In this document: positions 1-64,000 of the stretch, one piece after another
Numbering within the stretch: position 1 is the first letter of the stretch
How the letters are laid out: each line of letters begins with the position of its first letter
NCBI GenBank assembly: GCA_028293125.1
Contig: JAQGPJ010000061.1
Location: 124,001 to 188,000, forward strand
Reading direction: 5' to 3'
DNA: 64,000 nucleotides
Source of the DNA: Verrucomicrobiales bacterium
GTDB taxonomy: Bacteria; Verrucomicrobiota; Verrucomicrobiia; Verrucomicrobiales; V1-33
Program-made: the position numbers and the translations under genes
The notes under the pieces: model-generated
What the model saw: only the letters and a program-made list of their open reading frames with translations
The model's database searches: none
What the model was told of the DNA's origin: nothing

Positions 1-149
1 TAGCAGATTCCCATGGCCACCAGGCAGGTTGCCGCTAAAATGGCTGGCCCCAGACCTCCACCGCCTGTGGCGGCCTTCGCCAGCATGAGAGTGCCCAGCA
101 GAAAAACGGTCCCCAAAATAAGCCGCAGCCATGAAAAACGGTGGAGCAT
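1..149 (-). CDS. Membrane protein, N-terminal fragment cut by window edge
   Basis: An open frame starts at the ATG whose complement is at 147-149 and runs off the left edge without a stop, giving 49 residues. It begins MLHRFSWLRLILGTVFLLG and contains two hydrophobic stretches, about residues 8-25 and 35-49, separated by a Gly-rich turn. This looks like the start of a small multi-pass membrane protein. It lies about 85 bases downstream of the M20 peptidase on the same strand and could be co-transcribed with it. The family is not recognisable from this fragment, and no clear ribosome binding site is visible. Confidence 0.5.
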   Translation of the reverse strand, partial: MLHRFSWLRLILGTVFLLGTLMLAKAATGGGGLGPAILAATCLVAMGIC

Positions 150-234
150 AAACGCATACTAACCGTTCACGCTGTTTTCCACAAGCTGAAAAAACAGAGC
201 ATAGCCGTCCCTCCACCGCACCCAGGCGGAGAGG

Positions 235-1569
235 TCAGGCCGAAGCCAGAGCCTCCAGCAGATGCTGGTTGAGCACGATGCCGGCCTCAAAGTTCTCCAC
301 AGGGAAGTTCTCGTTGGGCGCATGGGCCTGGCAGTCCGGCAGCGCCAGCCCCAGCAGCAGCGTCTCCGCATTCAGCACATCACGGAACGCCTGCACGATG
401 GGAATGCTTCCCCCCTCGCGGATCAGAGCGGTGGGCTTGGCGAAGGTTTTCTCCAAGGCGCGGCGGGCGGCGAGGCCGAATTTGGAATTGGGATCCATGG
501 CGTAGGGCTTGCCGCTGTGCCCCATGTAAACATCCAGCCGCACGGTGTCCGGACAGTGTTTGGCAAAGTGGGCCTGCACCTTCGCCAGAATGTCCTGTGG
601 GTCCTGATCCGGCACGAGGCGGAAGGAGAACTTGGCAAAGGCGCTTTGCGGGATCACGGTCTTGGAGCCCTTGCCCTGATAACCTCCGCCAATACCGTTG
701 ACCTCGGCGGTGGGCCGGGCCCAGCGGCGCTCGTAATCCGTGAAACCTGGCTCGCCAAAGAGTTTCGGCACGCCTGTGAGCTCCAGGGTGGAGGCCGCGC
801 CGTCGGGCAGCTGCGCCCATGCGGTCCGCTCCCACTCCTGCAGCGGGCGCACGGCATCGTAGAGCCCATCAATCAGAATCCGGCCCTCATTGTCGTGAAC
901 GGAGGCCACCAGGCGGGCCAGCATGGTGTTCGGATTGGCCACACTGCCGCCGAAAATACCGGAGTGCAGATCAATGACAGGTCCGTGGACGGTGACCTCC
1001 ACACAGGCGATGCCCCGCAGACCGTAGGTGAAGGTCGGGAGGCCCGGCCCCACCATGCCGGTGTCCGAGATGGCCACAATGTCGCAGGCCAGCTCGGACT
1101 GATACCGCTTCAGGAATGGCTCCAGGTTGGGGCTGCCAATCTCCTCCTCACCCTCCAGCAGGAAGATCAGGTTCACCGGCAGATCGCCGTGACGGCTTAG
1201 AAGTTCCGTGATGCCGCAGAGGTGCGCCATATGCTGCCCCTTGTTGTCCGTGGAGCCGCGGGCGAAAATGCGTCCACCCTCGATACGGGGCTCAAAAGGC
1301 GGGGACACCCACTGCTCCAACGGATCGACCGGCTGCACATCGTAGTGACCATAAAGCAGCACTGTGGGCCGGCCCGGACGCGCCGCATTCCGCGCCACTA
1401 CGATGGGATGACCGGCGGTGGGGTAAATTTTGGTGCCCAGACCGATTTCCGTCAGCTTGGCGGCCAGCCACTCCGCATTGGCTTGGACATCGCCTGCGTG
1501 GCTAGGGTCCGTGGAGATGCTGGGGAAGCGGAGAACGGTCAGAAGCTGCTCAAGGTAAGGGGTGCTCAT
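235..1569 (-). CDS. M20 family dipeptidase
   Basis: A 444-residue cytosolic metallopeptidase of the M20/ArgE-DapE-CPG2 family, dipeptidase type; no signal peptide is seen. The di-zinc site motifs are all present: LLYGHYDVQP (His75, Asp77), GSTDNKGQ (bridging Asp108), LLEGEEEIGS (general base Glu141 and metal ligand Glu142) and the later AISDTG (Asp169). HSGIFGGSVANP follows, marking the lid/dimerisation domain that interrupts the catalytic domain at about residues 200-350. The length is typical of PepV/CNDP-like dipeptidases. The exact substrate cannot be told from sequence; candidates are dipeptides, beta-alanyl dipeptides or related amides. It is transcribed alone or with the truncated gene downstream. 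Confidence 0.93.
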   Translation of the reverse strand: MSTPYLEQLLTVLRFPSISTDPSHAGDVQANAEWLAAKLTEIGLGTKIYPTAGHPIVVARNAARPGRPTVLLYGHYDVQPVDPLEQWVSPPFEPRIEGGRIFARGSTDNKGQHMAHLCGITELLSRHGDLPVNLIFLLEGEEEIGSPNLEPFLKRYQSELACDIVAISDTGMVGPGLPTFTYGLRGIACVEVTVHGPVIDLHSGIFGGSVANPNTMLARLVASVHDNEGRILIDGLYDAVRPLQEWERTAWAQLPDGAASTLELTGVPKLFGEPGFTDYERRWARPTAEVNGIGGGYQGKGSKTVIPQSAFAKFSFRLVPDQDPQDILAKVQAHFAKHCPDTVRLDVYMGHSGKPYAMDPNSKFGLAARRALEKTFAKPTALIREGGSIPIVQAFRDVLNAETLLLGLALPDCQAHAPNENFPVENFEAGIVLNQHLLEALASA

Positions 1570-1863
1570 GAGGAAAATTCAGTAAATCCGCCAAAGGACA
1601 GCACGGAAGCCTTCAGTCTGCTCCGGACCGTTACGCGGCTGGATCACTTAACGGAAGGGTTCCTGCGGAGCAAATAAAATAAAGGTTCAGCAGGAAGCCT
1701 TCACTGGCAGGGGCTGAGAGCTGGCCAGCGCCGGAAGGGCAAAAAACGCAGTGTTATAAAGCTCACTCCTTTTCATATGAAAACGGAAGGAATGCACAGC
1801 ACCATGATTCCTTTTCATTGATTCCCTGACAAAATATCAGTACCGTCGGCCGTTTTTGACATA
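1570..1863. other. Intergenic spacer between M20 gene and secreted Ala-rich gene
   Basis: About 290 bases with no credible coding frame. The part next to the M20 start should carry that gene's promoter, but I see no strong -35/-10 pair. The right end merges into the terminator of the neighbouring minus-strand gene. Confidence 0.6.
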
Positions 1864-1895
1864 AAAAGCCCGGTTCTTTTCAGAACCGGGCTTTT
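1864..1895 (-). terminator. Rho-independent terminator of the secreted Ala-rich gene
   Basis: A perfect 14-bp inverted repeat, AAAAGCCCGGTTCT / AGAACCGGGCTTTT, encloses a 4-base loop (TTTC at 1878-1881). Read on the minus strand the stem ends in a run of T. It lies 25 bases after the stop of the gene at 1920-2624. Confidence 0.85.
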
Positions 1896-1919
1896 GCTAA
1901 AGGAATCTCAGGCTGGAGC

Positions 1920-2624
1920 TCAGTCGTTGATGACCGTCACGTCCACACCTTTTTTCGTCAGGTCGCGGATGGTCTTGCGAATGGCGCTGAGACCGGCCGG
2001 GGAGATAGTACCAGGAATGCGGATGATGGTGGAGGGACCGTCATCAGGATCGCCGCCGAAGCCGTCATTGCCGAAACCGCTAAAGCCGCCACGGCCATTG
2101 CCGCTGCCATTGCCGGTGGGGATGGTCAGGTAAATACCACCCACACCCGGACGGATGAGGCCGAAGTCATCCGTGGCTTCCTCTTCAACAGTGTTGTTGT
2201 CCACAACGTTCTTGCCGATGGGGCCTTTGCCCACGGTGCCCTTGCCGGAGCCTTCGGTTTCCTTGCTGAACTTGTTGGCCAGTTCGGCAGCGGCTTCCGG
2301 GGAAGCGCTGGCGGCGCAGGCGAGAACGACCGGCAGCTCGGAGGGAGCGGCGGCGGCGGCGGCCTCGACGATGCTCACCACAGTGGCTTTGTCAGCCTTG
2401 GAGGCGGTGATCGCGGCGCTCACGATTTCGCAGGCGCATTTCGGGGAGGCGGCGACCTGTTCGGCCACCACTTTCAGCACGGTGCCGGGATCAGCCGCCA
2501 CAGCCTTGGTGACCTTGGCGGTGACCGGGCTGCACAGTTCGGCGTCCGAGGCGGCCATAACCGCTGAGGAGACGGAAAGGGAAGCCATCATGGCCACGCT
2601 GAGGGTCAGTTTCGGGAACTTCAT
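1920..2624 (-). CDS. Secreted Ala-rich helical-repeat protein with Gly-rich tail
   Basis: A 234-residue exported protein of unknown function. Residues 1-25 form a clear Sec signal peptide (MKFPKLTLSVAMMASLSVSS...MAA). Residues 26-130 are almost all Ala/Val-rich helix, with about three degenerate repeats of roughly 32 residues; each carries a V..IV or V..VV core, a Ser/Ala-Pro turn and a Cys-containing end (SPKCACEIV, VVLACAASASP). The second half is Gly/Asn/Asp-rich (GNGSGNGRGGF, GFGGDPDDGP), followed by a compact C-terminus ending VDVTVIND. Cysteines in the helical part could form disulfides after export. It has its own terminator, so it is probably monocistronic. I do not recognise a named family. 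Confidence 0.85.
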   Translation of the reverse strand: MKFPKLTLSVAMMASLSVSSAVMAASDAELCSPVTAKVTKAVAADPGTVLKVVAEQVAASPKCACEIVSAAITASKADKATVVSIVEAAAAAAPSELPVVLACAASASPEAAAELANKFSKETEGSGKGTVGKGPIGKNVVDNNTVEEEATDDFGLIRPGVGGIYLTIPTGNGSGNGRGGFSGFGNDGFGGDPDDGPSTIIRIPGTISPAGLSAIRKTIRDLTKKGVDVTVIND

Positions 2625-2823
2625 ATCTTCAGTTAGGTTAGGAATTGGAAAGGTGCTTAGGAAGCAGGGAGGATGGACCTACAAACATGATTCTTACGAG
2701 TGAAAGAAGGGAGAGTCCACTAAAAAAAGCCGGAATTTGCAGATTTCTTCCCCTTCAAGGGTGGGACATGGCGGAAACCAATTGGCCCTCTGAAATTTCC
2801 GGACACTGCGGCATTTGCGGCTA

Positions 2824-4113
<1,290 letters not shown>

Positions 4114-4250
4114 GGCGGATTTGGGGGAAATCAGGGGCTGCAATGGCACTGCAAACGCAGCGGGCGGGGGCTGTCCATCGCGATTCCGCAGGCTGAGGAA
4201 GACAAATCTTGCCTTGTTCTTAATTTTTCGTCACTAAAGACCACCTCCCC

Positions 4251-7200
4251 ATGAAGACCCGCTTCCTCCTTTATGCGTCCGCAGTTATGCTGATGCTCCA
4301 CGCCGCAGGCCCGGAATGCTCCGCGGACGACACCAACATCGCGCTGGAGAAGCCGGTGAAGGCCAGCGGCGGGGTTTCCGGAGCAGCGGCCAATATCACG
4401 GACGGTGATCCCTCCACGGTCACCCAGCCATCGGGCTCGGCGAACGGGTTTTATTACCAGGTGGATCTGGGAAAGAACTATCCCATCCAGGCCATCGAGC
4501 TGTATGCGGCCATCAACTGCTGTCCCAATCAGCTTTCGCGGGTCCGCATGAGTGTCTTCGAGGACAATGGCGGCGTGCCCGGCAAGGAGAACTGGAGCTA
4601 CGTGATCCGGCCCAACGGTGCCGCGAATGCCCAAGGGGGAGTGGACACGCTGACGGCATCCCTGAATCCCGCCGGGGTTTTCCGGGGACGGTTTGTCCGC
4701 ATCGCCAACACCGTCAGCACCGCCGGCACGCCGCTGGTGGGGGAGATCCAGGTGTTTGAGGCTCCGACGCCGGAGGTGCGGTTTTTCGGGCCGGAGGCCG
4801 GGAACATCACCAAAACCGGCAATCCAAATCTGCCCGCGCAGACCACTCTGTCCTGGAATGTGGCCGGTGCCACGTCGGTGACGCTGGACCAGGGCATCGG
4901 CGACGTGGACAAGGCCACAGGCTCGGTGACGGTCTCCCCGGACAGCAACACCACCTACACCCTCACCGCCACCAATGGAGCCGGGATCATCAGCCGGACA
5001 GTGACCATCGGGGTGGACCAGACAGAACTGCCGCCGCTGATCTCGGAATTTCTGGCTTCCAACACCAAGGGGCTCCAAGACCGGCAGGGAGAACATCCCG
5101 ACTGGGTGGAGATCGCCAATCCCAACGCCTTCGCCATCAATCTCCAGCATTATTATCTGACGGACAGCGCCTCCAATAAAACCAAATGGCGTTTTCCCAG
5201 CTTTTCCGTGCCCGGCAATGGCCAGTCGGTGGTGTTCACAGATGGCACGGGGGCGGAGGACCCGCTGGACACGCCGCACGCCAATTTCTCCCTGAGCGCC
5301 TCGGGGGAATACCTGGGCCTTATTGCCAAGGACGGCATCACGGTGCTGAGCCAGTTTCCCCGGAACCATCCCACAGCCCTGGCCTATCCGCCGCAGTCTC
5401 CGGACCATAGCTACGGCGAGGCGGGAGGGCAGACCGGCTATTTCCTCCCGCCCACGCCGGGGGAGGCCAATGGCACGGTTTACCAAGGCGTGGTGGAGGC
5501 CCTGCAGTTCAGTGTGGAGCGGGGGATTTACGACGCCCCCCGAACCGTGGCCATCACCACGGCCACCCCGGATGCGGAGATCCGCTACACCACCAACGGA
5601 TCCCTGCCCACCGCCACCACAGGCACGGTTTACACCGGTCCCATTGATATCAGCGGCAGCCGGGTGCTGCGGGTCTCCGCCTTCAAGGAGGGCTGGACTC
5701 CCACCGAGCCGGTCACCCACACCTATATCCTGCCGGCGGCGGTGATTGCCTCCACGCCCTGGCTGGCCCCCACCATTGCCAAAGGGGCGGCCTACGGGCC
5801 CCAGATGAATGACGCCCTGAGGCAGGTGCCCTCCATGTCCCTGACGATGGGACCGGTGACCCTGAACGGAGGCACGGACAAAGTGGGCACCCTGGAGTGG
5901 ATCGACCCCGCGGGCGGCCCTGGCTTTATGGTTCCCTGCGGGGCCAAGCTGTTCGGCGGCTCCTACACCAATTTCGCCAAGAAAAGCTACCGGGTGTCCT
6001 TCCGCAGTGAATACGGCGCGGGAAAACTGCGCTTCCCCCTCTTCACGGGTTTCGAGCGCGGGCTGGCTCCAGTGGAGGAGTTTGACCAGCTCGAACTGCG
6101 GAATGGCTCACACGACATGGTGGAACGCGGCTTTTACATGTCCAATATCTTCACCGACGCCACCATGCTCGACATGGGGGCCTTCGCCCCGCATGGACGC
6201 TTTGTGCATCTTTACCTAAATGGCGTTTACTGGGGCCTCTATCATCTCCGCGAACGCTGGGGGGCCTCCATGCTCTCCACCTACCTGGGCGGTCCCAAAG
6301 AGGCCTACGAGTCCGTGAACGGCAATCTCAACGTCGGCGGCTGGGCGGATCCGGCACCGGCCTATGACGGCACGGGAGCCGCATGGGCGCGCATTCTGTC
6401 GCTGGCGCGTTCCGGCCCGGGAAATTACAGGGCGCTGCGTCCCTACCTTGATGTGCCGCAGTACATCGACTACATGATCATGTTCATGTTCGGGGATTCC
6501 GAGGACGAGTACCGGGGTTCGGGACCTGTGGAGGCCGGCAGCGGCTACAAGATGTTGCTCAACGACGCCGATGGCTATCTGCGGACCTCTGCCGGCAACC
6601 GCACCGGCCGCGGATCCCCTGGACGGCAGAATGGCGACGGACCCGGCAGCCTCTTTTCCCTGCTCTACTCCGGCGCGGATCCCGACTACCGGCTGCTGCT
6701 GGCGGACCGCATCCAGAAAGCCTATGTGACTCCCGGCGGAGCTATGACGCCTGCCCGCAACAAGGCCCGGCTGAACGAAATTTTCGATACCATCAACAAA
6801 GCCCTTATCGCGGAGTGCGCGCGATGGAACTACCGCACCCCCGCCAACTGGCTGAGCGATAAAAACGCCATCGCCAACAGCTGGTTCAACGGGCGCACGA
6901 ACACGGTGCTGGGCTACTACCGCAGCGCCGGCTTTTACCCTTCCACCGCCGCCCCAGCCGCCGCTCCGGCTCCAGGCACCGTGGAGGCGGGCACGGCTGT
7001 CAGCCTCACCACCGGCACCGCCGGCAGCTCCATCTATTACACGCTCGACCACAGCGATCCCCGGCAGTCGGCGGAGAATGCTGCCAGCATCCCACTGATC
7101 TCCGGCAGCACGGCAGGGAAATTCCACGTGCCGGCCTCGGAGAACGATGGCTTTCAGGCCGGGGACATTCCCAATCAGCTGGGTTACTGGCCTTTGGATG

Positions 7201-9266
7201 GCAACACCGCCGACGCCACGGGTTCGTTTCCCGGCACGCCGGCGGGCGATCCCACTTTCACAGCGGGCAGATTCGGCAGCGGGGCCGTGCATCTTGACGG
7301 GACCTCCCAATCCATCAGCCTGGGGGATCCGGCGGGATTGCGGATCACCGGTCAGATCACCATCGCTGCCTGGGTGAAGGCCGCTGAGGTCGCCGGGCTG
7401 CGCAACATCGTCTCCAAAGGCTACGACAACACCAGCACGCCCAACGGCGAAATCACACTCCGCATCAGCAGCGGTGCCTGGCAGGGCGGTTACTGGGCGG
7501 GCACCTCCACCGCCATCGCCTCCAGTCCCGGCTCCGGCGCCAACTCGGCCAGCGCCGACGCAGGCACATGGACACACATGGCCATCGTGTATGACGGCAC
7601 CGCCTGGCGGCTTTACCGCAATGGGGTGCAGATTGCCCAGGCCGCCAGCACCACCGGAGCCGTGCCCGTGCCTGCTGTGGGCTGGGCCATCGGGGCGCGC
7701 GGCACCGGCACCGAGCGCTTTTTCAGCGGGGACATTGACGAGGTGCGTCTCTTCAACCGGGGCCTGACCCCGGCGGAGATCACCGCCGTTTACAACAACA
7801 GCCTGATCACCCGGGTGCCCATCTGGACGCAGACAGCCTTCGATGACAGCTCCTGGACCTTCGCCGGCGGGGCGCTGGGATTCGCCCCCGCCGCCAGCCC
7901 GTTGGCGGCCCTTGTGCAGCAGGACACCGCGGCCGCCATGATGGGAAAAAACGCCAGCGCCTATCTGCGTCTGCCCTTCACCATGACGGAGGAGGAGAAG
8001 ACCGCCACCAGCAAGCTCCAGCTCAAAATCCGCGCCGATGACGGTTATGCGGTCTGGCTGAACGGCAGCCGCGTCGGCGGGCGCAATGCCCCTGATGCGC
8101 TCAACGGGGTCAGCGCCGCCACGGCGGCCACGCCTGACTCCACCAGTCTGGCGGATGAGACCGTGGATCTGACCTCCTACATCCCCCTGCTGGCCGCCGG
8201 TGGCAATGTGCTGGCCATTCAGGGTCTGAATGCCGCGGCGGGCGATTCCGATTTCCTTCTGTCCGCCACCCTCAGCTCGGCACGCGGGGCCGCCGGTCTT
8301 TCTCCAAACGCCATCCTTTACTCCACCGCTCCGGTCCTGACCGGGAGCACCATTCTCTCGGCCCGATCCTTCACCACCGCCACCAGCCGCTGGAGCGCCC
8401 TGCTGCAGGTGTTTTACCAAGTTGGTCCCCAGCCCTGCCCCGCCGGAGCGGTCGTGGCCTCGGAAATCCATTACAGCCCCGCCGGTGACGGGGATGGCGA
8501 GTTTCTGGAGCTGATGAACGTCTCCGACGACGCCGTGAATCTGCGCGGGGCCACGTTCACCAAGGGCATCACCTTCACCTTCCCCGCCAACCTCGACGTC
8601 CTGCTGGCCCCCGGAGAGCGGCTGGTGCTGGTGGACAGCGAATACACCTTCCAACAGATCCAAGGCTGGTCAGCCCCTTTGGGCGGGGTGTACTCCGGCA
8701 ATCTCTCCGATGAGGGTGAGCAGCTCACGCTGACCTCGCAGGACGGCACGCTCACGATCTTTGATATGACCTATGGAATCGCCGGTCCCTGGCCAAGTGC
8801 GGCATCCACCGCCGGCCACAGCCTGGTGCTCATGGCCCCGCACAACGGCCAAAACCTCAGCGACGCCCGCAACTGGCGGCCCAGCCGCACCCTCAACGGC
8901 AATCCCAACACCGCCGACGCCCTCGCCTTCGCCGGCAATGCCGCCGCCGATGCGGACGGGGATGGACTCAGCGCCCTGATGGAGTTCGCGCTGGGAACGA
9001 GCGATCTCGTTCCTGACTCCTCCCCCCTTTCCAAGCCCACTCCCAATGCCGCCACCGGCCTGTTTGACATCACCATTGAGCATGCCTTAGGCACCGACAA
9101 TGCGGCGCTGAGTCTGGAGGCCTCCACGGATCTCCAGCTGTGGAACTATCCCACCGCCTTTAAAAGCCGGACCCTTCTGCCCAATGGCCGGCTTCAGTCC
9201 ACTTGGAGCGTTCCCGCCAATCTGCCCCATCTGTTCCTGCGGCTGCACGCTGGCGGCACTCCGTGA
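4251..9266 (+). CDS. Giant secreted CotH kinase / lamin-tail / LamG protein
   Basis: A 1671-residue extracellular or surface protein. Its apparent order is: signal peptide (1-25); discoidin/F5-8-like domain with FYYQVDLGKNYPIQAIELY (about 30-175); Ig-like strand segment (177-255); lamin-tail domain LISEFLASNTKG...DWVEIANP (258-350); chitobiase C-terminal-like domain with IRYTTNGSLPT (415-495); CotH kinase-like region with FGGSYTNFAKKSYRVSFR and LYLNGVYWGLYHLRERWG (565-880); a second YYTLDHSDP segment; LamG/concanavalin domain LGYWPLDGNTADATG (977-1180); a DUF-like beta region; a second lamin-tail domain ASEIHYSPAGDGDGEFLEL (1400-1500); and a Ca-binding-like ADADGDGLSALMEFALG near 1565. CotH domains in spore coats phosphorylate proteins; whether this one is active is unknown. 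No sorting motif is obvious at the C-terminus. Confidence 0.9.
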   Translation: MKTRFLLYASAVMLMLHAAGPECSADDTNIALEKPVKASGGVSGAAANITDGDPSTVTQPSGSANGFYYQVDLGKNYPIQAIELYAAINCCPNQLSRVRMSVFEDNGGVPGKENWSYVIRPNGAANAQGGVDTLTASLNPAGVFRGRFVRIANTVSTAGTPLVGEIQVFEAPTPEVRFFGPEAGNITKTGNPNLPAQTTLSWNVAGATSVTLDQGIGDVDKATGSVTVSPDSNTTYTLTATNGAGIISRTVTIGVDQTELPPLISEFLASNTKGLQDRQGEHPDWVEIANPNAFAINLQHYYLTDSASNKTKWRFPSFSVPGNGQSVVFTDGTGAEDPLDTPHANFSLSASGEYLGLIAKDGITVLSQFPRNHPTALAYPPQSPDHSYGEAGGQTGYFLPPTPGEANGTVYQGVVEALQFSVERGIYDAPRTVAITTATPDAEIRYTTNGSLPTATTGTVYTGPIDISGSRVLRVSAFKEGWTPTEPVTHTYILPAAVIASTPWLAPTIAKGAAYGPQMNDALRQVPSMSLTMGPVTLNGGTDKVGTLEWIDPAGGPGFMVPCGAKLFGGSYTNFAKKSYRVSFRSEYGAGKLRFPLFTGFERGLAPVEEFDQLELRNGSHDMVERGFYMSNIFTDATMLDMGAFAPHGRFVHLYLNGVYWGLYHLRERWGASMLSTYLGGPKEAYESVNGNLNVGGWADPAPAYDGTGAAWARILSLARSGPGNYRALRPYLDVPQYIDYMIMFMFGDSEDEYRGSGPVEAGSGYKMLLNDADGYLRTSAGNRTGRGSPGRQNGDGPGSLFSLLYSGADPDYRLLLADRIQKAYVTPGGAMTPARNKARLNEIFDTINKALIAECARWNYRTPANWLSDKNAIANSWFNGRTNTVLGYYRSAGFYPSTAAPAAAPAPGTVEAGTAVSLTTGTAGSSIYYTLDHSDPRQSAENAASIPLISGSTAGKFHVPASENDGFQAGDIPNQLGYWPLDGNTADATGSFPGTPAGDPTFTAGRFGSGAVHLDGTSQSISLGDPAGLRITGQITIAAWVKAAEVAGLRNIVSKGYDNTSTPNGEITLRISSGAWQGGYWAGTSTAIASSPGSGANSASADAGTWTHMAIVYDGTAWRLYRNGVQIAQAASTTGAVPVPAVGWAIGARGTGTERFFSGDIDEVRLFNRGLTPAEITAVYNNSLITRVPIWTQTAFDDSSWTFAGGALGFAPAASPLAALVQQDTAAAMMGKNASAYLRLPFTMTEEEKTATSKLQLKIRADDGYAVWLNGSRVGGRNAPDALNGVSAATAATPDSTSLADETVDLTSYIPLLAAGGNVLAIQGLNAAAGDSDFLLSATLSSARGAAGLSPNAILYSTAPVLTGSTILSARSFTTATSRWSALLQVFYQVGPQPCPAGAVVASEIHYSPAGDGDGEFLELMNVSDDAVNLRGATFTKGITFTFPANLDVLLAPGERLVLVDSEYTFQQIQGWSAPLGGVYSGNLSDEGEQLTLTSQDGTLTIFDMTYGIAGPWPSAASTAGHSLVLMAPHNGQNLSDARNWRPSRTLNGNPNTADALAFAGNAAADADGDGLSALMEFALGTSDLVPDSSPLSKPTPNAATGLFDITIEHALGTDNAALSLEASTDLQLWNYPTAFKSRTLLPNGRLQSTWSVPANLPHLFLRLHAGGTP

Positions 9267-9374
9267 GGGAGGGAAACATTGCTTTTCCTCTCCTCCTCAA
9301 TTTAAAGCCGGCCTCAGCCAGGAAGGAATCAGTGCGGCCTGATCCTGCCAAAAACCGCTCCTTGGAGCCGATTT

Positions 9375-11012
9375 TTATTCTCCCATGCTGACCACCAGTC
9401 CGGGAACCTGATTTTCCAGGCTTTTGGCTCCGGCGGTCGTGGCTTTGGATTTCCAGAGATACACCTTTTTGAGGGACTTGAGATCCGCCAAGGCATTCAG
9501 CCCGCCATCCGTGACACTGGTATTGTAGAGGTTCAGCTGCTCCAGAGCGGTGTTGGTCTTCAGCTGCGCCAGGCCGGCGTCGCTGATGCCGGTGCGGCTG
9601 AGAAGGAGCCGGGCCAGATTTTTCATGGGAGCCAGCCGGGCCAGATCGGCATCCGTGATATTTGTCCGGCTGAAGTCGAGCGCGTAAATGTTGAGGGCAA
9701 TGGGAGCCAGCTCCGCCAGTTTCAAGTCTGCACGGGCACGGTCGCTGTGGCTGAAGTCCATCTCCAGCACATGGCCGTTTTTGGACAGCGGGCGGATGAC
9801 CACATGCTCCGCCTTGAGGGCCTCCAGCAGTTTTGGATCCGGCTCCGGCAGGGTCTCGGCGATGGAATCCACCAGAAAAACCCCGTCCTTGCCCGCAGGA
9901 ATGGACACCCCATCGCCAAGATCAGCCCCGTTTTTGATCCAGCCGGCCAGCAGTTCCCGATCTGAAACACTGAGTGGATTGCCCTTGGGCGGCATACGGT
10001 CAGTGTCATCCAAGGGCAGCCCCGTGACGATATACAGGCGGCTTTTGGCGGGATTGCCGGGCGCGATGACCGGCTTGCCGTTCACCCCGGCCCGCAGAGC
10101 GTCCGGAGTGTCGAGCCGCAGGTCGCCCTTCTGCTTGGACGGACCGTGGCAGGAGACGCACGATCGAGCGAGAATGGGACGGATTTTGGAAAAATAGATA
10201 CTGTTCCGGGAAACGGGACGGCTGTTGGCGGCGGGGGCCGCCGGGACCGCCACCACGGGCATGGCGGCACCCGGTGCCGGAGCAGGCCCGGCTGCGGGGG
10301 TGTTCCCTTCTTCCATTCCGCCTCCTGCGGCTGAAGAAGAGGCGGGAGCGGACGCCGCGGTGGCCATCGCCGCCACGGCGGACAGCTCAGCCGAGGGAAT
10401 CTCCGCCTTGGTGGGATCCACCAAGGCGGTGGAAACCGGCTTCTGCCCGGATGAGACTTCCAACTTGGAAGTCTCAGAGGATGCAGGCTCCGTTTTCTCC
10501 TGCGGGTTGCCACTGGCAGCCAAGGACAGGTTGCTTAGTGCGCCAGTGGCAACCCAATGAGCAGGGTTCATCAGAAAAGCCCCCACTGCTCCCGCCATCG
10601 CCACCCCCAGCACGGTCCGGTAGCTCAGAATCCAGAATACCTGTCCCGGGAGGCGGCTGGGAGGCGGCTGGGGCTGGGCTGGGGTGGACGGCCCGGTCCG
10701 GAACCGCTCGTTCAGCAGCAGAAACCCCCGGTTTCGGGCCTGCCGCTTCAGAAACCAGGCTGCTGTGCCCAGTCCCGCCAGAACAGTCCCCTGAAATGCC
10801 TGAAACAGGGAGGTCCTGTCCCCCTTCCAAAAAAACCAGCCCAGATCCGCCACGATGGCCAGGCCCGCGGCCATGACCGCGCAGAAAAGGAGCCACAGCA
10901 CCCCCGGCTCGCCCTCCGAATCCCGCCGCGACATTACAAAAAGCTCCAGCAGCACCGAAGCCATCAAAAGCCCGGCGGGCAGGAAATGCAGAAACTGGAA
11001 CAGCGGAACCAC
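9375..11012 (-). CDS. Membrane cytochrome c-like protein with C-terminal leucine-rich repeats
   Basis: A 545-residue protein. The N-terminus has three or four membrane helices (about 5-25, 38-60, 72-90 and one near 145). An Ala/Pro/Ser-rich linker (about 170-265) follows. Next is a planctomycete-type cytochrome c domain with a haem motif, CVSCHGPSKQKGDLRLD (Cys near 284), and RMPPKGNPLS. The last 100 residues form LRR-like repeats (LDFSRTNITDADLARLAP, LLLSRTGISDAGLAQLK). Such cytochrome/LRR fusions are typical of PVC bacteria; their electron partner is unknown. It ends the minus-strand group that includes the DUF1501 and DUF1549 genes. The chosen start is a GTG, because no better ATG lies in frame upstream of the first helix. 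Confidence 0.85.
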   Translation of the reverse strand: MVPLFQFLHFLPAGLLMASVLLELFVMSRRDSEGEPGVLWLLFCAVMAAGLAIVADLGWFFWKGDRTSLFQAFQGTVLAGLGTAAWFLKRQARNRGFLLLNERFRTGPSTPAQPQPPPSRLPGQVFWILSYRTVLGVAMAGAVGAFLMNPAHWVATGALSNLSLAASGNPQEKTEPASSETSKLEVSSGQKPVSTALVDPTKAEIPSAELSAVAAMATAASAPASSSAAGGGMEEGNTPAAGPAPAPGAAMPVVAVPAAPAANSRPVSRNSIYFSKIRPILARSCVSCHGPSKQKGDLRLDTPDALRAGVNGKPVIAPGNPAKSRLYIVTGLPLDDTDRMPPKGNPLSVSDRELLAGWIKNGADLGDGVSIPAGKDGVFLVDSIAETLPEPDPKLLEALKAEHVVIRPLSKNGHVLEMDFSHSDRARADLKLAELAPIALNIYALDFSRTNITDADLARLAPMKNLARLLLSRTGISDAGLAQLKTNTALEQLNLYNTSVTDGGLNALADLKSLKKVYLWKSKATTAGAKSLENQVPGLVVSMGE

Positions 11013-11291
11013 GGGAATAATCAGAAGCGGCGGAAAGCCCGGAGAAACAAGGGAGAGGAAAAAGGAGGAGGCGGGGAATCAAGCCGATGACAGCGCGGCC
11101 TTTTTCGGAAAAACGCGCGGTCCGGCACTGGCGGACTGCTGACTGTCCAGCAGCCTGCGCCAGGGAACCAAGTGTTCCCCCACCTACTTTCCTCCGATCC
11201 GCATCGCCATCCTCTCCGGAATCCCCCCTTGCCCGTTACCGCAGCCATCCCTTGAAGGAAAACGCGGAAGACAGGTGGAGAGGGCTGATTC

Positions 11292-12620
11292 TCAGCTGAA
11301 GAGCGACATGATCGGCTGTCCCTTGTCCGCCACGGTGAAGGGCCGCTTGGAGGGACTGTAGATGACCTGATCCAGCGGCAGGCCAAGACCATAAGCAATG
11401 GTGGCGTTGAAGTCGGGCACCGCGATTTTGCCCTCCACCACTTCAGTGCCCATCTCGTTGGTTTTGCCGTGAACGGTGCCACCCTTGATGCCGCCGCCGG
11501 CGATGAGGGCGCTGAAGGCTTTGGGGTAATGGTCGCGGCCGTCGTTCTCATTGATGACCGGGGTGCGTCCGAACTCCGTGCAGAGCACCACCATCGTCTC
11601 CTCCAGCATGCCCCGGCGCTCCAGATCCTGGAGCAGCGCGCCCAGCGCCTTGTCGAGCGTGGCGGAAAGACGCTCCACGGCTTGGAAGTTGTTGGTGTGG
11701 GTGTCCCAGCCACCCAGGGTGACCTCCACGTGGCGGACGTCATTCTCCACCAGCCGGCGGGCCAGCAGACAGCCTTGGCCGAAACCGTTGTCACCATACT
11801 CCGCCCGCACTTTGGCGTCCTCCTCCATCAGATTAAAGGCCTTCAGGTCCTCGCTTTTCATCAGGCGCACCGCGTCGTCGTACATGTCGCTGTAGGCCCG
11901 CACCTGCTTCTGGTCATAACGGCCGTGGAAGGCCTGGTCGAATTTGTTGGCCAGGCTCAGGCGCTCATCAAACTGCATGGAGCCCACATTGGTCTGGCTG
12001 TTGGGCACCCCGGCGGTCGGGCTGCCGATGTGGAGCGGCGCGAACTTGCTCTCCATGAACCCCGACCCGCCGCCCACGGAGCCTCCGCCGATGCAGACGC
12101 TGCCCGGCAGGGTGCGGTTGGTGCGGCCCTCCATGCGCAGAAGCCAGGCCCCGATGCCGGGGTGCTGGATGGTGCCGCGCATGGTGTAGCTGCTGTGCAT
12201 GAAGTAGTTCCCCTGCTCATGCGCACCTTGGGTGGTGGAGAGCCCGCGCACGATGGCGACCTTGTCCATCTGTTTGGCGAGCATCGGGAAATACTCGGAA
12301 ATCCGCACGTCGTCGGCCTTGGTCTGGATGGCCTTGACCGGTCCCGCCACCTTGTCGCCGGCTTCCGGCTTCGGATCGAAGGTGTCCACATGGGTCATGC
12401 CACCCGCCATGTAGAGGTAGATGATGTTCCGTGCGGTCGGCTTGCGGCCGGCGGCAGCCGCCGGCCCCGTCGCAGGAGTGATCACCGGGGTGCTGGCGGC
12501 ACCCGCACCCAGCGGGATCATCCCTGGCAGAATGCTCACGCCCAGCAGGGTTTTGCCGGCATACGACAGGAAGCGGCGGCGGCTCAGCTCGTCGCTGTTG
12601 CGGAGAAAGGAATCGTTCAT
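11292..12620 (-). CDS. DUF1501 domain protein with Tat signal
   Basis: A 442-residue exported protein of the DUF1501 family, which has a sulfatase/alkaline-phosphatase-like fold. The N-terminus SRRRFLSYAGKTLLGVSIL is a twin-arginine signal (Arg14-Arg16), implying export of a folded, possibly metal-bound protein. Family landmarks include NIIYLYMAGGMTHVDTFDPKP, VRGLSTTQGAHEQGNYFMHSS (split here), GGWDTHTNNF and LCTEFGRTPVINENDGRDHYP, which contain the Asp/His residues expected of the metal site. The gene follows the DUF1549/DUF1553 gene by about 60 bases and is almost certainly co-transcribed with it, the standard PVC arrangement. The substrate is unknown; sulfated or phosphorylated polymers have been suggested for the wider family. 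Confidence 0.93.
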   Translation of the reverse strand: MNDSFLRNSDELSRRRFLSYAGKTLLGVSILPGMIPLGAGAASTPVITPATGPAAAAGRKPTARNIIYLYMAGGMTHVDTFDPKPEAGDKVAGPVKAIQTKADDVRISEYFPMLAKQMDKVAIVRGLSTTQGAHEQGNYFMHSSYTMRGTIQHPGIGAWLLRMEGRTNRTLPGSVCIGGGSVGGGSGFMESKFAPLHIGSPTAGVPNSQTNVGSMQFDERLSLANKFDQAFHGRYDQKQVRAYSDMYDDAVRLMKSEDLKAFNLMEEDAKVRAEYGDNGFGQGCLLARRLVENDVRHVEVTLGGWDTHTNNFQAVERLSATLDKALGALLQDLERRGMLEETMVVLCTEFGRTPVINENDGRDHYPKAFSALIAGGGIKGGTVHGKTNEMGTEVVEGKIAVPDFNATIAYGLGLPLDQVIYSPSKRPFTVADKGQPIMSLFS

Positions 12621-12681
12621 GGCGATGGGATGGCGGAAGGTGGGTGGTTTGATTTAGAAAGGCGGCGGCAACGGCGGAGGG

Positions 12682-14745
12682 TTACTGCACAAAGATGAAT
12701 TCACGGCTGTTGAGCAGCGCCCAGATGACATCCTTCCAACCATCCTTCTGCTTCTCCGCGATGGTTTCGCGGACGATGGCCCGCTCGGTGTCCGAGGGCT
12801 GGCGTCCATAGAGGCTCATGAACAGGACGCCGGTCCGGGCATCGTCGTCCTTGGCGTCACGGAAGCTTTTCATCATCACCGTGCTGTCCATGGTGATTTT
12901 GGAGAAGAGCGGACCGTTCATCAGGTCCAATGCCTGGCCCACCGAGGCCTCGCGGCTGGAGTTTTCAATAACCTCGCGGCTGCCTTGGCCGAACTCCCGC
13001 AGGAAATGTCCGCCCGGTGCGGGGGACGGGAGCTCGGCGGCACGGAAAAACTCGTCACCGTATCCCTTCCACTGCCCGGCATCGGCCATGGGAACCATGG
13101 TCGGAACGCCTTTTTCGTCCATCATCGCGGGGGCCTTGGGGGCCATGCCCGGCGCGGGCTTGCTGCTGACAAACTGGGATTTGTTCTTGTCGGCCTGCTT
13201 GGCGATCAGTTCCGCACGGGCTTTCAGAGCCAGGTTGTCGCGCTCCGCATTGAGCTCGTTGAGCTTTTTCTGAGTGGCTTTCACGTCCTCGGACACATTC
13301 TCCTGCCGGGCTTCATTGAGCTTGTTGCGGGCAGATCTGATGCGGAGCTCGAGGTCGGCGTCCGTTTCAGCATACTTCCGGGCCACGGCCACGATGTCCT
13401 GGGGCGGGCATGCTTTCAGCTGCTCGGCCTCGTTCTTCATGCCTGTCAGCCGTTGTTTATAGCTTTCACCGCGTTTGCGCAGGTCCGGGTTGGGAATCAC
13501 CAGGGTGCAGATGCTGTCCCACACCTGCTCGGCGGTCATACGGCGCAGCACCGGGCCGGGAAAATAATAAGGCGCATCCTCCGCCACCTCCGTCCGCGTG
13601 GCCTCGCGCTGATAGGCGCGGGAGTTATAGATCGCCCGCAGCATTTTTTTGGTGTCGAAGCGCAGCTGCACTATCTGCTCGGACAAATACCGCATCAGCG
13701 CCGGATTCGAGGCCGCGGTGTCGTCCTTGAAATCGTCCACCGGCTCGATCAGCCCCATGCCGAAGGCGCGTTTCCACAGCCGGTTGGCGATGACCGTGGT
13801 AAAGCGCGGATTCTGCGGGCTGGTCAGCCATTCACCGTAGTGGTCGCGGGCATCGCGTTTGCCGTTGGCCCTGTCACCGAAAATGGTTTTCGCCTTCACA
13901 TCGTCACCCGGCTTGGCGTCGTCGTATTTGTAGTCCCCCGGCAGCTTCAGCTGGCGCTCGGAGTCCTGCACGCCGTACTTCAGCGGCTCCAGAATGTCCT
14001 CGATCATTTTGCGCATGGAGCGCTGCTCGGGATCACTCAGCTTTTTGCCGGCCTTCATCTCCTGCTCCGCCAGCCGGCGGTAGATGGAACGGGGGTTGAT
14101 CTCCGTATCCACCCCGTAGGTGTAAGCCGCCATCTGGTAGTAATCCTTCTGCGTCCACTTGTCGAAGGGATGGTTGTGGCACTGGGCGCACACCAGGCGG
14201 GTGCCCAGGAAGATCTGCGCCGTGTTGGACATGTTGTCCAGAGGCATGCCGGCGTCCCGCACGTAGTAGCCCACCGCGCCGTTGTCCCAGACAAAGCCTT
14301 TGGCGGTGACCATATTGTTCACGAACTGGTCGTAGGGCTGGTTGGTCCTCAGCGCGTCCTTGATCCATTCGGCGTAGGCCGTGCCGGATTCATCACGCTG
14401 ACCGGTCTGGACCCGCAGAATATCGCTCCACCAGTTGTAGGCGTGGCTCACATACCCCTCGGAGGCCAGCAGCTGGTCGATCAGCTTCGGGCGCTTTGCG
14501 GGGTCGGTGGATTCGGTGAAGGTCCGTGCCTCATCCTGGCTGGGAATGCGCCCGATGATGTCCAGATACAGCCGGCGCACGAGAGTGGTGTCGCTGGCGG
14601 GGGGATTGGGAGCCTGTTTGTGCTGCTTCAGGCCCTCCTCCACCAGTGTGTCGATTTTCCCACTGACCGGGTCCTCCGCCGCCCTGAGCGGGGCCGCGAT
14701 GAAGATCAGCAGAAAAAGGGGTGAAAACAAAAGCCGCAACTTCAT
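12682..14745 (-). CDS. Secreted DUF1549/DUF1553 protein
   Basis: A 687-residue exported protein. The start at 14745 gives a clean signal peptide, MKLRLLFSPLFLLIFIAAP, ending at LRA-AED; longer upstream frames lack such a signal. DUF1549 occupies about residues 45-260 with TTLVRRLYLDIIGRIPS and LVCAQCHNHPFDKWT; the latter contains a CxxCH haem-like motif. A Lys/Glu-rich segment (about 440-540, likely coiled coil) splits DUF1553, which ends in the family signature WALLNSREFIFVQ. Many relatives carry an N-terminal PSCyt1 cytochrome domain. Here it is absent, and a separate cytochrome protein is encoded downstream (9375-11012). It is the first gene of the apparent three-gene operon. Confidence 0.93.
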   Translation of the reverse strand: MKLRLLFSPLFLLIFIAAPLRAAEDPVSGKIDTLVEEGLKQHKQAPNPPASDTTLVRRLYLDIIGRIPSQDEARTFTESTDPAKRPKLIDQLLASEGYVSHAYNWWSDILRVQTGQRDESGTAYAEWIKDALRTNQPYDQFVNNMVTAKGFVWDNGAVGYYVRDAGMPLDNMSNTAQIFLGTRLVCAQCHNHPFDKWTQKDYYQMAAYTYGVDTEINPRSIYRRLAEQEMKAGKKLSDPEQRSMRKMIEDILEPLKYGVQDSERQLKLPGDYKYDDAKPGDDVKAKTIFGDRANGKRDARDHYGEWLTSPQNPRFTTVIANRLWKRAFGMGLIEPVDDFKDDTAASNPALMRYLSEQIVQLRFDTKKMLRAIYNSRAYQREATRTEVAEDAPYYFPGPVLRRMTAEQVWDSICTLVIPNPDLRKRGESYKQRLTGMKNEAEQLKACPPQDIVAVARKYAETDADLELRIRSARNKLNEARQENVSEDVKATQKKLNELNAERDNLALKARAELIAKQADKNKSQFVSSKPAPGMAPKAPAMMDEKGVPTMVPMADAGQWKGYGDEFFRAAELPSPAPGGHFLREFGQGSREVIENSSREASVGQALDLMNGPLFSKITMDSTVMMKSFRDAKDDDARTGVLFMSLYGRQPSDTERAIVRETIAEKQKDGWKDVIWALLNSREFIFVQ

Positions 14746-15187
14746 GACATGAAAGGATAACTCCAATCCACTTAACGCGCCGTGAGCCCGTGCCGCAATT
14801 TTAAAGCTCCAGGGTATTTCCCTAAGGATGCATGAGGAATTGCTCATGAACGGGGAGCGAATTCCCCTCACCGGGGGGAAACTGACCGTCAAACCTCCGG
14901 AAAAGAGTTCGGGAACGCGACACAATGTCCCAATTCCAGCAGATCGAAAAAGTCCCGAGATGGGTCATTTTGTCCCGATTCGGCCTCCCTTCCAAGAAGA
15001 TATCCCTAATTCAAATTTTCGCAACCCGTTCATTATCAATAGAAAAATATTTCAAAACCCTCTCTGGCATAATTCAGGCAATACCTTGTCCCAGCGGTGC
15101 AGTCACTGAAACCAATCTCAATACCAAGCCATCGAAACAGCAAAACCAAACATCCAACCCAATCCTAAACCCAAACCTGATAAAACC
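14746..15187. other. Divergent promoter region, DUF1549 gene / hsp20
   Basis: About 440 bases without a credible gene. The right part (14980-15187) is clearly richer in A+T than its surroundings and should hold the hsp20 promoter. Two similar blocks, AATGTCCCAATTC near 14924 and TTTTGTCCCGATTC near 14969, form an imperfect direct repeat that could be a regulator site. I see no CIRCE element and no long HAIR-type inverted repeat. Confidence 0.5.
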
Positions 15188-15604
15188 ATGAGCACTTATT
15201 CCCTTTTCCCCAACCGACTCTTCAACCTTGCTGACGCTTTTCTGGGCGAACGCCGTGACAACGCGAACCCTCCCCTCTGGGTGCCGGCTGTGGACGCCAG
15301 CGAGGACGAAACCTCCTATTTGCTCGCCGTCGAACTCCCCGGAGTCAATCCGACCGATGTGAAGGTGGTGGTCCGCGACAACGTTCTCACCATCAGCGGT
15401 GAACGCACGGCGGTGCCCCCGGTTGAAGGCTCCAAAAACCATATCACTGAGCGTGTGTTCGGTTCCTTTCAGCGCCGCTTTACCCTCCCCAAAAACGCGG
15501 ATGGCGGAAACGTGACCGCCGAGTTCAAAAACGGCGTGCTCCTCACCTCCATCCCGAAACGTGAGGAGGTGAAGCCGAAGGAGATTGAGATCAAGGTGGC
15601 CTGA
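15188..15604 (+). CDS. Hsp20/alpha-crystallin family small heat-shock protein
   Basis: A 138-residue ATP-independent holdase that keeps denatured proteins soluble in the cytosol. The alpha-crystallin domain spans about residues 35-130: WVPAVDASEDETSYLLAVEL, DVKVVVRDNVLTISGER, then the conserved FKNGVLLTSIPK motif. The C-terminal IEI is the IxI motif that docks on neighbouring subunits in oligomers. The short N-terminal arm (MSTYSLFPNRLFNLADAF) is typical of bacterial class A proteins. The gene stands alone and is followed by a strong terminator. Heat regulation is likely, but no recognised operator is visible upstream. Confidence 0.95.
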   Translation: MSTYSLFPNRLFNLADAFLGERRDNANPPLWVPAVDASEDETSYLLAVELPGVNPTDVKVVVRDNVLTISGERTAVPPVEGSKNHITERVFGSFQRRFTLPKNADGGNVTAEFKNGVLLTSIPKREEVKPKEIEIKVA

Positions 15605-15671
15605 TCCACCGGGCCACGGGTATTCCCTGCCCCTGGGCCTTTTATTCTCCTCATTGCCTTCCTCAAAAAGC

Positions 15672-15704
15672 AGAGAGCGTCCGAAAGGGCGCTCTCTTTG
15701 TTTT
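15672..15704 (+). terminator. Rho-independent terminator of hsp20
   Basis: The stem AGAGAGCGTCC / GGGCGCTCTCT has one G-T pair and a GAAA tetraloop at 15683-15686, followed by TTTGTTTT. It lies 68 bases after the hsp20 stop. Confidence 0.88.
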
Positions 15705-16181
15705 GCGCGCATTCCGCTTCCCGTCCGGCCCGGGCGCAGTCCATGCTTTTAGCTTATGGAAACGGGTAACGCCTATGCATCCACAGGGCGGATCCCTTCT
15801 CCTGCCACAGGTCTTTTTCCGTATCAAGGAGCAGCATTTTACGGCGGCGGGAACCCAGCATTGTTCTCCCGCCCGGTTACAGGATCATTCTCCTCATCAC
15901 CGGCGCTGGTTAGTATGGCCCGGGCCCAACTGTTCACCGTCCTCCCTGTGACAGGAGTATACTTTTACTTTCCCCTCCACGGTGATGGTCATGGCAAAAA
16001 GGGATTCCCATCAGGGTCCGAAGCCTTTTGATGCCAAGGCCCATTTTCAACCAGATTCCTGGCCAAAAGCGGAGCTATTCCGATGGGGATTTCCTTGGAG
16101 CTGCTCCAGTGGTGATGGAGTGGCCGGAACCATGACTGCCCAGCCTGCATGCTTGGCGGGAACTGACATTCAGCCAAAGAA
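15705..16181. other. Gene-poor spacer between hsp20 and secG
   Basis: About 480 bases between two convergent terminators. The longest plausible frame is 15756-16031 (+, 91 codons). It starts METGNAYASTGRIPSPATG, but its codon choice is unlike the neighbours and no domain is recognisable, so I do not call it a gene. No RNA structure was recognised. Confidence 0.5.
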
Positions 16182-16206
16182 AAAGCGCCCGGAGACCGGG
16201 CGCTTT
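16182..16206 (-). terminator. Rho-independent terminator of secG
   Basis: A perfect 11-bp stem, AAAGCGCCCGG / CCGGGCGCTTT, has a 3-base loop. On the minus strand it continues into TTTTTCTTT. It starts 33 bases after the secG stop. Confidence 0.87.
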
Positions 16207-16238
16207 GAGAACTTGGAAAACCTGAAATCCAGCGGGAA

Positions 16239-17375
16239 TTATTGACCGCCGGGAGCCGCCGGGGCGGCGGGCTCAGCAGGAGCAGGCGTAGCCGGCACCG
16301 GTTCCGTGGGAGCTTCCGGCGCTGGAGTGGGAGCCGGAGCCGGTGTGACTGGCACTTCAGGCGCAGGCACCGGAGCTGGAACCGGTTCCGCAGGCTTGGC
16401 GGGCACTTCCGGAACTGGAACTGGTGCCGGAGCCGGAACTGGCTCAACAGGTTTGGCGGGAGTCTCAGGAGCCGGTATGGCGGGCACTTCCGGCGCGGGA
16501 GTGGGAGCGGTCGGCACTTCAGGCGCAGGCGCAGGGACTGGAACAGGAGCGGGTTCCGCAGGCTTGGCAGGCACTTCAGGAGCCGGGGCCGGAACGGGCT
16601 TGGCTGGCGTTTCCGGAGTGGCGGGGGCCGGAGCCGGAACTGGCTCAACAGGTTTGGCGGGAGTCTCAGGAGCCGGAGCCGGTGTGGCGGGCACTTCCGG
16701 AGTTGGAACTGGAGTTGGCGCGGGCACAGGAGCGGCCGGCACTTCAGGCGCCGGGACCGGTGTCGCCGGAGTTTCCGGAACCACAACAGGAACCGGCGTG
16801 GCCGGGACCACCGGTGCGGGAGCCGGGGCCGGCTCAATGGGCTTGGCTGGCGTTTCCGGAGTGGCGGGGGCTGGAACCGGAGCCGGAATCACGGCGGAGG
16901 CAGGCTCAACGGGAACCACAGCGGCAGGAGCCGGAGTGACCGGAGGAACAGTCTCAGCAGGAGGTGGCACCGGAGCCGGAGTCAAAGGCGGAACCACAGG
17001 CGTGGTTTCCGCAGAAATCACCGGCGTTGTGGGAGTCACCGGGAAGCTGCCATCGGCGGCTCCGGTCGGCAGGACGGGAGGGGCCGGCGGGGTGATTATG
17101 GTCGTGGGCACCTCCATGTTGGTCAGTTCCTTGGATTTGCGGGCCTCCAGAATGGTGAGCAGCATGCTGAGCACAAAAAAGCAGACACCAAACCAGACCG
17201 TGCCCTTCTGCAGGACGTTGGTGGTTTGGGAACCCCAGATCTGATCAGTCACCCCGGCACCGAACGCCGCCCCGAGACCTTCCTGTTTGGGGCGCTGCAT
17301 CAGCACCAGCAGCACGATAAGCAGGCACACCAGGACCAGCAGGGTGCCAACGAGGTAGATGAAGAAAGTCAACAT
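16239..17375 (-). CDS. secG: SecG translocase subunit with long Pro/Ala/Glu-rich C-terminal tail
   Basis: SecG is the small subunit of the SecYEG protein-export channel in the inner membrane. Residues 1-85 are a normal SecG: helix 1 (about 3-26), the cytosolic loop MQRPKQEGLGAAFGAGVTDQ, and helix 2 (about 60-80, GTVWFGVCFFVLSMLLTIL). Bacterial SecG is usually about 75-130 residues; this protein has 378. The extra 290 residues are almost wholly Pro, Ala, Val, Glu and Lys in imperfect repeats such as PAPEVPAKPAEPVPAP, with no Cys or predicted fold. If helix topology is standard, the tail is periplasmic, where it could span the envelope. The coding DNA contains exact 50-base direct repeats, so the length may vary between strains. 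Confidence 0.9.
   Translation of the reverse strand: MLTFFIYLVGTLLVLVCLLIVLLVLMQRPKQEGLGAAFGAGVTDQIWGSQTTNVLQKGTVWFGVCFFVLSMLLTILEARKSKELTNMEVPTTIITPPAPPVLPTGAADGSFPVTPTTPVISAETTPVVPPLTPAPVPPPAETVPPVTPAPAAVVPVEPASAVIPAPVPAPATPETPAKPIEPAPAPAPVVPATPVPVVVPETPATPVPAPEVPAAPVPAPTPVPTPEVPATPAPAPETPAKPVEPVPAPAPATPETPAKPVPAPAPEVPAKPAEPAPVPVPAPAPEVPTAPTPAPEVPAIPAPETPAKPVEPVPAPAPVPVPEVPAKPAEPVPAPVPAPEVPVTPAPAPTPAPEAPTEPVPATPAPAEPAAPAAPGGQ
16426..16676. repeat. Exact 50-bp direct repeats inside the secG tail
   Basis: The same 50 bases occur at 16426-16475 and 16627-16676, beginning GCCGGAGCCGGAACTGGCTC. A second shared block, GGCTTGGCTGGCGTTTCCGG, appears near 16599 and again near 16841. They encode the Pro/Ala/Glu repeats and offer sites for slippage or recombination. 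Confidence 0.85.
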
Positions 17376-17486
17376 AGGGGCGGGGACTGTGGATCCTTTT
17401 TAAAAAATGACAAATGCCAATTCACGGAGGCTGTCAATGCGCAAACCGCACTGACAGGCACCGGACGGAAGCGGCATGCGCCGGGA

Positions 17487-18770
17487 TTATTGTTCCTGGA
17501 TCCGGTAAAGACCGGTGGCCGTGCGCACAAAAAGTGCGCCGTCATCCGGCACCGGAGTCGCCAGGACGCGCTCCCCGTCCAGCTTGTTTTCCCCTATTTT
17601 CTCAAAGGTCCGCGACGCCCGCAGCACGGTGGCGGCACCGAACTCATCAATGGTCAGCAGCTTGTCCCCGATGAGCAGCGGCGAGGCGGACGTGGTCCGC
17701 GCGGTCCGCTCCTGCCACAGAATCTCCCCCGTGAGGGCATCGAGGCAGGTGGCGATGCCATTGTCGGCCACCTGAAACAGCTCCTTGCCGCGCAGAATCG
17801 GCGACGGGGTGTTGGGGGAGCGCTTGGACTGTGTCCAGATCACATTTTTTTCTGTCATGTCCCCGCTGCCCCCGGGCCGGATGGCGTAGGTGACGGGATT
17901 GTCGTAGCCGGTGGTGAAATAGATCAGGCCATTGCCGAAAGCCGGCTGGCAGATCAGGGAATAGCCATCGTAGCGGATTTTCCACAGTTCCTTTCCATTC
18001 TCCGGATTGTAGCCGGCGATGGCGTCGCTGGCTGGACTGATGACCTGCTTTTTCCCGTCCAAGGTGATGAGCGCCGGCGTGCAGAAGGAAAAGTTCCGCT
18101 TGGCCCCGCTGGTGCGCGGGGTTTTCCAGGCGACGGCGCCGTCCTTGGCGCGCAGAGCGGCGAGGAACGGTCCCTCCGCGGCGTCACAGGGGAAGATCAG
18201 CAGTCCATCGACCAGCAGCGGCGAGGGTCCGCCTCCATGCACCGGCGGATAGACCAGTGTCCGCTGTTCCCAGATTTTTTTACCCTCCAAGTCCAGACAA
18301 GCAGTGCCCTCGTGGCCGAAATGCACATACAGCCTGCCATCCGCCACAATGGGGGTGGGGCTGGCATGGCTGTTTTTGCTGTGGATCGCCGGCGAATTGG
18401 CGGATTCGCGGAAGACCTCCTGATCCCACAGCACCCTGCCGGTGGCGGGGTTCAGGCACAGGGCACGCAGGGACCGCTCCCCGGCGGCATCCTGGTCCGG
18501 CCCGTCCACCACGGCGGTGGTCAAATACATTTTTCCGCCGCTCAGCACCGGGGACGACCAGCCTTTGCCGGGAAGCCGCACATGCCAGGCGATGTTTTTA
18601 TCCTTTCCCCAGACCAGCGGGACATTCTGCGCAGTCACGATATTGTCCGAATTTGGCCCCCGGAACTGGGGCCATTCCGCCGCGTCCGCTGTTGTGGACA
18701 GCGTGGCCAGGACTGCCGCCGCGGCGGCGGACCGGAAGGACATCAATGAAAAAGAGTGCAAAGGGGACAT
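17487..18770 (-). CDS. Exported PQQ-like beta-propeller repeat protein
   Basis: A 427-residue secreted protein built from PQQ-binding-like WD repeats, probably a single seven- or eight-bladed propeller. The signal peptide comes from the start at 18770 (MSPLHSFSLMSFRSAAAAAV, cleavage after TADA). Mature residues begin AEWPQFRGPNSDN, the signature of the PVC 'outer membrane protein assembly/PQQ propeller' group. Repeats include GWSSPVLSGGKMYLTT, SHASPTPIVADGRLYVHFG and ALTGEILWQERTARTTSASP. Alternative in-frame starts exist at 18779 and 18743. True alcohol-dehydrogenase catalytic residues (Ca-binding Glu/Asn/Asp, adjacent Cys pair) are not apparent, so binding or scaffolding is more likely than PQQ catalysis. 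Confidence 0.87.
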   Translation of the reverse strand: MSPLHSFSLMSFRSAAAAAVLATLSTTADAAEWPQFRGPNSDNIVTAQNVPLVWGKDKNIAWHVRLPGKGWSSPVLSGGKMYLTTAVVDGPDQDAAGERSLRALCLNPATGRVLWDQEVFRESANSPAIHSKNSHASPTPIVADGRLYVHFGHEGTACLDLEGKKIWEQRTLVYPPVHGGGPSPLLVDGLLIFPCDAAEGPFLAALRAKDGAVAWKTPRTSGAKRNFSFCTPALITLDGKKQVISPASDAIAGYNPENGKELWKIRYDGYSLICQPAFGNGLIYFTTGYDNPVTYAIRPGGSGDMTEKNVIWTQSKRSPNTPSPILRGKELFQVADNGIATCLDALTGEILWQERTARTTSASPLLIGDKLLTIDEFGAATVLRASRTFEKIGENKLDGERVLATPVPDDGALFVRTATGLYRIQEQ

Positions 18771-18947
18771 ACAGCGCATGGGAGAATTAGACGCGGCGGA
18801 ATGCGCCGCCTTTCCCCAATCAGACACAGTCCGGGTGCCCGGGACCGTATGCCATGGATGGGACGGTTTTTATTCCGCTTTGCTTCTTTACGCAGGCGGT
18901 CCTGAATCAGGGACAGGGAAGGACGCCGGAACGCGCCGGAGCCCGCC

Positions 18948-21900
18948 TCACGGCGTCGCCTTCAGGGCCCGGGGGCCAGTGGAGAACAGCACCACCCGGT
19001 CCAGCTCGAAATTGCCAGGTTCCCGCAAGTCCCCCTGATTGACCGTCAGCCATGAGCCATCAGGGCTGAAGCCCAGCCATGAGGCGCCGTGGGGCATGGG
19101 CATGGTGCCGACCTCGCTGCCGGTCTCCACATTCCACAGCCGCAGCGCCTCGAAATTCCCCAAACTGGCCAGAGTGCGGCCATCCGGGGAATACTGAAGG
19201 CAGTCCACATCCTGGATATGCCCGCGCAGCACTGCCTGAAGCGCTCCGGTGGCGGTGTTCCAAAGGCGGATGGTGGCGTCCAGTCCGCCGCTGGCCAGTT
19301 GTTTGCCGTCCGGGGAAAAAGCCAGGGAGGTGATGGGGGCCAGATGCCCGGTCAGATCCCGCATCTCCCCGGTCTCCGGTTTGTAAAGGCGCACCATGGC
19401 CGCGGACGATCCCGCCAGAGCCAGTTGCCGTCCGTCCGCACTGAAAACCGCCGGCAGCCAATTGCCGCCGGCGGGCCGGGGGAAAATGCCCACTGTTTTG
19501 CCGGTGGCGGTGTCCCAGACGCCCACCTGCCGCTCCGGCAGCACCAGACTGAACCGGCTGCCGTCCTGCGACCAGACTTTGCGTTCAAGATCCTTGAAGG
19601 GCATGGGATTGCCCTCCAGCAGCTGCACCCGGATCACGCTGCCGGTGTCGTCAAAATATTGCAGCCGGGCAGGATTGACCAGAAGCCGCACCCACTGCCC
19701 GTCAGGTGCCGGGGCATCCGCCCACTGTGGCAGAGAGTTGGAGATGGCATGGGTCACAGGATCCGCGATCACCGTGGTGCCGTCCTCATGCATCAGCAGC
19801 ATCCGTTTGCTGTCGGACGACCAAAGCACCGGACGGATGGTCGCCTGTTCCGGCCAGACCGGATCCGGCGGCGGGCTGGGGGGCCACAGGCGCACGGTGG
19901 TGTCCTTGCTGCCGGTCACCAGCCACTTCCCGTCAGGATCCAGGGCCGCGCACCACACTTCATCCCGATGGCCCCGCATGGTGCCCGCGGGCAGCCCGTC
20001 CTCCACGCTCCAGTAGCGGATGGTGCGGTCCGATCCCGTGGTGATCAACCGTTGACTGTCGGAGGTGAACATCAGCCCCTTCACATCCAGTTTGTGCCCG
20101 CTGAAGCGGCGGGGCGCATGGCCCTGGGGCAGGCTCAGATCCCACACCAGGGGCTCCGGTCCGCCGACAGCCCCCAGCCAGCGGCCATTCGGGGAAATGG
20201 CGATGGCGTTCAGCAACTGGGGCGTGGGGTAGTCCTTCGGCGGAGCCTGCCCTTCCAAATCGACCACTTTCACTCCGCCCCGCGGCCCCATCACGGCGAT
20301 AAAACGGTCATCCGGAAGGAACATGCAGGCTGCGCCCCCCACTCCCGGACGGCGGATCTCCTGCCCGGTCCCGGTATCGTAAATGACCACCTGCCCGCCA
20401 TTCCCGGGATCAATGACCGCCATCCAAGGGTGGCTGTGGGCAAAGTTGGCAAACACCGCCGGCACCAGCGGACCGGTCTCCTCCCAAGTGCCGGTGCGGA
20501 AAAACCGGGCTTTGGCCGCCGACACTGCCATCAGGCGCATGCCGTCGGGCGTGAACTGCACGGATTTCACCGATCCCATGTTCACCGGAAAATCGTGCAC
20601 ACGGCGGCGTTGCGCCGGATCCCAGATGTACAGTGTGGTCTGCTCATCCGCCCAGCCATTCACAAACCGCCCGCCGCTGGCGATCCAGCGTCCATCCGGT
20701 GACACCGCCAGGCAGGCCACAATCCACGGATGCCCCTCCAGCACCGCAGTGTCCTGGCTTTCGGTGCGGTGCTTCAGCCAATGCCATTCCGGGCCCCGAA
20801 AATCCTCGCCGCCATTGACCGGCATGGAGGACTCCAGCAGCCGCCGGGCCTGGCCGGTGTCCTCCGCAAGGAGGGCCTGACTGGCGGCATACATATTGGC
20901 CGCGTAATGGCGCAGCCGGGCGGACCGTTCGCTGGCCAGAGCCTGCATCCGCTGACGGTTCTCCTGAACGGCCGTGCTCTCCGCCCGCTTCCATTGGTGG
21001 AAAATCCCCAGCGTCCCCGACACCGCCGCCACCAGCAGCGCCGCCACCAGGCCGGCCACCCCCGGCCGGTGCCGGCACCAGCGCACCACCTTCCCCCATG
21101 CGGAAACCGGCCGCGCCTCCAGATGCTGGCCATTTTGAAACCGCTTCAAATCCGCCGCCACCGCCGCCGCCGAGGCATAGCGGCGCTGGGGCGACTTTTC
21201 CAGGCACTTCAGGCAGATCGTCTCCAGATCGCGCGGCACTGTGGGATTCAGCCGGCGGGGAGGCACCGGCTCGGTCTCCCGCAGCTGCAGCAGGATGGAG
21301 TCCAGCGTCGGCCCCACAAAGGGAGCCCGCCCGGTCAGTGAGTGGTAAAGCACCGCCCCCAAGCCATAAACGTCGGACCGTGGATCGGCCTCCCCATACA
21401 GCGCCTGCTCCGGTGAAACATAGCCTGGCGACCCCAGCGTCTGGCCGGTGCGGGTCAGTGAGCCGCCTCCGGCAGCGGCGTACTGGTTGTTGAGGCTTTC
21501 CAGTTTCCGCGCCAGTCCGAAGTCAGTCACCATGGGCCGGTCCTCCACGCCCATCAGAATGTTCGACGGCTTCAGGTCCCGGTGCAGAATCTGATGGTCA
21601 TGGGCGTGCTGGATCGCGGACGAGATCCGCTCCAGGCAGCGGGCGGCCTCCATGGCCTCCAGGGGATGATCCCGCACCCGCTGCGCCAGATTTTTACCCG
21701 GCACATACTCCATGGAGAACCAGCACACCCCATGGTCCTCCCCGACGTCGAAAATCGCAACCACTCCCGGATGCTGCAGCTTCCCCGCCGCCTCGGCCTC
21801 CATGCGGAATCTCAGCCGGGCCTCCTTGTCCGCCAATTCACCGCCGCGCAGGACTTTCACGGCCACCACCCGGCCCAGCCGGCGCTGACGGGCGCGGTAC

Positions 21901-22145
21901 ACGATGCCCATGCCGCCATGGGCGATCTCATCATAGAGGTCATAATCCCCCAGTCGGGCCCATGGCACCTCCTCATCCGGCATTCCCGGCTCCAAATCAC
22001 CCAACGCCTCCGTCTCATCCCCGCAGGAGATCAGGAAGAGGCATTTGGGGCATAACCCCGGTTTGCCTCCCGAGGGCAGGACGCCACCGCAGGCGGTGCA
22101 CGTCAGCGCCCCGGAATTCGTTGAGGAGGGGGACGGCTTTATCAT
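18948..22145 (-). CDS. Membrane Ser/Thr protein kinase with WD40 repeats
   Basis: A 1065-residue Hanks-type kinase. A zinc-ribbon-like Cys pair set (Cys16, Cys19, Cys32, Cys35) precedes the kinase domain (about 67-345): glycine loop EIAHGGMGIVYRA, VAVKVL lysine 97, catalytic HRDLKPSN (Asp190), DFGLARK (208-210) and SPGYVSPEQALYGEADPRSDVY in the activation segment region. One transmembrane helix, about residues 352-372 (GVAGLVAALLVAAVSGTLGIF), is followed by a short coiled stretch and then WD40 repeats to the end (e.g. LAFSPDGKQLASGGLDATIRLW), probably 10-14 blades in the periplasm. It lies about 100 bases downstream of an ECF sigma gene on the same strand. This sigma-kinase pairing is typical of PVC bacteria and suggests the kinase controls that sigma factor. 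Confidence 0.95.
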   Translation of the reverse strand: MIKPSPSSTNSGALTCTACGGVLPSGGKPGLCPKCLFLISCGDETEALGDLEPGMPDEEVPWARLGDYDLYDEIAHGGMGIVYRARQRRLGRVVAVKVLRGGELADKEARLRFRMEAEAAGKLQHPGVVAIFDVGEDHGVCWFSMEYVPGKNLAQRVRDHPLEAMEAARCLERISSAIQHAHDHQILHRDLKPSNILMGVEDRPMVTDFGLARKLESLNNQYAAAGGGSLTRTGQTLGSPGYVSPEQALYGEADPRSDVYGLGAVLYHSLTGRAPFVGPTLDSILLQLRETEPVPPRRLNPTVPRDLETICLKCLEKSPQRRYASAAAVAADLKRFQNGQHLEARPVSAWGKVVRWCRHRPGVAGLVAALLVAAVSGTLGIFHQWKRAESTAVQENRQRMQALASERSARLRHYAANMYAASQALLAEDTGQARRLLESSMPVNGGEDFRGPEWHWLKHRTESQDTAVLEGHPWIVACLAVSPDGRWIASGGRFVNGWADEQTTLYIWDPAQRRRVHDFPVNMGSVKSVQFTPDGMRLMAVSAAKARFFRTGTWEETGPLVPAVFANFAHSHPWMAVIDPGNGGQVVIYDTGTGQEIRRPGVGGAACMFLPDDRFIAVMGPRGGVKVVDLEGQAPPKDYPTPQLLNAIAISPNGRWLGAVGGPEPLVWDLSLPQGHAPRRFSGHKLDVKGLMFTSDSQRLITTGSDRTIRYWSVEDGLPAGTMRGHRDEVWCAALDPDGKWLVTGSKDTTVRLWPPSPPPDPVWPEQATIRPVLWSSDSKRMLLMHEDGTTVIADPVTHAISNSLPQWADAPAPDGQWVRLLVNPARLQYFDDTGSVIRVQLLEGNPMPFKDLERKVWSQDGSRFSLVLPERQVGVWDTATGKTVGIFPRPAGGNWLPAVFSADGRQLALAGSSAAMVRLYKPETGEMRDLTGHLAPITSLAFSPDGKQLASGGLDATIRLWNTATGALQAVLRGHIQDVDCLQYSPDGRTLASLGNFEALRLWNVETGSEVGTMPMPHGASWLGFSPDGSWLTVNQGDLREPGNFELDRVVLFSTGPRALKATP

Positions 22146-22199
22146 GATAAACAAGGGAAGCGGGAGGAAAGATTTCCTCCTTTTACACCACGGGAGTAT

Positions 22200-22224
22200 T
22201 TCCGGATTTCAAGAAAATCCGGAT
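22200..22224 (-). terminator. Hairpin between ECF sigma and kinase genes
   Basis: A perfect 9-bp inverted repeat, TCCGGATTT / AAATCCGGA, has a 5-base loop (22210-22214). It sits between the sigma stop and the kinase start. On the minus strand no long T-run follows, so it may be a weak terminator or mRNA-stability element that lowers kinase expression. Confidence 0.4.
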
Positions 22225-22243
22225 CGTTTTCCCCGTGTATCCG

Positions 22244-22987
22244 TCAAAGAGCCGCAGCCAGATGACGCATTTCCTCATCCAGCATGGAGGGATCGCGCAG
22301 GCCTCCCGCCACCTCTTCCCGGACCATGGATTTGAACTGCTTCCGCAGCCGGAAAACGGCCACCGCCACCGCCCTGCGGTCCACGCCCAGCATGGTGCCG
22401 GAGCGTTCATACTCCCCCTCCTCCGGCTCGCGGGCCAGGAAGGAGTGCAGCACGGAATAAAGCGTTCCCTTGCCCATGGCCACGCATTCATCCTCCAGAC
22501 GGCGCATTGCCGCCTCCATCACCGCCTGCGCCCAGCGCCGTTCAAAAAGCCGCTCCGGGGTTTCATCCGTGACCGGCTCGGCACCGAACCAGTGCTCCGC
22601 CTGCGCCATGTCCAGCGACAGCGTTTTGCGCCCGCCGCCGCGCTTCAGAGCCGTGTCGCGGCGGTATTCGCTGGCCAGAAAGTTCTTCAGGGTCACGCAC
22701 AGCAGGGTGCTGAACCGGGTTTCCTTCCGCTCCAGACCCGCCAGCCAGTCGCGGGTGAGCAGTTTTTCAAAAAATCCCTGGGTCAGATCCCGCGCCGGCT
22801 CCGGGTCCGCTCCCCGGCGGCGGATGAAGGCATAGACCGGATACCAATAGATCCGGCAGAACTCATTCATCGCCCCTTCCCGCTCGTCTCCATCGGTTCC
22901 CGCCTCCAGCACCAGCGACCACCGGGTGGTGGAAAAACGCGCAGTGCCCTGCAGCCACCGGGCTGTCGCTTCGGTCGGGTAATTCAT
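22244..22987 (-). CDS. ECF RNA polymerase sigma factor (PVC type)
   Basis: A 247-residue sigma-70-family factor of the group found beside Ser/Thr kinases. Region 2 includes RWSLVLEAG...CRIYWYPVYAFIRRRG and DLTQGFFEKLL (about 20-80). TLKNFLASEYRRDTALKRGG links to region 4, which ends in YERSGTMLGVDRRAVAVAVFRLRKQF, a helix-turn-helix for the -35 element (about 200-225). The protein is longer than typical ECFs (about 170-200), with an insert around residues 115-175. The start at 22987 (MNYPTEATARW) is preferred; upstream frame codons are not family-like. With no anti-sigma gene nearby, phosphorylation by the kinase downstream is the likely control. Confidence 0.92.
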   Translation of the reverse strand: MNYPTEATARWLQGTARFSTTRWSLVLEAGTDGDEREGAMNEFCRIYWYPVYAFIRRRGADPEPARDLTQGFFEKLLTRDWLAGLERKETRFSTLLCVTLKNFLASEYRRDTALKRGGGRKTLSLDMAQAEHWFGAEPVTDETPERLFERRWAQAVMEAAMRRLEDECVAMGKGTLYSVLHSFLAREPEEGEYERSGTMLGVDRRAVAVAVFRLRKQFKSMVREEVAGGLRDPSMLDEEMRHLAAAL

Positions 22988-23614
22988 GTGGGCGTATACA
23001 ATGACAGGAAATCCCCTAAGGCTCAAGTGGAATCCGGCATTTCTGCCCACGACGGCATGAGTTATGCCACAAACCGCTGTTTATAAACACCTGTTTTGAA
23101 CTTTTGAACACAGCGTTTTCGCAGGAACCGGGTTTCTGCATGATGGATTGAAAATCCTGGCTTCCTGCGGCACCAGACCGATTGACCGATGATCATAAGA
23201 ACTCCTACCCTCAATTTTTTCACCCACCCCGCAGCATCCGGCATTTCGCAAAGCTTCTATTTACCGCTTTTTTCCTTTTTGAAAGTCAGCACTGGAAAAC
23301 AGATATTCAGCACCATACCGGATTTCACATAAGGCTTCCGGTCGTAAACAGAAGGTGGCAGGGTTTGCTTGCTTGGAAATGAAACCGCCGCCCGCCGGTC
23401 AGACCTTTTACAGGAGCCGCCCGCACCATCCATGGTCCCTGTGGGAGGGAATCGGGGAGTTTCAGGACCGCGGAGAATTTCCCGCTCCCATCCACCGGTG
23501 CCTCCGCAACGGATGCCAGCACCACCTTCTCCGACAGCATGCGCCGCCGTCCTGGATGCTGGTCCTCGCGCTATTGGAGTTTGCAAAAAGGTTGCCGCAG
23601 GATGAAATGCCTGT
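22988..23614. other. Gene-poor spacer with a possible secreted-protein remnant
   Basis: About 630 bases between the sigma gene and the broken repeat gene. On the minus strand, 23325-23540 reads as a 71-codon frame with Ig-like/beta-rich text (VDGSGKFSAVLKLPDSLP, then GPWMVRA). It lacks an upstream coding extension because of an in-frame stop, and an adjacent frame continues with KPYVKSGMVLNICFPVL. This could be a decayed gene end; I give it low weight. Promoters for both flanking genes should lie here. Confidence 0.35.
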
Positions 23615-24982
23615 GTGAAGACCTGTTTTCTGCTTCCCGCCGCCGCTACTGTGGGATTTGCCGCGGGATGGCTCTGCCGTCCGCAGGCTGTTCCGGGAAA
23701 TCATCCCGCTGAAGCCCGGACCGCTGCCGGGGAACGGCTGCGGTCCCACCCTCCAGGGTCGGAGCCCAAGGAGTCCAGTCTCCCCGCAGAGAGTTGAAAA
23801 GCAGGCACCGTCCCCTTTGCACGCGGGGAGGCGAGAAGTTGGCTCCAAGGGCTGACGGGACTGGGCTACCTTAAAAGCGAGGCCGGGAAGGATGCCCTTT
23901 CCGAAACTCTGGCCTCCTTTGAGACGGAGGACTTCAAGGATCTCCAAAGTGCGGTGCTTGAGGAATTGAAAGCTCCCTCACGGCTGAGCAGACAGCGCAA
24001 ATTCGCCGCCCGCCTTCTGTGGGTGGCTTGGCCGCTGCGGATTGGAAAGGACCCGGAGGCGGCGCTTTCCAGCATGAGCCTTGCGGCCCAAATCGATCCC
24101 GACCTGCTGGAGGATGACACTGTGGCCAAGGTGTTCCGCCGCTTCGCTTCAAAGGACCCGCGGGCCGCCGCCGCCGCCCTCGCCGGCTTTCCCAAACACC
24201 GGCTCGGCGATGCCGCCACCGGCATTGTGCTGGCGGCGGCGCAGAAGGACGGCCCCCTTCGCGGCGCTGGAGACGGCGAAGCGGCTGGGAATTCCCGTGG
24301 ATGCGACCATGTTTGTGGACTCCGTCATGGAGCGTGATCCGGCGCGGGCGGCGGCCCTGACCGCCGGGCTGAGCGGGGATGCCCCGCGTGACAATGCCTT
24401 CCGGCAGGTCATGGAGCAGTGGTCCAAAGCCGATCCCGCCACAGCGGCGGCATGGATGGACGCCTACCAGGGCCAGGCCGCACCACGGGCATGACAGCGG
24501 TGCTGGCCCGCCGGCTGGTCACGGACCCGCAGGGAGCGGCGGAGGCGTTTCTCAAACTGGAGAACGCAGCGGAAAACCCCTATACTCCCGGCCTCGCGGG
24601 GTGGATTTCCCAGTCTCTTCTCAACCGGTCCGGACCGGAGGACGCACTCGCATGGATGGAGAAACTTGCCCCGAACCTGCATGAGGCGGCGGTGTCCGGC
24701 ACGGTGAAGGAATGGGCGCAAAAAGATGCGGAGAGCGCCTCCCGGTGGCTGAGCAGCCATATGGCGGGGCCGGTGCGCGACGCCGGGGCGGTTGCCCTGA
24801 TAGGCTCCATTGCCGCCACCCATCCGGCGGAGGCATGGCAGTGGGCGCAGTCGCTATGCATCCAGGAGACGCGCGGCGAGGCTTTGAGGAATGTGCTTGG
24901 GGAATGGCAAAGGACGGATGCCGCCGCCGCGCAGGCCGCCTTGGAGGCGCTTGCTCCGCCATTGCCCGGCCTGAAGCCCTGA
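23615..24982 (+). pseudogene. Broken gene for a secreted Ala-rich helical-repeat protein
   Basis: Three lesions split what should be one 455-residue protein. The frame opens at a GTG (23615) with a signal-like MKTCFLLPAAATVGFAAG. It hits a TGA at 23795-23797 but continues in the same frame as SWLQGLTGLGYLKSEAGKD. At a run of five C (24253-24257) one extra base shifts the frame; in the new frame FAALETAKRLGIPVDATMF follows. One missing base near 24480 restores the original frame (TTGMTAVLARRLVTDP), which then runs to the stop at 24980-24982. The repeats (about 35 residues, for example WSKADPATAAAWMDAYQGQ and WAQKDAESASRWLSSHM) are of the alpha-helical kind common in Verrucomicrobia. True decay and sequencing error both fit. 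Confidence 0.8.
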
Positions 24983-25066
24983 TCTGAAGGTCATTCGAAA
25001 TGCCGCCGCTGTGCATCACCGCGTGAAAGCCTCAAAACGGCGCGGCATTTCAAAAAATCCTTTAGT

Positions 25067-26188
25067 TCAGATCACCACATCCGGGCCGCCCGCGGGTCCG
25101 TCGGACTCCTGGCAGGCGCGCATGTCCGGCTCCGGCAGATGGGTCAGGCGGCGGCGCAGGGTTTCGGCCCGCAGGATGTCGCGCTCCTCGGCGGTGAGTT
25201 TTCTCTGGCTGGCGATCTGGAGATGGGCCGGTTGGATCTCCAGCAGCAGGGTGTCGATCAGTTTGGTCTCCGCCGCTGGAAACACTCCCACATCCGTCCC
25301 CAGCCGCAGCATGGAGAGGTGCGTCAGCGCCTCCTTGCTCTCCATGATGTGGGCGAACCGCAGGGCGGCATAGGCACGGCCGATGTTGTCGCAGACTTTT
25401 TGAGGATTGTCCTCCAGCAGCTTGCGCCGGGCATTGCGCTCGTGAGTGATGATCTGGCGGATCACCTTCTCCAAGCGGGCCAGAATCTCCGCCTCACTGT
25501 CCCCCAGGGTGCGCTGGTTGGATACTTGGAACAGGTTGGACAGCGCCTCCGTGCCCTCGCCATACAGTCCCCGCACCGCCAGGCCGATCTTGTTCGCCGC
25601 ATTGATGATGGAGGTCACCTGGTCGCAGAGCACCAGCGCCGGCAGATGCAGCATGGCGCTGGCCCTCATGCCGGTGCCCAGATTGGTGGGGCAGGCCGTC
25701 AGATAGCCGAAGCGACGGTCCCAAGCGAAGGGCACCTGATCCTCCAGCTCGGTGTCCAGCCGGTCGAGGCCGGCGTGGGCCGCGGTGAGATCAAGGCCTG
25801 AGCGGATGCTCTGCATGCGCAGGTGGTCCTCCTCATTGATCATGATGGAGTAGGACTGATCACGGTTGATCACGGCGGCGCAGCCCCCGGACTTGGCCGC
25901 CTGCTCGCGGGAAATGAGGTGCTTCTCCACCAGCACCTGCTTTTTGATCGCATCCAGATTCGCCAAGTCCTCGGAGAAACAATCCTTCATCACCGACAGG
26001 CTCTCCACTCTTGGCCGGAGCTGCTCCATGATCTCCACCCGGTTCTCCTTTTTGGCCCAGCCGGGAAATGGCGGGCCGTCCAGATTCCGCGCCAGACGGA
26101 TGCGGCTGGTCAGGACGATATCCCGGCAGGGGCCGTCATGCTCCATCCATTCGGGCCGACGGCGCAGGAGGGTGGTGAATTTCATCAT
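25067..26188 (-). CDS. mcsB: Protein arginine kinase McsB
   Basis: A 373-residue ATP:guanido phosphotransferase that phosphorylates arginine residues in proteins. In Bacillus this marks proteins for ClpCP and inactivates CtsR. Family features include LTSRIRLARNLDGPPFPGW, the ATP-binding arginines, and the catalytic-cysteine motif ACPTNLGTGMRAS (Cys166). RGLYGEGTEALSNLFQVSNQ and the downstream ARRKLLEDN are also conserved. It follows mcsA on the same strand, 139 bases after its stop. Neither ctsR nor clpC is adjacent, unlike the Firmicute operon. Two consecutive ATGs (26188, 26185) are possible starts. Confidence 0.95.
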   Translation of the reverse strand: MMKFTTLLRRRPEWMEHDGPCRDIVLTSRIRLARNLDGPPFPGWAKKENRVEIMEQLRPRVESLSVMKDCFSEDLANLDAIKKQVLVEKHLISREQAAKSGGCAAVINRDQSYSIMINEEDHLRMQSIRSGLDLTAAHAGLDRLDTELEDQVPFAWDRRFGYLTACPTNLGTGMRASAMLHLPALVLCDQVTSIINAANKIGLAVRGLYGEGTEALSNLFQVSNQRTLGDSEAEILARLEKVIRQIITHERNARRKLLEDNPQKVCDNIGRAYAALRFAHIMESKEALTHLSMLRLGTDVGVFPAAETKLIDTLLLEIQPAHLQIASQRKLTAEERDILRAETLRRRLTHLPEPDMRACQESDGPAGGPDVVI

Positions 26189-26250
26189 AAATTTGCAGGA
26201 AAGAGAGGGATCAGCAGCTCAAAGCATGGTGGGGAATGGCAGTTTTTCCT

Positions 26251-26270
26251 GTTCTGTTCTGTTCTGTTCT
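26251..26270. repeat. GTTCT pentanucleotide tandem repeat
   Basis: Four perfect GTTCT units lie in the mcsA-mcsB spacer, about 60 bases upstream of the mcsB start. They could change copy number by slippage and alter spacing within the transcript leader. Confidence 0.8.
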
Positions 26271-26327
26271 CCCATTCCAACGCGGGACGGCCCAAGGAAT
26301 GCCGGTCAGGACCCGGATTCCATTCAT

Positions 26328-26831
26328 TCAGACACTCACACGTGAGCGGAGTTTTTTCTCCAAGGAGTTGATTTCAATCTTCAGACGGGCGGCCTCCTCA
26401 AAGTGCTCCTCACCCACGGCGGCATCGAGTTCGGACCGCAGTCTGGCCAGAAGATCCTCCTCGGCTTTGAGTTGGCCGGCATGGGCGGGCACTTTGCCGG
26501 TGTGGCACACCTTCGTGTGCATGGCCTTCAGCAGGCCGTCCATGCCCTCGCCGAACACCGAATAGCACCGGGCGCAGCCCAGCCGTCCGGTTTTGCGGAA
26601 GGTCGTCTGCGTCATCCCGCACGCCCGGCAGGTTTTTTCCTGCGGATGCGTCTCCACGCGCTCGCCGTGGCCGAAACCCAGCAGCATGTCCGCCAGCGCA
26701 AAGCCGGTGGGGTCCGTAACCCCTTTCTCCTTGGCGCAGTGCTCGCAAAGATTGATTTTCTGCATATCCCCCTTGACGATCTGGGTCAGGAAAACAGTGG
26801 CTGTATTTTCGTCGCAAACATCGCACTTCAT
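26328..26831 (-). CDS. mcsA: McsA-like zinc-finger activator of McsB
   Basis: A 167-residue protein with four CxxC-type zinc sites: CDVC near residue 3, CEHC near 30, CRAC near 69 and CARC near 85. The C-terminal UvrB/UvrC motif follows (about residues 125-160; LDAAVGEEHFEEAARLKIEI). McsA binds and activates McsB in Firmicutes, and the order here, mcsA then mcsB, supports that role. The length and Cys spacing match the family. It probably starts a two-gene transcript; the promoter must lie in 26832-27022, which it shares divergently with the MTA phosphorylase gene. Confidence 0.93.
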   Translation of the reverse strand: MKCDVCDENTATVFLTQIVKGDMQKINLCEHCAKEKGVTDPTGFALADMLLGFGHGERVETHPQEKTCRACGMTQTTFRKTGRLGCARCYSVFGEGMDGLLKAMHTKVCHTGKVPAHAGQLKAEEDLLARLRSELDAAVGEEHFEEAARLKIEINSLEKKLRSRVSV

Positions 26832-27022
26832 GGCGGGTCAGGGTCAGAGGGAGGGGGAGGGCTGAATTCCTGAAGATACGGCTGTGCCCGTCCGGGGGAA
26901 AGGAGTTTTTAAGCCGTCCTCCGCCTCTCCGGCACCTGTTTCCCTCCGCCCGCAGCCGGTCCGGAAACACCATGGGATCCGGATAAAACTTGAATTTCCG
27001 GGAGTCTGCGCGTGGCTGGATC

Positions 27023-27913
27023 ATGACGTTTTCCCCATCCCCGCCCTCAGATCCCGAACCCGCCATCGGCATTATCGGCGGCAGTGGACTTTACCACATG
27101 GAGGGACTGGACGAAATGCAGGAAATCCAAGTGGACACTCCGTGGGGACCACCATCTGATGCCCTTGTCTCCGGCCGCCTGTCAGGGCGCAAAGTGTTTT
27201 TCCTGCCCCGCCACGCGCGCGGGCACCGGCTGCTGCCCACGGAACTGAATCACCGCGCCAATATCTGGGCGCTGCGGTCGCTGGGCGTGCGATGGATCAT
27301 CTGCGTCACCGCCGTGGGCAGCCTGAAGGAGGAGTACGCCCCGCGGGACATCGTCCTGCCGGACCAGTATTTCGACCGCACCAGCCGGCGGGAGCACCAC
27401 ACTTTTTTCGGTCAGGGCATCGTGGCCCACGTGGGCTTCAGCGATCCCGTGAGCGCCGGCCTGCGCGGCATTCTCGCCAATGTCTGCCGGGGGCAGGGCC
27501 GCCGCATCCACAACGGTGGCACCTATGTCAACATGGACGGTCCCGCCTTCTCCACCCGGGCGGAAAGTCTGGCCAACCGCCGGCTGGGCTTCGATGTCAT
27601 CGGCATGACCAACCTCCCCGAGGCCAAACTGGCCCGCGAAGCGGAGATCGCTCTCTCCACCCTGGCGATGATTACGGACTATGACTGCTGGAAGGTGGAG
27701 GAGGAGCCCGTCAACGCGCAGACCGTCATCGGCCACCTCACCGCCAACGCCGAAGCCGCCAAGGCCATTATCGCCGCTGCCATCCCTCAAATTCCGCAGG
27801 AGCCCAACTGGCCGGAGCACCGGGCGCTGGACATGGCCCTCATCACGGACCAGTCCCTCTGGCCGGCGGAAACCATCGGGCGCCTGCGCCCTATTCTAGC
27901 CCGGTTCCTCTGA
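27023..27913 (+). CDS. mtnP: S-methyl-5'-thioadenosine phosphorylase
   Basis: A 296-residue purine nucleoside phosphorylase family 2 enzyme that splits methylthioadenosine with phosphate into adenine and methylthioribose-1-phosphate, in methionine salvage after polyamine synthesis. GIIGGSGLYHMEGL is the phosphate-binding N-terminus; RHARGHRLLPTELNHRANI follows. NGGTYVNMDGPAFSTRAES and IGMTNLPEAKLAREAEI form the nucleoside site. ITDYDCW, with Asp-Tyr-Asp, suggests preference for adenine (MTAP rather than inosine/guanosine PNP). The start at 27023 is preferred over an ATG at 26990, which would add 11 unrelated residues. Confidence 0.94.
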   Translation: MTFSPSPPSDPEPAIGIIGGSGLYHMEGLDEMQEIQVDTPWGPPSDALVSGRLSGRKVFFLPRHARGHRLLPTELNHRANIWALRSLGVRWIICVTAVGSLKEEYAPRDIVLPDQYFDRTSRREHHTFFGQGIVAHVGFSDPVSAGLRGILANVCRGQGRRIHNGGTYVNMDGPAFSTRAESLANRRLGFDVIGMTNLPEAKLAREAEIALSTLAMITDYDCWKVEEEPVNAQTVIGHLTANAEAAKAIIAAAIPQIPQEPNWPEHRALDMALITDQSLWPAETIGRLRPILARFL

Positions 27914-28013
27914 TATTTTGCTTACCGGCCCCAAAAGGCCGTCCGGGCATACCTTGACAGGCTTGCCACATTCCTTAACGAAACCACCGTTGCCAGGATC
28001 ATTTTCCGCTTTG

Positions 28014-28042
28014 CGTTGCCAGCATCGTCACGGAATTGTCAC
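28014..28042 (+). promoter_or_regulatory. Candidate Pho box upstream of ppk1
   Basis: Three 7-base units are spaced 11 bases apart: CGTTGCC (28014), TCGTCAC (28025) and TTGTCAC (28036), separated by 4-base spacers AGCA and GGAA. This is the geometry of PhoB sites (7-mer direct repeats like CTGTCAT with 4-base spacers). The last unit ends 46 bases before the ppk1 ATG, and a weak -10-like CATAGT lies 8 bases further on (28051). PhoB/PhoR genes are not in the window. Confidence 0.5.
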
Positions 28043-28088
28043 TTGGCCGCCATAGTCCAAGCGCCCGCCCTGGCGCAGGGCTCAAGCC

Positions 28089-30242
28089 ATGATGCTCACC
28101 GCTCTGCCCGACGACACCGATCCCGGTCGCGCCGTCCCCAACCGCAGCATGAAATCCGCCATTGTCGATGGAGTTCCGTTCCGCAGCAAGGAGGTGAGCT
28201 GGCTGTCCTTCAACTCCCGCGTGCTCCAGGAGGCCGACGATCCGGATGTCCCGCTTCTGGAGCGCCTGAAGTTCCTGGGCATCTACTCCTCCAATCTGGA
28301 CGAATTCTTCCGAGTGCGCATCGCCACTCTGCGCCGGCTGGTGCTGGTGGGCAGGGATTACCGCAAGCTGCACATCCCCGACCCCAAACTGACACTGCGG
28401 GAGGCGCGGGCCATCATCAAACGCGATGCCGGTCTCTTCGACCGCATCTACCACGACATTCTCGCCAGTCTCGCCAAAGAGGGAATCTGCCTTATCGAGC
28501 ACACCGAGGTTCCGCGGGCGCTCAAACCCTGGCTGACTGATTACTTCTACGCCAAGGTCCGCCCGCGCATCATGCCCATCATGATCCGGTCCTACAGCCA
28601 ACTGGGCAGCCTGCGGGACCATCCGATGTATCTGGCGGTGGAGATGATGAAGGCAGGCAAAGCGGCCTCAGCCGGCAAAGCCGCCGGCAAGGTGCGCACC
28701 GCGCATGCCCTCATCGAGATTCCCGCCACGGAGCTGCCGCGCTTTGTGGTGCTGCCGGAGCACAAAGGCAAAACCCTGGTGATGTATCTGGATGACATCA
28801 TCCGCTTCGGGCTGCCCAGCATCTTCTCCGGCCTTCCCTTCGACAAATTCGAGGCCTTCGCCATTAAATTCACCCGTGACGCGGAGATGGGAGGATTTGA
28901 GGACGACGTGACGGAAAGCCTCTACGACAAAATCTCCGAGGGGCTGCGCAGCCGCCAGACCGGCCAGGCGGTCCGGATGAACTATGACAGCCGCATCCCG
29001 GCGGCGTTTCTGAAGCTGCTCGTCACCAAGCTGAAGCTGGCGCACGACGACACCCTCATGCCCGGCTTCCGCTATCACAACCGGAAGGACCTCGTGAAAT
29101 TCCCTGCGCCCTCCCGGCTGGAGTATCCGTCGGAATCCCCCCTGCCCCATCCGCGGCTCAGCGGGCAACGCCGGGAAAGTTTCTTCCGCACCCTGCAGGA
29201 CCAGGATCTGCTGCTGCACCTGCCGTGGCACTCATTCAGCCATTTCCTGGACTTCCTCCGCGAGGCCAGCCTGGACCCGCTGGTGGAATCCATTTACCTG
29301 ACCCAGTACCGCCTTGCCGGCCAGTCCTGCGTGGCCCGCGCCCTGATGAACGCCGCCCAGAACGGCAAGGACGTCACGGTCCTCATTGAGCCCCAGGCGC
29401 GGTTCGACGAAAAAAACAACATTGAATGGGCCAACCGTTATCAGCACGCCGGGGTCAAGGTGATTCTGGGCGTGCCCGGCCTGAAGGTTCACGCCAAAAT
29501 GTGCCTCGTGGTGCGCCACGAAGGCAGCACCCACCGCTTCTACAGCGCCATCGGCACCGGCAATTTCAACGAGGAGACCAGCCGCTTCTACACGGACCAT
29601 ATGCTGCTGACCGCGCATCCCGGACTGGGAGCGGATGTGCTGGAGGCCTTCCGCTTCTTCCGCACCAACTGGCAGCCGCCGCGCCTCAGCCACCTCGTGG
29701 CCGCACCCATCAGCCTGCGGACCAGCGTGAAATTTCTGATTCAGAATGAGATCAGCCACGCCAGGCAGGGCAAGGAGGCGGGCATCTTCGTCAAGCTGAA
29801 CAACCTGGCTGACCCCGATATCACGGCTCTGCTCTACGAGGCCAGCCAAGCCGGCGTGCAGGTCCGTTTGATCGTGCGCAGCATGTTCTCGGTGGTCACC
29901 GGCGGCACCGTCAGCAAAAACATCAAGGCCATTGGCATCGTGGACCGGTATCTGGAGCACAGCCGCATCCTTTGTTTCGCCAACGGCGGCAGCCCCAAAT
30001 ACTTCCTCAGCTCCGCTGACTTCCTGCCGCGGAATTTCGACAGCCGGTTCGAGGTGTTGTGCCCGGTCTACGATCCCCTGCTCCAACAGCAGCTGCAGCG
30101 CTGTCTGGACATCCAGTGGGCGGACAACACCAAAGCCCGCGTGCTCGACAAAAAACTGGCCAACCACCGCGCCAAAACCGGTGAAAAGCGCTTCCGTGCC
30201 CAGGAGGAGCAGCGGAAATGGCTTGCCCGGAAGGGAGGATGA
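28089..30242 (+). CDS. ppk1: Polyphosphate kinase 1
   Basis: A 717-residue enzyme that makes inorganic polyphosphate from ATP reversibly, via a phosphohistidine; membrane-associated in known cases. Characteristic text includes WLSFNSRVLQEADDPDVPLL and LGIYSSNLDEFFRVR near the N-terminus. In the first PLD-like catalytic domain, GLKVHAKMCLV holds the phosphorylated histidine. GTGNFNEETSRFYTDHMLLT follows, and the second domain carries YLEHSRILCFANGG. Met21 is an alternative start, but the ATG at 28089 is the first available. It lies downstream of mtnP with a 175-base gap that holds the candidate Pho box, so it is likely separately transcribed and phosphate-responsive. Confidence 0.97.
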   Translation: MMLTALPDDTDPGRAVPNRSMKSAIVDGVPFRSKEVSWLSFNSRVLQEADDPDVPLLERLKFLGIYSSNLDEFFRVRIATLRRLVLVGRDYRKLHIPDPKLTLREARAIIKRDAGLFDRIYHDILASLAKEGICLIEHTEVPRALKPWLTDYFYAKVRPRIMPIMIRSYSQLGSLRDHPMYLAVEMMKAGKAASAGKAAGKVRTAHALIEIPATELPRFVVLPEHKGKTLVMYLDDIIRFGLPSIFSGLPFDKFEAFAIKFTRDAEMGGFEDDVTESLYDKISEGLRSRQTGQAVRMNYDSRIPAAFLKLLVTKLKLAHDDTLMPGFRYHNRKDLVKFPAPSRLEYPSESPLPHPRLSGQRRESFFRTLQDQDLLLHLPWHSFSHFLDFLREASLDPLVESIYLTQYRLAGQSCVARALMNAAQNGKDVTVLIEPQARFDEKNNIEWANRYQHAGVKVILGVPGLKVHAKMCLVVRHEGSTHRFYSAIGTGNFNEETSRFYTDHMLLTAHPGLGADVLEAFRFFRTNWQPPRLSHLVAAPISLRTSVKFLIQNEISHARQGKEAGIFVKLNNLADPDITALLYEASQAGVQVRLIVRSMFSVVTGGTVSKNIKAIGIVDRYLEHSRILCFANGGSPKYFLSSADFLPRNFDSRFEVLCPVYDPLLQQQLQRCLDIQWADNTKARVLDKKLANHRAKTGEKRFRAQEEQRKWLARKGG

Positions 30243-30367
30243 GGCTTCCTGGGAGACAGGCCCGCTTTCCCGCAAATGGGGTAAACCGCTCCTGACAGAG
30301 CCGGCGCTTCCCTGCGTTCCCCTATGGCCTTCCGCCGGCCCGCTTTGGCGGCTGCCGTTGTCCCACC

Positions 30368-31804
30368 ATGCCGATCCCCCTCCGTTTTACGCTTCCCGCC
30401 TTTCTTTTGCTGTCTGTTTTTCCCCAGTGGACCACCACGGCGTCGGCTGAACCCGCCCCCGCCCCGGTCCGTCTGACGCTGGAGGAGGCGTATGACCGTG
30501 CCCTGGCCACCGATCAGACCATCGCCCTGGCCCTGCAGGCCGTGGTGCAGGCCGACTTGGCCCCCGCCCGCGCCTGGACGCGGCTCACGCCGCGGCTCAA
30601 CGGCACCCTGAATTCCAACCAGAGCGGGTCCCGCTCTCAAGGAGAGGAGTTCAGCAGCAACACCGACGGGCGTGCCCGCCTCTCCCTCTCCCAGCCGCTG
30701 CTCGATTTCACGGTCCGCCCCGCCGTCCGCGCCGGACAGCTTGCGGCCCAGGAAAGCCGCATGGACTACCGCAGCACGGTGCGGGACACCATTCTCGGCG
30801 TGGCCACCGCCTATTTCGAAGTCCTGCGCCAGCAGGAGCTGATCGCCGTGAACCGCGAAAGCCTGCGCCTGGCCGAAGAGCAGAAGAACTATGCCACCCA
30901 GCGAATGGAGGTCGGAGAGGTGATCCGCACGGATGTGCTGACCGCGGATGTGACGATGCAGCGCGCGCGGCGCAGCCTGACCGAATCCGAGAACGCCCTG
31001 CGGCTGGCCCGGACGGTTCTGGCCAATACCGTGAACCTGGCTCCGGAAACGGTCATTGAAGTCAGGGAACCGGCGGAATACGCCCTGCCCGGCAGCTCCC
31101 TCCGCGACCTTCATATGAAGGCGCGCCGGCAGCGTGATGATCTCCAGCGGCTGCTGACTGCCGTCGCCCGCCGCACGGAGAACCTGACAGAGGTCCGGGC
31201 GCGCTACCTGCCCAGCATCAGCGCTTCCGTCAGCGCCGGACGCAATGTGCAGCAAAACTCCAACTCCAGCGGCACCGATGGCCAGACGGATTACTCCGCC
31301 GGGCTCTCCATCAGCATTCCTCTCTTCACCGGCGGTGAGAAAGCGCTGGACCTGCGGGAGGCCGAATCGGAGATCACACGGGCCAAACTGGAGTATGAGC
31401 GCGCGGCCAAGATCAGCGACGAGGAGGTCACCTCCGCCTGGCTGCAGACCCAGACGCTGCGACAGACTCTGGCCAGCCTGCGGGCGGAGGTGAAATCCGC
31501 CACGGAGAACCACTCCCTGGTCCAGCAGCAGTATCTGGCCGGAGAGGCCAAAAGTCTGGACGTGCTCCAGACCCTGACTGATCTGAACACTTCGCGCACC
31601 GACCTTGCCGTCAGCCTTTTCCAATACCAGCTGGCCCTGCGGGAACTGGCGGTGCGCACGGCGGATTTCGAGCGCGCCCGCGTTGAGCGGGCCGCTGTCC
31701 GTCTTGCCCAGCCTCCTCCGCCTGATCCCGCCGTTCCGCCGCCTCCCAGGGCGAAGGCCATAGCCGTCCGCACCGCAAAACCAGCCCCCAAAAAAGCGGG
31801 TTAG
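30368..31804 (+). CDS. TolC family outer-membrane efflux protein
   Basis: A 478-residue outer-membrane channel that links inner-membrane pumps to the outside. A signal peptide (residues 1-27, cleaved near SA-EPAP) precedes two OEP repeats (about 30-230 and 250-450), each starting with a helix like LTLEEAYDRALATDQTI. The long coiled helices of the periplasmic tunnel are visible as heptad-rich, charged text. Beta strands include YSAGLSISIPLFTGGEK. The C-terminus is Pro/Lys-rich. It lies 38 bases upstream of an HlyD/MacA-type adaptor and must be co-transcribed with it, but no inner-membrane transporter follows. Confidence 0.93.
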   Translation: MPIPLRFTLPAFLLLSVFPQWTTTASAEPAPAPVRLTLEEAYDRALATDQTIALALQAVVQADLAPARAWTRLTPRLNGTLNSNQSGSRSQGEEFSSNTDGRARLSLSQPLLDFTVRPAVRAGQLAAQESRMDYRSTVRDTILGVATAYFEVLRQQELIAVNRESLRLAEEQKNYATQRMEVGEVIRTDVLTADVTMQRARRSLTESENALRLARTVLANTVNLAPETVIEVREPAEYALPGSSLRDLHMKARRQRDDLQRLLTAVARRTENLTEVRARYLPSISASVSAGRNVQQNSNSSGTDGQTDYSAGLSISIPLFTGGEKALDLREAESEITRAKLEYERAAKISDEEVTSAWLQTQTLRQTLASLRAEVKSATENHSLVQQQYLAGEAKSLDVLQTLTDLNTSRTDLAVSLFQYQLALRELAVRTADFERARVERAAVRLAQPPPPDPAVPPPPRAKAIAVRTAKPAPKKAG

Positions 31805-31842
31805 GTCGGCTTTCCTCTTTTTTCATCCCTTTCAGCCCTCCC

Positions 31843-33135
31843 ATGACTTTCATCTCCATTCTGCGCTCCGTTGTGATCTGGGGCGGACTCGCCGCCGCCT
31901 CCTGGTTCGGTTATGACCACTTCTTCAACCGCCCCCCCGGGATCACGGAATACCGCACCACGCCGGTGATCCGCACCTCCCTGGTGCAGAAGGTCACGGC
32001 CACGGGCGAACTGACCGCACTGGTGCTGGTGCAGGTCGGCAGCCAGCTGTCCGGCACCATTTCGGAACTCAACGCCGACTTCAACAGCCAGGTGAAGCAG
32101 GGCCAGCTTCTCGCCAGACTGGACCCCGCGACCTACAAAGCCAACCTCGCCCAGAATGAGGGTGAACTGGCCAATGCCCAAGCCCAACTGCAGCTGGCGC
32201 AACTCAACGCCCAGCGCAAAAAGCAGCTTCTGGACAAGGGACTGGCCCCGATCGCCGACTACGACAAGGCCGTGGCGGATCTGACCCAGGCGGAGGCCGG
32301 CGTGAAAATCCGCAGCGCGGTGCTTCAGAAGTCACAGGTCGATCTGACCCGATGCACCATTTACGCCCCCATCGACGGCATGGTGATTTCCCGCAAGGTG
32401 GACGTGGGTCAGACAGTCGCCGCCAGCCTCAATGCCCCTGTGCTGTTTGAGATCGCCAAGGACCTGACGTCCATGGAGATCCACGCCAGTGTGGCGGAGG
32501 CGGATATCGGTGGCCTGGCGGAGGGACAGGAGGTCACCTTCACGGTGAATGCTTATCCGGACGAGACCTTCCACGGCGTCGTCAAGCAGGTGCGGAATTC
32601 CCCCACCGTGGTGGAGAACGTGGTGCACTACGACACCGTCATCGCCGTTGAAAACAAACAGTTGAAGCTCAAGCCCGGCATGACCTGTCTGGTGAGCATT
32701 ATTCTGTCCAAACGGGAGAACGCCCTTGCCCTGCCCAACGCCGCCCTGCGCTTCAAGCCGGAGACCAATGACTCCGCCCAAGGTGAAAAACCTGGCGGTG
32801 GGGATGGCCCGCGCGGGGGCGGGGGGGAGGGCGGTGGCCGGCGCGGGGGTGGAGGAAGCAGAGGAGGAGGCCGGCCCAAAAGCGAAAGCAGCCCCGGCGG
32901 GCGGACTGTTTATGTGATCGACAAGCCCGGCACTCCCACCACGGAGGCCATTCTGAAGCCGCTCACGGTGCGGATCGGCATTGATGACGGAAACCGCACG
33001 GAAATCCTCTCCGGAGTGACAGAAGGCCAGGAGATTGTCAGTGGCACTGTCTTCAAATCCCAGGATGCAGCGGCCAATCAGCCGTCGGGCAATAACAATC
33101 CCTTCCGGGGCGGCGGGGGCGGATTCCGGCGGTAA
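31843..33135 (+). CDS. MacA/HlyD-type periplasmic efflux adaptor with Gly/Arg-rich insert
   Basis: A 430-residue membrane-fusion protein that bridges a pump and TolC. One N-terminal anchor helix (about 7-24) is followed by a lipoyl half-domain (GSQLSGTISELNADFNSQVKQGQLLARLDP, split here; 67-95), a coiled-coil hairpin (about 98-168), the second lipoyl half (APIDGMVISRKVDVGQTV) and beta-barrel domains. MacA-like proteins are usually 370-400 residues. Here residues 317-353 form an unusual Gly/Arg-rich stretch (GGGRRGGGGSRGGG) inside the membrane-proximal domain region, followed by TVYVIDKPGTP. The C-terminus is again Gly/Arg-rich (NNPFRGGGGGFRR). No macB-like ABC transporter lies next to it. Confidence 0.92.
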   Translation: MTFISILRSVVIWGGLAAASWFGYDHFFNRPPGITEYRTTPVIRTSLVQKVTATGELTALVLVQVGSQLSGTISELNADFNSQVKQGQLLARLDPATYKANLAQNEGELANAQAQLQLAQLNAQRKKQLLDKGLAPIADYDKAVADLTQAEAGVKIRSAVLQKSQVDLTRCTIYAPIDGMVISRKVDVGQTVAASLNAPVLFEIAKDLTSMEIHASVAEADIGGLAEGQEVTFTVNAYPDETFHGVVKQVRNSPTVVENVVHYDTVIAVENKQLKLKPGMTCLVSIILSKRENALALPNAALRFKPETNDSAQGEKPGGGDGPRGGGGEGGGRRGGGGSRGGGRPKSESSPGGRTVYVIDKPGTPTTEAILKPLTVRIGIDDGNRTEILSGVTEGQEIVSGTVFKSQDAAANQPSGNNNPFRGGGGGFRR

Positions 33136-33170
33136 AACCTGGCCGGCTGCCCGTCACGGTGCGCGGGGGA

Positions 33171-33521
33171 TCAGGTTTCCGTCCTGGCGGAGGCCTGCAC
33201 GAAAATCCGGGCCGGCACCTCTTCGAAATACTTCATCAGCGCCGGGCAAAGCCATCCCTCCAAACCCTGACTGGGAGAGTAGTACCAATTGCCCCCATAC
33301 TCACCGCGCCTCCATTCCACGGAAAGCTGGTGACCCGGGAAAGGAATTCCAGAAAAAAGCAGCCGGAACCCTTTCTCCGCCTCCGGCAAACCGGCGGCCA
33401 GCCGTTCGATGATGGTGTCCGCCCCGCTGACGAAAGGCTCCTTGTCGAGGCCTGCCGCGGCATCGTCAAAAACCCAGAGTCCCTCCCATTTGTAGGGCAC
33501 AATCACTTTCAGGCTGTTCAT
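33171..33521 (-). CDS. Conserved small protein, DUF6717-like
   Basis: A 116-residue soluble protein starting MNSLKVIVPYKWEGLWVFDD. It carries PFVSGADTIIERL, EAEKGFRLLFSGIPFPG and GGNWYYSPSQGLEGWLCPAL, a pattern I recall from a small uncharacterised bacterial family (DUF6717); this is from memory and unverified. No signal peptide or catalytic motif is evident. Trp and aromatic residues are abundant. It is convergent with the adaptor gene and stands alone. Confidence 0.8.
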   Translation of the reverse strand: MNSLKVIVPYKWEGLWVFDDAAAGLDKEPFVSGADTIIERLAAGLPEAEKGFRLLFSGIPFPGHQLSVEWRRGEYGGNWYYSPSQGLEGWLCPALMKYFEEVPARIFVQASARTET

Positions 33522-33679
33522 CCCGGAACATAACCATGCCCTGCGAATTCACCAGAGCGATCACCCTGCCCTGTCCTGCCTGGCCCAGCCCGGCGCGTCA
33601 TCCCGCCGCACAAAGCTGAGGCCGGGGAGAAGCGGTTCAATGCTCCCCTCCGGCCCCGGGCTGTGCGGCATTGCTCCGG

Positions 33680-34072
33680 TTATTTCGCCGCATAGTCCAC
33701 CACCACCGCCTTGGCGATGTGGGGTTTGACGAGCTCCACGAACTTCATGTGCTCGGGATGGTGGAGGTAGGTTTTCTCCAGAGCTTCCTTGCTTTCAAAA
33801 GTCAGGGTGAAGACGTGGGTCAGTTCCGGATTCATATTCTCCGGGCTGACATTGGAGCCCCATTCGAAGCCTTTGATGGAGGGGATTTTCTCCTTCAACG
33901 CTTTGAAGGCGGCGGTAATCTCATCAAGCTTGGCGGAAGGCGTGCCCTCCTTGAAGCCGAAGATCACGACGTGGCGGAATGCAGGGGGGGAATCGGCGGC
34001 CATGGAGGTGAAGGGGGTAAACAGGGTGGCGGCGGCAAGCAGGGTTGCAACGTGGGCGGTGAAACGTTTCAT
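33680..34072 (-). CDS. Exported Dabb (stress-responsive A/B barrel) protein
   Basis: A 130-residue protein with a signal peptide (MKRFTAHVATLLAAATLFTP, cleavage near AA-DSP) and a single Dabb ferredoxin-like domain: FRHVVIFGFKEGTPSAKLDE, then FEWGSNVSPENMN, THVFTLTFESKEALEKTY and HHPEHMKFVE. Dabb proteins are dimeric alpha/beta barrels, and a few are enzymes, but most have no known role. Most bacterial Dabb proteins are cytosolic; this one appears to be exported. The start at 34072 gives the signal peptide; the longer upstream frame is not coding. It follows the ROK kinase gene by about 95 bases. Confidence 0.9.
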   Translation of the reverse strand: MKRFTAHVATLLAAATLFTPFTSMAADSPPAFRHVVIFGFKEGTPSAKLDEITAAFKALKEKIPSIKGFEWGSNVSPENMNPELTHVFTLTFESKEALEKTYLHHPEHMKFVELVKPHIAKAVVVDYAAK

Positions 34073-34166
34073 GGAGTGAATGGATGAGCTGATGGTTGAG
34101 AGTCCCGTGCGGAAGTAAATGGCCAGTGGTGGTTGATGAGGGCGGCCGGCGGGACCGCCGGGGAGA

Positions 34167-35108
34167 CTAGGTCTGGGCCGCCTCGCGGGCGACGGCCGCG
34201 CTGCCGATGATGCCGGCATCATTGCCGAACTGGGCCGGAACAATTTCCAGTCCTTTGAAAAAGCTGGCCGCGAGCTGGGCTTTCAGTTTTTTCTTCAGGG
34301 GATCAAAAATCAGTTTCCCCGCCTTGGCGATGCCGCCGCCGATGACGATGCGGTCGGGGTTCAGCAGCCAGATGGGATTTGCCAGGCCGGTTGCCAGCTG
34401 GTCGGTGTACTCCTCCCAGACCTGCAGGGCCACAGGGTCCTTTTTCTTCACCGCCGCCGCCAAGGCGCGGGGCTCGCAGTCGGCGGGGGTCACCTTCACT
34501 TTGGCCTTCTTATAAAGGGCGGCGGCGCGCTGCGACATGGGGCCGATGCCGGCGTAGCTCTCCAGCGCGCCGGGGTTGCCATGCACAAAGGGTTTGCCGC
34601 GGTAGTCGATGCTCATCTGGCCGATCTCGCCCGCGCCAAAGGTGCTGCCGCGGTAAAGCCGGCCATCCAGCACCAAGCCGCCGCCCACGCCGGTGCCCAG
34701 GGTCACGGCGATCAGGTTGCGCGCGCCCTTCCCGGCTCCGTGCATGAACTCCGCGAAGCACATGGCATTGGCGTCGTTCTCCGCAAAGCAGGGCAGTCCG
34801 GTCGCCTGGGTCAGCTCATTACGCAGCGCCACATTCTTCCAGCCCCGCACATTGGTCAGCTCATACACCAGCCCGCGCTGCACATCCACAAACCCCGGCA
34901 CGCCCACGCCCACCGCCTCCACGGTTGGGAAATCGACCTGCACGGCCTTGATGCACCGCACAAACTCGGCGATCAGCGCCTTGGGCCCGGGGAAGTCCGC
35001 CGTGATGATGGGCTCCCCGGTGTAAAGAACCTCATGGCCGCGCACCACCCCGTACTTCACGGAGGTGCCGCCCATATCAATGCCGATGGCCAGTGGTGTG
35101 TTGCTCAT
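34167..35108 (-). CDS. ROK family sugar kinase (glucokinase-like)
   Basis: A 313-residue ATP-dependent sugar kinase, probably phosphorylating glucose released from glycogen. The N-terminal phosphate loop is IGIDMGGTSVKYGVV. VGVGVPGFVD, FAENDANAMCFAEF (catalytic Asp) and VTLGTGVGGGLVLDG follow, and GAGEIGQMS corresponds to the GxEGHM motif. The canonical zinc site (CxCGxxGCxE) is not seen; in its place is FVHGNPGALES, where the cysteines are absent but the terminal Glu is retained. VIGGGIAKAG lies near the C-terminus. The start at 35108 (MSNTPLAIG) is chosen over a much longer upstream frame. It lies 37 bases downstream of the membrane protein at 35146-35700, suggesting co-transcription, and close to the glg cluster. 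Confidence 0.93.
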   Translation of the reverse strand: MSNTPLAIGIDMGGTSVKYGVVRGHEVLYTGEPIITADFPGPKALIAEFVRCIKAVQVDFPTVEAVGVGVPGFVDVQRGLVYELTNVRGWKNVALRNELTQATGLPCFAENDANAMCFAEFMHGAGKGARNLIAVTLGTGVGGGLVLDGRLYRGSTFGAGEIGQMSIDYRGKPFVHGNPGALESYAGIGPMSQRAAALYKKAKVKVTPADCEPRALAAAVKKKDPVALQVWEEYTDQLATGLANPIWLLNPDRIVIGGGIAKAGKLIFDPLKKKLKAQLAASFFKGLEIVPAQFGNDAGIIGSAAVAREAAQT

Positions 35109-35145
35109 GTGCTGGATGGAATGGGAATGGAAATGGGAAAAGTGG

Positions 35146-35700
35146 TCAGGACACGGTGGGGCCGGGCAGGATGTTCCCCTCCGGCACACTGAGGCCCACC
35201 GTTTGACCATTTGGGAGGGAATCAACGGCAAAGCCCGGCTCGTTTTTAATCATCACGGACTCTCCCTCCACTGTCAGCCACAACAGGCCGTTCAACTCCG
35301 CCGCCGGCAGCCAGAAATGCAGCGCCACTCTGGCGGGACCGGCACCAGGCAGCACTGGCTCCTCCAGAAACGCGCCGGTGAACCGCTCCACCGCATGCCC
35401 CTCCTGTCCGGTCGCCGGAGCCTGCATCAGGACGACCTTCGGAGCCTCCAGCCGCAGGGGCTCGGAGCCGCTCTGGCGGAAATCGCACCGCAGGGTCAGC
35501 TGCACATGATCCTCCACCCGGCGCGCCTCCACGCCGGCCACCCGCACCCCCAGCGCCTCCGATCCCCGCCACCGCTGGAAATGCGACCGGAAGGCCTTCG
35601 GGTGTTTCCAAGCCTCATATCCCAGTTTTCCCACCGCCGACACCAGCACCGCCACGAGGCACACGATCAGAACTCTGCGGAGCTGGGAATCCAAAACCAT
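35146..35700 (-). CDS. Single-pass membrane protein of unknown function
   Basis: A 184-residue protein with one N-terminal transmembrane helix (residues 9-25, RVLIVCLVAVLVSAVGKLG) and a beta-rich extracytoplasmic domain. Recognisable strands are HVQLTLRCDFRQSGS, RLEAPKVVLMQAP, VALHFWLPAAELNGL and WLTVEGESVMIKNEPG. I know no family for it. The start at 35700 places the helix at the N-terminus; upstream codons are not consistent with coding. The gene sits between the AbrB-like small gene and the ROK kinase on the same strand. Confidence 0.75.
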   Translation of the reverse strand: MVLDSQLRRVLIVCLVAVLVSAVGKLGYEAWKHPKAFRSHFQRWRGSEALGVRVAGVEARRVEDHVQLTLRCDFRQSGSEPLRLEAPKVVLMQAPATGQEGHAVERFTGAFLEEPVLPGAGPARVALHFWLPAAELNGLLWLTVEGESVMIKNEPGFAVDSLPNGQTVGLSVPEGNILPGPTVS

Positions 35701-35765
35701 ATGCCCCGCACCTATCCGGCGGCGCCGCGGAAGACAAGGAGAATACCAGCCTCTCCGGGCCATTG

Positions 35766-36026
35766 TCAGCCATTGGCGAATTTCTCTTTCATCGCTTCCG
35801 CCCGGAGCGACTCCCGTGTTTCGCCGGGTGTCAGCACCAAGGATCCCGCCCACTTCCTCCCCCAGCCGCCCAGCCGGGTTTTTGTCTTTTCCGATGGCGC
35901 TGCTGAACCCACGGCAACGGCAACCTGCAGAACCAGATTGCCGCCGGCAAGCTGCAGGCCAATTAAAGTGTCGCCTTCCCAAAGACCGATGGCATCCAGC
36001 GGGATCACTTTTGCCACAATCGTCAT
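35766..36026 (-). CDS. Small protein resembling an AbrB/MazE-type DNA-binding antitoxin
   Basis: An 86-residue protein starting MTIVAKVIPLDAIGLWEGDT and continuing LIGLQLAGGNLVLQV, which resembles the swapped-hairpin AbrB fold text (EGDTL...G.L.L). The usual 'GRITLPAxxREALGL' stretch appears shortened to IPLDAIGL. The C-terminus (KWAGSLVLTPGETRESLR, then AEAMKEKFANG) resembles the toxin-binding tail of VapB/MazE-like antitoxins. No PIN or MazF toxin gene is next to it. It lies 60 bases downstream of glgB on the same strand. An upstream in-frame ATG at 36080 would add 18 residues. The family assignment is weak. Confidence 0.5.
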   Translation of the reverse strand: MTIVAKVIPLDAIGLWEGDTLIGLQLAGGNLVLQVAVAVGSAAPSEKTKTRLGGWGRKWAGSLVLTPGETRESLRAEAMKEKFANG

Positions 36027-36086
36027 AAGCGGAAAGAAGCTGACTGCCTTCGTTTGATTTCTGATTGGAAAATTCCCCATCGGGAC

Positions 36087-38507
36087 TCAGTCCTCAATCA
36101 AGCGCAGCACCAAAGCCGACCGCGCCGGGAGGTAGAGCATGATCTCATGACCGCCGTTCACAGGGCGGGCGTGGTAGCACTGTTTGGGGCGGATGCGGGA
36201 GGGGCCGGCAAAGCGGGTCTCGTCAGTGTCGAGGGCGAGCTCCCAGACACCCGCCGGCGCGTGGATAGGATAGTCCACGAGGCTGTTCCAAGGATGGAAA
36301 TTCGCCGCGATGAGGAAGCCGTCGCGCTGGAACACCAGCACCTGATGGCCGACATGGGTTTCGTACAGGCGGGTCGGGCGGCTGAAAACCTCCGGGGTGC
36401 CAAGCAGATCGAGAATGGCGGCGTCGAAGTCACCGAGCGCATGGTATTTCAGCGCCGGGTTGTCCCGCAGGGACCACTGGCGGCGGGCGTAGTGGCTGGA
36501 CCATTGGTTGCCCTGACGGGGGAAGTCCACCCACTCCGGATGGCCGAACTCATTACCGATGAAATTCAGATAGCCGTGCGGCGAGGTGGCCAGAGTAAGC
36601 AGCCGGGCCATTTTCCAGAGGGCAATGCCGCGGTCCACATGGGGATTGGTGACCCCGATGCCCATGTCGTGGTAGATGGAGGATTCCAGCAGGCGGAAAA
36701 TGAAGGATTTGCCTCCCACAATGGCCTGATCATGGCTTTCCACATAGGAGATGACTTTCTCCTCGGCGCGGCGGTTGGTGAGCTCGGAGTAAATGTGCTC
36801 CACATTCCAGTCCTCATCCCTCACGCCCGCAGAGCCCAGTTTGGCCCAGAGGTCGGGCACCCCCATGGCGAGACGGTAGTCGAAGCCGGCCCCCCCCTCC
36901 GCCGCCGGCGAGACGAGACCGGGCATGCCGGACACATCCTCGGCGATGGTGATGGCGCCTGGCTGGACGTCGTGAATCAGTTCATTGGCCAAGGACAGAT
37001 AGACCAGAGCCTCCTCATCGACGCCAGGGTTAAAGTAGTCCGCGTAGCTGGTGAACACCTTTCCCAGTCCGTGATCGAAATACAGCATGGAGGTCACCCC
37101 GTCGAAACGGAAGCCATCCAGATGAAACTCCTCGGTCCAATAGCGGCAGTTGGACAGCAGGAAATGCAGCACCGCGGGCTTGCTGTAGTCGAAGCAGCGG
37201 CTGTCCCAGGCGGGATGGTCGCCCCTTGGCCCCTCATGGAAATACTGCCACAGCGAGCCGTCGAACCGCGACAGGCCGTCCAATTCGTTTTTGACACTGT
37301 GGCTGTGAATCAGATCGATGACCACCGCCAAGCCCAGACCGTGGGCCGCATCCACCAGGGCTTTGAACTCCTCCGGTGTGCCGAAGCGCGAGCTGACGGC
37401 GAAAAAGCTGCTGACATGGTAACCGAAGGACCCGTAGTAGGGGTGCTCCAGAATGCCCATGATCTGCACGGTGTTGTAACCGGCGGCGGCGATGCGGGGC
37501 AGGATGAGGTCCTTGAACTCGGTATAGCTGCCGACCTTCCCCTCCTCTTGGGCCATGCCGATGTGGGCCTCATACACCAGCGGCGGGCGTTGGGAGGTGT
37601 CCGGATTTTGGTTTTTCCAGAGGTAGGGGGAGGCATCCCAGATCTGGGCTGAAAACAGGTGGCTGACGGGATCCTGCACCACGCGGCGCGCCCAGGCGGG
37701 AATGCGGTCTCCGCTGCCGCCGTCCCAATGCATGCGCAGCCGGTAAAGCATGCCGTGGTCCAAGGCCTCCAAAGGAAGATGCAGCTCCCAGTCCCCATGG
37801 CCATTGATACGGGTGGCGGCAAATTCCGGCAGCTCCTCCCACTGGGTGTATTCGCTGATCAGGCAAAGCGCGGTGGCATTGGGAGCCCATTCCCGGAAAA
37901 CCCAGCCGCCGGCGGTGCGGTGCAGTCCGTAATGCAGATGCCCGAGGGCGAATTCGCGCAGGGTCACGCTGCCTTGGCCGGTGAGGCGCGCCCGCATGGC
38001 GTTGGTCTTTCCGGTGCGGCGGTCGAGATCGCCAACATAGGGTGCCAGCCATTGGTCCTCGCGCAGGCTTGGAATGCCCGGGACCAGGCGTGGGGCTGCC
38101 GCGGCCGCAGCCTCCGGAGATTGGGCGGAAATCTTTTTCGAGGACGGTTTTTTTGCTTTGGGCAGGACGTCGGGAGGCACCGGCGGAACCATAGGGGGAG
38201 GATCCGCCTGGGACAGCGGGCTTTTCGTTTCGACTGTTGGGGGCGTTTTGGACTTTGAAGCCGCCACTTTCCGGGGAGCGGCTTTTTTCACGGGTGGAGC
38301 AGCCTCCAATTCCGGACTCTCCGGAGCGGTGGTTTTCTTTTTTTTCGCTGCCGGTTTTTGGGCAGGAACCGGAGCCGCGGCCTGGACCGTTAAGGGCGCC
38401 GGCAATTCAGCCGGCGGCCCCTCCACCGGCAGGAAGGTGCCACCACTTCCGCTGGTGGCGGCTCCGTTACGGGATTGCCGGGAGGTCGATCTGGCCGTCT
38501 TGGACAT
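36087..38507 (-). CDS. glgB: 1,4-alpha-glucan branching enzyme, eukaryote-like (GH13_8-like) with N-terminal Lys/Pro/Ala extension
   Basis: An 806-residue enzyme that forms alpha-1,6 branches in glycogen. Residues 1-144 are a low-complexity Pro/Ala/Lys extension (QKPAAKKKKTTAPE, KKAAPRKVAASKSK) with no domain. The core follows: a CBM48-like domain (HLHYGLHRTAGGWVFREWAP) and a GH13 barrel with nucleophile in GFRFDGVTSMLYFDHGLG (Asp469), acid/base IAEDVSGMPGL (Glu523) and ESHDQA (Asp593). GYLNFIGNEFGHPEWVDFPR is characteristic of the eukaryotic-type subfamily rather than classic E. coli-type GlgB. Its start overlaps the glgA stop by 41 bases, implying translational coupling. It is the last gene of glgP-glgA-glgB. 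Confidence 0.95.
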   Translation of the reverse strand: MSKTARSTSRQSRNGAATSGSGGTFLPVEGPPAELPAPLTVQAAAPVPAQKPAAKKKKTTAPESPELEAAPPVKKAAPRKVAASKSKTPPTVETKSPLSQADPPPMVPPVPPDVLPKAKKPSSKKISAQSPEAAAAAAPRLVPGIPSLREDQWLAPYVGDLDRRTGKTNAMRARLTGQGSVTLREFALGHLHYGLHRTAGGWVFREWAPNATALCLISEYTQWEELPEFAATRINGHGDWELHLPLEALDHGMLYRLRMHWDGGSGDRIPAWARRVVQDPVSHLFSAQIWDASPYLWKNQNPDTSQRPPLVYEAHIGMAQEEGKVGSYTEFKDLILPRIAAAGYNTVQIMGILEHPYYGSFGYHVSSFFAVSSRFGTPEEFKALVDAAHGLGLAVVIDLIHSHSVKNELDGLSRFDGSLWQYFHEGPRGDHPAWDSRCFDYSKPAVLHFLLSNCRYWTEEFHLDGFRFDGVTSMLYFDHGLGKVFTSYADYFNPGVDEEALVYLSLANELIHDVQPGAITIAEDVSGMPGLVSPAAEGGAGFDYRLAMGVPDLWAKLGSAGVRDEDWNVEHIYSELTNRRAEEKVISYVESHDQAIVGGKSFIFRLLESSIYHDMGIGVTNPHVDRGIALWKMARLLTLATSPHGYLNFIGNEFGHPEWVDFPRQGNQWSSHYARRQWSLRDNPALKYHALGDFDAAILDLLGTPEVFSRPTRLYETHVGHQVLVFQRDGFLIAANFHPWNSLVDYPIHAPAGVWELALDTDETRFAGPSRIRPKQCYHARPVNGGHEIMLYLPARSALVLRLIED

Positions 38508-40122
38508 GGGAGAGAGAGGAGGATGGGCGTGAGGAAATCAGACCGCGCTTGCGGACGGAGTCGCGCGGGGACTTGGGACTGCGCTGGCGCGAGGGTGCAG
38601 GCGGGGGCACGGAATCCTCGTCAGGAACCAGCAGGGGACGGTCCAGCATGTCCTCATAGATTTGAAAATATTTCCTTGCCGTTTCGGAATGGTTGAAGGT
38701 CCGCAGGGACTCCCCCATCACCCGCGCCAGCGTGCGCTGCTTGCGCCCGGGGCTTTGGCGGAAAAAGGCCATGGCCTGATCCACAGCCCAGCGCAGGGCG
38801 CCGGGGTCGAAATTCTCAAACACAAATCCATTCCCCTCAGTGCCGTCCGGACTCAGATGGTGCACGGTGTCCTTCAGTCCGCCCGTGTTGTGGGCAATGG
38901 TCAGGCTGCCGTAGATCGGCGCCACCATCTGGGGCAGACCGCAGGGCTCGAAGCTGGACGGCATGAACGCAAAGTCGGACGCCGCATAGGCCAGGCGGGA
39001 GAGGTTCTCATTGAAATTGCAGACGGTCACGCGGCCCTCGAGATCGTGGAACCTGACAATATCGTGGAAATGCCGCTGGAACTCACCGTTGGCCACCACG
39101 GCCAGCTGGAGATTGTCGCCCGTGTAGTCCGAGATCAGCCGGAAAAGAATCTGGGTGAGCAGCTGCGGTCCCTTCTGCACCGGGTCCAAGCGGCTGGGCC
39201 AGAAGAAGAGCGGGGCGCCGGGATCCACTTTCAGGCCGGTTTTCTCCTGGAAGGCCTGCTTGGCCGCCTGCTTGCCCTCCACAAAGGTGTCCGTGTTGTA
39301 TTTTAGCGGCAGCGCCGTGTCCGTGGCCGGATTGTAGGAGTCGTCCGGAGCATTCAGAATGCCAACGGCGCAGCCGGCGGCCCGTTTGTTTTGGATCTCC
39401 CGCTGCACGGCTTCCGGAACGAAAGGGTGCTGACCATTGGCCACCTCGTCCAGGAAGGAGGGGCTGACGGTGTTGATGTAGTGAGCGGCAAAGATGCCCG
39501 AGGCCAGCAGATCCACCTGCGTGCGCGGACGGGCGGTTTCATAATTGAAGGGCTCCCCCTGGTAATACAGATGCTGCCAGAACTGCGCCGCGTCAATGCC
39601 GCTGCCCTCAATGCGGTCCAGGGTCATCTTCTCCGTATGGATGTTGTGCACGGTGAAGAGGCAGGGAATGCGGTAGCGGCGGGCGGCGGCGGGGATGAGT
39701 CCGGTCATCCAGTCATTGCAGTGGATGAGGTCCGGGGCCACGCGGGGGATGATGTGGTTGAGCACCTCCCGCTGAAAGGCGAGGGCAATGCGCGGATTCT
39801 CATCCCCGTGGCTGGAGTAAACGGAGTCCCGGTAATAAAAAATCCGGTCCTCCGCGAGGTGGATGCGCTCATCCGGCAGGGTGCGCCGCATCGTCTTCAG
39901 CTCCTCGCTGAAGATCTCGAACACCTCTGTGTTGAACATCTGCCGGTAGTTGGGCAGCGCCACATGGACATCCGCCCCCAGATCGAAAAGAGCCGATACC
40001 AGAGAGGCCGAGACGTCAGCCAGTCCTCCCGCTTTGGCGTGCATGCGCTGCGCCATGTTTCCCATGCCGTCCGGCAGATATGTGATTTCCGGAGTGACGA
40101 TGAGGATGCGTGGTTTTCTCAC
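38467..40122 (-). CDS. glgA: Glycogen synthase, GT5
   Basis: A 551-residue glycosyltransferase family 5 enzyme that extends alpha-1,4-glucan from ADP- or UDP-glucose. The N-terminal Rossmann domain carries MHAKAGGLADVSASLVSAL, whose KxGGL motif (Lys30) binds the sugar nucleotide. DLIHCNDWMTGLIP and LFTVHNIHTEKM follow. The C-terminal domain has FWPSRLDPVQKGPQLL and SSFEPCGLPQMVAPIYGSL, containing the catalytic Glu. Typical GlgA is about 480 residues; the extra part is a Pro/Ser/Arg-rich C-terminal tail (SVPPPAPSRQRSPKSP) whose coding end overlaps glgB. It lies 48 bases downstream of glgP on the same strand. Confidence 0.95.
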   Translation of the reverse strand: MRKPRILIVTPEITYLPDGMGNMAQRMHAKAGGLADVSASLVSALFDLGADVHVALPNYRQMFNTEVFEIFSEELKTMRRTLPDERIHLAEDRIFYYRDSVYSSHGDENPRIALAFQREVLNHIIPRVAPDLIHCNDWMTGLIPAAARRYRIPCLFTVHNIHTEKMTLDRIEGSGIDAAQFWQHLYYQGEPFNYETARPRTQVDLLASGIFAAHYINTVSPSFLDEVANGQHPFVPEAVQREIQNKRAAGCAVGILNAPDDSYNPATDTALPLKYNTDTFVEGKQAAKQAFQEKTGLKVDPGAPLFFWPSRLDPVQKGPQLLTQILFRLISDYTGDNLQLAVVANGEFQRHFHDIVRFHDLEGRVTVCNFNENLSRLAYAASDFAFMPSSFEPCGLPQMVAPIYGSLTIAHNTGGLKDTVHHLSPDGTEGNGFVFENFDPGALRWAVDQAMAFFRQSPGRKQRTLARVMGESLRTFNHSETARKYFQIYEDMLDRPLLVPDEDSVPPPAPSRQRSPKSPRDSVRKRGLISSRPSSSLSHVQDGQIDLPAIP

Positions 40123-40170
40123 GAAATGCTGTGGGGGTGAGGAGGTTGCGGTTTTAAGTGACGGGGATTT

Positions 40171-42714
40171 TTAAAGGTGCGAGTCCGCCCATGTGATATA
40201 GGGCGGGGATACGCGGTGCCACTGACCGCCGGCGGGCACTGCGCGGGCGGTCATGCCGAAGCGCCCGCTGCCGGGGCAGGAAACGGTCAGGGAGTACTGC
40301 ATCCAGCCATCCTTGGTGCCGGGCTCCGGCTTCATTTCCTGGAAAGCGGGCGAGCTGATCCTGCTCTGGGCGTCGGCGGGGCCGAAACAAAACTGCACGG
40401 CGACCTCCTCCGGGTTCATACCACCCAAAAAGACTGGGCAGGTGACATGGAAGGAATCGCCGGAGTGCAGCTGGGAAAGCTCGCGGTCTCCCTGCGGCCC
40501 CTCGACCTTGACCATGCTCCAAAGGCTGTCCAGCCGCTGACGCTGGGCGGTGATGGCCAAGGCGGTTTTGGCGGAGGAGGCCATGAGCTCACGATAGTTC
40601 ACCGAGGCCGGCGTGTAAAATGAATCCCGGTATTCCCCCACCATGCGGCGGCTGGTGAAGAAGCCCACGGCCATTTTGATGGACTCCTTCATCATCGCGA
40701 TCCAGCGGATGGGATCGCCTCCTCCCGGGCGGTCATAATAAAGCGGTGCAATGTCGTCCTCCAGCAGTTTGTAAAGGGCCGCCGACTCCACTTGGTCCGC
40801 GTATTCATCATCCTCGTACTCCTCGCCATGGCCGATGGCGAACCCGCATTCCGGCTTGTAGCCCTCGCACCACCAGCCATCAAGGATGGAGGCGTTGATC
40901 ACCCCGTTCATGGCCGCCTTCATGCCGGAGGTGCCGCTGGCCTCGACGCGGCGGCGCGGGGTGTTCAGCCACACATCGACGCCCTGCACCAGATAGCGGG
41001 CGATGCGCATATCGTAGTTTTCGAGGAAAAAGAAGCGGCGTCTGACGCTGGGCCGTTTGGAGAACTCCACAACCTGCCGGATGAAATCCTTGCCGTGGTT
41101 GTCCGCGGGATGGGCTTTCCCCGCATAGATGAACTGCACCGGCCGCTGGGAATGATTGATCAGTGCCTCCAGACGGTCGGGATCGCGCAGGAGCAGCGTG
41201 GCCCGCTTGTAGCTGGCCGCACGGCGGGCAAAACCGATGGTCAGGACCTCGGGATCGAGAATGCCGCGCGCGTAGGACAGCTCCGCGCGTGAGGCATTGC
41301 GTTGGAGCAGCTGCTTCTCCATGGAGGCGCGGGCGGAGCGCAGCAGCCGGTTGTGGGCGGTATCATGGGCGCGCCAGATCTCCTCATCGGGGATCTCCAG
41401 CACGCGCGCCAGCTGCGCGGGGTCGGACACCCGTTTCTCCCAGTCCGCGCCGACATATTGCTCCAGCAGCGCCTGAATCTCCGGAGCCAGCCAGGTGGTG
41501 GCATGGACGCCGTTGGTCACATGGCGCACCGGCAGCTCATCCTGGACCTGGTGGGGCCACACATGCTGCCACATGCGGCGCGCCACATCGCCGTGCAGGG
41601 CACTGACGCCGTTGGCGAAATGGGCGAACCGCAGTCCCAGAATGGTCATGGAAAGCGGAGCCTCCGTGTCCCCCGGCGCGCGGCCATAGGGAATGAACCA
41701 CCAAGGGTCGATGCCGGTGGAGGGCTGGAGGGCTTTCAGATGCTCCTCCACCAGATCGACCGCGAAGGTTTCATTGCCCGCCGCCACCGGGGTGTGGGTG
41801 GTGAATACATTGGCCCGGCTGGCCACCTCGTAGGCGGTGTGCAGGTCGAGACCCTTCGTTTTGGTCAGATACTCCAGACGCGCCAGGCTGAGGAAGGCGG
41901 CGTGGCCCTCATTGAGATGGCAAACCTCAGGCTCCAGCCCCATGGCCACCAAGGCCCGGAATCCGCCCACCGCCAGCAGCAGTTCCTGGCGCAGGCGGTT
42001 CACATGGCCGCCACCGTAGAGCCGGGAGGTGATTTCCCGGAATTCAGGCGGGTTCCGGGATTCGTTGGTGTCCAGCAGATAGAGCGCCACGCTGCCGACC
42101 TTCAACACCCACACGCGGGCAAAAAGTTCGCCCTCGGGAAGCTGCACCGTCACCGTGATCAGTTCGCCGGCGCTGTTCCGCGCCCGCTTGATGGGCAGAT
42201 TCTGGATTTCGGAGTCCGGATAAACCTCCTGCTGCCAGCCTTCATGGTTCAGGCGCTGCTCGAAGTAGCCCTGAAAATAGAACAGTCCCACCGCCACCAG
42301 AGGCAATGCCAAGTCCGATGCCGCCTTCAAATGGTCGCCCGCCAGGATTCCAAGGCCTCCTGAATAAAGGCGGATATTTTCGTTCAGTCCAAATTCGAGT
42401 GAAAAGTATGCGACCAAACCATGCTTTGGGTTGGGATCGCGGGCTGTGCATTCGGCGAATGTCTCTTCCAGCCGCGCCAGCTGGCTCAGCAGCCCCAGAT
42501 CGTGGGAAAGACTTTCCAATGTGGTCTGGGGCACCTCCCTCAGAAACTGCAGAGGGTTCTCGCTGGAGGCTTTCCAGATTACGGGATCAATGCGGCGGAA
42601 CAGATTCTGGGCTTCCTGGCTCCAGCTCCACCATGCGTTCCTCGCAACGGTTTCCAGAAACCGGAGAGGGGCCGGAATGGAAGGGGCCACATTGATAATT
42701 TGAACGTTTTTCAT
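40171..42714 (-). CDS. glgP: Alpha-glucan phosphorylase (GT35, DUF3417 type)
   Basis: An 847-residue PLP enzyme that releases glucose-1-phosphate from glycogen or maltodextrin ends. The N-terminal DUF3417-like part (NAWWSWSQEAQNLFRRIDP) marks the short bacterial/archaeal phosphorylase type. Catalytic text includes YFSLEFGLNENIRLYSGGLG and HLNEGHAAFLSLARLEYL. EASGTSGMKAAMNGVINASI holds the PLP Schiff-base lysine (Lys599). It is longer than some relatives because of a C-terminal beta-rich extension after residue about 720 (TCPVFLGGMNPEEVAVQFCF). It is the first gene of the glg operon; its promoter must be in the large spacer upstream. Confidence 0.96.
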   Translation of the reverse strand: MKNVQIINVAPSIPAPLRFLETVARNAWWSWSQEAQNLFRRIDPVIWKASSENPLQFLREVPQTTLESLSHDLGLLSQLARLEETFAECTARDPNPKHGLVAYFSLEFGLNENIRLYSGGLGILAGDHLKAASDLALPLVAVGLFYFQGYFEQRLNHEGWQQEVYPDSEIQNLPIKRARNSAGELITVTVQLPEGELFARVWVLKVGSVALYLLDTNESRNPPEFREITSRLYGGGHVNRLRQELLLAVGGFRALVAMGLEPEVCHLNEGHAAFLSLARLEYLTKTKGLDLHTAYEVASRANVFTTHTPVAAGNETFAVDLVEEHLKALQPSTGIDPWWFIPYGRAPGDTEAPLSMTILGLRFAHFANGVSALHGDVARRMWQHVWPHQVQDELPVRHVTNGVHATTWLAPEIQALLEQYVGADWEKRVSDPAQLARVLEIPDEEIWRAHDTAHNRLLRSARASMEKQLLQRNASRAELSYARGILDPEVLTIGFARRAASYKRATLLLRDPDRLEALINHSQRPVQFIYAGKAHPADNHGKDFIRQVVEFSKRPSVRRRFFFLENYDMRIARYLVQGVDVWLNTPRRRVEASGTSGMKAAMNGVINASILDGWWCEGYKPECGFAIGHGEEYEDDEYADQVESAALYKLLEDDIAPLYYDRPGGGDPIRWIAMMKESIKMAVGFFTSRRMVGEYRDSFYTPASVNYRELMASSAKTALAITAQRQRLDSLWSMVKVEGPQGDRELSQLHSGDSFHVTCPVFLGGMNPEEVAVQFCFGPADAQSRISSPAFQEMKPEPGTKDGWMQYSLTVSCPGSGRFGMTARAVPAGGQWHRVSPPYITWADSHL

Positions 42715-43083
42715 GAATAGCTTACCAACCTCTCGCCCTCACAATTGCATAAAGCAAGAGGCGTGCCGCCCCGGTTTCCGTCACGGAAAACAGGGGAGGT
42801 TAAATGCCATCAAGGGAAGTGATTCCGCCTGTTGATCCGTAGGTGAACGATTCATGAATCCACCTCCGATGCGGCTTTTTTCGGCTTCCGGAAAATCGCA
42901 AAACCTTCTCCGGATTTTCCCCGGCGCCGTTCAGATCACCTTCCCAAAATTCCTGTGATCCGCCAATGGTCTTGGGCCTGAAAAGGAGACAGCTCCGGGC
43001 GCTGTTGCCAGCCTCCCGGAGCCGCTATTCCCCCCTAAAGAATAATCAATCTTTAACCCAAAACCCGCCGGTTGGCAACTTTT

Positions 43084-43104
43084 AATTTAATTCTGGATTA
43101 AATT
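43084..43104. promoter_or_regulatory. A+T-rich inverted repeat in the glg/tyrS spacer
   Basis: The arms AATTTAAT and ATTAAATT (8 bp each, perfect) flank a 5-base centre. It sits in the most A+T-rich part of the spacer, about 370 bases upstream of the glgP start and 555 upstream of tyrS. It could be an operator or architectural-protein site; no known consensus fits. Confidence 0.3.
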
Positions 43105-43257
43105 TTCCCTTTTTTCACGTCGGTTTGGTTTTTTCGCGCCTCGTCTCATTTTGCGAGCCATTTTTTGGCGGATTTTCCGGTTTGCTCCATCCTTTATGGG
43201 AAAAAGAGCGGAAATAAGCTTCGGAAAACCAGCCCATGTTTCAGGCTTCCCAAAATT

Positions 43258-43293
43258 GCTGCCGCACGCGGAAGTGCTGCCGCACGCGGAAGA
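43258..43293. repeat. 18-bp tandem duplication
   Basis: Two adjacent copies of GCTGCCGCACGCGGAAGW, differing only at the last base (43258-43275 and 43276-43293). Non-coding; origin unknown. Confidence 0.85.
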
Positions 43294-43660
43294 AGAGCCG
43301 TTGGGCGGCAGGCGGCAGATTCACAAAGGTATGGCTGGTGGCCCGGCCGGGATGACGGTTCCCAAGCTGTCCGCAAGGATCCCAAGGTTGTGGAGTATTT
43401 GATGGCGTAGTTTTTGCCGGGGTGGACACCCGGGCGAGGGTGATGGCTATGTGGCCGGATTCCGGCTGAAGCCGGTCACATTCAAGGATCCTGCCAAGTA
43501 ACGGTTCCGGCCAAATCCTTTCCCAACCTTGGTCATCATCATTGGAGAATTCCTGTAAAAACCCGGCCCCCGGTCTTCTCCCTTTCCGCCAGCGGGCCGC
43601 TTCAAAAATTCCCGTGTCCATCCCGGCATTCCGTGCCATGCGTGGGATGCCTTACCCGTC

Positions 43661-44833
43661 ATGCAATCCGTTTCCGACCAACTTTCCCTTCTCAAGCGCG
43701 GCACTGTCCAGATTCATTCCGAAAAGGAACTCGCCGGCAAGCTCGCCCTCGGCCGCCCGCTGCGCGTGAAGCTGGGCGCGGACCCCACGGCGCCGGATCT
43801 GCACCTTGGACACAGTGTGGCGCTGGAGAAGCTGCGGCAGTTTCAGGAACTGGGGCACATGGCGGTGCTGATCATAGGGGATTTCACCGCCATGATCGGC
43901 GATCCCTCCGGGCGCTCCGCCACCCGGCCCCCACTGTCACACGAGCAGATCATGGCCAACGCCAAAACCTACACCGACCAAGTTTTCAAAATTCTCGACC
44001 GGGACCGCACCGAAATCGTCCACAACGGCGACTGGTTCAGCAAAATGACCTTCACCGAAGTGGTGAAGCTCAACAGCCGCGTGACCCTCCAGCAGATGCT
44101 GCAGCGCGAGGATTTCAAGAACCGCATCGAGAACGGCAGCGAGGTCCGCCTGCACGAGCTGCAGTACCCCATCATGCAGGGCTGGGACAGCGTGATGATC
44201 AAAGCGGATGTGGAGCTGGGCGGCACGGACCAGCTTTTCAATCTCCTTGTGGGCCGCGACCTCCAGAAGGAGGAGGGCCAGCCGCCTCAGGTGGCCATCA
44301 CCGTTCCCCTGCTGGAGGGTCTGGACGGCGTGCGCAAGATGTCCAAAAGCTACGGCAACTACATTGGACTCAGCGAGCCGCCCTCCGAGGTTTTTGGGAA
44401 GGCCATGAGTATTTCCGACGAACTGATGGCGCGTTACTATCTGCTGCTGCTGGGGGAAAGCCTGCCTGCGGATGCGCACCCGATGGAGGCCAAAAAGCAG
44501 CTGGCTGTCCGCCTCACTGCCCGCTGCCACAGCCAGTCAGAGGCGGAGGCTGCCCGCGCGGACTGGGAGACCCGCTTTTCCAAAAAGGATCTCACCGCTG
44601 CCGATCTCCCCACCTTCACCCCCGGCCCCGACAAACGCCTGCTGGCCCTTTGTGCCCAAGCCTACCAGGACTGCTTTGGCACCGTCAAATCAAACGCCGA
44701 CCTCCGCCGGCTCGTTGAGGGCAAATCCCTCCGGCTCAACGACACCGTTCTAACCGATCCCAAGTCTGAACTGACACTGAACTCCGGCGATATCCTGCGG
44801 CTGGATAAGAAGCACGCGGTGCGCGTGGACTGA
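43661..44833 (+). CDS. tyrS: Tyrosyl-tRNA synthetase
   Basis: A 390-residue class I synthetase that charges tRNA-Tyr. The HIGH motif appears as LHLGHS (His48-His51) and the KMSKS loop as VRKMSKSYGNY (Lys226-Ser230). GADPTAPDLHLG and ELQYPIMQGWDSVMIKADVE line the tyrosine/AMP pocket. The C-terminal S4-like domain (about 330-390, DLRRLVEGKSLRLNDTVL) binds tRNA. The length and KLGADPTAPDLH text are of the TyrZ-like subgroup. It is monocistronic: hicA is convergent downstream. The gene is probably essential, since no second copy is seen here. Confidence 0.96.
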   Translation: MQSVSDQLSLLKRGTVQIHSEKELAGKLALGRPLRVKLGADPTAPDLHLGHSVALEKLRQFQELGHMAVLIIGDFTAMIGDPSGRSATRPPLSHEQIMANAKTYTDQVFKILDRDRTEIVHNGDWFSKMTFTEVVKLNSRVTLQQMLQREDFKNRIENGSEVRLHELQYPIMQGWDSVMIKADVELGGTDQLFNLLVGRDLQKEEGQPPQVAITVPLLEGLDGVRKMSKSYGNYIGLSEPPSEVFGKAMSISDELMARYYLLLLGESLPADAHPMEAKKQLAVRLTARCHSQSEAEAARADWETRFSKKDLTAADLPTFTPGPDKRLLALCAQAYQDCFGTVKSNADLRRLVEGKSLRLNDTVLTDPKSELTLNSGDILRLDKKHAVRVD

Positions 44834-45028
44834 GCGGTGAGCGGGCCCTGCCCTCTATGCATAGGGGGCTCGGGCGGCCTCCGCCCCTTACCCTGCGAGC
44901 CGGAAATTTGATCCTTCCAAGCGTGTCCGGGCATTGAACGTGCCCGGATGAGGCAGCCCTGCATCAGGGCATTTTCTGAATTCCGCAGGTGATGAGAATT
45001 GAACTCCCCACCATTTTACTGCTGCACC

Positions 45029-45234
45029 TCAGGAAAAATTTTCCCGCACGTCGATCTCCAGCCCGGGGCAGATGGCTTTGACCGTGAATTTTTGATCTCT
45101 TTTGATCTCTTTGTACCGGGGCACAGAAGTGGAAAGCCTGGTGCCGGGGTTCCACCAGATATCATGTTTGCCGGTGGTGCGCTTGACCTCGCATCGGCGC
45201 TCCGGAGAAGTTGTTCAAGATCGGAACGCTTCAC
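45029..45234 (-). pseudogene. hicA: Frameshifted hicA toxin gene
   Basis: A HicA-type mRNA interferase that has lost its frame. The GTG start overlaps the hicB stop (GTGA). It reads MKRSDLEQLLRS in frame 1; after a one-base loss at about 45193-45203, the expected protein continues in another frame as CEVKRTTGKHDIWWNPGTRL, then SVPRYKEIK and FTVKAICPGLEIDV, stopping at 45029. The catalytic His (GKHDIWW) is thus out of frame. A 10-bp direct repeat, TTTGATCTCT twice (45091-45110), also lies inside. HicA binds and cleaves mRNA in intact systems; here it is probably inactive unless the shift is programmed or a sequencing error. Confidence 0.75.
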
Positions 45235-45497
45235 GCCACCGGGAGGTCGTATTCCTTGGATCCGCTGGAGCAGGGTTGGGATGAAAGGTGCTCATCAGCC
45301 ATCTCAGCATTGACCGCGAGGACACCTTCCACGGCATCCGCCAAATTCTCCAAGGCTTCCTCTTCAGTTTCCCCTTGGGAAACAGCGCCCCTGATTTGGG
45401 GACAGTAGGCCGTGAATCCTCCCTCCTCACATGGAATAAGCCGCGCCTTCAGGGAGAGATGGACTTTTTGTCCTGTCTTACCCAAGGATTTTCCCAT
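45231..45497 (-). CDS. hicB: HicB-like antitoxin
   Basis: An 88-residue antitoxin of the HicB family. The partial RNase H-like fold reads LKARLIPCEEGGFTAYCPQI, then GAVSQGETEEEALENLADAV, the usual HicB core. The ATG at 45497 gives the compact family length. Upstream in-frame text is non-homologous. The C-terminus lacks the ribbon-helix-helix or HTH extension seen in many HicBs, so it may not bind DNA itself. HicB precedes HicA here, and the 4-base stop/start overlap shows translational coupling. With its toxin broken, it may be a surviving antitoxin that protects against other HicA copies. Confidence 0.85.
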   Translation of the reverse strand: MGKSLGKTGQKVHLSLKARLIPCEEGGFTAYCPQIRGAVSQGETEEEALENLADAVEGVLAVNAEMADEHLSSQPCSSGSKEYDLPVA

Positions 45498-45650
45498 GGT
45501 TGGGAATAACTTCTTTTCAGAAAAAAGCAATCGCTGGCCGGCGCCGGAAAGGTTTCCATGGAATGCGGGCCCAGCAGGCCGGAATGGCTGGAAAATGCCC
45601 GGAATCCCACTGCATCCGCTCCAAATCCCAGCGGACCGCGGAAGCTTGGA

Positions 45651-45695
45651 ATCACAAAAAAACACCCGGCGGTCAGGCCGGGTGTTTTTTGTGAT
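45651..45695 (-). terminator. Terminator at the end of the atp operon
   Basis: A long stem, ATCACAAAAAAACACCCGGC / GCCGGGTGTTTTTTGTGAT, has a short loop and one unpaired A. It starts 58 bases after the atpC stop and runs into A/T tracts on both strands, so it can also stop transcripts coming from the other side. Confidence 0.85.
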
Positions 45696-45752
45696 TTGAT
45701 TTTGCGGATGCCTGTTTCAGAGCGGAAAGCCAATGGCTTTTCCACTTTCGGC

Positions 45753-46154
45753 TCAGACCGTGCGGCGTTTGCGCTTGAGATGGAGCTGGGCAATCGAGTT
45801 GGCGATGGCGGCCTCCACCGCGGCGATCTCCTCGGGCAGCACGTCCTCCTTGAGGCGGGACTGGGCGCGGTCGAGAGCGGCCTGCACGGCGGCTTCATCA
45901 ATGTCGCTGTCGCGGATGGCCATATCCGTGAGCACATTGACGTGGTCGCCGGTGATTTCGGCAAAGCCGGAGCCGATGGCCAGCTCGTGGGTTTTGCTGT
46001 CCTTGGTGTAGCGCAGCTCGCCGGCGTTCAGAGTGGAGACCAGCGCGGCGTGATGCGGCAGGATGCCCATCTCGCCGAGCGTTCCGGGCAGCACGACGCC
46101 GGAGACATCATCGGAGAATGCCTTGCCTTCGGGAGTGACGATTTCGAGGAGCAT
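45753..46154 (-). CDS. atpC: ATP synthase F1 epsilon subunit
   Basis: A 133-residue central-stalk subunit that helps couple rotation and inhibits ATP hydrolysis. The N-terminal beta sandwich (LEIVTPEGKAFSDDVSGVVL, then GTLGEMGILPHHAALVSTL) is standard, and the C-terminal helical hairpin (about 90-133) is present. It is the last gene of the operon and follows atpD after a 196-base spacer full of hairpin repeats, unusually long for atpD-atpC. Confidence 0.96.
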   Translation of the reverse strand: MLLEIVTPEGKAFSDDVSGVVLPGTLGEMGILPHHAALVSTLNAGELRYTKDSKTHELAIGSGFAEITGDHVNVLTDMAIRDSDIDEAAVQAALDRAQSRLKEDVLPEEIAAVEAAIANSIAQLHLKRKRRTV

Positions 46155-46173
46155 TGGAAAAGAGGTTAAAGAG

Positions 46174-46338
46174 TTCAGGATTCAGGGTTCAGGAAGAAGC
46201 TCCAAGTCAGGGTTTCAGCCTGGTGGCTGAAATTTGAAACCTGAACCCTTGATCCTTTTGCAAGGTATGACCGTTCAGGGTTCAGGAAGGGCTCTGAATC
46301 AGTCCCCAGTTATTCACTGAAACCTGAAACCTGAACCC
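46174..46338. repeat. Two hairpin-forming TTCAGG/CCTGAA repeats in the atpD-atpC spacer
   Basis: Block 1: TTCAGGGTTCAGG (46181-46193) pairs with CCTGAACCC (46240-46248), with an inner hairpin TTTCAGCC / GGCTGAAA. Block 2: GGGTTCAGG (46278-46286) pairs with CCTGAACCC (46330-46338). Both blocks use the same arm sequence, and related words recur in other atp spacers (48829-48893). They are non-coding and could influence mRNA stability between atpD and atpC. Confidence 0.85.
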
Positions 46339-46350
46339 TTTTCCCTTCCT

Positions 46351-47904
<1,554 letters not shown>

Positions 47905-48798
47905 TTATTCGAGGGCCATCTTGGCCGTGGTGATTTCAAGCAGTTCGTTGGTGATCGCGGCTTGGCGCACCTTGTTGTATTCGAGGGTGAGGTCCTTGAG
48001 CATTTGCTTGGCGTTGTCGGTGGCGTTCTTCATGGCCACCATCCGGCTGGAGTGCTCGGAGGCGCGCGATTCCAGCAGCATTTGGAACAGCGTGTTGCTG
48101 ACATACTGCGGCAGGATCTGGGCGAACACATCGGCCACATTGGGCTCGAAGGCATACTCCAGGGACGGACCGGCGGAGGCGTCTGTCACTTCTCCGTGCC
48201 CTACGCCCTCATAGGAGCGCTTGCCGCCCAAGGTCACGGGATTGATGGGCAGCAGCTGCTCCAGACTGGGGATCACCGTGGCCGTGTTGACGAAGTTGTT
48301 GAAGCCCACCAGCACGCGCTCATATTCACCGCTCAGGAATTTGTCCTGCAGCAGTTTGCTCACCGGGCGGAGCTGGTCGAAGCGGGCGGGATCCTTGATG
48401 GAGAAATCCGCCGAAAGCTCCTTTTGCAAACGGGCGAGTGACTGGGCACCCTTGCGTCCGATGCTGATGAATTCTGTTTCCTCTCCCAGATCGGAGGTGA
48501 GAACTTTCTTGAGCAGGTTGGTGTTGAAGGCACCGCAGAGGCCCTTGTCGCTGGTGATCAGCAGGACCAGCGTTTTGCCAGCCTTTCCGGAGCTGAAGTA
48601 GGGATGGATGTTTTCCTCCACCCGCTCCTTCAGGCTGACGAGCACTTTGTTCAGAAGGTCGGCGTAGGGACGGCCCTGGGTGGCGGCGTCCTGCGCTTTT
48701 TTCATCTTGGCCGCCGCGACCATTTGCATGGCCTTGGTGATCTGGGCCGTGTTTTTGACGGATTTGATCCGGCGGCGGATGTCGCGGGTGCTGGGCAT
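47905..48798 (-). CDS. atpG: ATP synthase F1 gamma subunit
   Basis: A 297-residue rotary shaft subunit. The N-terminal helix MPSTRDIRRRIKSVKNTAQI and C-terminal helix (SRMVAMKNATDNAKQMLKDL, ITNELLEITTAKMALE) form the coiled coil inside the alpha3-beta3 head. The Rossmann-like middle includes LVLLITSDKGLCGAFNTNLL. The order alpha-gamma-beta-epsilon is standard. Confidence 0.97.
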   Translation of the reverse strand: MPSTRDIRRRIKSVKNTAQITKAMQMVAAAKMKKAQDAATQGRPYADLLNKVLVSLKERVEENIHPYFSSGKAGKTLVLLITSDKGLCGAFNTNLLKKVLTSDLGEETEFISIGRKGAQSLARLQKELSADFSIKDPARFDQLRPVSKLLQDKFLSGEYERVLVGFNNFVNTATVIPSLEQLLPINPVTLGGKRSYEGVGHGEVTDASAGPSLEYAFEPNVADVFAQILPQYVSNTLFQMLLESRASEHSSRMVAMKNATDNAKQMLKDLTLEYNKVRQAAITNELLEITTAKMALE

Positions 48799-48828
48799 CT
48801 TTCGGGAAAATTAAATGGGTGCGGAATT

Positions 48829-48894
48829 CAGGTTTCAGGCTCCGGTCAGGGTTCCGGCCATTTGGCTGGCCGGAACCCCGAAACCTGAAACCTT
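48829..48894. repeat. Nested hairpin in the atpA-atpG spacer
   Basis: The inner stem GGGTTCCGGCCA / TGGCCGGAACCC (48849-48860, 48867-48878) is perfect. An outer stem AGGTTTCAGG / CCTGAAACCT (48830-48839, 48884-48893) is also perfect. It fills the whole atpA-atpG spacer and shares the CAGG/CCTG words with the atpD-atpC repeats. Confidence 0.88.
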
Positions 48895-48907
48895 GGATCT
48901 CTTTCGA

Positions 48908-50437
<1,530 letters not shown>

Positions 50438-50479
50438 GGCTTTTAGAATGGTGAAATGGGAGGAGGAAGAGGGAAAGAA

Positions 50480-50878
50480 CTACGCGAGAACCTGGCTGCG
50501 GAGAGTTTCGAGGCGGGCCTTGACGGAGCCGTCCCAGACAGTGGAGCCCAGCTTGATACGGATGCCCCCGAGGAGCTCGGGAACCGTGCGGAACTCCGCG
50601 GTCACATCGGAGCCGTAGCGGCTTTGCAGGTCGGTCGTGATTTTGCCCTGCTCATCGGCGGCCAGTTCTGTGGCGCTGTCCACAATGGCATGGCGCTTTT
50701 CGAGTTCGAGGCGCAGCAGGCGCTGGTAGGCGGTCAGAATGCCGAGATAGTTGCGCGGCTTGTCAGCGATCACCTTGTCCACAATGGATTTGGCGGCTGC
50801 CTCGTCCACGTTGCCGTTGCGGAGAGTAAGGCGCAGAAACTGCCTGGCGGTGCGGAGAGCGTCTTTGCTGACTTTCAT
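50480..50878 (-). CDS. atpH: ATP synthase F1 delta subunit, short form
   Basis: The stator-tip subunit that joins the F1 head to the b stalk. It has 132 residues, about 45 fewer than the usual 175-180. The C-terminal part is conserved (VPELLGGIRIKLGSTVWDGS, then RLETLRSQVLA). The N-terminal helical bundle (RTARQFLRLTLRNGNVDEAA, IADKPRNYLGILTAYQRLL) is present but compact. No better upstream start exists before the hairpin spacer to atpF, so the shortness looks real. Confidence 0.9.
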   Translation of the reverse strand: MKVSKDALRTARQFLRLTLRNGNVDEAAAKSIVDKVIADKPRNYLGILTAYQRLLRLELEKRHAIVDSATELAADEQGKITTDLQSRYGSDVTAEFRTVPELLGGIRIKLGSTVWDGSVKARLETLRSQVLA

Positions 50879-50890
50879 GAGTGGGGGAAG

Positions 50891-50981
50891 TTTTCAGTTC
50901 TCAGTTTTCAGTTTTCAGCGGTGACGGCTGCCGGTTTTCAGTATGGAACGGAAACCGCGGGCGGGCCTGCCGGAAAACCGG
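50891..50981. repeat. TTTTCAG repeats and inverted repeat in the atpF-atpH spacer
   Basis: Tandem-like TTTTCAG/TTCTCAG units occur at about 50891-50917. CCGGTTTTC (50931-50939) and GAAAACCGG (50973-50981) form perfect 9-bp arms. This is the third atp spacer with CAG-type repeats and hairpins. Confidence 0.8.
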
Positions 50982-50988
50982 ACTCTGA

Positions 50989-51483
50989 TCAGCCGATCTG
51001 GCTGAGGGCTTCCTTGTTCAGGCGGGCATGGTCCTCACCGGTGAGAGTTTTGCCGGTGACCTTGGAGGTCGTTTCGATGACCAGGCGGCCAAAATCGCGC
51101 TTCAGTTCGGAAAGCACGCGGGTCCGCTCGAGCTCGGTGGCCTCCTTGGCCTTGGTGATGATCAGCTGGGCTTCGGCCACGGTCTCCTGGCGCTTCTGCT
51201 CGGCGATGGCGACGGCGGCGGCCTGGGCCTCCTTGACGATGCGCGAGGCCTCGGCGTTGGCTTTATCCAGCACCGCGGCGCTCTGCGCCTGGGTGGCCGC
51301 CAGATTTTCCCGGATGGTCCCCAGATTGGCCTCACCCTCGGCGATGCGGGCGCGGCGCTGCTCCAGCATGGCGGTCACGGGACCGAACGCATATTTACTG
51401 AGAACCAAATACACGATCCCGAAGATGATGATCTGGGCGATGATCTTGGGCCAGTCGATGCCGAGCTGATTGAGGATTTCCAT
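50989..51483 (-). CDS. atpF: ATP synthase F0 subunit b
   Basis: A 164-residue stator stalk subunit. One N-terminal membrane helix (about 10-30; WPKIIAQIIIFGIVYLVLSK) is followed by a long Ala/Glu/Lys/Arg-rich helix that dimerises and reaches the F1 head (e.g. EQRRARIAEGEANLGTIREN). The length is typical. It follows atpE after a spacer containing a hairpin. Confidence 0.95.
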   Translation of the reverse strand: MEILNQLGIDWPKIIAQIIIFGIVYLVLSKYAFGPVTAMLEQRRARIAEGEANLGTIRENLAATQAQSAAVLDKANAEASRIVKEAQAAAVAIAEQKRQETVAEAQLIITKAKEATELERTRVLSELKRDFGRLVIETTSKVTGKTLTGEDHARLNKEALSQIG

Positions 51484-51565
51484 GGCGGGAAGCGCGTGAA
51501 ATTAAAAAAGGAACAGGACGGAGCGGAAAAACAGAAAGGAAAGTTCCGGCGGACCGGAAAGGGAC

Positions 51566-51596
51566 ATCCGGCGGACGCTTGCCGCGCCCGCCGGAT
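51566..51596 (-). promoter_or_regulatory. Hairpin after atpE in the atpE-atpF spacer
   Basis: The arms ATCCGGCGG (51566-51574) and CCGCCGGAT (51588-51596) form a perfect 9-bp stem with a 13-base loop. There is no T-run, so it is not a strong terminator. Its position just after atpE could protect the upstream mRNA and raise c-subunit yield relative to b. Confidence 0.5.
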
Positions 51597-51609
51597 TTCC
51601 TTGGAAGGC

Positions 51610-51888
51610 TTAGCGGCCTCCGAGAGCGAGAATAAAGGCGTAAATGGCGATAGCTTCGGCAAGGGCCATGCCGATAATCGCGATCACGAGGATGTTGCCG
51701 AAGGCACCGGGGTTGCGGCCCACAGCCTGGGCGGCGGCGAAGCCGGTCAGACCGATGCCGATGCCGGCGCCGGCACCCGCGACACCGAGGGTGAAGGAAC
51801 CGTTGATAGCTCCGGCGTTGGCCAGCTTGACGGCATCAACAGCGGCGGGAGCGGCTTCCTGCAGCATGGAGGCGATTTCCATCATCAT
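51610..51888 (-). CDS. atpE: ATP synthase F0 subunit c
   Basis: A 92-residue ring subunit with two membrane helices. Helix 1 holds the glycine motif GVAGAGAGIGIG, the loop is RNP (58-60), and helix 2 holds the ion-binding glutamate in GMALAEAIAIYAFIL (Glu78). The residue after Glu is Ala, not Ser/Thr, so sodium-type coordination is unlikely and protons are presumed. Residues 1-25 precede helix 1 as a short amphipathic extension. The start could be Met3. Confidence 0.96.
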   Translation of the reverse strand: MMMEIASMLQEAAPAAVDAVKLANAGAINGSFTLGVAGAGAGIGIGLTGFAAAQAVGRNPGAFGNILVIAIIGMALAEAIAIYAFILALGGR

Positions 51889-51976
51889 AGTATTATTTCT
51901 TTCTTGGCAGTTTGGTGTTACATGCCGCCGCCCACAGTCAGGCCATGGTCACGGGAGGCAAAGGGATGGCAGCTTC

Positions 51977-52942
51977 TCAGTGATGGGCATGCTCCTCGGC
52001 CTCATGGCCCTCATCATGACCGGTGGAGAGCTTGATAAAGACTGCGCAGAGAAGGGCGAAAACCATTCCCTGAAGAACGCCCACGAGGATTTCGAGGAAA
52101 TAGAACGGAATGGGAATGATGACACTGGACAGGAAATCCACGGCGGCATATCCAGTGTGCACCAGGCTGCCGGCAGTGTGCAGCAGATTCTCGCCGGCGA
52201 ACACGTTGCCATACAACCGCAGGGAGAGGGTCATGGGGCGGAAGGCGATGGAGATGATCTCAATGATGCCCACCATGATGAAGATGATGAACAGGCCGGC
52301 CCGGAGACCGCCCTTGATCATGCTGGGCGGAGTGAAGGTGTGGGCCAGAAAGCCGCCAAGACCCACTTCCCGGATGGTGATGTAGAACCATGAGATCAGC
52401 GCGCAGAATGCCAGACCGAAGGTGAGGTTCATATCCGCGGTGGCCGGACGCAGCAGCGGCGTTTCGATGTGGCTGGTGGCAAACAGCCCCGCGAGTCCAC
52501 TGGAATGATGGGTGAACCCGATAGTGCCCACACCGGGAAGCAGTCCAACCCAGTTGGAGATGGTCACGTAAATGAAGATCGTGGCCAGCAGCGGGAAAGC
52601 GCTGATTGCCACCTTGGGGCCCACAATGTTGGCCACCTGATTGTAGAGGAAATCAACAATAAGCTCCACAAGGTTCTGCCGTTTTCCGGGAATCAGCGTG
52701 GGCTTTTTCATCGCGCTGCGGAAGAACCACAGGAAAATGACGGTCACCAGAGCGGCGACAAAAACGGAGTTGGTCAGAAACGCCGCCCAGTGATGGGAGT
52801 CGCTGAAAAAGGACTGAGCCTTGGCGCTGACCTCATGCTTGGCAGGGGGAGCGGCATGCGCCCCTCCCTCGGCACCGCCGTGGACGGCGGCCTCGGCGAG
52901 AGCGGGAAGCGAGGAAAGCAGAGTGGTGAAGCTGCTGGACAT
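51977..52942 (-). CDS. atpB: ATP synthase F0 subunit a
   Basis: A 321-residue membrane subunit that forms the proton half-channels. Five or six helices are visible. The essential arginine is in RPMTLSLRLYGNVFAGENLL (after GIIEIISIAF). ATIFIYVTISNWVGLLPG is also conserved. An extended N-terminus (about 60 residues, His/Ala-rich) and a His/Glu-rich C-terminus (HDEGHEAEEHAHH) are longer than in E. coli. It is the first gene of the operon. No atpI precedes it; the upstream gene is an unrelated membrane protein. Confidence 0.96.
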   Translation of the reverse strand: MSSSFTTLLSSLPALAEAAVHGGAEGGAHAAPPAKHEVSAKAQSFFSDSHHWAAFLTNSVFVAALVTVIFLWFFRSAMKKPTLIPGKRQNLVELIVDFLYNQVANIVGPKVAISAFPLLATIFIYVTISNWVGLLPGVGTIGFTHHSSGLAGLFATSHIETPLLRPATADMNLTFGLAFCALISWFYITIREVGLGGFLAHTFTPPSMIKGGLRAGLFIIFIMVGIIEIISIAFRPMTLSLRLYGNVFAGENLLHTAGSLVHTGYAAVDFLSSVIIPIPFYFLEILVGVLQGMVFALLCAVFIKLSTGHDEGHEAEEHAHH

Positions 52943-53011
52943 GACGGGGCGCGAAGATTAAACGGCATTCAGAACTCCTGCAAAAAATGCGGAGTCAGAC
53001 ACGGAGGCGGG

Positions 53012-53040
53012 GTTTTAATTGATTGGCTACCAGGGCGCAA
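53012..53040 (-). promoter_or_regulatory. Candidate promoter of the atp operon
   Basis: On the minus strand, TTGCGC and TAAAAC are separated by 17 bases, about 70 bases upstream of the atpB start and directly downstream of the CRP-type palindrome. The match to sigma-70 consensus is only moderate. Confidence 0.3.
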
Positions 53041-53046
53041 GAGTAA

Positions 53047-53066
53047 TTTGTGAAATATTTCACAAA
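53047..53066. promoter_or_regulatory. Perfect CRP/FNR-family palindrome upstream of atpB
   Basis: TTTGTGAAATATTTCACAAA is a perfect 20-bp palindrome containing TGTGA-N6-TCACA, the ideal E. coli CRP half-site pair. It lies about 105 bases upstream of the atpB start, in the intergenic region after the preceding gene's hairpin. No regulator gene of this family is in the window. Confidence 0.6.
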
Positions 53067-53080
53067 CTTTTGTTAGCGGT

Positions 53081-53099
53081 GGTTTTCCCCCGGAAAACC
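53081..53099 (-). terminator. Hairpin after the small membrane protein gene
   Basis: GGTTTTCC / GGAAAACC (8 bp, 3-base loop) lies 19 bases past the stop of the gene at 53118. There is no T-tract on the minus strand, so it is a weak terminator at best, but it separates that gene from the atp operon. Confidence 0.35.
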
Positions 53100-53117
53100 G
53101 CTCCCGGACAGCGCATT

Positions 53118-53606
53118 TCAGGGCTCGGCCGGAGGCTGGGCCGGACCGGGGGCGCGCGGTGTTTCCGAAGAGGTGGCCGGAGAAGCGGAGGGCGGGCTGT
53201 TTTTATCACCCAGCCCCGCCTGAAGCTGAATGAACTGGCCTGGCCCTGTTCGGGCGTAGAGCGGAGCGTCGGATGCGGAGGCGGGATTCTCCACTGCTGT
53301 GTAAAGCTGGAAAGGGAGGGAATCCCCCGGTCCGGGCCCCAGCCGGAACATCCGGTCGTCCCGCAGGCGCAGCACTTTGCCGTCCGCCGGAGCCAGCCGC
53401 ACCACCTGCCCCTCCGCCTCCACCTGTACGGGGAATTGATCCAGGCGCCAGTAAGCGTTATCGCCCAGGGCGGTGGGGTAGCTCAGCCACACCGCCCGGT
53501 CCCGCTGCAGGGCGTCCCGCCACGCGCTGACCACCACCAGCCCGGTCAGCAGGGTCAGCAGCACCAGCACACGGGCCGGCGTGCCGCGGGGAAGATTTTG
53601 GGCCAT
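53118..53606 (-). CDS. Single-pass membrane protein of unknown function
   Basis: A 162-residue protein. The N-terminus MAQNLPRGTPARVLVLLTLL has one anchor helix (about 11-27). The middle is beta-rich (YWRLDQFPVQVEAEGQVVRL, then GKVLRLRDDRMFRLGPGPGD), and the last 35 residues are Pro/Ala/Ser-rich. I recognise no family. The start at 53606 removes upstream Cys-rich text that looks non-coding. It precedes the atp operon on the same strand but is separated from it by a hairpin and the CRP-like site. Confidence 0.7.
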   Translation of the reverse strand: MAQNLPRGTPARVLVLLTLLTGLVVVSAWRDALQRDRAVWLSYPTALGDNAYWRLDQFPVQVEAEGQVVRLAPADGKVLRLRDDRMFRLGPGPGDSLPFQLYTAVENPASASDAPLYARTGPGQFIQLQAGLGDKNSPPSASPATSSETPRAPGPAQPPAEP

Positions 53607-53964
53607 GGGAGAGGCGGGGCGGGGATTCAGACAAAGGCCGGGACAGCCGGAGCGGGACAGGCATGAGGCGGGAAACTCCCGCACCGGCGTGCCAAAAGTG
53701 ATTACCGAAACGGGAGGGACATTTCCCCGATGACGTCGTGTCCTTCTGAAAATGATTTATGGCAAACGGTATAGGCAGAAAACCCGCGGCTGCCAATCCT
53801 GAAGACGGGAAGATCGACCAAAACTGCGGCTGCGGAGAGCGGCTCCAGACCTGAAACCGGAATGCGTGTCATTGCCAGATTGCCGGAATCCTTTCCGGCG
53901 GCATCCCTGCACTGCCCCGCTGCCTCCCGGCGAATAGCAAACCCGGTTCCGGAATTATGAAATT
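53607..53964. other. Spacer between small membrane gene and tRNA-Ala
   Basis: About 360 bases with no credible gene. Short overlapping frames on the minus strand are partly shadows of the tRNA. A small palindrome, GCGGGA-AAC-TCCCGC (53668-53682), is seen. Promoter signals are not clear. Confidence 0.55.
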
Positions 53965-54040
53965 TGGTGGAGATTAGGAGATTCGAACTCCTGACCTTCT
54001 CATTGCGAACGAGACGCTCTACCAACTGAGCTAAATCCCC
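53965..54040 (-). tRNA. tRNA-Ala (anticodon CGC)
   Basis: A 76-base cloverleaf read from 54040 down: acceptor GGGGATT / AATCTCC, D-arm GCTC-AGTTGGTA-GAGC, anticodon stem TCTCG / TGAGA around loop TTCGCAA (anticodon CGC, decoding GCG), variable AGGTC, T-arm AGGAG-TTCGAAT-CTCCT, discriminator A and encoded CCA. The G-T pairs in the acceptor and anticodon stems are tolerated. GCG is a frequent Ala codon in a high-GC genome. Confidence 0.93.
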
Positions 54041-54168
54041 CAACTTCAGCAGCGGCGGTTCCCCGCCCTGTTAAAGCAAGCGATACCTCCGGCAGCCGGT
54101 TGTTCAAGAGGAATCCTTCAGGGAATTGACACTGCCGGACCCCATGAGGCCGGTTCCGGATTTTATGC

Positions 54169-55932
54169 TCACTCCGGATCCGGCGGAGCGGGAACGGGAA
54201 TGTCCACCGGTTTCCGCAACTCCAGGAGAAGCTGCCGTTCCTCGGCGGAGGTTTCGCGGAAAGCCCTGACCGCCAGCCACAGCGCCATGATCCACCAGAA
54301 AATCCCCGTCGTGACTGTGAGGACAAGGATCAGCTGGGGAGACCAGTACAGGTAGGCCGGCGGCAGTTTCGGCTCCGGCATGTTTTTCAAGGTGAGCAGG
54401 AGATCGATGGGAATCCGGCCGGTGTCCTCCGGCGCCATCCGGCCCAGCCATGCCGGTGCCATGGAGGGAAAAGGCAGTCCCAGTTTGAGCAGCTCCCCTC
54501 TCTCAAAAGCGAAGGCTATTGAAGCCAGCAGCATCTGGGCGGCCAGCAGCACCATCAGCATCAGGCTATAGCTGCCCAAGTGCCAGTCCGCGGTTCTGCG
54601 GAAAAAGCGCTGATACATGATCAGCGGGATCGGCAGCGTGAAAAAAAAGATGCCGGGACCGGCGATCAGGGCGTTCAGCTCCCGCAGGTTGCCGTTCACA
54701 AATTCCGGGATCAGTTGGGCACCGAATGGCTGGCCGCTTTCCCGGTCAAACCAAAAAGCCACACCCCGCGCAGCCACAACCCCTGTGAGAAGGGTTGCCG
54801 AAAAAACCGCTCCCGAGGGCCAGCCGGGATAAAGCAGCCGGCCCGCCAGCCTGCCCATTCTTCCCTTTCTGGCAAAAGGCAGCAGCACCGGAGCCAGATT
54901 CACGGGCTTTTCCAAAAGCGCCTGAAGCATGAGCAGCAATGCCGTGACCCCGGCCAGCGGCAGACTGAATTTTGCCAGCAATTCAAAAATTTCAGCGCCA
55001 TGAGTGTAATGGGAAGAATAACGGTGACTCCCGGGATAAGAGGTGGCGGAACTGTATATCCGGTTCAGGCTCCACTGCGCGTGGCCATAAAGGCCCCCGT
55101 GGATTCCCAAAACCAACAGGCCAACCAGCCGCCGCCGGGTGGCCCGGTTCTCCGCAAGAATGCCCACCCGCGCCGCGCCGAGATCGAGCGCGAAAAACAT
55201 GCCGTGCAGCACGGCGGTGAGAATCAGGGCCAGCAGGCTACAGCCGCCGGGCTCCCGGAGGACTTGGACAAGAAAATTGTCCTCCGTGCTGCCTTGCAGC
55301 TCCTTGACACGTTTCATGCAGAAGGAGCCCACGGCCACCGTCACCCCCAGCATGACGACCGCCCGCAGCAGAAAAAATTTCAGCCAGGAGAACCCGGTGA
55401 GCACTGCGGAGGACGCCAGCCCCAGCAGCAGAAAGACCCCCATCCACGCCAGCTCCAGCGCCACATTCACCCCGCCCATGAAATAACGCACGATGAAATA
55501 GGGCAGCACCGTCAGCGCCACCAGCACCTGCTGGGCGGCAATGGCCGCCCATTTGCCCAGAGTGATCCGCCATCCGGACATCCGGGTGAGCACGAGAGTG
55601 TCGATGGTGCTGGCACCCGACAGCTCATCGTGCAGGGCGTTGACCGCCCGCAGCGGCAACACCCCGCAGACCAGCCCGCAGTAGATCAGGAAAAAGGACC
55701 GGTTCAGCCCTTCCGGCGGGGAGCTCTCGTATCCCGCCATCATCCAGACCACCAGCACCAGGGCCAGATGCATGATCATCAGCCCCCATACAAAAAGCGG
55801 CGAGCGCAGCCCCTGCCGCAGCTCCTTGACCAGCATGGGACTCAGCCGGTCGCTGAAATCCTGCAGTCCCGCAGTGCCGGGGCCGGAGGGCTGATGGCTG
55901 ACGGTGACAGCGGCTGTGGGGGAGGTGGCCAT
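54169..55932 (-). CDS. ABC-2-like multi-pass membrane protein, downstream paralogue
   Basis: A 587-residue protein of about 10-12 membrane helices. The N-terminal region FSDRLSPMLVKELRQGLRSP is followed by LRAVNALHDELSGASTIDTL, then VLTRMSGWRITLGKWAAIAA, text typical of ABC-2 permease-like proteins in Verrucomicrobia. It shares long stretches with its upstream neighbour (e.g. LLPFARKGRMGRLAGRLLYP versus the neighbour's KGRIGRLAGRLLYP), and only 16 bases separate the two genes. No ABC ATPase is adjacent. The C-terminus ends PVPAPPDPE. Confidence 0.87.
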   Translation of the reverse strand: MATSPTAAVTVSHQPSGPGTAGLQDFSDRLSPMLVKELRQGLRSPLFVWGLMIMHLALVLVVWMMAGYESSPPEGLNRSFFLIYCGLVCGVLPLRAVNALHDELSGASTIDTLVLTRMSGWRITLGKWAAIAAQQVLVALTVLPYFIVRYFMGGVNVALELAWMGVFLLLGLASSAVLTGFSWLKFFLLRAVVMLGVTVAVGSFCMKRVKELQGSTEDNFLVQVLREPGGCSLLALILTAVLHGMFFALDLGAARVGILAENRATRRRLVGLLVLGIHGGLYGHAQWSLNRIYSSATSYPGSHRYSSHYTHGAEIFELLAKFSLPLAGVTALLLMLQALLEKPVNLAPVLLPFARKGRMGRLAGRLLYPGWPSGAVFSATLLTGVVAARGVAFWFDRESGQPFGAQLIPEFVNGNLRELNALIAGPGIFFFTLPIPLIMYQRFFRRTADWHLGSYSLMLMVLLAAQMLLASIAFAFERGELLKLGLPFPSMAPAWLGRMAPEDTGRIPIDLLLTLKNMPEPKLPPAYLYWSPQLILVLTVTTGIFWWIMALWLAVRAFRETSAEERQLLLELRKPVDIPVPAPPDPE

Positions 55933-55948
55933 AATGAAGTCCTGGCTC

Positions 55949-57667
55949 TCAGCCGGCTGCCGCTGACTTCTCCTCCTCCCCGCGCTCCCGCAGTGCGGCG
56001 GGTTCCTTTTTGCTTTCCCCGGCCCCGGCCTTCAGCTCCCGTTCAGCGGCGGAGGTTTCACGGAAAGCCCGGAGAGCCAGCCACAACGCCATGATCCACC
56101 AGAAGGCTCCCACCGCGAGGCTGATGACGATGATGACCGGACGGTCCCAGCTCAGCCACCTTGGGTCCCGCACGATTCGTCCAAACCCGTCCACGAGGAA
56201 GTCATCGCCGTAATAATCCGGTGGAAGATACTGCAGCCACGTCCAGCTCATGGTGGGGATGGGCACCCCGAGCTTGAGAAACAGGGCGTTCTCCGTGCCG
56301 GAGGCCAGGGCCAGCAGCAACAGCTCCACCGCTCCCAGAAGGGTGAGCATGAGGACCCATGTGCCCAGATGCCAGTTCAGCCGGCTGCGGAAAAACCAGT
56401 GATACAGCACCAGCGGAACCGGCAGAGTGAAGGGGATGACCGCAAACCCGCATATCAGGGCGGACCACATCGTGAGCCATCTGTCCGACAAGAAATAAGG
56501 ATAATAACCCCGGGAATAATGCCGGGAATAATGCGGGGAGGAGGTTTCGGAGATCCAGCCGCTCCAGGCCAGCCACCCGCCAACCGCCAATGCCAGCAGG
56601 ATGCATAACGAAAACACCACTCCGGATGGCCACCCTGGATAGAGCAGCCGTCCCGCCAGCCTGCCTATCCTCCCCTTTCTGGCAAAGGGCAGCAGCACCG
56701 GAGCCAGATTCGCCGGCCGCTCCAGCAGAGCCTGCAGGGCCAGCACCATGATGGTGACCCCGGCCAGCATACTTCCCATGCCCAGCAGAAACCCGGGGTT
56801 ATAGCTCGTTCTCACCGTGCCGGAAGAGCCCCACAGACCCAGACCAAAATAAATGAGGGCGGCGCTCAGTCCCACCAGCCGTCGGCGGGTGGCGCGGTTC
56901 TCCGAAGGCGCCGACACCTGCGCGGCACCGATATCGAGCGCGAAAAACATCGTATGCAGCACCGCCACAAGGGCGATCGCGAAGAACCTCCAGCCGAAAT
57001 GGCTGTAGAGCTCGTCGAGGATATACTCATTGCTGTAACCGTATATCTCCTCAAGCACCGCGGTGCAGAAAGCTCCGGAGGCCGCGGTGACGCCCAGCAT
57101 GACGGCCGCCCGCAGCAGAAAGTATTTCAGCCATGAGAAGCCGGTGAGCACCGCGCCGGCCAGCAGGCCCAGCAGCAGGAAGACTCCCAGCCATGCCAGC
57201 TCCAGCGGCACATTCAGCCCGCCGGCGAAATATCGCACGATGAGATAGGGCAGCACCGTCACCATGGTCAGCACCTGCTGGGCGGCCACCGCCACCCATT
57301 TCCCCAGGGTGATGCGCCAGCCGGAGAGCCGCGTGAGCACCAGAGTGTCGATGGTGTTGCCCTTCAGCTCCTCGTGCAGGGCGTTCGCGCCGCGCAGGGG
57401 CAGCAGGCCGCAGACCACCACGCAGCAGGCCCCGAAAAACGCTTGGTTCAAAGACTCGGACCCGGAGTCCTCCATGGTCAGCCACACCACCATGGCCATG
57501 CACAGATTCATGCCGATCAGCCCCCAGACAAAAATCGGGGAGCGCAGTCCCTGCCGCAGTTCCTTGACCAGCATGGGGCTCAGGCGGTCGCTGAAATCCC
57601 GGAGGCCGGCGGCTTCCGGGAGGAATGCCGCATCAGCGGGAAGGACAGCAGACGGGGCGGCGCTCAT
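55949..57667 (-). CDS. ABC-2-like multi-pass membrane protein, upstream paralogue
   Basis: A 572-residue tandem duplicate of the gene at 54169-55932. The same opening appears (DFSDRLSPMLVKELRQGLRS), then LRGANALHEELKGNTIDTLV and LTRLSGWRITLGKWVAVAAQ. Both end in a hydrophobic helix followed by WWIMALWLALRAFRETSAAE or its equivalent. The start at 57667 (MSAAPSAVLPADA) is chosen because the longer frame adds a Cys-rich, unlike-looking segment. The pair is probably co-transcribed and may form a heterodimer with an ATPase encoded elsewhere. Confidence 0.87.
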   Translation of the reverse strand: MSAAPSAVLPADAAFLPEAAGLRDFSDRLSPMLVKELRQGLRSPIFVWGLIGMNLCMAMVVWLTMEDSGSESLNQAFFGACCVVVCGLLPLRGANALHEELKGNTIDTLVLTRLSGWRITLGKWVAVAAQQVLTMVTVLPYLIVRYFAGGLNVPLELAWLGVFLLLGLLAGAVLTGFSWLKYFLLRAAVMLGVTAASGAFCTAVLEEIYGYSNEYILDELYSHFGWRFFAIALVAVLHTMFFALDIGAAQVSAPSENRATRRRLVGLSAALIYFGLGLWGSSGTVRTSYNPGFLLGMGSMLAGVTIMVLALQALLERPANLAPVLLPFARKGRIGRLAGRLLYPGWPSGVVFSLCILLALAVGGWLAWSGWISETSSPHYSRHYSRGYYPYFLSDRWLTMWSALICGFAVIPFTLPVPLVLYHWFFRSRLNWHLGTWVLMLTLLGAVELLLLALASGTENALFLKLGVPIPTMSWTWLQYLPPDYYGDDFLVDGFGRIVRDPRWLSWDRPVIIVISLAVGAFWWIMALWLALRAFRETSAAERELKAGAGESKKEPAALRERGEEEKSAAAG

Positions 57668-57863
57668 GGCCGGAAGCAAAACCAGATTCCCGCATCCCTG
57701 TCCACCCAAAACCGGAATTTCTATCCGTTATAACCGCCCTGCCCGCATCGGTCAGCCCAAGGAAACCGGGCTGCCGGCCCCGCCCGCACAATGACGGATT
57801 TTCATCTTTCGCCATCAATCATCCTGCGGCAGGAATCAAATCTGCTTTCCCAGAACCACCGCC

Positions 57864-59141
57864 ATGTCCCGCAGCCCACGCAGTTCCGAAACGACGCCGC
57901 TTTCCGATTTCCACTCCCAGCCCCTGGACGAGCGCATCCGGCTGTCCTACGCGACCCTGGAGCGGCTGCGGCGGCCGAACGGCGGCTACATCGCCAGTCC
58001 TTACTCCGCGGACGACGGCTCCGGAGACGCCTACAATGTGTTCTGGATCCGGGACATCATGTTCGCCACCTACGCCAATGAGTACCTCGGCTGTTTTGAC
58101 CGGATGGTCGAGAGCTTCCGGCTGGTGCTGGACATCTTCAAACGCTTCCACCTGCGCATCATCCGCGCCTCCATCGTCAAGCCCAACATTCTCAGCCAGC
58201 GAGGGCTCTTCATGCCCGCCCGCGTGCATCCCACCACCCTGGAGACGATCACCGACGACTGGGGGCACCATCAGATGGATGTGTTCGGGCTCTTCATGTA
58301 CAAGACCGGGGACCTGATCCGCAAAGGCTACGGCTTCCGCTTCACGACCGAGGACTTCACCCTCATCAGTCATATCCGGAACTACATCTTCAACATGGGC
58401 TTCGAGCCCGACTTCGGCATGTGGGAGGAGGGGCCCGAGGAGCACTCCAGCAGCTACGGCGCGGTTCTGGGCGGACTGATGATGTGGTATGACCAGGGCT
58501 ACTACGATTACAAGTACAAGCAGAAAACCGATATCGGCACCCTGGTGCCGGTCAGCGAGCGCATGATCGCCGACGGCCAACGCGCGCTTCTCGGTCTGCT
58601 GCCGCGCGAATCCGCCAGCCGTCCCTACGACATGGCGCAGCTGAGCCTGATCTGGCCCTACAGCATTGTCGATTACGCCACCAAGCTGGCCATTCTGGAA
58701 TCAGTGGAGAAAAACCTGGTCGGAGTCCTGGGAGTGCGCCGCTACCCGCAGGATGTTTACTGCGGCAAGGGAACCGTTCCCCACGAGGGCGAGACCGCGG
58801 AGTGGCCGCTGGGTCTGGCATGGCTTTCCATCTGCTACTCCAAGCTGGCGGAGTATGACCAGGATTTCGACGCCGTGCGCCATCCCGTGTATCTGGACTG
58901 GGACCAGCGCGTCCACTACTTCAGCCTCGCCGTTAAATACTTCATGCAACTGGAGGCCGCCATGACTCCTGAGGGGTGGGTGCCCGAAATGTATGTGGGC
59001 GACCAGGTTGGACACAATACGCCCCTGGCCTGGGCCCAGAGCTTCCACATCATCTCCGGCCAGATGCTGCTCAATCTTTCCTACAAGCATCCGGAGCATT
59101 TCCAACTTCCCGCTTCCCTGCACCGCCGGACCGGTCACTGA
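57864..59141 (+). CDS. GH15-like glucosidase (glucoamylase/phosphorylase-kinase fold)
   Basis: A 425-residue (alpha/alpha)6-barrel protein that probably hydrolyses alpha-glucan chains. YNVFWIRDIMFATYANEYLG holds the WxRD substrate-binding motif; MGFEPDFGMWEEGPEEHSSS carries the likely catalytic glutamate pair; PEMYVGDQVGHNTPLAWAQS is the second conserved block near the C-terminus. There is no signal peptide, so it acts in the cytosol, likely on stored glycogen or maltodextrins. It is shorter than classic glucoamylases (about 600) because the N-terminal beta-sandwich domain is missing. It is followed closely by the mutarotase-like gene (25-base gap). Confidence 0.88.
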   Translation: MSRSPRSSETTPLSDFHSQPLDERIRLSYATLERLRRPNGGYIASPYSADDGSGDAYNVFWIRDIMFATYANEYLGCFDRMVESFRLVLDIFKRFHLRIIRASIVKPNILSQRGLFMPARVHPTTLETITDDWGHHQMDVFGLFMYKTGDLIRKGYGFRFTTEDFTLISHIRNYIFNMGFEPDFGMWEEGPEEHSSSYGAVLGGLMMWYDQGYYDYKYKQKTDIGTLVPVSERMIADGQRALLGLLPRESASRPYDMAQLSLIWPYSIVDYATKLAILESVEKNLVGVLGVRRYPQDVYCGKGTVPHEGETAEWPLGLAWLSICYSKLAEYDQDFDAVRHPVYLDWDQRVHYFSLAVKYFMQLEAAMTPEGWVPEMYVGDQVGHNTPLAWAQSFHIISGQMLLNLSYKHPEHFQLPASLHRRTGH

Positions 59142-59166
59142 TGGTGCCCGCCCCGCCCTGCCAGCC

Positions 59167-60096
59167 ATGCCTTTGATCCCTCCGCTTCCGCCCTCCGTCA
59201 CTCTGCGTGACGCCGCGCCTGATTATCCGGTTCTGGAGATAAGCCATCCGCGGGTGACCGCCCGCGTGGCGCTCCATGGCGGACATCTGATGGAATGGAT
59301 CCCGGCGGGCCAGGCCCCCGTGCTGTATCTCAGCCCCAAAGCCGTGCTGCGGGAGGGCAAGGCCATCCGCGGCGGGGTGCCGGTATGCTGGCCTTGGTTC
59401 GGCAATCATCCGGCCGGGGGGGGATATCCGGCCCACGGGGTGGCCCGCACGCGGTTCTGGAACTGCGAGTCCGCCTCCGAAAGCCCGGAGGGCGTCCAGC
59501 TGGTCCTGACGCTGAAGGATGATGACGCCACCCGCAGACTGTGGCCCCACCCGTTTGAACTGCGGCTGACGCTGGCCATCGGCGGAACGCTGGAGATGAG
59601 CCTCACCATGAAGCACCTGGGGAAGGTCCCGGCGGTGTTCCAGGCTGCGCTGCACAGTTATTTCAGTGTGGGCGATATCCGGAAGGTCACGGTGCGGGGC
59701 TTGGACCATACAGGCTACTTCACGGAGGCCGGCCCCCCACAGGCGCAGGGGGAGCATACGCAGCACGGGGATATCGTGATCGACCGGGAGGTGGACCGGC
59801 AGTACCATGCCGCGCCCGAAGTGCGGCTGGCCGATGCCTCCCTGAGCCGGGAGATTGTCATCACCGGCACCGGCAGCAGCGCGACCGTGGTATGGAATCC
59901 CTGGATTGAGAAGGCGGCCCGTCTGGCGGACCTGCCGGATACGGACTACCGCAGTTTCCTTTGCATTGAGACCGCCTGCCTTTCCACGTCCTCACGTCTG
60001 GAACTGCGTCCCGGCGGCTCCCACACGATGAGCGCCCGCATCCGGTGCCGGCCGCTGGCGGCAGAGCTGACAGCGGCTCCGTTGAATGTCATCTGA
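59167..60096 (+). CDS. D-hexose-6-phosphate mutarotase / aldose 1-epimerase-like
   Basis: A 309-residue beta-sandwich epimerase of the YeaD type that interconverts anomers of glucose-6-phosphate or a similar sugar. VALHGGHLMEWIPAGQAPVL, IRGGVPVCWPWFGNHPA and AHGVARTRFWNC are family blocks, with the catalytic His in QAALHSYFSVGDI and the base Glu in FLCIETACL. The ATG at 59167 removes an unrelated 58-codon extension. Position after the GH15-like gene suggests a shared role in using released glucose. Confidence 0.9.
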   Translation: MPLIPPLPPSVTLRDAAPDYPVLEISHPRVTARVALHGGHLMEWIPAGQAPVLYLSPKAVLREGKAIRGGVPVCWPWFGNHPAGGGYPAHGVARTRFWNCESASESPEGVQLVLTLKDDDATRRLWPHPFELRLTLAIGGTLEMSLTMKHLGKVPAVFQAALHSYFSVGDIRKVTVRGLDHTGYFTEAGPPQAQGEHTQHGDIVIDREVDRQYHAAPEVRLADASLSREIVITGTGSSATVVWNPWIEKAARLADLPDTDYRSFLCIETACLSTSSRLELRPGGSHTMSARIRCRPLAAELTAAPLNVI

Positions 60097-60215
60097 TGGC
60101 ATGAAGGCACCGGTGAAGGATAATCGCAGCCAAGCCGGGGTTCAGTTTTGTCACTGACACAGTCTGAAAAGCCTCCCCGGACTCCTCCCGCGCAAAACCT
60201 GGCTGATACCCGCAC

Positions 60216-60896
60216 GTGTCCCCGCTGTTTTCCGAACTCCGGTTTCTGGACCACCGGGACACCCCTGCCGACGGGGCTTGGAACATGGCCTTCGATGAGG
60301 TGCTGCTGCGCTGCTCCGATTCCGGGGATTCCCCCCTGCTCCGCCTTTACGCGTGGGACCGGCCCACCCTCTCCTTTGGCTATTTTCTGAACTACGCCGA
60401 TGCCGTGGCCGCCGCCGGTCCCGATGAGCCGGTCATCCGGCGCTGGACCGGAGGCGGCATGGTCCACCATGGCCAGGATCTCACTTGGTCGCTGATGGTG
60501 CCCGCCTCCCATCCCTTCAGCCGGGTGCGTCCCATGGAGTCCTACGGGCTGCTGCATCAGGCGGCGGCCGCAGCTTTGGAGGCCTCCGGCATCGGTCCCG
60601 CACAGGTGGTCGGCCCCGCCGCACCGGCTCCGCGTGGCGGGCTCTGCTTCGAGGCTCCCGCTCCCGGCGATCTGCTGCTCAACGGGCGGAAAATTGCCGG
60701 AGCGGGCCAGCGCCGCACCCGCCAGGGTCTGCTGCACCAGGCCAGTCTGTGCCTGCCGGACCGGAGGCCGCCGGACGGACTTGGGGCCGCCCTGGCCCGG
60801 GAGCTCGCTTGGGAATACCATCCCTGGCAGCCGCCCCCGGATCTGAATATCCCCCGGAACCGGTATGCGGGGACGGACTGGCTCATGCGCCTCTGA
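60216..60896 (+). CDS. Lipoate-protein ligase A-like (BPL/LPL catalytic domain)
   Basis: A 226-residue cofactor ligase/transferase. The start is a GTG. RRWTGGGMVHHGQDLTWSLM is the RRxxGGGxVxHxxD motif, and LLNGRKIAGAGQRRTRQGLL holds the invariant lysine (in GRKIAG) that binds the activated cofactor. It is shorter than full LplA (about 330 residues) and lacks the accessory C-terminal domain, so it could be LipM/LipL-like or an octanoyltransferase-type protein rather than a true ligase. lipA and lipB are not nearby. Confidence 0.82.
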   Translation: MSPLFSELRFLDHRDTPADGAWNMAFDEVLLRCSDSGDSPLLRLYAWDRPTLSFGYFLNYADAVAAAGPDEPVIRRWTGGGMVHHGQDLTWSLMVPASHPFSRVRPMESYGLLHQAAAAALEASGIGPAQVVGPAAPAPRGGLCFEAPAPGDLLLNGRKIAGAGQRRTRQGLLHQASLCLPDRRPPDGLGAALARELAWEYHPWQPPPDLNIPRNRYAGTDWLMRL

Positions 60897-60981
60897 CGAC
60901 CCGGCAGCCCGGCGGAAATCCGCCCATGCGTGTCAGGACTTTTGCAGCCAGCCGCTTGACCCGGCGGGAATTCTGCTTATT

Positions 60982-60995
60982 TCTTAGCATTAAGA
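60982..60995. promoter_or_regulatory. Inverted repeat at the blaI start
   Basis: TCTTA-GCAT-TAAGA overlaps the first base of the ATG. Its position and symmetry would suit autorepression by the encoded BlaI-type dimer, though it does not match the TACA/TGTA operators known in Firmicutes. Confidence 0.3.
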
Positions 60996-61393
60996 TGGGC
61001 AATCCCGGCGACCACCAGAACCTTTCCCGGCGCGAGCGGCAGATCATGGATGTGATCTGGCGGCTGGGCGAAGCCACGGCCCAGGAGGTGCTGGACAATA
61101 TTCCGGAGCCCCCCAGCTACTCCGCGGTGCGCGCCCTGCTGGCCATTCTGGTGGAGAAGGGAGTGCTGAAGTATGGCCGCGAGGGCCGGAAATATGTTTA
61201 CCGGTCCACCCTCAGCCCCGAGCGCGCCAAGCGCAGTGCTCTGAAACGGCTGCTGGCCACGTTTTTCGAGAACTCACCGGAGAAGCTGGTGGCCTCCCTG
61301 CTGAATCCCGAGGAGGGGCGGCTTTCCAAAAACGAGATCGCCCGCATCCAGGCTCTGATCCAGGAGACGGATGGAGCACCGAGGAAGGGATAG
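60995..61393 (+). CDS. BlaI/MecI/CopY family repressor
   Basis: A 132-residue winged-helix regulator. LSRRERQIMDVIWRLGEATA is helix 1-2; EVLDNIPEPPSYSAVRALLA is the recognition region; KYGREGRKYVYRSTL is the wing. The C-terminal helices (SALKRLLATFFENSPEKLVA) dimerise. Family members usually repress a neighbouring gene and are inactivated by a membrane BlaR1 protease; no blaR1 or beta-lactamase is adjacent. It is therefore an orphan, perhaps acting on remote genes or itself. Confidence 0.92.
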   Translation: MGNPGDHQNLSRRERQIMDVIWRLGEATAQEVLDNIPEPPSYSAVRALLAILVEKGVLKYGREGRKYVYRSTLSPERAKRSALKRLLATFFENSPEKLVASLLNPEEGRLSKNEIARIQALIQETDGAPRKG

Positions 61394-61500
61394 TCCTTTC
61401 CCCGCCGGGGCTGGCACCACGTGGTGGAAACCGGCGGCAAAGCTCATATGGCAGGGCGGACGGCTGTGAAGCTGCCCGCATTTTCCGGCACTCATCCCCC

Positions 61501-62343
61501 ATGTCAGGAGAAATCACCCGCTTCGCCCCCAGCCCCACCGGTTTGCTGCATCTCGGCCACGTTCTCGCGGCGGAGGTGGCGTGGAGGGAAGCCCGGCGAA
61601 GCGGCGGCACCTTCCTGCTGAGACTGGAGGATATCGACACGGGACGCTGCCGGGAGACGTTTGCCACGGCCTTGGAGGAGGACCTGAAATGGATGGGCTA
61701 TGCCTGGCCGGTGCCCGTGTGGCGTCAGAGCGGGCGCATGCCGGTTTATGCAGCGGCCTTGGGCCGGCTGCGCGGCATGGACCTGCTGTATCCCTGCTTT
61801 TGCACCCGTCAGGAAATCGCCGCCGCCGTCAGCGCGCCGCAGGGACCGGAGGGGCCGGTGTATCCCGGCACCTGCCGGCATCTGACGACTGTGGAGCGGC
61901 GTGAACGGCTGGCCTCCGGGGCGGGCTGCGCCTGGCGTCTGGATGCGGAGCGTGCCCTGGCCCGGACGGGAACCCTGACATGGCATGACCGGCTTCAGGG
62001 CGGCTTCAGGGTCAGCATGGAGGCGCTGGGGGACGTGGTGCTGGCCCGCAGGGACATCCCGGTTTCCTATCACCTCGCCGTCACCGTGGACGATGCCGCC
62101 CAGGGCGTGACGCTGGTGACCCGCGGCAGGGATCTGCTGGCCGCCACCCATGCACACCGTCTGCTGCAGGCCTTGCTGGATCTGCCGGTGCCGCAGTGGC
62201 TGCATCATGAACTGGTATGCGATGAGGCCGGACGCCGCCTGGCCAAACGCGACGGAGCCCGCAGCCTGCGGCATCTGCGTGATGACACAGGCTGGTCCCC
62301 GGCTTATATCCGCCGGGCCATCGGGGCACAGCTCCCTTCCTGA
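61501..62343 (+). CDS. gluQ: Glutamyl-Q tRNA(Asp) synthetase
   Basis: A 280-residue GluRS paralogue lacking the anticodon-binding domain. It attaches glutamate to queuosine-34 of tRNA-Asp. RFAPSPTGLLHLGHVLAAEV holds HIGH (HLGH, 17-20). LLRLEDIDTGR follows. Zinc ligands appear as CFCTR and YPGTCRH. The KMSKS-equivalent is LAKRDGARSLRHLR. Length matches GluQ-RS (about 290) rather than GluRS (about 480). It is followed by a terminator. Confidence 0.94.
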   Translation: MSGEITRFAPSPTGLLHLGHVLAAEVAWREARRSGGTFLLRLEDIDTGRCRETFATALEEDLKWMGYAWPVPVWRQSGRMPVYAAALGRLRGMDLLYPCFCTRQEIAAAVSAPQGPEGPVYPGTCRHLTTVERRERLASGAGCAWRLDAERALARTGTLTWHDRLQGGFRVSMEALGDVVLARRDIPVSYHLAVTVDDAAQGVTLVTRGRDLLAATHAHRLLQALLDLPVPQWLHHELVCDEAGRRLAKRDGARSLRHLRDDTGWSPAYIRRAIGAQLPS

Positions 62344-62426
62344 AACCGCAAGCCGCTCATGCGGCCCGGGTGTCATCGATCCGGAGCCGTGGCTCCCTTT
62401 CCTGACAACGCTCAGGATGGATGTCA

Positions 62427-62463
62427 AAAGCCCGGAAAGCGTGGGATGCTTTCCGGGCCTTTG
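62427..62463. terminator. Bidirectional terminator after gluQ
   Basis: GCCCGGAAAGC / GCTTTCCGGGC (62430-62440, 62448-62458) is a perfect 11-bp stem with a 7-base loop, and T-rich tails occur on both strands. gluQ (+) and the H1-like gene (-) converge here. Confidence 0.85.
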
Positions 62464-62598
62464 GGTTGACGGCCAGGGAACCGCAGCCTGCGCGCGGAGG
62501 TTCAACCTGTCCTGGGCGCCGTGGACAGGGACGCTGGGAGATATCCATGACGTCCGGGAAGTCATCCCGAGGGGCAGCCCGGAACGTCATGCGCGGAA

Positions 62599-62859
62599 TC
62601 ACCTCTTCTTGGCGGCGGTTTTCTTGACAGCCGTTTTTTTAGCAGGTGCTGCGGCCTTCTTCAAAGGTGCTGCGGCCTTCTTCGCCGGAGCCGCCTTTTT
62701 GGCAGAAGCGGGAGCAGCGGCCTTTTTGGCAGGCAGAGGTGCTTTTTTAGCAGGTGCGGCTTTCTTCGCCGGAGCCGCCTTCTTGGCGGGGGCTGGAGCG
62801 GCGGCTGCTTTCTTCGCGGGGGCAGCCTTCTTGGCTGCGGCTTTCTTTTTAACGGCCAT
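62599..62859 (-). CDS. Histone H1-like Lys/Ala/Pro-rich protein
   Basis: An 86-residue basic protein made almost entirely of AAPAKKA-type repeats (MAVKKKAAAKKAAPAKKAAA onwards, ending AVKKTAAKKR). This matches the H1 C-terminal-like proteins found in several bacteria, which bind and condense DNA without a fixed fold. The repeats make the length variable. The ATG at 62859 is used; upstream frame text is not basic and belongs to another, broken gene. Confidence 0.88.
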   Translation of the reverse strand: MAVKKKAAAKKAAPAKKAAAAPAPAKKAAPAKKAAPAKKAPLPAKKAAAPASAKKAAPAKKAAAPLKKAAAPAKKTAVKKTAAKKR

Positions 62860-62919
62860 GGTGTTTTTTAGGTTGGGTGGTGGTCCGGTCAGACCCGTCG
62901 GGGTGCTGCGGGGACCAGT

Positions 62920-63262
62920 CACTGCTTTGGTTTTCCCAAGAGTCAGGATGACTCTGGAGGGAATCTGTCCGATGAGGTCCGGAGGTGCCGCCACTGACAC
63001 TTCCCCGCACGGGAGCGCGGGGAAGGTCTCCAGCCGTGACACTGCCGGTTTTCCTTGGAAAATAAAAGCCCGCACCGCCCTGCCATCTTTTGGGAACAGG
63101 CTCTTCCGACACGGAATTCCAAAGCGTCCGCGGCACCGCGGCACAGGCTGCTGACCGGCGGCCGGAATGTGAGGACCACACGTCAGGCACGGTGATGCCA
63201 TTGCGGGACCAGAGTACGGACAACACTTGCAGTTCGGAATGCGGTGGGTGCGCGGCCTTCAT
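62920..63262 (-). pseudogene. Decayed BlaI-like repressor gene
   Basis: Minus-strand text from an ATG at 63262 reads HPPHSELQVLSVLWSRNGIT then VPDVWSSHSGRR, the first two helices of a BlaI-type winged helix. The next 100 bases give KRWQGGAGFYFPRK, wing-like. The C-terminal half then continues only in a different frame (GEVSVAAPPDLIGQIPSRVI, LTLGK). No single frame carries the whole protein, so it looks like a frameshifted copy. An intact BlaI gene lies 2 kb away. Confidence 0.45.
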
Positions 63263-63822
63263 GGGGGCGCCCGCTCAACAGCGGGCAAGGCGGTGAATCA
63301 GGGAACGCCGGACTGCTACTCCCTTTCCCGCAATGGGGTCAACAAAATATTCACCGGCATCCATCGATTTGCCTGTTAGAACGTCAGGATCCGCTGGTTT
63401 TTTGGCGTTGTCAGGCACCGCGCCGCAGCATTCCGCCCCAGGGCACCCTGACTTTTCGTCCGAAGCCTTCAGGGGTGCGCGTGTGATGGATCAACGAAGT
63501 CTCCGCGCAGGGCATCCTGACAAGTCCAGCGGAGCTGTGAATCCTCCGCCGCATGGTCCCCCGGGAGCCGGACGGCTGAAACCACTAGCAATCCACCATG
63601 AGCCCGCCGGCCCATTGCCCCGCTCCGCCGCAGGCTGCGGCCGCCGCAGTCCGTCAACGCCTCCGGCCTTGTCAGGATCCCCCGGTGAGGGATGTTGATC
63701 ATGGCCGTGCACCACCTTCCCCCGGCAGGCCGGCATGCTTGGGTCCACGGCTGCCGCGCAGGTCATGGCGGGCCTTCTAAAGGTCATGGGCACCCTGCAA
63801 TCCTTGGATGATCAGGGATTTT
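63263..63822. other. Gene-poor spacer before right-edge CDS
   Basis: About 560 bases with no credible gene. Short frames on both strands lack domain text. An inverted repeat, GGGCACCC (63788) / GGGTGCCC (63827), with an inner AATCC/GGATT pair, overlaps the stop of the right-edge gene; it lacks a T-run. Confidence 0.5.
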
Positions 63823-64000
63823 TCAAGGGTGCCCCGTCCGGGAACCCGCAGGCGCGGCGGCGGCCCGCGGATTGGTGCCGTAACGGCCGCCGGTCTCCGG
63901 GGAGGGCAGCACCGGCTTGGACCGTGCAGCCTGGTCCTCGGCAAACCATTGGTTGCCCTCAAAGCGGAAGCTCTCCGGCGCAGTGCCGGAACCGATGTTG
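63823..64000 (-). CDS. C-terminal fragment of an unidentified protein, cut by window edge
   Basis: The minus strand is open from the right edge to a TGA at 63823-63825, giving 58 residues. It reads SGTAPESFRFEGNQWFAEDQ, then AARSKPVLPSPETGGRYGTN and PRAAAAPAGSRTGHP. The Pro/Ala/Gly-rich end suggests an exported or linker-like tail. No domain is recognisable. Codon use is like the other real genes here. Confidence 0.6.
   Translation of the reverse strand, partial: NIGSGTAPESFRFEGNQWFAEDQAARSKPVLPSPETGGRYGTNPRAAAAPAGSRTGHP

Follow-up and report, generated by a model that had tools for sequence, protein, structure and literature searches.

The PhoB-type PHO box is built, according to a review (PMC4415409), from CTGTCAT repeats forming two half-sites with an 11-nt repeat, it stands before pst, phoBR, transporter and ppk genes, and its consensus differs among species. 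In Streptomyces, Pho-type PhoP boxes lie before the polyphosphate kinase gene, which is linked there to pst genes (PMC7866108), their consensus being GTTCACC (PMC4415409), and in Bacteroides fragilis ppk, pst and a phosphate permease are listed as PhoB-dependent on the basis of expression, with ppk adjoining the exopolyphosphatase gene in gene number (PMC3547664). Pho control of ppk is already established in other phyla. Within the superphylum considered here, Waddlia chondrophila (Chlamydiae) has a PhoB orthologue with a ChIP-Seq motif, which is 21 bp long and AT-rich, and hypothetical proteins account for many of the targets; the authors call for PhoB regulons to be defined elsewhere in the PVC group (PMC4989314). 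In the open-access library searched, represented mostly by titles and the beginnings of abstracts, no Pho box defined for Verrucomicrobia was found.

Here we describe a site in a 64-kb window (the whole stretch of DNA analysed, 64,000 nucleotides) from a Verrucomicrobiales bacterium, hereafter the host, where a Pho box had been predicted upstream of ppk1. The site resembles the PhoB-type box in its two half-sites, its 11-nt repeat and its place before a ppk gene, but the motif reads GTnAC-GAAAn-CGTCAC, with the upstream half mostly inverted in the clade, instead of CTGTCAT repeats. The Streptomyces boxes belong to another phylum and have another consensus, and ppk and pst genes are unlinked in the host. 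Unlike in B. fragilis, PhoB dependence is deduced here from sequence, and the host genome, despite ppk1 and two PPK2 genes, gives no match to PF02541 (exopolyphosphatase Ppx-GppA). The Waddlia motif is unlike the host box. Overall, the site is very likely a genuine Pho box through which a PhoB-like regulator would control ppk1 jointly with pst, phoU, PiT and porin genes, and phosphate starvation probably governs polyphosphate storage in the host, as it does in some other bacteria.

A two-unit box in the mtnP-ppk1 gap

Table 1. Features of the ppk1 locus (window coordinates) and phosphate-gene sites elsewhere in the host genome; bit scores of sites refer to the pstS-promoter motif.
Feature	Location	Strand	Remarks
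mtnP, S-methyl-5'-thioadenosine phosphorylase, upstream gene	27023..27913	+	TIGR01694 296 bits, cut-off 274.85
First 7-mer of the original prediction, CGTTGCC, outside the box	28014..28020	+	2/7 vs CTGTCAT; -8.2 bits
Pho box, 22-position motif match	28024..28045	+	19.2 bits, best in window
ppk1, polyphosphate kinase 1	28089..30242	+	TIGR03705 663.2 bits, cut-off 465.85; alternative start 28149
DUF47/PiT (PF01384) operon	motif upstream		26.4 bits
Porin_O_P gene (phosphate porin)	motif upstream		21.9 bits
pstS2	motif upstream		17.0 bits
phoBR	motif upstream		16.1 bits
phoU1	two upstream sites		16.5 and 11.8 bits

The 29-mer CGTTGCCAGCATCGTCACGGAATTGTCAC matches window positions 28014-28042 exactly, and the box that it carries sits within the gap between mtnP and ppk1 (Table 1). 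The core, GTCAC-GGAATT-GTCAC, spans 28027-28042, with half-sites at 28027-28031 and 28038-28042 and an 11-bp step between them, and 46 bases separate the end of the site (28042) from the ppk1 ATG at 28089, in agreement with the predicted distance to the polyphosphate kinase start. The ppk1 product is a full-length TIGR03705 match above the curated cut-off. Homology to the PPK1 models begins at residue 31 of the reading from 28089; the start codon is uncertain, with a possible alternative in the in-frame ATG at 28149. For mtnP, the tabulated start was guessed from codon usage and the open reading frame list has 26990. A McsB-McsA protein-arginine kinase pair adjoins mtnP at 25067-26831 on the minus strand.

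The original prediction had described three 7-mers with 11-base spacing. The units at 28025-28031 and 28036-28042 do form a true 11-bp repeat, matching CTGTCAT at 4/7 and 5/7 positions, whereas the upstream 7-mer, with its 2/7, is unsupported: the clade motif described below scores -8.2 bits in its register vs 19.2 bits in the true one. The three-unit box was rejected, and the ppk1 site is a two-unit box.

By bare pattern counting, the repeat is just mildly unusual. The pattern GTNAC-N5-YGTCAC occurs once in the window vs 0.13 expected, with at least one occurrence in 10 of 100 shuffles, and GTCAC-N6-GTCAC with one mismatch allowed gives 5 matches vs 2.85 expected, which is too weak for such simple patterns to serve as proof of a site.

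To the eye, TTGTCA (28036-28041) looks like a -35 hexamer, and the repeat could be read as part of an ordinary constitutive ppk1 promoter. This is extremely improbable, given that no sigma-70-like hexamer pair was found in 27850-28250 and that the entire 16-bp pattern, beyond one hexamer, recurs at phosphate genes. An RNA element was likewise rejected, since Rfam matches nothing in the window except one tRNA, far from the site.

A motif from pstS promoters and its sites in the host genome

The motif was trained on pstS promoters of relatives (24 sequences), with ppk1 and the window sequence left out of the training set. These 24 derive from the pstS loci of 29 relatives after removal of L114, whose upstream region lies inside a coding region, and of L121-L124, which belong to the same genus as L120; in alignment A1, L107 and L116 were additionally omitted as near copies. 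Four public loci, L008, L009, L010 and L011, are apparent copies of G003, G004, G002 and G009, respectively, and each was counted once. L009 and L011 come from public metagenome-assembled genomes titled Akkermansia muciniphila, although this species assignment seems doubtful; their ppk1 products are 75% and 61% identical to that of the host.

Among all dyads of the form 4+n+4 in 26 promoters, the top one was GTGA-N9-CACA, present in 12 of them, as compared with a maximum of 6 for any dyad in 20 simulated sets. Expectation maximization on the 24 promoters yielded the consensus TGTGACGAAAnCGTCACA, with a site of at least 18.7 bits in 20 of them and no good site in L100, L101, L104 and L108. The original prediction had proposed scoring the site with a PhoB motif derived from the genome's own promoters, and the pst-promoter motif of the clade does match it: the ppk1 site tops the 64-kb window, the runner-up reaching 15.7 bits, and the five neighbouring non-phosphate promoters scored in the window all stay at or below 1.8 bits. 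The maximum over 60 simulated Markov-1 windows of 64 kb was 18.4 bits, so that none of the 60 attains 19.2. Profile R1, run in cmsearch with filters off as a second implementation, likewise placed the ppk1 site at the top of the window (E 0.16); applied to the whole genome, it gave 8 places at E<=10 among the 150 of 1145 candidates scored, ppk1 being absent from them. The simulated windows contained 13 positions of at least 16 bits (60 x 64 kb), corresponding to ~22 per genome of such size. The score alone is therefore no proof, and place and conservation share the argument.

In the host genome, pst operons and phoU genes are each present twice, alongside one phoBR-like pair. The pattern GTNAC-N5-YGTCAC, composed after inspection of pstS2, phoU1 and ppk1, has 29 + 29 matches genome-wide (36 distinct places) vs 14 + 12 for the reversed control. 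Of the distinct places, 28 were scored in context, the remaining 8 all having GC-rich centres; nine reach at least 16 bits, and five of these nine precede phosphate genes, namely the DUF47/PiT operon, the Porin_O_P gene, ppk1, pstS2 and phoBR. The PiT, porin and phoBR sites (Table 1) had not been seen when the pattern was composed and are thus independent of its choice. The pstS1 operon (L093:9445-10368, minus strand, contig C88) shows no box, with 2.5 bits in the 300 bp scanned, and the upstream regions of two PPK2 genes, when scanned, had a box at neither.

The remaining four places of at least 16 bits are one before a CotH/LTD gene (18.0 bits), two between less telling neighbours (21.3 and 19.9 bits) and one before a gene of the proline racemase/hydroxyproline family. 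The last of these sites (contig C66:41106-41121; L192:2507-2522) is, with 27.3 bits, the top pattern match of the genome, and it lies 62 bp upstream of a gene without known phosphate role. Pho-box-like sites also occur near genes of large secreted proteins with CotH, lamin-tail or Ig domains (L188:1-2556, L190:2531-3569, L193:495-2511), which are possibly unrecognised phosphorus-scavenging proteins.

Pattern matches with GC-rich centres (GTGACGCCGGCGTCAC, GTGACACCCATGTCAC) were treated as an interspersed repeat of another kind and excluded; they reach at most 3.0 bits where scored, and several of them are clustered at 45-56 bp spacing. This intergenic repeat contains palindromes (GTGACGCCCATGTCACCGGTGACATGCAAACTTT is one), frequently in groups of two or three at 45-56 bp from each other, it mimics the Pho-box pattern, and it is found on contigs C13, C46, C51, C55, C56, C96, C108 and C118 (loci L204-L207).

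Candidate regulator and orientation of the half-sites

A PhoB-like regulator (contig C103:10861-11595) adjoins a PhoR/PnpS-like kinase, and its own promoter carries the box. The best model for the regulator is PhoB TIGR02154 (243.8 vs an equivalog cut-off of 296.2, that is, below it), and for the kinase PnpS/PhoR, also below the equivalog cut-off. The string TRTLDTHVKRLREKL in the DNA-binding domain is one that we take to resemble the E. coli PhoB recognition helix. Of 57 genomes, 53 contain a match to the regulator (E<=1e-60), all but two of them a single one, and in several (e.g. G047, G050, G056) the match lies within a few kb of phoU/pstS matches on the same contig.

The phoB promoters were kept out of motif training and served for validation. 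A site of at least 16 bits is present in 23 of 30 held-out phoB promoters vs 2 of 348 same-length segments from the same loci, and in 20 of the 30 the best site ends 42-58 bp before the gene match. The predicted Pho-box reading is supported by the recurrence of this motif, both at phoBR, pstS2, phoU1, PiT and porin genes of the host and at phoB promoters throughout the order. For Verrucomicrobiales, this provides a Pho motif that can be used in searches and has been checked on held-out phoB promoters.

Concerning orientation, the ppk1 site presents GTCAC twice on one strand (head-to-tail), whereas the majority of clade sites are inverted. The half-sites of the matrix show more inverted-repeat (0.89) than direct-repeat symmetry (0.68), although both-strand training favours symmetry. 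Excluding L233 (1.2 bits), the upstream half-site is GTG-type in 12 of 20 sites at pst and in 19 of 29 at phoB, and the direct-repeat form occurs in 5 of 20 and 8 of 29, respectively. The clade box is GTnAC-N6-GTCAC, mostly inverted, and not the E. coli consensus; the mainly inverted form is the motif's least expected property, and raises the question of how an OmpR-family regulator reads such boxes.

These features bear on a reading in which the box is real and phosphate-linked, but its reader is a regulator distinct from PhoB that acts as a symmetric dimer. The nearly palindromic clade consensus TGTGAC-N6-GTCACA, the excess of inverted symmetry and the frequency of GTG-type upstream halves speak for it. 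It is nevertheless unlikely, considering that nearly all phoB promoters carry the box at a near-fixed distance, as autoregulation predicts, that among direct-repeat offsets from 7 to 13 offset 11 alone is strong, that direct-repeat forms exist at pst, phoB and ppk1, and that the central A-run is asymmetric. PhoB is favoured as the box reader because the box stands before phoBR and because of the kinship of the regulator, and activation under low phosphate because it is reported for ppk in other bacteria (PMC4415409, PMC7866108, PMC3547664). Most likely, phosphorylated PhoB would bind both half-sites in the mtnP-ppk1 gap and, once bound, would recruit RNA polymerase to ppk1 at low phosphate; polyphosphate would then be made from phosphate imported by the induced transporters. 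PhoB binding at the site would be expected to alter ppk1 transcription, probably by activation. Several results weigh against this reading: the regulator scores below the PhoB equivalog cut-off, a sigma-70-like core promoter was not found at 27850-28250, ppk1 is missing from the places given by R1 in the whole genome, chance positions of at least 16 bits are expected, and the box is patchily conserved at ppk1.

More tentatively, the Verrucomicrobiales operator may be lineage-specific (TGTGAC-GAAAn-CGTCACA, with the upstream half usually inverted) and read by a symmetric or orientation-tolerant dimer of the regulator, the ppk1 site being a direct-repeat version and the regulon of the order being readable by motif. 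We consider this combined proposal speculative and on balance doubtful; if true, the phosphate regulon of the order could be listed by motif as phoBR, pst, phoU, PiT, porin, ppk1 and perhaps the secreted CotH/LTD proteins.

Patchy conservation at ppk1

Within the genus, the four readable ppk1 promoters score 19.2 (host), 28.2 (G002), 11.8 (G004) and 8.3 bits (G003) in an alignment that is gapless at the box; two of these members have a strong box and the other two a decayed one. In a further member, G001, a ppk1 match was not found. Weak boxes are also seen at phoB in G004 and G003 (13.7 and 10.3 bits, respectively). In the rest of the family, G005, from a sister genus, has 15.2 bits and six others stay below 8, leaving 6 of 11 family members without a ppk1 box. 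In family f3, G044 reaches 17.0 bits at ppk1, and in 7 of 10 members the stretch scanned before ppk1 lacks a box; in families f2, f4 and f6, the box is found in none of 8 ppk1 upstreams, the highest score being 6.4 bits. Conservation of the ppk1 box beyond the genus is patchy. The analysis predicts polyphosphate synthesis in the genus to be under the control of phosphate starvation, and ppk1 to have been repeatedly gained by or lost from the regulon.

The patchy distribution, together with the ~22 positions of at least 16 bits expected per genome, speaks for an idle, good-looking match in a GC-rich intergenic gap. Such a chance origin is nonetheless quite improbable, since no simulated window reaches the score of the site, the promoter belongs to a phosphate gene, and the box is aligned in genus members, one of them with the highest score given above. 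Upstream regions of ppk1 with at least 14 bits amount to 4 of 29 vs 7 of 282 background segments (p 0.013), a background that is not restricted to promoters.

In two f3 genomes, G022 and G038 (L075:475-1504 and L074), a 20.7-bit box precedes a ROK glucokinase-family gene located directly upstream of ppk1. Counting such ROK operons as ppk1 units gives 6 of 29 vs 5 of 282 (p 0.0001), in a comparison made post hoc and against the same background, not of promoters only; this enrichment also speaks against chance. The ROK gene and ppk1 under one box possibly reflect a link between polyphosphate and glucose.

Follow-up and report, generated by a model that had tools for sequence, protein, structure and literature searches.

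The window, that is, the whole stretch of DNA analysed (64 kb), carries an ATP synthase operon on its minus strand, and a palindrome and two promoter-like hexamers precede the first gene of this operon. The features were as follows.

48908–50437, minus strand: atpA (subunit alpha), identified by sequence from its translation
50480–50878, minus strand: probable atpH (subunit delta), assigned from its translation by sequence and place
50989–51483, minus strand: atpF (subunit b), identified by sequence from its translation
51610–51888, minus strand: atpE (subunit c), identified by sequence from its translation
51977–52942, minus strand: atpB (F0F1 ATP synthase subunit a), the first gene of the operon, from its translation
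53012–53017, minus strand: −10-like hexamer TAAAAC, 17-nt spacer after the −35-like TTGCGC; a TA-type hexamer is conserved in relatives
53035–53040, minus strand: −35-like hexamer TTGCGC, 7 nt 3′ of the predicted operator, with conserved spacing
53048–53065, minus strand: predicted Rex operator (ROP), TTGTGAAATATTTCACAA, assigned from the published consensus, the copies in the genome, and conservation; the whole palindrome covers 53047–53066

The spacer that holds the palindrome (52943–53117, 175 bp) is flanked by atpB and a minus-strand ORF (53118–53684) that had no Pfam match, and the original prediction reasonably regarded this gap as the only one able to hold the atp promoter. The perfect 20-bp palindrome, TTTGTGAAATATTTCACAAA, was found at exactly 53047–53066, about 105 bp 5′ of atpB, in full agreement with that prediction. 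Its core reads TTGTGAAA-NN-TTTCACAA, contains TGTGA-N6-TCACA, and matches the operator TTGTGAA-N4-TTCACAA exactly at 53048–53065. No other site in the 64-kb window came within one mismatch of TGTGA-N6-TCACA, and the ten matches with two mismatches were at or below the number expected by chance. Two other elements were noted nearby on the minus strand: a hairpin, GGUUUUCC-GGG-GGAAAACC (53075–53100), between the preceding gene and the box, which is possibly the terminator of that gene although no U run follows it, and a tRNA-Ala gene (anticodon CGC; 53965–54040) 5′ of the ORF.

To place the palindrome in its genomic context, the home genome (G000; 6.48 Mb, DNA of 62.4% GC) was searched, with expectations taken from second- and third-order Markov models. 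Nine copies of TTGTGAAANNTTTCACAA were found where 0.0007–0.0008 were expected per genome, which bears out the earlier estimate that chance occurrence is low. Allowing up to three mismatches, the search for the operator yielded nine sites with none, no site with one or two, and 17 with three, and this gap indicates that the perfect sites form a sharply separate class and not the tail of the background. Across the nine copies, neither the outer TT/AA nor the inner AA/TT varied. Four one-mismatch matches to the shorter pattern TTGTGA-N6-TCACAA depart at the inner AA/TT; they have at least three mismatches in the full-operator search and were taken as background.

All nine perfect copies precede respiratory genes, so that the genome-wide search with listing of downstream genes, suggested earlier as a check, revealed no random scatter. 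Six lie before complex I genes: nuoF, nuoB(-nuoC), nuoM-nuoN, nuoD, nuoG-orf-nuoH-nuoI-nuoJ-nuoK, and nuoE. Complex I does not form a single operon here and is split over six loci (contigs C15, C31, C42, C48, C49, and C77; L020–L024 and L026), each with its own perfect box; in the relative G335, nuoD-E-F are still together. The other three copies precede atpB, a putative polyprenyl (quinone-tail) diphosphate synthase gene, and actA-actB-actC. The synthase was named by similarity, none of its NCBIfam scores reaching an equivalog cut-off. For ActA and ActB, the scores were to Qrc-type relatives, and we take them to belong to alternative complex III from the gene layout and the fusion typical of that family; oxidase-like genes follow actA-actB-actC. 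In the home genome, no perfect box was found at rex or at non-respiratory genes.

These counts bear on a rival view, in which the palindrome arose by chance or works in RNA, as a hairpin or as the terminator of the upstream gene. In RNA form, the palindrome could make an AT-rich stem of 10 bp, and another hairpin stands just before it; however, the excess stability was weak (z −1.9), and nothing resembling a terminator with a T run was present. One sequence also recurs at nine functionally related loci and is conserved in relatives, and chance would supply fewer than 0.001 copies. This explanation was rejected on the grounds of the nine related loci, the conservation, and the lack of a T run, and we consider it extremely improbable.

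The palindrome was interpreted as an operator of Rex, a repressor responsive to NADH/NAD+, because it equals the published consensus sequences of Rex operators, TTGTGAAW4TTCACAA in Staphylococcus aureus (PMC2883068) and TTGTGAANNNNTTCACAA in Streptomyces avermitilis (PMC5355995). The home genome encodes a single Rex gene (G000:C76:205358), which lies 17 kb outside the window; its distance from the atp box is about 28 kb. Its product matched PF06971 (E 9e-17), scored above the cut-off of the NCBIfam Rex models over residues 3–206, and aligned with eight solved Rex sequences with a best E value of 1.5e-45. It has the layout of a Rex protein, an N-terminal Put_DNA-bind_N winged helix followed by a C-terminal NAD(H)-binding domain within about 207–215 amino acid residues, and the GVGNLG nucleotide-binding motif is visible. 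When the operator contacts of Thermotoga maritima Rex (PMC8836258) were mapped on the alignment with the solved Rex sequences, 10 of the 12 residues were identical (R14, S35, K45, Q48, R50, K51, G60, R62, G63, and Y66). The two that differ, D36 and A54, are among the three contact positions called variable in that study.

For the distribution of the box, 113 genomes of the order were examined; 90 of them had one or more perfect boxes and 86 had Rex, and a reversed-pattern control had no occurrence in any of the 113. Rex and boxes were both present in 86 genomes and both absent in 23; no genome had Rex without a box, and the four with boxes and no detected Rex (G004, G024, G051, and G058) are all incomplete assemblies (77–92%). 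The co-occurrence gave a Fisher p of 3e-20, a value uncorrected for kinship, which inflates the significance. The 23 genomes lacking both comprise 22 of genus g5, which may be Akkermansia proper, although this is a guess, and G077 of genus g26. Genus g5 genomes measure 2.2–3.5 Mb. Two independent losses are visible, one across the whole of genus g5 and a separate one in G077; G094 and G103, of the same genus as G077, retain Rex and boxes.

The original prediction had assigned the palindrome to a CRP/FNR-family protein acting on atp through TGTGA-N6-TCACA. The CRP consensus does lie within the site, and the look-up of CRP-family regulators that it called for did yield one protein with a cNMP-binding domain and an HTH_Crp_2 domain (G000:C115, L017), the only one of five cyclic-nucleotide-domain proteins in the home genome with a DNA-binding domain. 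The remaining four are short proteins with the cyclic-nucleotide-binding domain only (G000 contigs C70, C84, C111, and C14; L015, L016, L018, and L019). However, such a regulator was not present wherever the sites are: HTH_Crp_2 was undetected (E 1e-3) in G003, G008, G094, and G106, which are box-rich, nearly complete, and all encode Rex. The recognition helix of L017 reads QETLSR and not RExxxR; the CRP motif is RETVGR, and QETLSR is without its first arginine, so that we presume the helix to be FNR-like rather than CRP-like. Rex operators are marked by the same outer TT/AA and inner AA/TT that never vary among the nine copies, and Rex and the boxes vanish together. Hence, the part of the prediction that placed an operator before the atp promoter very probably stands, whereas the CRP/FNR family was rejected on the Rex-type flanks, the distribution with Rex, and the absence of HTH_Crp_2 from box-rich genomes; we regard this family as very unlikely to act here.

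Relatives of atpB were found in 111 of the 113 genomes, and the upstream region was read in 89 relatives. The box was perfect in 78, had one mismatch in two, two mismatches in two, and three in one, and was missing from six. Among the relatives tested that have Rex or boxes, 83 of 85 carried it 5′ of atpB, and the comparison of atpB upstream regions proposed earlier thus revealed conservation, with the boxes neither absent from relatives nor scattered at random. The six regions without a box belong to three g5 genomes and G077, which have no Rex, and to G023 and G027, which do. In the latter two, no atpB box was found up to about 4 kb upstream; they are genuine exceptions and count against the Rex assignment.

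Across the relatives, boxes precede nuoB, nuoD, nuoF, nuoG, atpB, actA, and the genes for polyprenyl synthase, NDH-2, and Cox1. In genus g25 (L144 and L156; G100 and G063), a perfect box separates a gene for a type II NADH dehydrogenase from a TetR-type gene that diverges from it, a pair at which no box was found in the home genome. G091 has two perfect boxes 7 bp apart 5′ of actA (L161:1501–1543). In G106 (contig C7, L129), a perfect box lies about 160 bp 5′ of the gene for cytochrome c oxidase subunit I, for which no own box was seen in the home genome. The atpB box was also observed on two MAG contigs labelled Akkermansia muciniphila, CAMDJM010000120.1 (L163) and CAMCWM010000299.1 (L164); the box context of L163 matches that of G024 (5.1 Mb, from the genus of the window), and the label therefore looks wrong. 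In the rest of the phylum, Rex-like proteins are frequent and the perfect box is nearly absent, which suggests that the operator or the regulon differs there. The exceptions were G335 of the same class, with boxes at atpB, nuoD, and polyprenyl synthase, and G258, where the rex gene itself has a perfect box about 50 nt 5′ of it, a link between box and protein that does not depend on the consensus.

The −35/−10 candidates that had been noted beside the palindrome, TTGCGC-N17-TAAAAC, follow a pattern kept in the atpB promoters of relatives. Generic promoter and terminator scans of the spacer returned nothing, both hexamers being under the scan threshold, and they were recognised solely through this conservation. 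Of 83 atpB promoters, 74 have a TTG (mostly TTGC) 7 nt past the box and the other nine have it at 5–6 nt; after a spacer of 16–18 nt comes a TA-type −10 hexamer, a spacing figure that is somewhat biased because the best among a few spacings was taken for the −10. In the home genome and relatives, a TTG lies 5–7 nt past the box in 26 of 26 nuo promoters (7 nt in 19). The boxes of actA and polyprenyl synthase mostly lack this −35, and most are 8–46 nt from an ATG. If the hexamers form the promoter, the box centre would be at about −51, just 5′ of the −35; a repressor that blocks polymerase classically sits elsewhere, and this counts against repression by Rex.

This geometry raises the alternative that Rex activates, or acts in both directions, at atp and nuo, where it would touch RNA polymerase from its set place 5′ of the −35, or switches there with NAD+/NADH, and represses where boxes lie near start codons. 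The fixed distance from the box to the TTG at atpB and nuo, and the position of the actA and polyprenyl synthase boxes, mostly close to an ATG and without this −35, speak for it. On the other hand, the Rex proteins characterised in the studies consulted act as repressors (PMC5355995, PMC2883068, and PMC8836258), a repressor blocking the alpha-CTD/UP region would likewise need a fixed position, and the spacing is also preserved by common descent. In addition, G077, which has neither Rex nor boxes, retains TTGCCG-N17-TAAACC 5′ of atpB, and repression is favoured over activation because these promoter hexamers were kept after the loss. We therefore consider activation or dual control unlikely. 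If dual regulation were true, Rex would balance complex I and ATP synthase against alternative complex III.

Taking together what was computed for the operator, its copies and targets, the Rex gene, the co-occurrence, and the promoter geometry, it is highly probable that the palindrome is a Rex operator through which NAD+-bound Rex represses the atp operon and NADH derepresses it, as across the regulon. Given Rex as the regulator, repression is with good confidence the direction of control. We infer binding, repression, the response to NADH, and the transcription start. In the proposed mechanism, a NAD+-loaded Rex dimer would bind the palindrome just 5′ of the atpB −35 and keep the ATP synthase operon at a low level of transcription. 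Whenever respiration falls short of the electron supply, NADH would rise and displace NAD+, Rex would leave the DNA, and the atp operon would be derepressed. The eight other operators would pass the same signal to complex I, polyprenyl synthase, and alternative complex III with the downstream oxidase-like genes, and the cell may thereby tune its entire oxidative-phosphorylation machinery to the NADH/NAD+ ratio.

In Streptomyces, atp and nuo are already known to be under Rex control. Rex of S. avermitilis binds atpIBEFHAGDC and nuoA1-N1 directly and represses both, and the −35 falls within its footprints at atpI and nuoA (PMC5355995). The system described here resembles that of S. avermitilis in the TTGTGAANNNNTTCACAA-type operators and in its aerobic respiratory targets, including atp and nuo. 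However, the operators of S. avermitilis are off consensus genome-wide (two with one, 10 with two, and 24 with three mismatches), whereas all are perfect here; its complex I is encoded by one operon, whereas six loci here have their own operators; and its targets include cydABCD, rex-hem, and wblE, whereas those here include alternative complex III and polyprenyl synthase. S. aureus Rex shares the operator consensus TTGTGAAW4TTCACAA, but it controls fermentation and nitrate respiration for anaerobic NAD+ regeneration and not complex I or ATP synthase (PMC2883068). The Rex-operator structure of T. maritima (PMC8836258, PDB 7WB3) is related through the conserved DNA-contacting residues. CRP operators have the inner TGTGA-N6-TCACA in common with the site, but their regulator does not fit, nor do the invariant positions on the flanks or the phylogenetic spread.

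In the literature searched, which excluded the comparative study of Ravcheev et al. 2012, no report of Rex in Verrucomicrobia was found, nor any Rex regulon that combines so close a restriction to oxidative phosphorylation with a scattered complex I under perfect operators. From sequence, what seems to be new is a compact, perfect-operator Rex regulon that is confined to oxidative phosphorylation and unites a scattered complex I. It appears to be one redox switch for the whole respiratory chain, and the order would gain a single testable switch of this kind for oxidative phosphorylation. The repertoire of Rex would be widened by alternative complex III and quinone-tail synthesis, and genus g5 and G077 are predicted to have lost Rex control. 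Where it is retained, a complex I spread over six loci could still be co-expressed by means of identical perfect operators.
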